The notes under the pieces were generated by a model. It was not told the DNA's origin and did not search any database. It saw nothing but the letters and a program-made list of their open reading frames with translations. DNA of 13,623 bases from Desulfobacterales bacterium (GTDB lineage: Bacteria; Desulfobacterota; Desulfobacteria; Desulfobacterales; Desulfosalsimonadaceae). A program made the position numbers and the translations under genes. The DNA is taken from assembly GCA_007135795.1 (NCBI GenBank), contig SLIE01000353.1, positions 1-13,623 on the forward strand, in the 5' to 3' direction. The number at the start of each line of letters is the position of its first letter. Position 1 is the first letter of the stretch. Positions 1 through 13,623 of this stretch are shown here, piece by piece.

Positions 1-90
1 CAAACCCCGAATCGCAGGGTTGTGGCTTACCCAATGTAAAGGATTTTGAGCCTCTAAACGATATGAGACCGAGCATACGGGAAAATTATC

Positions 91-106
91 CCCGGTGCGC
101 ACCGGG
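91..106 (-). terminator. Possible terminator hairpin after the small leftward gene
   Basis: Bases 91-106 form a perfect 16-bp palindrome, CCCGGTGCGCACCGGG. It lies about 40 bases past the stop codon of the leftward gene at 147-413. Read leftward, the hairpin is followed by GATAATTTT, a modest T-rich tract. A factor-independent terminator is plausible, but the T run is interrupted and a protein-binding palindrome cannot be excluded. Confidence 0.4.
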
Positions 107-146
107 ACTCGGGGCCTTCAACCCTTGTTCAGGCCTCCGCGCTTTT

Positions 147-413
147 TCAATTAATACACTGGACCACGGCGATCGCGTTGCCATCGCTGTCTTTTGCAAG
201 AATAATACAGTTAACTTCCTTGTTCTTCAATTTTTCTATATTGCTTACGTTCAATATCCCGGAAGACAATTCCGGGTCATTGACCCCGGCAATCCGGATA
301 AACGCACAATCTTTGTAATTATGTTCATTGAATTTTCCAGTATCGAGTATTTTGATCTCCAATATATCCTTTCCCAGGATATTCTTGACAACCCCATGAA
401 GACTGTCTTGCAT
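147..413 (-). CDS. Small protein, possible degenerate SNase-like OB fold
   Basis: This gene encodes 88 residues with no signal peptide or membrane segment. I do not recognise a named family. By eye, the order of motifs resembles a staphylococcal-nuclease-like barrel: an opening GVV-x-NILGKD strand pair, then FIRIAGVNDPE (compare the SNase RLLLVDTPE region), then KNKEVNCIILAKDSDGNAIAVV (compare the K-x-V...D-x-YGR segment). If that alignment is right, the second catalytic Asp is Asn and the catalytic Arg of the DxYGR segment is Asn, so the fold would be non-nucleolytic. The ATG at 411-413 is preceded by a strong AGGGGGG ribosome site. That site lies in the loop of a small hairpin with GCTTC/GAAGC arms (417-437). 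The gene sits about 125 bases downstream of a predicted sigma-54 promoter and is divergent from a sigma-54 regulator, so it is the likely target of that regulator. The coding call is fairly secure; the fold is a weak inference. Confidence 0.6.
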   Translation of the reverse strand: MQDSLHGVVKNILGKDILEIKILDTGKFNEHNYKDCAFIRIAGVNDPELSSGILNVSNIEKLKNKEVNCIILAKDSDGNAIAVVQCIN

Positions 414-548
414 TGAGCTTCCCCCCTTTATTGAAGCCCCTGTTACATACCGGAACCTCGCTCGTTTAGAGTTATTGGCATTTCTTGAATTCAGAAGAAA
501 TCACTGGATGATCAGGCTTTTGCCTTTTTCAGTAACCACCTTTACCAA

Positions 549-564
549 AGCAACAAACATGCCA
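549..564 (-). promoter_or_regulatory. Predicted sigma-54 (-24/-12) promoter
   Basis: Read leftward from 564, the sequence is TGGCATGTTTGTTGCT. It fits the sigma-54 consensus TGGCAYG-N4-TTGCW, with GG and GC exactly 12 bases apart. Taking the C at 550 as -12 puts the start of transcription near 538, giving a leader of about 125 bases before the ATG at 413. The match is direct; function is inferred from the match and from the IHF and enhancer-like sites upstream. Confidence 0.7.
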
Positions 565-588
565 TCTTTTCTATTCTTTTTTATTTTT

Positions 589-601
589 TAAATAATTGAT
601 A
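589..601 (-). promoter_or_regulatory. Predicted IHF site between enhancer and sigma-54 promoter
   Basis: Read leftward, bases 601-589 are TATCAATTATTTA, a full match to the IHF consensus WATCAANNNNTTR, inside a very AT-rich stretch (565-640). It lies at about -51 to -63 from the predicted start at 538, between the -24/-12 promoter and the enhancer-like palindromes. This is where IHF usually bends DNA at sigma-54 promoters. A chance match in AT-rich DNA is possible. Confidence 0.5.
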
Positions 602-643
602 TAACTTACTATTTTATTAAACTTAGATTATTTATAGAATTAC

Positions 644-660
644 TGTAACAATTTGTTACA
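644..660. promoter_or_regulatory. Enhancer-like palindrome, copy 1 (TGTAAC-N5-GTTACA)
   Basis: The sequence TGTAACAATTTGTTACA is a perfect palindrome with 6-bp arms in TGTAAC-N5-GTTACA form (seven paired bases around a 3-base centre). It lies at about -106 to -122 from the predicted leftward sigma-54 start. A second copy with the same architecture begins 34 bp away at 678. Tandem sites of this kind are typical enhancers for NtrC-type activators. Confidence 0.6.
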
Positions 661-677
661 ATACTATCTTCCACCGG

Positions 678-694
678 TGTAACCAAACGTTACG
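678..694. promoter_or_regulatory. Enhancer-like palindrome, copy 2 (TGTAAC-N5-GTTACG)
   Basis: The sequence TGTAACCAAACGTTACG repeats the half-sites of the 644-660 site with a different 5-base spacer, so the arms rather than the centre are conserved. It lies at about -140 to -156 from the leftward sigma-54 start and 39 bp before the first ATG of the regulator gene. A regulator bound here could both activate the leftward gene and affect its own expression. Confidence 0.6.
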
Positions 695-733
695 ACGGGT
701 TAAAAAGTAAGCAAATACCCAATTTCCTTAGAC

Positions 734-2113
734 ATGATCGATATTTTCTGTTATCTCAAAGCTATGGAAAAACCAAAAATACTACTCATCGACAATAACG
801 AAATCTTCCTGGAATTGTTCTGCTGCCTCCCGGAAGCAAATTTTTTCGAAGTCATTCCGTTTAACTCCGCTAAAAAGGCCTTGGATTATTTAAGCAAGAA
901 CAAGGCGGATGTGGTTATCTCGGATAATCAGATGCCAAAGATGTCCGGAACAGAACTGCTTCTGCAAATCCAGGACATGCATCCGGATATTCCCTTCATC
1001 CTGATTACTGCATACGGTTCGTCGGAACAGGCAATTGCTGCGATAAAACAAGGGGCATTTCATTATTTTGAAAAACCGATCGACGATAAGCTCGAGCTTT
1101 TCTGGTCAACAATCCGGGAAGCCGTGGACAAACGCGGAATGCTGGGAGAAATCGAAGCCCTTCGCAAAGAAAAGGCACTCCAATCGAAACGGCTAACATC
1201 CATCATCGGCAGATCCGATCGGATAACACAAGTACGGGAATCGATCGCAGTGGTTGCCGAACTCAAGGTCACCGTCCTGATCTACGGTGAAACCGGAACC
1301 GGGAAAGAACTTGTGGCAAGAGCCGTTCATGATCAAAGCGGAAGGCAGAACAAGGGGTTTTTTGCCATCAATTGCTCTGAGCTTTCACTCGGTGTAATGG
1401 AGAGCGAGTTGTTCGGACATGAAAAAGGTTCATTTACCGGTGCCGTTGCCCGGAGAAAAGGACTTTTTGAAATTGCAGACAAAGGAACTCTGTTTCTTGA
1501 TGAAATAAGCAATGCACCCATGACCCTTCAATCCAAAATGTTGCGTGTTCTTGAAACCCATGAATTCAAACGCGTCGGGGGAGTATCACCCATATATTCT
1601 GATTTTCGAATAATCGCCGCTACCAACACACCGCTAGAAGACGCGGTTACACAGGGACGATTCCGGCAGGATCTTCTTTACCGACTCAACACTTATGTCA
1701 TCGAAACTCCGCCCCTCAGAGATCGAAAAGAAGATATTCCGCTACTTGCCGAATACTATCTCAGACACTTCTCTACTGCTTACCATCGTTACCTTGAAGG
1801 AATATCCGAAAGTGCAATGGACGCACTGATTTCTTACCAGTGGCCGGGTAACGTTCGGGAACTCGTAAATGTGATAGAGCGCGCCGTCATTACCTGCCGG
1901 GAAAGCAAGATTACGACGCGCGACATTCCATTTGCTTCCGAAACCTCCGTAAATCTATCAAGCATGAATCTCAAGCAGATGGAGCAATATGTCATTGGTC
2001 TTGCGTTGAAAAAATCAGGATTCAACAAAACGCGAGCGTCAGAGATGCTGGGTATTGCAAGGAAAACGCTTATTGAAAAAATTCGTAAATACAATATTCA
2101 GGAAGCTGATTAA
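734..2113 (+). CDS. Sigma-54-dependent response regulator (NtrC family)
   Basis: This is a cytoplasmic activator of sigma-54 RNA polymerase, presumed controlled by phosphorylation. The domains are a receiver (about 12-130), an AAA+ domain (about 155-395) and a C-terminal Fis-type helix-turn-helix (about 418-455). Visible residues are phospho-acceptor Asp64, Thr92, Lys114, Walker A GETGTGKE (185-192), the sigma-54 contact loop as GSFTGA (232-237, Ser for the usual Ala), Walker B LFLDEI (254-259) and the GRFRQDLLYRLN arginine-finger segment. The first acidic pocket is DN (20-21) where DD is usual, so one metal ligand is changed. The length of 459 residues is normal. Residues are counted from the ATG at 734; the ATG at 764 is an equally good start, and neither has a clear ribosome site. 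A kinase-like gene follows after 15 bases. The upstream tandem palindromes are its likely binding sites, judged by position only. Confidence 0.93.
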   Translation: MIDIFCYLKAMEKPKILLIDNNEIFLELFCCLPEANFFEVIPFNSAKKALDYLSKNKADVVISDNQMPKMSGTELLLQIQDMHPDIPFILITAYGSSEQAIAAIKQGAFHYFEKPIDDKLELFWSTIREAVDKRGMLGEIEALRKEKALQSKRLTSIIGRSDRITQVRESIAVVAELKVTVLIYGETGTGKELVARAVHDQSGRQNKGFFAINCSELSLGVMESELFGHEKGSFTGAVARRKGLFEIADKGTLFLDEISNAPMTLQSKMLRVLETHEFKRVGGVSPIYSDFRIIAATNTPLEDAVTQGRFRQDLLYRLNTYVIETPPLRDRKEDIPLLAEYYLRHFSTAYHRYLEGISESAMDALISYQWPGNVRELVNVIERAVITCRESKITTRDIPFASETSVNLSSMNLKQMEQYVIGLALKKSGFNKTRASEMLGIARKTLIEKIRKYNIQEAD

Positions 2114-2128
2114 ATCAAAGGGAAGTCC

Positions 2129-3079
2129 ATGAAAACATTTTCTACCGGAAATGTGAATTGGGAACTTGATGTTTTTGCCGTGACGATTGCCGTCGGAACA
2201 ACAGTCCTGTCCAGTGTTATTTTTTATCTGCTTCAGAAGTTCCAATCGGAAATTTATTTATGGTTTATCGCCGGCTCCGCGACCGCATTCATTGCTGCCT
2301 TGGGCGCAGTGGCTGCACTTCGCGTATACACTGCAAAACTTGTATTCCTGCCGCGGAAAAATCACGGTAATTTCGAGGACCAAGAAAAAGAAACAGGCCC
2401 GGATCATCTTCGAAGTCAATTGATACTAACGGGGATCACCAGAAAACTTCACCACGAAACCATAAATTTTTTAAATAATATTGATCTTGTCATTCATGGA
2501 TTAAAAAATGAGACCTTAAGTCCCGGCGGGAGCAGGATACTGCGACTTCTGATGGGAGAAAACGAACGGATAAAAACTTATATCCTGAATTACCGGCAAG
2601 TTTTGAACTTTGCCGTCATCAAGGGAGAGAGCCGCCATATTGAACGTATAGTAAAGGACGTGTTTTTAAAATGGCGGCAAATAGCAGGTAAACCGGAGAT
2701 AAAGGCGCGTTTCAACTGGCAGTCACACCCGGATACGGTCCATATGAACACGCTTCTGATTAAAGAAGCGTTTTCTATCCTATTTGATTTTATGGCGTGT
2801 TCCCAGACAAACGGACAAGTTTTTGAAATAGATGGAAGATGTGAAGAAAACCAAACAACAGTTGCAATATCACTCCCGGATACCGGGATGATGGATCTGG
2901 AAAATACAGATATGTTCGAACCATTTACTATCCGAAGCGAAGAAAATATGACCATATCAAAGCTGTTTATCGCCAGGACAATTATCGAGGCCCACGGGGG
3001 AAAGATTGGCCTTAGGGAAGACAGAGGTAGAAAACTGACTTTTGAGGTATCCTTCCCTCTTTTTCTTGAGAAGGGATAA
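2129..3079 (+). CDS. Membrane histidine-kinase-like protein with degenerate ATPase domain
   Basis: This is the probable sensor partner of the upstream response regulator. It has two hydrophobic segments (about 14-35 and 43-66) with almost no periplasmic loop between them, so it likely senses within the membrane or cytoplasm. An H-box-like motif follows, HHETINF, with His109, Glu110 and Asn113. The C-terminal domain keeps parts of the HATPase fold: DTG (251-253), FEPF (263-266) and IIEAHGGKI (285-293). The nucleotide-binding features look lost. The N-box region (213-225) has no conserved Asn, the second G1 glycine is Met255, and the glycine-rich G2 segment is replaced by MTISKLF (274-280). It may be a pseudokinase, phosphatase or scaffold; autokinase activity is doubtful. 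The ATG follows a GGGAAG ribosome site, and the gene lies 15 bases after the regulator in one operon that ends at the hairpin at 3120-3149. Confidence 0.85.
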   Translation: MKTFSTGNVNWELDVFAVTIAVGTTVLSSVIFYLLQKFQSEIYLWFIAGSATAFIAALGAVAALRVYTAKLVFLPRKNHGNFEDQEKETGPDHLRSQLILTGITRKLHHETINFLNNIDLVIHGLKNETLSPGGSRILRLLMGENERIKTYILNYRQVLNFAVIKGESRHIERIVKDVFLKWRQIAGKPEIKARFNWQSHPDTVHMNTLLIKEAFSILFDFMACSQTNGQVFEIDGRCEENQTTVAISLPDTGMMDLENTDMFEPFTIRSEENMTISKLFIARTIIEAHGGKIGLREDRGRKLTFEVSFPLFLEKG

Positions 3080-3119
3080 AGGAAATATGATCGGCTTTAT
3101 CGCAGCCTGACAAACAGGA

Positions 3120-3149
3120 AAGGCGTTTTCCCGCCAGAGAAAACGCCTT
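3120..3149. terminator. Bidirectional intrinsic terminator
   Basis: Perfect 11-bp arms AAGGCGTTTTC (3120-3130) and GAAAACGCCTT (3139-3149) flank an 8-base loop. Rightward, the stem is followed by GTTTTAATAAATTCTTTT, suiting the kinase operon. Leftward, it lies 16 bases after the stop of the first cold-shock gene with a weaker T-rich tail. It separates the two convergent units. Confidence 0.8.
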
Positions 3150-3165
3150 GTTTTAATAAATTCTT

Positions 3166-3366
3166 TTATAATACAGTCACGTTGACTGCAGCTGGACCTT
3201 TTTGACCTTGTTCAACTTCAAAACTAACTTTGTCGCCCTCATTCAATGATTTAAAACCATTTGAATTAATAGCAGAAAAATGAACGAACACGTCTGGGCC
3301 ATCCTCTTGCTCGATAAAACCAAACCCCTTGCTGTCATTAAACCATTTTACTGTTCCGTTTTTCAT
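3166..3366 (-). CDS. Cold-shock domain protein, copy 1
   Basis: This gene encodes 66 residues, a single cold-shock OB fold that binds single-stranded RNA and DNA and acts as an RNA chaperone. The nucleic-acid motifs are RNP1 KGFGFIEQ (13-20) and RNP2 VFVHF (26-30), with the aromatic pair Trp8 and Phe9. The ATG at 3364-3366 is chosen because AGGAGG lies 10 bases before it; an in-frame TTG three codons upstream would leave only one base of spacing. It differs from the paralogue at 3688 in only four residues (Asp22, Asn36, Ser48, Leu66). It has its own leader of about 110 bases and a terminator, so it is probably a single-gene unit. The name cspA or cspD cannot be assigned from sequence alone. 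Confidence 0.95.
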
Positions 3367-3480
3367 CTGTGCCAAACCTCCTTTCTCATAATGTTCTAAT
3401 GGTCTCTAACTGGAAGTAGCCACTTCGAAAAACGGATCCTTCCTTAAGCGAAACCAACCCGCCAAACAATCCGGGCATTT
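3367..3480 (-). promoter_or_regulatory. Conserved 5' leader of cold-shock gene 1
   Basis: The leader is about 110 bases and aligns along most of its length with the leader of the second cold-shock gene. The best block is 3412-3438, which matches 3931-3957 at 26 of 27 positions although it is non-coding. In the RNA the block contains GAAGUGGCUACUUC, able to form a short hairpin with a GGCU loop. A second shared block is the GAGAAAGGAGG ribosome site. Long structured leaders control cold-shock mRNAs in other bacteria; a thermosensing role here is inferred. Confidence 0.55.
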
Positions 3481-3482
3481 AC

Positions 3483-3510
3483 ATAGTACTAATAATAATG
3501 TGATTTGCAA
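3483..3510 (-). promoter_or_regulatory. Possible promoter of cold-shock gene 1
   Basis: Read leftward, TTGCAA (3510-3505) and TACTAT (3488-3483) are separated by 16 bases. This would start transcription near 3476, just where similarity to the other cold-shock leader begins. The surrounding DNA is AT-rich, so the match is only moderate evidence. Confidence 0.4.
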
Positions 3511-3644
3511 ATAATGCAAGTTGATTTTTTCAACTTTTAAAAAAAAATTTCACAATATCATAGTGTAGTCAAATGTTTTTTTGGATTTTAAAGCAGGTGG
3601 GTTAAGGATTCCGTTCTCTGCTGCGCAGGCGTCCAAAAAATAGA

Positions 3645-3678
3645 AAAGGCGTTTTTCCAGTAAAAGAAGAACGCCTTT
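3645..3678 (-). terminator. Intrinsic terminator of cold-shock gene 2
   Basis: Arms 3645-3657 and 3666-3678 form a 13-bp stem with one G-U pair, based on AAAGGCGTT / AACGCCTTT. Read leftward, the stem is followed by CTATTTTTTGG. It lies about 10 bases past the stop codon. The stem resembles the one after cold-shock gene 1, so the duplication probably included the terminator. Confidence 0.8.
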
Positions 3679-3687
3679 GATAAAAGT

Positions 3688-3888
3688 TTAAGCGACTGTT
3701 ACATTTACGGCAGCGGGTCCTTTTTGCCCTTGCTCTACTTCAAAATTCACCTTGTCGCCTTCATTCAACGATTTAAATCCACTTGAATTGATAGCGGAAA
3801 AATGAACGAATACGTCTGGCCCGCCTTCCTGCTCTATAAAACCAAACCCTTTGCTGTCGTTGAACCATTTAACTGTTCCGTTTTTCAT
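3688..3888 (-). CDS. Cold-shock domain protein, copy 2
   Basis: This 66-residue paralogue of the neighbouring cold-shock gene has identical RNP1 and RNP2 motifs and differs by Gly22, Ser36, Asn48 and Ala66. Many codons differ silently from copy 1, so the duplication is old and the protein has been held nearly constant. The ATG at 3886-3888 is chosen because AGGAGG lies 9 bases upstream; the in-frame TTG at 3897 is too close to the ribosome site. With its own conserved leader and terminator it is a complete duplicated unit. Expected role: a cytoplasmic RNA chaperone, possibly with different temperature or growth control from its twin. Confidence 0.95.
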
Positions 3889-4006
3889 TGCGTACAACCT
3901 CCTTTCTCAAATTTTCTCATGGTCTCAAACGGAAGTAGCCACTTTGAAAAACGGATCTTCCCCCAGCGAAACCGACCCGTCAATCAAGCCCGAGCCTTTA
4001 TAGATT
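3889..4006 (-). promoter_or_regulatory. Conserved 5' leader of cold-shock gene 2
   Basis: This matches the leader of the first cold-shock gene, most strongly at 3931-3957, with further shared blocks at the ribosome site, at GGTCTC and at AGCGAAACC (plus-strand reading). The similarity ends near 4006, where an AT-rich stretch begins. That stretch contains TTGCAT (4040-4035) and TATCTT (4018-4013) spaced by 16 bases, read leftward, a weak promoter candidate. Confidence 0.55.
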
Positions 4007-4132
4007 AAATAAAAGATAAGGCGCTTTATAAATTATGCAAGAAGATTTCCCCCCGTTTAAAAGGGACCATATTAACATCAGAGAGACACTAATTTTCTCT
4101 CGCCCGGCTATTGCCTTCATGCGTTCGCGATC

Positions 4133-4593
4133 AAAGGACAATTTTATATGGCCAGTACTGTATAATGCAAATTATCAAATGCATCCCAGTAAGCGCCCCT
4201 TGGGAGCGCCAGGCTCCTGCCTGGCATTCAAAACCGGCGAAGCCGGTAACTTCTTTCTATAAGAAAACCGTCGGTCTCCCACCCATGAGAAGTAATTGAA
4301 TGCGAGTGGGTGTTGGGCTTTGCTATCGCTCAGCATCAACCTGCCCGCTGGTTTAAAGGACAATTTCTCCCGGGCGTTACCGGGCATTGCCCTGGCAACT
4401 GCACGAGAACGCTTATATCTCTATGGCTTTGCCCGGACGCAGGCTAATTTGGAAGCGCCCTGTGATAAACTGCAGGGCCACAGGTCGCTAATCTACGCTT
4501 CGCCAAGAGCTATAAGCAACCTCCTGCAATTGTTGCCACGGGCAACACCCGGCACAACCCGGTTGAAATTGATCATTTTGTATGGTCAGTGCT
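4133..4593. repeat. Repeat island with GC-rich hairpins; no gene seen
   Basis: No convincing coding sequence lies here. The island contains five compact inverted repeats: GCCAGGC/GCCTGGC (4208-4225), ACCGGC/GCCGGT (4233-4247), CCCGG/CCGGG (4369-4384), GCCCTG/CAGGGC (4457-4478) and TGTTGCC/GGCAACA (4531-4547). A degenerate direct repeat bounds it: 4141-4159 and 4575-4593 agree at 16 of 19 positions, differing only by transitions. AAAGGACAATTT occurs at 4133 and again at 4355. It is richer in G and C than the flanks. It looks like decayed intergenic repeat DNA of the REP or MITE kind. Confidence 0.5.
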
Positions 4594-4645
4594 TAGGCCA
4601 ACCGGCATAATCAACACAAGCTTTAATGCAAAGCGTAGTTTTTTT

Positions 4646-4729
4646 CATTTGTGATGACATATATATAGCATTCCGAACAAATGTAAAATCGCTACAACAA
4701 AGCAGATGCGACTTTTTACGACGCCATCA
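4646..4729. repeat. Possible MITE-like repeat end
   Basis: Bases 4710-4729 read GACTTTTTACGACGCCATCA. From memory this resembles the terminal motif of short inverted-repeat elements scattered in Desulfobacterales genomes; I could not check this. Just before it, CATTTGT (4646-4652) and ACAAATG (4677-4683) form an inverted repeat. The matching opposite end was not found, so this may be one end of a decayed element. Confidence 0.3.
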
Positions 4730-4733
4730 GGTT

Positions 4734-4762
4734 TTGACTTTATAAAAATGACCGATTATATA
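4734..4762 (+). promoter_or_regulatory. Predicted sigma-70-type promoter
   Basis: TTGACT (4734-4739) and TATATA (4757-4762) are separated by exactly 17 bases, a near-consensus housekeeping promoter. Transcription would start near 4768-4770 and run toward rpsA, with a leader of about 415 bases. No better gene start lies between. A 20-bp palindrome overlaps the -10 element and the start site. Confidence 0.5.
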
Positions 4763-4779
4763 ACCGGGCGCCCGGTTAT
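4760..4779. promoter_or_regulatory. 20-bp perfect palindrome over promoter, operator candidate
   Basis: ATAACCGGGCGCCCGGTTAT is a perfect palindrome with no spacer. It extends to 26 bp (4757-4782) with a single mismatched pair. It covers the end of the -10 element and the expected transcription start, the classic position for a repressor operator. As DNA a dimeric protein site fits best; as RNA it would be a hairpin at the very 5' end. Confidence 0.5.
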
Positions 4780-5183
4780 GTATGGTGGGCTGTACATATG
4801 TGATTCGGGCTTTACCTGGACACAACCTGCAGGCCGCGAGATGTGGTCTTTACAAGTTAGTTCTTTGGTAGTCACACAATCGGTAAAGATTAATTCTGGA
4901 ATAGTCCAACCTTATGAGATTAAGACCTTCGCTTGTCCAATCCTGCAAATTCGTATTGCCGGAAATAAAGATGAGCTACCGGACAAAAAACAAAACACAT
5001 TTTCCGGTCTATAGAGCATTCATGCACAGGAAGTATCCGAAAATCCTTTTCTGGAAAAAAAACATGATAGATCCATCGATTTTATTTCCCGGAGGTTTTG
5101 CATTTTACCCCCAGATGCTTAAGTTAAATAAATAATCGATAACATCTTTAACTTTTCGTGAATTTTCCATGCTGGAGGATTTG
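4780..5183 (+). other. Gene-free stretch upstream of rpsA, probable long leader
   Basis: No credible gene is seen. The open frames here lack ribosome sites and start before the predicted promoter or share no family features. The inverted repeat ACCGGA/TCCGGT (4978-4983 and 5003-5008) is visible. A GGAGG at 5091-5095 has no start codon at a useful distance. If the promoter at 4734-4762 is used, this whole segment is the rpsA 5' leader, which could hold translational feedback structures like those known for S1 in other bacteria; no specific element was recognised. Confidence 0.35.
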
Positions 5184-6893
5184 ATGGCAAGCAACAACGA
5201 TAATACAACTTTTAGCGAATTCGACCCTGATGAACATGAACCTGAAACGTCTGAAGACTTTATGGCTATGTACGAAGATAGCCTCAAGGAGATAAGATCG
5301 GGAAATGTCATTGAAGGCGAAATTGTTGATATTGAAAAAGACGCGGTCCTTATAGATATCGGGTACAAAAGCGAAGGCCTCGTATCCAAAAAAGAATTTC
5401 TCGACGCCCAGGGCAATCTCACGGTTCGCGTGGGAGACAAGGTTGAAGTTTTCCTGATCCGCAAGGAAGAAGATGGATATCCGGTGCTCTCCCGGGAAGA
5501 GGCGGTCAGGGACAAGGCTTTTGACAAACTCAAGGATATCTATGAGAACGAAGGTACGGTCGAGGGAAAAATCATCTCCAGAATAAAGGGTGGGTATGTT
5601 GTCGATATCGGTATGAATGCATTCCTCCCGGCTTCACAGTTGGATGACAAACCAGTAAAGGATCCGGAGTCTTGGCTGGATAAATCATATGAGTTCAAGA
5701 TTGTTCAGTTCAACAAACAGGAACGTAATGTTGTACTCTCCCGGCGCGTGTTAATCGAAGAAGAACGTAAACGTCTTTCAGAAGAAACGCTCGCTACTAT
5801 AAAGGAAGGCGACATTGTTGCCGGAACGGTTAAAAACATCACTGATTACGGACTCTTTGTCGATATTGGCGGCATAAACGGTTTGGTGCACATCAGCAAC
5901 ATTTCCTGGGGTCCGGTGCGACATCCTTCTGAATTTTACGGAGTTGAAGATCAAGTAACCGTTAAGATACTGGACATTGATGCAGATAACAAAAAAATTT
6001 CGCTCGGAATGAAACAATTGACAGCCGATCCGTGGGAAAATATCGAAGATAAATACCAACCGGGTGCAACAGTATCCGGCAAGGTCATCAGCATGAAAAA
6101 CTACGGGGCTTTTGTCGCTATTGAAGAGGGGATCGTCGGGCTCATTGGCGTATCGGATCTTTCATGGACTCAGAAAGTACGCCATCCAAACCAGATCCTC
6201 AGAATCGGGGATGAAATCGAATGCCAGGTGCTGTCGATCGACAAGAGCAAGCGACAGATGTCCCTTGGCCTGAAACAACTTGAAGCAAACCCTTGGGACA
6301 CCATTCACGAAAGCTATCCCGAAGGGACCGTGATCGAAGGCGTTGTCAAGCAGATAACGGATTTTGGGCTCTTCATCGGAATCACTGAAGAAATTGACGG
6401 GCTTGTTCATGTGTCCGACCTTCCGCAAGGACAAAAGAAAATCGAAGATCACTACCAGAAAGGCCAAACAATACAGGCCAAAATACTTGAAATTGATCGG
6501 AAAAATGAGCGTGTCAAGTTAGGGATCAAGCAACTGGCCCCTGACCCCTGGACAGTTTTGCCGGGAAAATATCCACCGGGAACCGTCGTTTCCGGAAAAA
6601 TCGCGAACATTGCGGATTTTGGGATTTTTGTAGAGATTGAACCCGGCATTCAGGGATTGGTCCATATATCCGAGATCCCCCATGAAAATGGGGAAAATGT
6701 GATTGAAAAGTTCAAAACAGGGGATCAGGCAGAGGCACGTGTCCTGGAAGTGAAGTCCGATCAAAAGAAAATTCGGCTTTCAATGAAACCCGAATCATAT
6801 GAAAAAGAGATAAAACAGGAACAGGAGGAAAGTGCTACCGGATTTGGTTCTCTTTTAAAGGAAAAGATTGATCAGCAAAAGGATAATCCCTAA
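5184..6893 (+). CDS. rpsA: 30S ribosomal protein S1
   Basis: S1 binds mRNA at the small ribosomal subunit and helps start translation of structured messages. The product has 569 residues, close to the usual length of the six-domain form. Six S1 OB-fold repeats can be read, at about 40-107, 124-193, 212-283, 298-371, 384-457 and 470-543. The last four carry the canonical G-x-V-x-G-x-V...YG/FG-x-F(V/I)...GLVHIS pattern. The first two are divergent, as expected for the ribosome-docking domains. An acidic N-terminal tail precedes repeat 1, and a charged C-terminal tail includes GFGSLLKEK. The ATG at 5184 is chosen over the one at 5169 because GGAGG (5174-5178) lies five bases before it. The gene stands alone after a long non-coding stretch, and its stop codon overlaps that of the convergent gene. 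Confidence 0.96.
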   Translation: MASNNDNTTFSEFDPDEHEPETSEDFMAMYEDSLKEIRSGNVIEGEIVDIEKDAVLIDIGYKSEGLVSKKEFLDAQGNLTVRVGDKVEVFLIRKEEDGYPVLSREEAVRDKAFDKLKDIYENEGTVEGKIISRIKGGYVVDIGMNAFLPASQLDDKPVKDPESWLDKSYEFKIVQFNKQERNVVLSRRVLIEEERKRLSEETLATIKEGDIVAGTVKNITDYGLFVDIGGINGLVHISNISWGPVRHPSEFYGVEDQVTVKILDIDADNKKISLGMKQLTADPWENIEDKYQPGATVSGKVISMKNYGAFVAIEEGIVGLIGVSDLSWTQKVRHPNQILRIGDEIECQVLSIDKSKRQMSLGLKQLEANPWDTIHESYPEGTVIEGVVKQITDFGLFIGITEEIDGLVHVSDLPQGQKKIEDHYQKGQTIQAKILEIDRKNERVKLGIKQLAPDPWTVLPGKYPPGTVVSGKIANIADFGIFVEIEPGIQGLVHISEIPHENGENVIEKFKTGDQAEARVLEVKSDQKKIRLSMKPESYEKEIKQEQEESATGFGSLLKEKIDQQKDNP

Positions 6894-8449
6894 AGCGATT
6901 GAGTGGATATTAAAGGGACTGACGGGAAACGTGCTGCATCGGTGTGGGGCAAAAATTTCGCCGCGCTGAACCGGTTCATGAAATCCTGGTTGACATTTAA
7001 TTCAATATAGGTGATCCGGTCCCGGATTGCATCCACCTGATCCATGGCATCCCTTTCAACCAGGAGACGAGCAGCGCCCTTCAACGAACTGTTTCCCAGC
7101 GAAGAATACGTTTTTTCCGGCAGATCCGGAATCATGCCGATGGTGATGGCTGACCGTGGCTTAATGAACGAACCAAATGTACCGGCCACATAAAATGTTT
7201 CAATGTCGGCAAAACCAATCCCCACATATTCCATGATTGTCTCCAATATGGTATACATGGCCGCCTTCGATCGGATGAGGCTGTTCAGATCAACCTGGCT
7301 TATGGTTAAGGCCTCACCCGTATCGGATACATCTCTTTCAACCAATACGAGAGTTGCCACACCGTCGATCACTCGATACCTGTCGCCACAGGCATCGGGG
7401 ACCAGGCGTCCCCGGATATCCATCATCCCGGAGAGAAAAAGGGCAGCGGCCAAATCGATCATGCCGGAACCGCAAATCCCTTTCGGGGGTTTGTCTTCGA
7501 TTGTACCGATGCGAAACGCCCTTGTGTCCGGGTCAATGGTCACGGTATCGATAACCCCTGGCCCTGCGGTCATACCGATTTCCGAGACCCCGCCTTCAAG
7601 GGCAGGCCCTGCCGCCCCTGCGCATGCCACCAGCCAATCCCGGTTTCCCAGAAGAACTTCTGCGTTGGTTCCGACATCAACAAGCAGGCTTACCGCCTCT
7701 GACTGATGAAACCCGGCATGAAGTGCTCCCGCTATCAAATCGCCGCCAAAATAACTTCCCACATTGGGGAACACGAAAACAGATCCTTTATCGTTGATCA
7801 TGATGCCGAGCGCATCGGCCTTGATGGCACCTGGTGTGTTTGTTGGCGGAATATACGGTTCCCGAATGATCCCATGCGGGCTGATACCCAGAAAAAGATG
7901 ACTCATGGTCGTATTGCCGGCAACCGCCATGAGATAAACACGGTTTTTCCTTATCCCTGTTTCTTCACACATACGACGGATCTCATCATTGATAGCGGAT
8001 ATAATCAATGCATTCAAACGATCAAGGCCCCCCGGTTTATCCGCAAAATGAATACGCTCGAGGATGTCCGGACCGATTTCAAACTGTGGATTGTCAAATG
8101 CGCTTTGCAGAACCCTTTTTCCGGTGTGGAGATCAATCAAATCCATCACCACGCGGGTGGTACCCAAATCTACCGCAATTGCCGCTATGGGTTCCGGATC
8201 GTCACAGGCAATGATATCGATCAACTGCCAATTGCCGTAGTTTTTAAAAAAAACACACCGACACCGATAACCCCATTCTTTCAACCGGGTCGACAGATCC
8301 TTTAAAACAACAAGGTCTATGGTGATATGGCTTGCCCCGATTTTACCGGACAGCGCCTTTTTCAGGCGATCCGCATCTGCTGTGTTATTTTGCAGGGAGG
8401 GGGGCTCCAGCTCGAGCTCCACCACCCACCCTAAAAACTCTTTTGCCAT
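6890..8449 (-). CDS. ASKHA-domain corrinoid-activator-like ATPase without ferredoxin domain
   Basis: This is related to RACo/RamA proteins (DUF4445 group), which use ATP to drive reduction of the cobalt in corrinoid proteins. The product has 519 residues from the ATG at 8447-8449. A short linker domain comes first (about 6-83), followed by the ASKHA ATPase fold: DLGTT (94-98), NPQFEIGPDI (120-129), VAGNTTMSHLFLGI (176-189), LLVDVGTNAE (255-264), GAAGPALEGG (278-287) and a late VAGTFGSFI. The N-terminal [2Fe-2S] ferredoxin domain of classical RACo is absent, with no four-cysteine cluster. The upstream reading frame to 8530 overlaps the preceding gene and adds no such domain. The start lies 13 bases after the stop of the MBL-hydrolase gene, with GAGG overlapping that stop, so translation is probably coupled. 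It is the last gene of a leftward operon containing a CooC homologue. The corrinoid target is unknown. Confidence 0.85.
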   Translation of the reverse strand: MAKEFLGWVVELELEPPSLQNNTADADRLKKALSGKIGASHITIDLVVLKDLSTRLKEWGYRCRCVFFKNYGNWQLIDIIACDDPEPIAAIAVDLGTTRVVMDLIDLHTGKRVLQSAFDNPQFEIGPDILERIHFADKPGGLDRLNALIISAINDEIRRMCEETGIRKNRVYLMAVAGNTTMSHLFLGISPHGIIREPYIPPTNTPGAIKADALGIMINDKGSVFVFPNVGSYFGGDLIAGALHAGFHQSEAVSLLVDVGTNAEVLLGNRDWLVACAGAAGPALEGGVSEIGMTAGPGVIDTVTIDPDTRAFRIGTIEDKPPKGICGSGMIDLAAALFLSGMMDIRGRLVPDACGDRYRVIDGVATLVLVERDVSDTGEALTISQVDLNSLIRSKAAMYTILETIMEYVGIGFADIETFYVAGTFGSFIKPRSAITIGMIPDLPEKTYSSLGNSSLKGAARLLVERDAMDQVDAIRDRITYIELNVNQDFMNRFSAAKFLPHTDAARFPSVPLISTQSL

Positions 8450-8462
8450 TGGCTTCTGTGCC

Positions 8463-9302
8463 TCACAGATAAAATTCCATATCACGCGCCACTGCAAAAC
8501 AATCAAGGGAGGCGTTTTTCCCGGCAACAATTTTTTTGCAGTGATCTACAATCGCGTCCATGTCCGCATCCGTTCTTTCCTGATTCAGGTGAAAGATTCC
8601 AAGCCGGCTGACCCCTGCATCAAGCGCCAGATTAAGTGTATCCATGTAGGTGGAATGACCCCATTCCACACTCTCGGCGTATTCTTCAGCCGTATATTCA
8701 CCGTCATGAAAGAGCAGGTCCGCACCCGTGCAAAAGGTTACGTAATCCTGATACGACAGCCCCCCTTCATGAATGTAACCCAGCTCGTTATCCGTTAAGA
8801 AAACAAACCGTTTGCCATCCTCCTCAAAACTGTACCCACACCCCCCATTTGGATGGCTGAGCGCAATCGGGGTAATTAAGACCGAACCAATGGAAAATGA
8901 TCCGGGACATCCGTTTTTATAGCATATCGATGCAAGCAGATCTGAATACCGAACCGGAAAATGAGGCGGCCGCATAAGTTTGGTGACAATCGTTTCGATG
9001 TACCGGCCGGGAAACGGACATCGATGAATATTGATTTTAGATGCTTTTTGATGAAGTGGTTTGAAAAAAGGAAATCCCATCAGGTGATCCCAGTGGGAAT
9101 GGGTGAAGATAAAATTAAATTTAAATCGTTCTTCACGGATGAGCTGATTACCCAGACGACGTATACCGGTTCCGGCATCCAGGATAATCAGATCATCGCT
9201 TTTGGTTCGAATTTCAATACATGTGGTATCACCACCGTATTTTTCAAATTCACTCCCTGATACGGGCGTAGATCCTCTTGATCCCCAGCATTTTATATAC
9301 AT
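8463..9302 (-). CDS. MBL-fold metal-dependent hydrolase
   Basis: This is a metallo-beta-lactamase-fold hydrolase of 279 residues, probably cytoplasmic. It begins with the strand CWGSRGSTP, then LILDAGTGIRRLG, then the metal site HSHWDH (68-73). Further ligands are likely His150 (SHPNGG), Asp171 (LTDNE) and His238 (FHLNQERTD). GHSTY with His216 lies between them, as in RNase Z and phosphodiesterase-like members. All residues needed for a two-metal site appear present. The substrate is not evident; a phosphodiester such as a cyclic nucleotide is a reasonable guess from the subfamily layout. The ATG at 9300-9302 follows AAAGGGAA by six bases. An in-frame TTG further up at 9350 was rejected for lack of homology before MYIKCWGS. 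It lies between the PrmA-like and ASKHA genes of the same operon. Confidence 0.87.
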   Translation of the reverse strand: MYIKCWGSRGSTPVSGSEFEKYGGDTTCIEIRTKSDDLIILDAGTGIRRLGNQLIREERFKFNFIFTHSHWDHLMGFPFFKPLHQKASKINIHRCPFPGRYIETIVTKLMRPPHFPVRYSDLLASICYKNGCPGSFSIGSVLITPIALSHPNGGCGYSFEEDGKRFVFLTDNELGYIHEGGLSYQDYVTFCTGADLLFHDGEYTAEEYAESVEWGHSTYMDTLNLALDAGVSRLGIFHLNQERTDADMDAIVDHCKKIVAGKNASLDCFAVARDMEFYL

Positions 9303-9436
9303 GGGATTCCCTTTTATGGCATCCGGCTTACGTTTTACAGCAAACAGCAAACAACAACCCGAACTTACATTTTCGTCGATCTTGTGTCATGTTTCACGTT
9401 TAATGTCCATGCTTGCTTGCAGTATACGCAATCGCG

Positions 9437-10273
9437 TTAAACAGAAAATCTTCCCACAATCGTATACCAGATGCCATCACCGATCATTCGGTGCTCAATT
9501 ACGGCACCCGATTGACGCAAACTGGCTTCAATAGGCCCGACCTGACTTCTAAGCAAACCGGATAATACAAACCATTTTTTTCTAAAAAAACCTTCGGAAC
9601 AGACTATCTCTTTCATCACGTCATAGTGAATGTTTGCTACAAGCAGATCCGCTTCAAGAGTGATAAAATCCAGGGCATTTCCCTGCACCGCCAAAACCCT
9701 GGCGGTCAAATCATTATGGCAAATATTGTTCCGCGTGGTTTCCACCGCAAGATGATTGATATCGACCGCCAGTGTCTGTTCACTCCCCATACGGGCAACG
9801 ACAAGGGACAACAACCCGGTTCCGCAACCAAGGTCAATCGTTTTCGAAACACGGGTATTCAAAAAGACAAATTCAAGTGCATCGATACAATCACGGGTCG
9901 TTGCATGGGTCCCCGATCCAAAAACCACACCCGGATCCAGTAAAATTGTATTTTGGCAACACTGTTTTTCAGTTGACACCAGCCAGGGCGGCACGATACG
10001 GAAATCTCCCGCCGTAAAGGCATCGGGAGCGCCACCGATCCAATCCGCATAAGACATTAAAAAACGGTCTTTAATCTTCAGACCGTCGCTTTTGGCCAGA
10101 ATCGATTCAACCCGTTCATCCGCCGGTTCGGCAAAAAAAAGAAACGCACAGTCCTCCTCCTGCCAATTGCCTACAAATCCATTCCCAAACAACTTTCTAT
10201 CCGCGGCGACTTTACCATTTATATAATATATGTATAGATTTTCATACGGCATTTCCATCCGTGCAAACATCAT
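9437..10273 (-). CDS. PrmA-like SAM-dependent methyltransferase (ribosomal protein L11 type)
   Basis: PrmA trimethylates ribosomal protein L11 using S-adenosylmethionine. This 278-residue protein has the family layout: an N-terminal substrate-recognition part, the linker signature RIVPPW (92-97), the PrmA motif DPGVVFGSGTHATT (113-126), SAM motif I DLGCGTG (147-153), the acidic motif II Asp171, and VANI (212-215) in place of the usual ANI catalytic-pocket motif. Its length is slightly below that of E. coli PrmA (293). The start ATG overlaps the stop codon of the CooC-like gene in an ATGA arrangement (10270-10273), which indicates translational coupling. The strict pairing with a nickel-insertion ATPase raises the possibility that it modifies another protein, but sequence alone favours the PrmA family. 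The gene symbol is withheld because orthology to prmA was not tested. Confidence 0.85.
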   Translation of the reverse strand: MMFARMEMPYENLYIYYINGKVAADRKLFGNGFVGNWQEEDCAFLFFAEPADERVESILAKSDGLKIKDRFLMSYADWIGGAPDAFTAGDFRIVPPWLVSTEKQCCQNTILLDPGVVFGSGTHATTRDCIDALEFVFLNTRVSKTIDLGCGTGLLSLVVARMGSEQTLAVDINHLAVETTRNNICHNDLTARVLAVQGNALDFITLEADLLVANIHYDVMKEIVCSEGFFRKKWFVLSGLLRSQVGPIEASLRQSGAVIEHRMIGDGIWYTIVGRFSV

Positions 10274-11025
10274 TTACCCGACATGAATTGACTAAACGCA
10301 TTAAAAGAGGCCTTTACCACGGGGCTGTCTTCCGGCAATTCGATCATGGGCCGGCCCGCCAGATCATATTCATACACCATATCGTCTGCAGGAACCGAGC
10401 CAAGATATTCAATGCCGGCCTTTTCTATCATGGCAAGCACTTCCTCCCCCGGTTCGGCCTTTGTCTGATTGATGATAATACAGCTTCTCTCCACGCCGAC
10501 GTTGAGGGTGCCCGCCAGTTCGTGAATTCGTATGGCCGCCTGCAGGCCGCGACGGGAAGCATCGGTCACAATAAGCAGAACATCGATGTTTTTGGTGGTC
10601 AACCGGCTGATGTGCTCCATACCGGCTTCATTGTCCATTACAATATAAGGATAGTTCTTTGCAAGCCGTTCCAGAAAATTGGAAAGCAGGGTATTGGCGG
10701 CGCAGTAGCAACCCGCGCCTTCGGGTTGCCCCATCACGATCAGGTCAAAATCCCCGGCCTCGATCACGGCCTGCTCCATGCGCATGGATATAAACACGTC
10801 CTTGGTCATCCCGGACGGAACCGCCCCTGTTTTCATTTCTTCTCTGGCCTTACCCAGGGAGTCAGTGGCTTCAAGCCCGAGCACTTCGTTGAGATTTACA
10901 TTGGAATCCGCATCAACGGCGAGAATGGGCGTTTTATGATTATTCAGCAGATACTTGATCAACAACCCCGCTGTCGTTGTTTTTCCTGTTCCGCCTTTTC
11001 CGGCAAGTGCGATTGACATTGACAT
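10270..11025 (-). CDS. CooC-type ATPase, CO dehydrogenase nickel-insertion/maturation factor
   Basis: CooC and AcsF proteins are dimeric P-loop ATPases of the MinD/SIMIBI class that help insert nickel into the active cluster of CO dehydrogenase or acetyl-CoA synthase. This 251-residue copy has the deviant Walker A GKGGTGKTT (9-17), the switch region DADSNVNLNEVLG (37-49), PEGAGCYCAAN (100-110) with the CxC motif Cys105/Cys107 that corresponds to the metal-binding cysteines of Carboxydothermus CooC1, and VMDNEAGMEH (127-136) with Asp129. It is therefore expected to be active. The ATG at 11023-11025 follows GGAG by 11 bases, a slightly long spacing; upstream in-frame codons lie in non-conserved sequence. 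No CO dehydrogenase gene is in the window, so the client must be elsewhere. It overlaps the PrmA-like gene by four bases. Confidence 0.92.
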   Translation of the reverse strand: MSMSIALAGKGGTGKTTTAGLLIKYLLNNHKTPILAVDADSNVNLNEVLGLEATDSLGKAREEMKTGAVPSGMTKDVFISMRMEQAVIEAGDFDLIVMGQPEGAGCYCAANTLLSNFLERLAKNYPYIVMDNEAGMEHISRLTTKNIDVLLIVTDASRRGLQAAIRIHELAGTLNVGVERSCIIINQTKAEPGEEVLAMIEKAGIEYLGSVPADDMVYEYDLAGRPMIELPEDSPVVKASFNAFSQFMSGK

Positions 11026-11177
11026 ATTGAATATGTCTCCTTTTATTAAATAGTTTACAGCACGTATTTTGCTAAGATAATCATCTCCGCGCAAATCTCA
11101 AAATCATACCCTATGCAGCGGAAGAAATCTCATGATACCCTGTTCGGCACCCGAATGACACTATCCGGTACTCGATG

Positions 11178-12596
11178 CTAATAGTGGCTGCTCTCATCCC
11201 AGCAATGCGTGCAAACATTCTCCGGGGGAAGTCCGATGGCTTCGACCATGTCCTGGTTGCGCTGAAACTTAAGGGATGTCAGGCCCAGCTTCTGGCGCAT
11301 ATTTTCCACCATTTTCCCGTATTTTACGGAATCCTGATCCGCATACTCCGTCAGGTATTTTTGAATCAACGCTTCATCATCGATTTTTTCGACCTCGTGG
11401 ATCGCCTTTCTTGCCGCAAGGTCCAGGTTCGAACGGGATGTTGAGAAATTCAAAAACGGACATGGATAAATCAGCGGGGGGCAGGCAATGCGCATGTGGA
11501 TCTCTTTTGCGCCTGCCTTGAACAGAAGCTTCACATTGTCTTTAAGTTGTGTTCCCCGCACGATGGAGTCATCACAAAAAAGCAGTCGACTCCCTTCGAT
11601 GAGATCCTTTACGGGGATCAGTTTCATTTTTGCCACCAGATCACGATCGGACTGGTTTTGAGGCATGAAACTGCGCGGCCATGTGGGGGTATATTTTACA
11701 TAAGGCCTCGCATAGGGAAGTCTGCGCAGATTGGCATAGCCAATGGCATGGCCGACGCCTGAATCGGGTATGCCCGAAACCATGTCAACGGGGACATCGT
11801 CATTTTCCCCCAGCTTTCTTCCACACCGGTATCTTACGGATTCCACGTTTATCCCCTCGTAACTGGACGCTGGATACCCGTAATAAACCCAAAAAAAAGC
11901 ACAGACCTGCATCTTGTCACCAGGGACGACCAGTTGCTGAACACTCTCGGGCGTCACGCGTACCACTTCCCCTGGTCCGAGGTAATAATCGATCTCATAA
12001 CCGAGATTGAAAAAAGAAGTGGTTTCAGAAGCAACTGCGTATCCGGACTCTTTTTTACCGATCACAAGCGGTGTTCGTCCAAGTTTGTCACGCGCTGCAA
12101 TAATGCCGTTATCCGTCAACAACAGCAGTGAACAGGAGCCCTTTATTATCTCACGGGCGTGGACAATGCCTTCTTCAAAGCTTTCCTTCTGACTGATCAG
12201 CATCCCCATGAGTTCAGTGGGATTCACGGCCCCACCACCAGCTTCGGAAAAATGAATCTTCCGATAAAACGCTTCTTTGGTAATTTCTTCCAGATTGTTG
12301 ATTTTTCCAACGGTGGATATGGCGAACGTTCCCAGGTGCGAACCGATGATCAGCGGTTGCGCATCATTGTCGCTGATGACGCCAATGCCGCTTTTTCCAT
12401 GAAATCTAGGGAGTTCTGTCCCCAGCTTGGTCCTGAAATAACCGTTTTCGATCTTCTTGATCGACTTGACAATTCGTTCATCATTTTTCACCGCCATGCC
12501 ACCACGCCGGGTACCAAGGTGTGAGTGATAATCCGTGCCGTAAAAGACATCGATGACACAGTCGTTTTCTAATATTGCGCCAAATAACCCGCCCAT
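11178..12596 (-). CDS. PurF-like phosphoribosyltransferase lacking the glutaminase nucleophile
   Basis: Amidophosphoribosyltransferase (PurF) normally cleaves glutamine with an N-terminal Cys and passes ammonia to PRPP. This 472-residue homologue begins Met-Gly-Gly-Leu-Phe-Gly: the nucleophile Cys2 is Gly, confirmed in the DNA as ATG GGC GGG. The Arg of the usual GHxRYST motif and the Asn of the usual HNGN motif are also gone (GVISDND 72-78; TVGKINN 95-101), so the glutaminase half should be dead. The transferase half is intact: GIPDSGVGHAIGYA (275-288) and the PRPP loop CDDSIVRGT (341-349). All four cysteines matching the [4Fe-4S] ligands of Bacillus PurF are kept: Cys232, Cys379, Cys462 and Cys465. 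It may use free ammonia or another nucleophile, or be a regulator. Similar proteins starting MGGFFG are known to me from other anaerobes. It heads the leftward operon; the next gene is 152 bases away. Confidence 0.9.
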   Translation of the reverse strand: MGGLFGAILENDCVIDVFYGTDYHSHLGTRRGGMAVKNDERIVKSIKKIENGYFRTKLGTELPRFHGKSGIGVISDNDAQPLIIGSHLGTFAISTVGKINNLEEITKEAFYRKIHFSEAGGGAVNPTELMGMLISQKESFEEGIVHAREIIKGSCSLLLLTDNGIIAARDKLGRTPLVIGKKESGYAVASETTSFFNLGYEIDYYLGPGEVVRVTPESVQQLVVPGDKMQVCAFFWVYYGYPASSYEGINVESVRYRCGRKLGENDDVPVDMVSGIPDSGVGHAIGYANLRRLPYARPYVKYTPTWPRSFMPQNQSDRDLVAKMKLIPVKDLIEGSRLLFCDDSIVRGTQLKDNVKLLFKAGAKEIHMRIACPPLIYPCPFLNFSTSRSNLDLAARKAIHEVEKIDDEALIQKYLTEYADQDSVKYGKMVENMRQKLGLTSLKFQRNQDMVEAIGLPPENVCTHCWDESSHY

Positions 12597-12723
12597 GATG
12601 AATGTAACCTTGTTTTGAAGTCAATGAATTGTAATGAACTCGTAAAAGTCCAGTAATCGGTATCTGTCGGTTAAATTAAAGATTCCTGTCGAGCAGAACG
12701 TATTTTGCCCATACGAAAAAACC

Positions 12724-12752
12724 TTTATTCCATCAAAATCGATTCGTGTCAA
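12724..12752 (-). promoter_or_regulatory. Predicted sigma-70-type promoter of the PurF-like operon
   Basis: Read leftward, a perfect TTGACA (12752-12747) is followed after 17 bases by AATAAA (12729-12724). Transcription would start near 12717, giving a leader of about 120 bases to the ATG at 12596. No regulatory element was recognised in the leader, and the ribosome site there is weak (AAGG, 12 bases away). Confidence 0.5.
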
Positions 12753-12873
12753 ACCGTATGAGCAAAAATGATAAGAAAGTGATGGGGAGAAAGTGAATTT
12801 TTCCCGAAAAAAAAGGAGGGATAAGAAGCGAAAATTAAAAGGTTCGCTGAAGATTTGATGCGCTCGAAAAAAG

Positions 12874-13494
12874 TCACTCCCGTGAAAAGGACGTTTCCGC
12901 CGCTTCCGGATTCAAGCGGGCCAGGTTTTCTCCCAATCGATATGCTTCGTCCATATACTCAGGGAATGCCAGCACTTCTCCCTTGAGATCGACCTTCCGG
13001 CAAAGAAGGGTACTTTCAACTTCGGCATCAAGCACCTCGAGAAAATATTTCATGGAAAGAAGCATGCCATCAAAAAGTTTTTTCCCCTTTGTTGCACCAG
13101 CTGCAATAACGATACTTTTCTTTGTCAATTGATTTTCAAAGGCTTTATTTCCCTCGATCCAGTATTTTTTTACCCATAGCGACTGACATCGATCCATGAA
13201 AATTTTTAAATGCGCACTCACGGTATAAAAAAATATGGGTGTCGCAATCATAATGGCATCCGATGTGAGTATGCGATCCCGAATCTGCTGAAAATCATCG
13301 GCTATTGCACATTCACCATTTTTTTTACATCCATATATTTCAAGACATGGGGAAATTTTATAATCCCGCAGTATAATCGAATCAACAATCGCGCCCATAT
13401 CCTCAGCACCCTGTACAGCTCTGGAGAGCAATATATCCGTATTTCCGTTTCTGCGCGGACTGCCGTATATCGCGGCTATTTTTTTCTTTTTCAT
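12874..13494 (-). CDS. Flavodoxin-fold NAD(P)H/FMN oxidoreductase, iron-sulfur flavoprotein family
   Basis: This 206-residue cytoplasmic flavoprotein is of the NADPH-dependent FMN reductase type. The FMN phosphate loop GSPRRNGNT (11-19) follows the first strand. A PIFFYTVSAHLKIFMDR segment binds the flavin ring in relatives. Between them, the compact cysteine motif of iron-sulfur flavoproteins (C-x2-C-x2-C-x5-C) appears as Cys50, Ile53, Cys56 and Cys62, so one of four ligands is replaced. A normal [4Fe-4S] cluster is therefore uncertain. The ATG at 13492-13494 follows AAAGGAA by six bases; the in-frame TTG upstream was rejected. It is separated from the PurF-like gene by 277 bases that contain a promoter, so it is probably an independent unit. 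The electron acceptor is unknown. Confidence 0.88.
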   Translation of the reverse strand: MKKKKIAAIYGSPRRNGNTDILLSRAVQGAEDMGAIVDSIILRDYKISPCLEIYGCKKNGECAIADDFQQIRDRILTSDAIMIATPIFFYTVSAHLKIFMDRCQSLWVKKYWIEGNKAFENQLTKKSIVIAAGATKGKKLFDGMLLSMKYFLEVLDAEVESTLLCRKVDLKGEVLAFPEYMDEAYRLGENLARLNPEAAETSFSRE

Positions 13495-13533
13495 ACGTAT
13501 TCCTTTGCTTAGTGGTTGCAAGAAAAAAATATA

Positions 13534-13560
13534 CCACAGAGAACACAGAAATCCACAGAG
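13534..13560. repeat. Short CACAGA-type direct repeats
   Basis: The unit CCACAGAG occurs at 13534-13541 and 13553-13560, with AACACAGA (13542-13549) between them. Such strings recur in intergenic DNA of many bacteria, in my recollection. The segment sits just upstream of the flavoprotein gene and may overlap its promoter. Confidence 0.35.
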
Positions 13561-13623
13561 ATTTACTTATACTGTTTTCCTTTGTGCATACTGTGGGGAA
13601 AAATATTTTGAGATAGCTTCTAA

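Follow-up and report, generated by a model that had tools for sequence, protein, structure and literature searches.

Which gene does the intergenic gap between a small 88-residue gene and a divergent NtrC-type response regulator control, and what might the product of that gene do? The gap, 350 bp in length and 67% A+T, lies in the window, by which we mean the whole 13,623-nucleotide stretch analyzed here (contig G000:C121), and the genome to which it belongs is 2.9 Mb in size and 82% complete. An earlier note, made from the letters of the window, had recognized in the gap two palindromes, a site for IHF, and a sigma-54 promoter, and had proposed a self-contained module with the small gene as its output. 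The control-region architecture is of a known, classical kind. What appears to be new is the pairing of this regulator with this output, the identity of the output protein, the apparent exchange of the output gene beneath a retained control region, and the decay of the partner kinase. The reading that we prefer, with a probability of around 85%, is that the gap serves as a sigma-54 control region dedicated to a single gene, that at 147-413, which the adjacent regulator drives through it. The features on which the argument turns are as follows.

694-678, no strand assigned: distal candidate enhancer palindrome CGTAACGTTTGGTTACA (leftward reading), at -140 to -156 if +1 is 538
660-644, no strand assigned: proximal candidate enhancer palindrome TGTAACAAATTGTTACA (leftward reading), at -106 to -122 if +1 is 538
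601-589, minus strand: IHF consensus TATCAATTATTTA (WATCAANNNNTTR), at -51 to -63 if +1 is 538
564-549, minus strand: -24/-12 (sigma-54) promoter TGGCATGTTTGTTGCT, TGGCATG-N4-TTGCT, with a predicted +1 near 538
414-538, minus strand: predicted 5' untranslated leader of ~125 nt, placed from the promoter position
147-413, minus strand: small output gene of 88 aa, a shortened SNase-like (OB-fold) protein, from the open reading frame and its orthologues
90-107, minus strand: terminator-like hairpin downstream of the small gene, 7 pairs then ATAATTTT
727-734, plus strand: CTTAGACA block beside the regulator start, the same 8-mer in 5/5 genus loci holding that start
764-2113, plus strand: NtrC-type response regulator, the proposed activator, with Pfam PF00072, PF00158, and PF02954 above cut-off
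2129-3079, plus strand: degenerate histidine kinase, with a hydrophobic N-terminal part and HATPase_c below cut-off

In essence, dimers of the regulator would occupy both GTWAC-N5-GTWAC palindromes, which lie 80 and 114 bp above the promoter, and an IHF-type protein would bend the DNA between these and the promoter. The AAA+ ring of the regulator would then remodel the RNA polymerase-sigma-54 complex, giving leftward transcription of 147-413, with phosphorylation as the switch that turns the regulator on. We infer that the adjacent regulator is the binder, that IHF binds, and that switching is by phosphorylation.

The small gene was found in seven of the 60 genomes searched, these being its own, the other members of the genus (5/5), and one member of the sister genus (G007). 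Regulator and small gene are seen together in five of these seven loci, the contigs of G003 and G005 stopping before or within the regulator, and the alignments of regulator and kinase are drawn from the five loci with those genes on the contig. The order small gene, regulator, kinase, cold-shock gene, and S1 gene is shared by G001, G002, and G004; G007 departs from it in having a further gene inserted between promoter and small gene, and no S1 gene was detected on the contig examined. Past the module, the window carries two near-identical cold-shock genes in tandem (3166-3375 and 3688-3897, minus strand). Orthologues of the regulator, 64-75% identical, occur in 8 of 35 other genomes of the family (E ≤ 1e-130).

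The palindromes, the IHF consensus, and the promoter are all where the earlier note had put them, at -106 to -156, -51 to -63, and -24/-12 from a +1 at 538. At -24/-12, the promoter has GG-N10-GC in a TGGCAYG/TTGCW context. Our chance model was a set of 20,000 dinucleotide shuffles of the 350-bp gap, of which 0.005% contained TGGCAYG-N4-TTGC on either strand, and TGGCATG-N4-TTGC is kept in all seven small-gene loci. The exact TGGCAYG-N4-TTGC string occurs at 10 places in the window's own genome, the window promoter among them. The RpoN domain PF04552 was detected in 4/6 genus genomes, own included, and missed in G003 (83% complete) and G005 (61% complete).

The IHF site, described previously as a perfect consensus match, is indeed one. 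The match is weak by itself, since the consensus arises on either strand in 4.5% of the shuffles, and it gains weight only because its place is constant among relatives: the best IHF-like match in the 75 bp searched above the promoter lies 36-38 bp above it in 7/7 small-gene loci, with 0, 1, 2, 0, 0, 1, and 1 mismatches (exact in 3/7). An HU/IHF-family protein is encoded in 6/6 genus genomes. The IHF-like protein of the window's own genome, which was tested, is nearest to IHF-beta yet falls below the NCBI IHF cut-offs, a point against our reading.

Both palindromes are present, with the full TGTAAC-N5-GTTACA only at the proximal site; the distal site is one base short, reading CGTAAC-N5-GTTACA leftward and TGTAAC-N5-GTTACG rightward. 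None of the 20,000 shuffles held two GTWAC-N5-GTWAC sites, and 0.065% held one or more. A comparison with related genomes, proposed in the earlier note as a check, finds the three elements kept at fixed spacing in 7/7 small-gene loci, so that the classical order of enhancer, bend, and promoter recognized there survives. Throughout, the distance from the promoter to the end of the site is 80-82 bp for the proximal and 113-115 bp for the distal palindrome, with 0-1 mismatch each: the window, G002, G004, and G005 match exactly at both, and there is one mismatch in the proximal site of G007 and in the distal site of G001 and G003. The small gene is under purifying selection (dN/dS 0.07-0.17 in 8/15 computable pairs), and its synonymous sites are near saturation (pS 0.77-0.87, window versus the five others compared). 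Because of this near-saturation, the conservation of the elements speaks of selection and not of recent copying, among relatives that are not independent of one another.

Between promoter and start codon, the length of the leader is not conserved and varies widely among relatives, and no Rfam family in the window scores above its gathering score. The G005 leader, from promoter to small gene (L021), holds repeat-like insertions around GTAAAAAGTC or GTGAAAAGTC, and stretches resembling them can be seen by eye in the G002, G030, and G013 gaps. At the other end, the 800 bp scanned contain two terminator-like hairpins versus 0.5 (sd 0.8) in shuffles. The gene downstream is convergent in 6/6 relatives examined and, together with the hairpin, this makes the small gene, as it appears, the sole gene of its predicted transcript.

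The regulator is made up of a receiver, a sigma-54 AAA+ domain, and a Fis-type HTH. Its near-canonical sigma-54 contact loop, remarked on earlier, is confirmed as GSFTGA in the window, G001, and G002, and reads GAFTGA in G004 and G007. The canonical acidic pair of receivers is DD; here it is D-N in all five aligned orthologues, which also keep the Asp of the SDNQMP/SDVQMP motif (5/5). A start at 764 is more likely than one at 734, given a Met at the same place in the aligned orthologues.

The regulator starts 70-120 bp downstream of the sites that we assign to the leftward promoter, and these might mainly control the regulator's own gene, by activation or repression, and serve the leftward promoter secondarily. 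The CTTAGACA block by that start, kept in 5/5 genus loci and absent in G007, is possibly part of a promoter of the regulator gene and would suit such autoregulation. We nevertheless judge it unlikely: the spacing of the sites is fixed relative to the -24/-12 element, whereas the distance to the regulator start varies (173, 180, 199, 199, and 284 bp in the five loci with both genes), and a scan of both strands 40-200 bp beyond the sites listed no -24/-12-like match directed toward the regulator in these loci.

The distribution of the motif bears on which protein binds it. There are three exact TGTAAC-N5-GTTAC places in the window's own genome, the gap accounting for two, and the six genus genomes contain GTWAC-N5-GTWACA at 14 distinct places (overlapping strand matches counted once), 10 of them inside the gap. 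The pairing of regulator and sites, which had been proposed from their positions, thus gains backing beyond position from the genome search that the earlier note had suggested, and the simplest reading of these counts is that the regulator looks dedicated to one promoter. The motif is no commoner than a reversed control genome-wide (21 versus 33 strand matches for exact GTWAC-N5-GTWACA in the six genomes, and 29 versus 50 at one mismatch in the window's own), so that the case for specificity rests on clustering and conservation in the gap.

Of the four places outside the gap (G000:C318, G003:C300, G002:C91, and G002:C156), only G003:C300 sits above a clear -24/-12 match. The palindrome there (L064:1400, 1502-1516) precedes a universal-stress-type gene, named by eye, and lies 101 bp above its TGGCATGCAAGTTGCT. 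Orthologues of that gene occur in 4/6 genomes: the one in G002 lacks the site but has a TGGCAT..TTGC element, and at those in G000 and G001 neither the site nor a -24/-12-like element was found. The gene was rejected as a regulon member on the grounds that the site was not found at these three orthologues. The third palindrome of the window's own genome, C318:7069, lies between sat-like and radical-SAM-like genes (names by eye) with no -24/-12 match nearby, and the two G002 places have no convincing promoter.

A promoter of this type could be used by other sigma-54 activators, which counts against our reading, and the sites themselves might be bound by another regulator, be it a sigma-54 activator encoded elsewhere, a TyrR/GcsR-like protein, or a PhoB-like protein, with the adjacent regulator acting elsewhere. 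Similar sites are on record: passages of PMC4894688 give TyrR boxes as TGTAAA-N6-TTTACA and GcsR sites as TGTAACG-N4-CGTTCCG, and a predicted Desulfovibrio PhoB site, AGGTTACAGCATAGTTAC, in a passage of PMC6456213, contains GTTAC-N6-GTTAC. The four outside places, with the G003 site above its strong -24/-12 match, also lean this way. We think such a binder quite improbable, however, because the sites and the regulator gene co-occur in 5/5 small-gene loci showing both, 10 of the 14 motif places fall in the gap, the spacer is N5 and neither N4 nor N6, and no counterpart of the G003 site turned up above a -24/-12-like match in the G002, G000, and G001 orthologues.

If the adjacent regulator drives the small gene, as we prefer to think, the signal that switches it need not arise in the kinase beside it. 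The kinase-like protein is fast-evolving, its orthologues being 27-38% identical to the window protein, but the phospho-acceptor His-Glu motif is invariant in 5/5. The G2 box (GLGL) has been lost in 4/4 genus members examined, in which the N and G1 boxes are also lost, reduced, or doubtful, the window keeping D-T-G of G1. The sister-genus kinase of G007, on the other hand, has all ATP-binding boxes, a HAMP domain, and a strong HATPase_c (L057:1911-2891, L061:2529-3248, and L062:2546-3250 were compared with L060:1084-2166 of G007). The proteins of G001 and G002 are short and without N-terminal hydrophobic stretches. The DHp-CA fold is preserved in a model of the window kinase (mean pLDDT 67). 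The 50 fold matches listed for it include ordinary kinases and, at rank 23, DivL, but neither Spo0B nor ChpT. With its ATP-binding motifs gone but its phospho-histidine kept, the kinase-like protein probably acts as a phosphotransferase or phosphatase, receiving phosphate from another kinase, and the source of phosphate may thus lie elsewhere. This modifies the module proposed in the earlier note: its single output gene stands, but "self-contained" goes too far for a locus whose adjacent kinase is without ATP-binding motifs in 4/4 genus members.

The output had been described as an uncharacterised protein of 88 residues. The length holds, and the protein can now be placed: it is very probably an SNase-derived, inactive OB-type domain. 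The window protein matches no Pfam or NCBIfam family and falls below the Pfam SNase threshold by itself. The colinear motifs V..V.DGD, R..GI..PE, and D..G...A.V, first noticed by eye, match staphylococcal nuclease. When a six-protein alignment was compared by hhalign with 19 SNase domains from relatives, the probability was 92.1 and the score 41 (87.5 and 38 in global mode), versus a best score of 21 among 200 column shuffles; cold-shock, HU, and receiver profiles gave probabilities under 1%. The SNase profile used 19 of 23 matches, the four dropped being L132 and L137, each with an internal stop, the partial L136, and L142, which fell below the cut-off. With distant relatives added (alignment A4, 10 rows), the probability rose to 97.9; leaving out G515, the only row to reach the Pfam SNase cut-off by itself, gave 97.2. 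Alignment A4 leaves out the G005 and G002 proteins, the G627 match C111:4568 (one of five), one further G627 copy found by eye, and a receiver-fused domain. A profile search with alignment A1 returned only a weak match to a GTP-binding protein, and a single-sequence search of the PDB with the G515 relative found no SNase chain. The AlphaFold model of the small protein has a pLDDT of 44 and is not usable, and its fold search gave no significant match; the SNase link rests on sequence profiles, the structural model being too poor to confirm the fold.

The catalytic residues of SNase are D21, R35, D40, E43, and R87. The corresponding residues of the window protein are D, R, N, E, and N. In the five rows of alignment A4 from the genus and G007, the D40 position is N and the R87 position is N or M, and the small protein stops short of the SNase C-terminal helices. 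That the system turns on a working nuclease is accordingly hard to credit, although the protein belongs by profile to the SNase superfamily and the G515 relative keeps all five motif residues and passes Pfam SNase (31 bits versus a cut-off of 21). With catalytic residues lost, it is more likely that the small protein binds nucleic acid or a signaling partner than that it cuts.

Beyond the genus and its sister, a phylum-wide search of 395 genomes found relatives of the small protein in three: its own, G515, and G627. The proposal that the small gene is confined to its own family (7/389 order genomes) was dropped after the last two were found. In G515 (L148:368-1143), the setting is a different one: a 90-aa SNase-like gene adjoins a ThsB-type TIR gene (Pfam PF08937), and this may possibly be a defence locus. 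Tandem SNase-like genes are found at two places in G627 (L150:2072-5556 and L149:6338-9504). On contig C111, a PAS-type histidine kinase, a sigma-54 response regulator, and a receiver protein are followed by three small genes, and the C-terminal part of that receiver protein resembles the small protein by eye, Pfam detecting the receiver alone. On contig C93, a kinase-sigma-54 regulator pair is followed by three small genes, one recognized only by eye. Upstream of these arrays are -24-like elements with TTGT for TTGC (by eye, and weak). Taken with the present locus, the two G627 sigma-54 loci and the apparent receiver fusion suggest, from few genomes, that the SNase-like domain works inside two-component pathways. 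Our best guess is that the small protein would do feedback or adaptor work in the same signaling pathway, in view of this distant apparent fusion and of a receiver gene that stands behind a similar promoter elsewhere, to which we now turn.

That the -24/-12 match and palindromes arose by chance is scarcely credible even in a gap of 67% A+T where the IHF consensus alone turns up in 4.5% of shuffles, since two palindromes appeared in 0/20,000 and all seven loci keep the elements and their spacing despite near-saturated synonymous sites. The control region has, it seems, a history of its own. Orthologues of the regulator at 64-68% identity are found in G007 and in G034, G030, G018, and G013, the last four being without a detected small gene. 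In these four, a divergent receiver gene (163-227 aa; Pfam Response_reg above cut-off in 4/4) stands behind a TGGCAT-N5-TTGC element. The receiver proteins resemble each other and the first receiver of a two-receiver gene in G007 (42-61% identity to the G030 protein), and the order in G007 is promoter, two-receiver gene, small gene. Since four relatives have a receiver gene following a similar promoter, the control region probably predates its present output; loss of the receiver gene in the genus would have brought the small gene into first place, a direction of change that we infer. Against our reading of the sites, the palindromes are weak in those four relatives, either carrying two mismatches or not found at this position; one G018 site has a single mismatch, and GTWAC half-sites are seen by eye at about the same place in G034, G030, and G018.

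Two of the stand-alone receivers, in G034 (L099:6217-6756) and G018 (L101:5902-6390), have by eye an Asn for the phosphorylated Asp (LLNI and LVNM) and may for this reason be non-phosphorylatable. In all four relatives, the regulator is followed by TonB-receptor-like and solute-binding-protein-like genes, recognized by eye. Pfam confirms both in G034, where L099:8574-11741 encodes a TonB-dependent receptor and a solute-binding protein of family 5, a hint that the older module may have served in uptake.

A broader proposal, which we offer tentatively and think rather less than even odds, is that a shortened, mostly dead SNase-like family has repeatedly been recruited to sigma-54 two-component modules as a feedback or adaptor component, and that here it replaced a receiver gene while the kinase decayed toward a phosphotransferase. 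We know of no feedback or adaptor signaling role for SNase folds. The small-protein family is apparently undescribed: among the papers listed from the open-licence literature, none concerned an SNase domain tied to a receiver or response regulator, an absence that weighs little.

The locus offers a compact unit of regulator, site, promoter, and gene in uncultured Desulfobacteraceae, and the single apparent target of the regulator makes tests from site to function simple. It also suggests that a control region can outlive a swap of the gene that it drives, with G007 as an intermediate in which both genes are present. Finally, it puts a name, that of a dead SNase derivative, to an unannotated small family; because synteny and an apparent fusion tie this family to two-component signaling, the role of the small protein is directly testable.

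The most immediate comparison is with Desulfovibrio, where passages of Kazakov et al. 2015 (PMC4641369) describe response-regulator-type activators that adjoin operons with -24/-12 promoters, and three groups of activator motifs whose TGT and ACA half-sites are 9, 11, or 12 bp apart. The window motif, TGT-N11-ACA, is thus of a type already known among those activators. The Desulfovibrio regulons of that source differ in belonging to another family of the Desulfobacterota and from the single-gene output found here. By word match, TGTAAC, GTTAC, GTAAC, and TGTTAC are absent from the main text of PMC4641369 and PMC3333781, and the motifs may still be identical. TyrR and GcsR are alike in using tandem palindromes (TGTAAA-N6-TTTACA and TGTAACG-N4-CGTTCCG, in passages of PMC4894688); the window sites differ from these in their N5 spacer (17 bp), and the window regulator in having a receiver and HTH_8 above cut-off.

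On the output side, the SNase family (PF00565) shares its colinear motifs with the window protein and admits the distant relative G515 above the Pfam cut-off, but the window protein, with 88 residues, is without the C-terminal helices and has the equivalents of D40 and R87 replaced. For the kinase, a passage of PMC5898713 describes PhyT, with Spo0B and ChpT as named precedents, as a degenerate kinase beside a regulator that acts as a phosphotransferase. The likeness to PhyT/PhyP, ChpT, and Spo0B lies in a kinase that adjoins a response regulator, with the acceptor His kept and the ATPase domain degenerate (PMC5898713), and is seen here in the degenerate domain. PhyT is fed by a stand-alone receiver in that account, whereas the genus locus has no stand-alone receiver gene. 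The pseudokinase DivL, as described in PMC4211667, likewise has a DHp-CA fold without kinase activity; in DivL, however, Tyr550 replaces the His and PAS domains are present, whereas the window kinase keeps its His.
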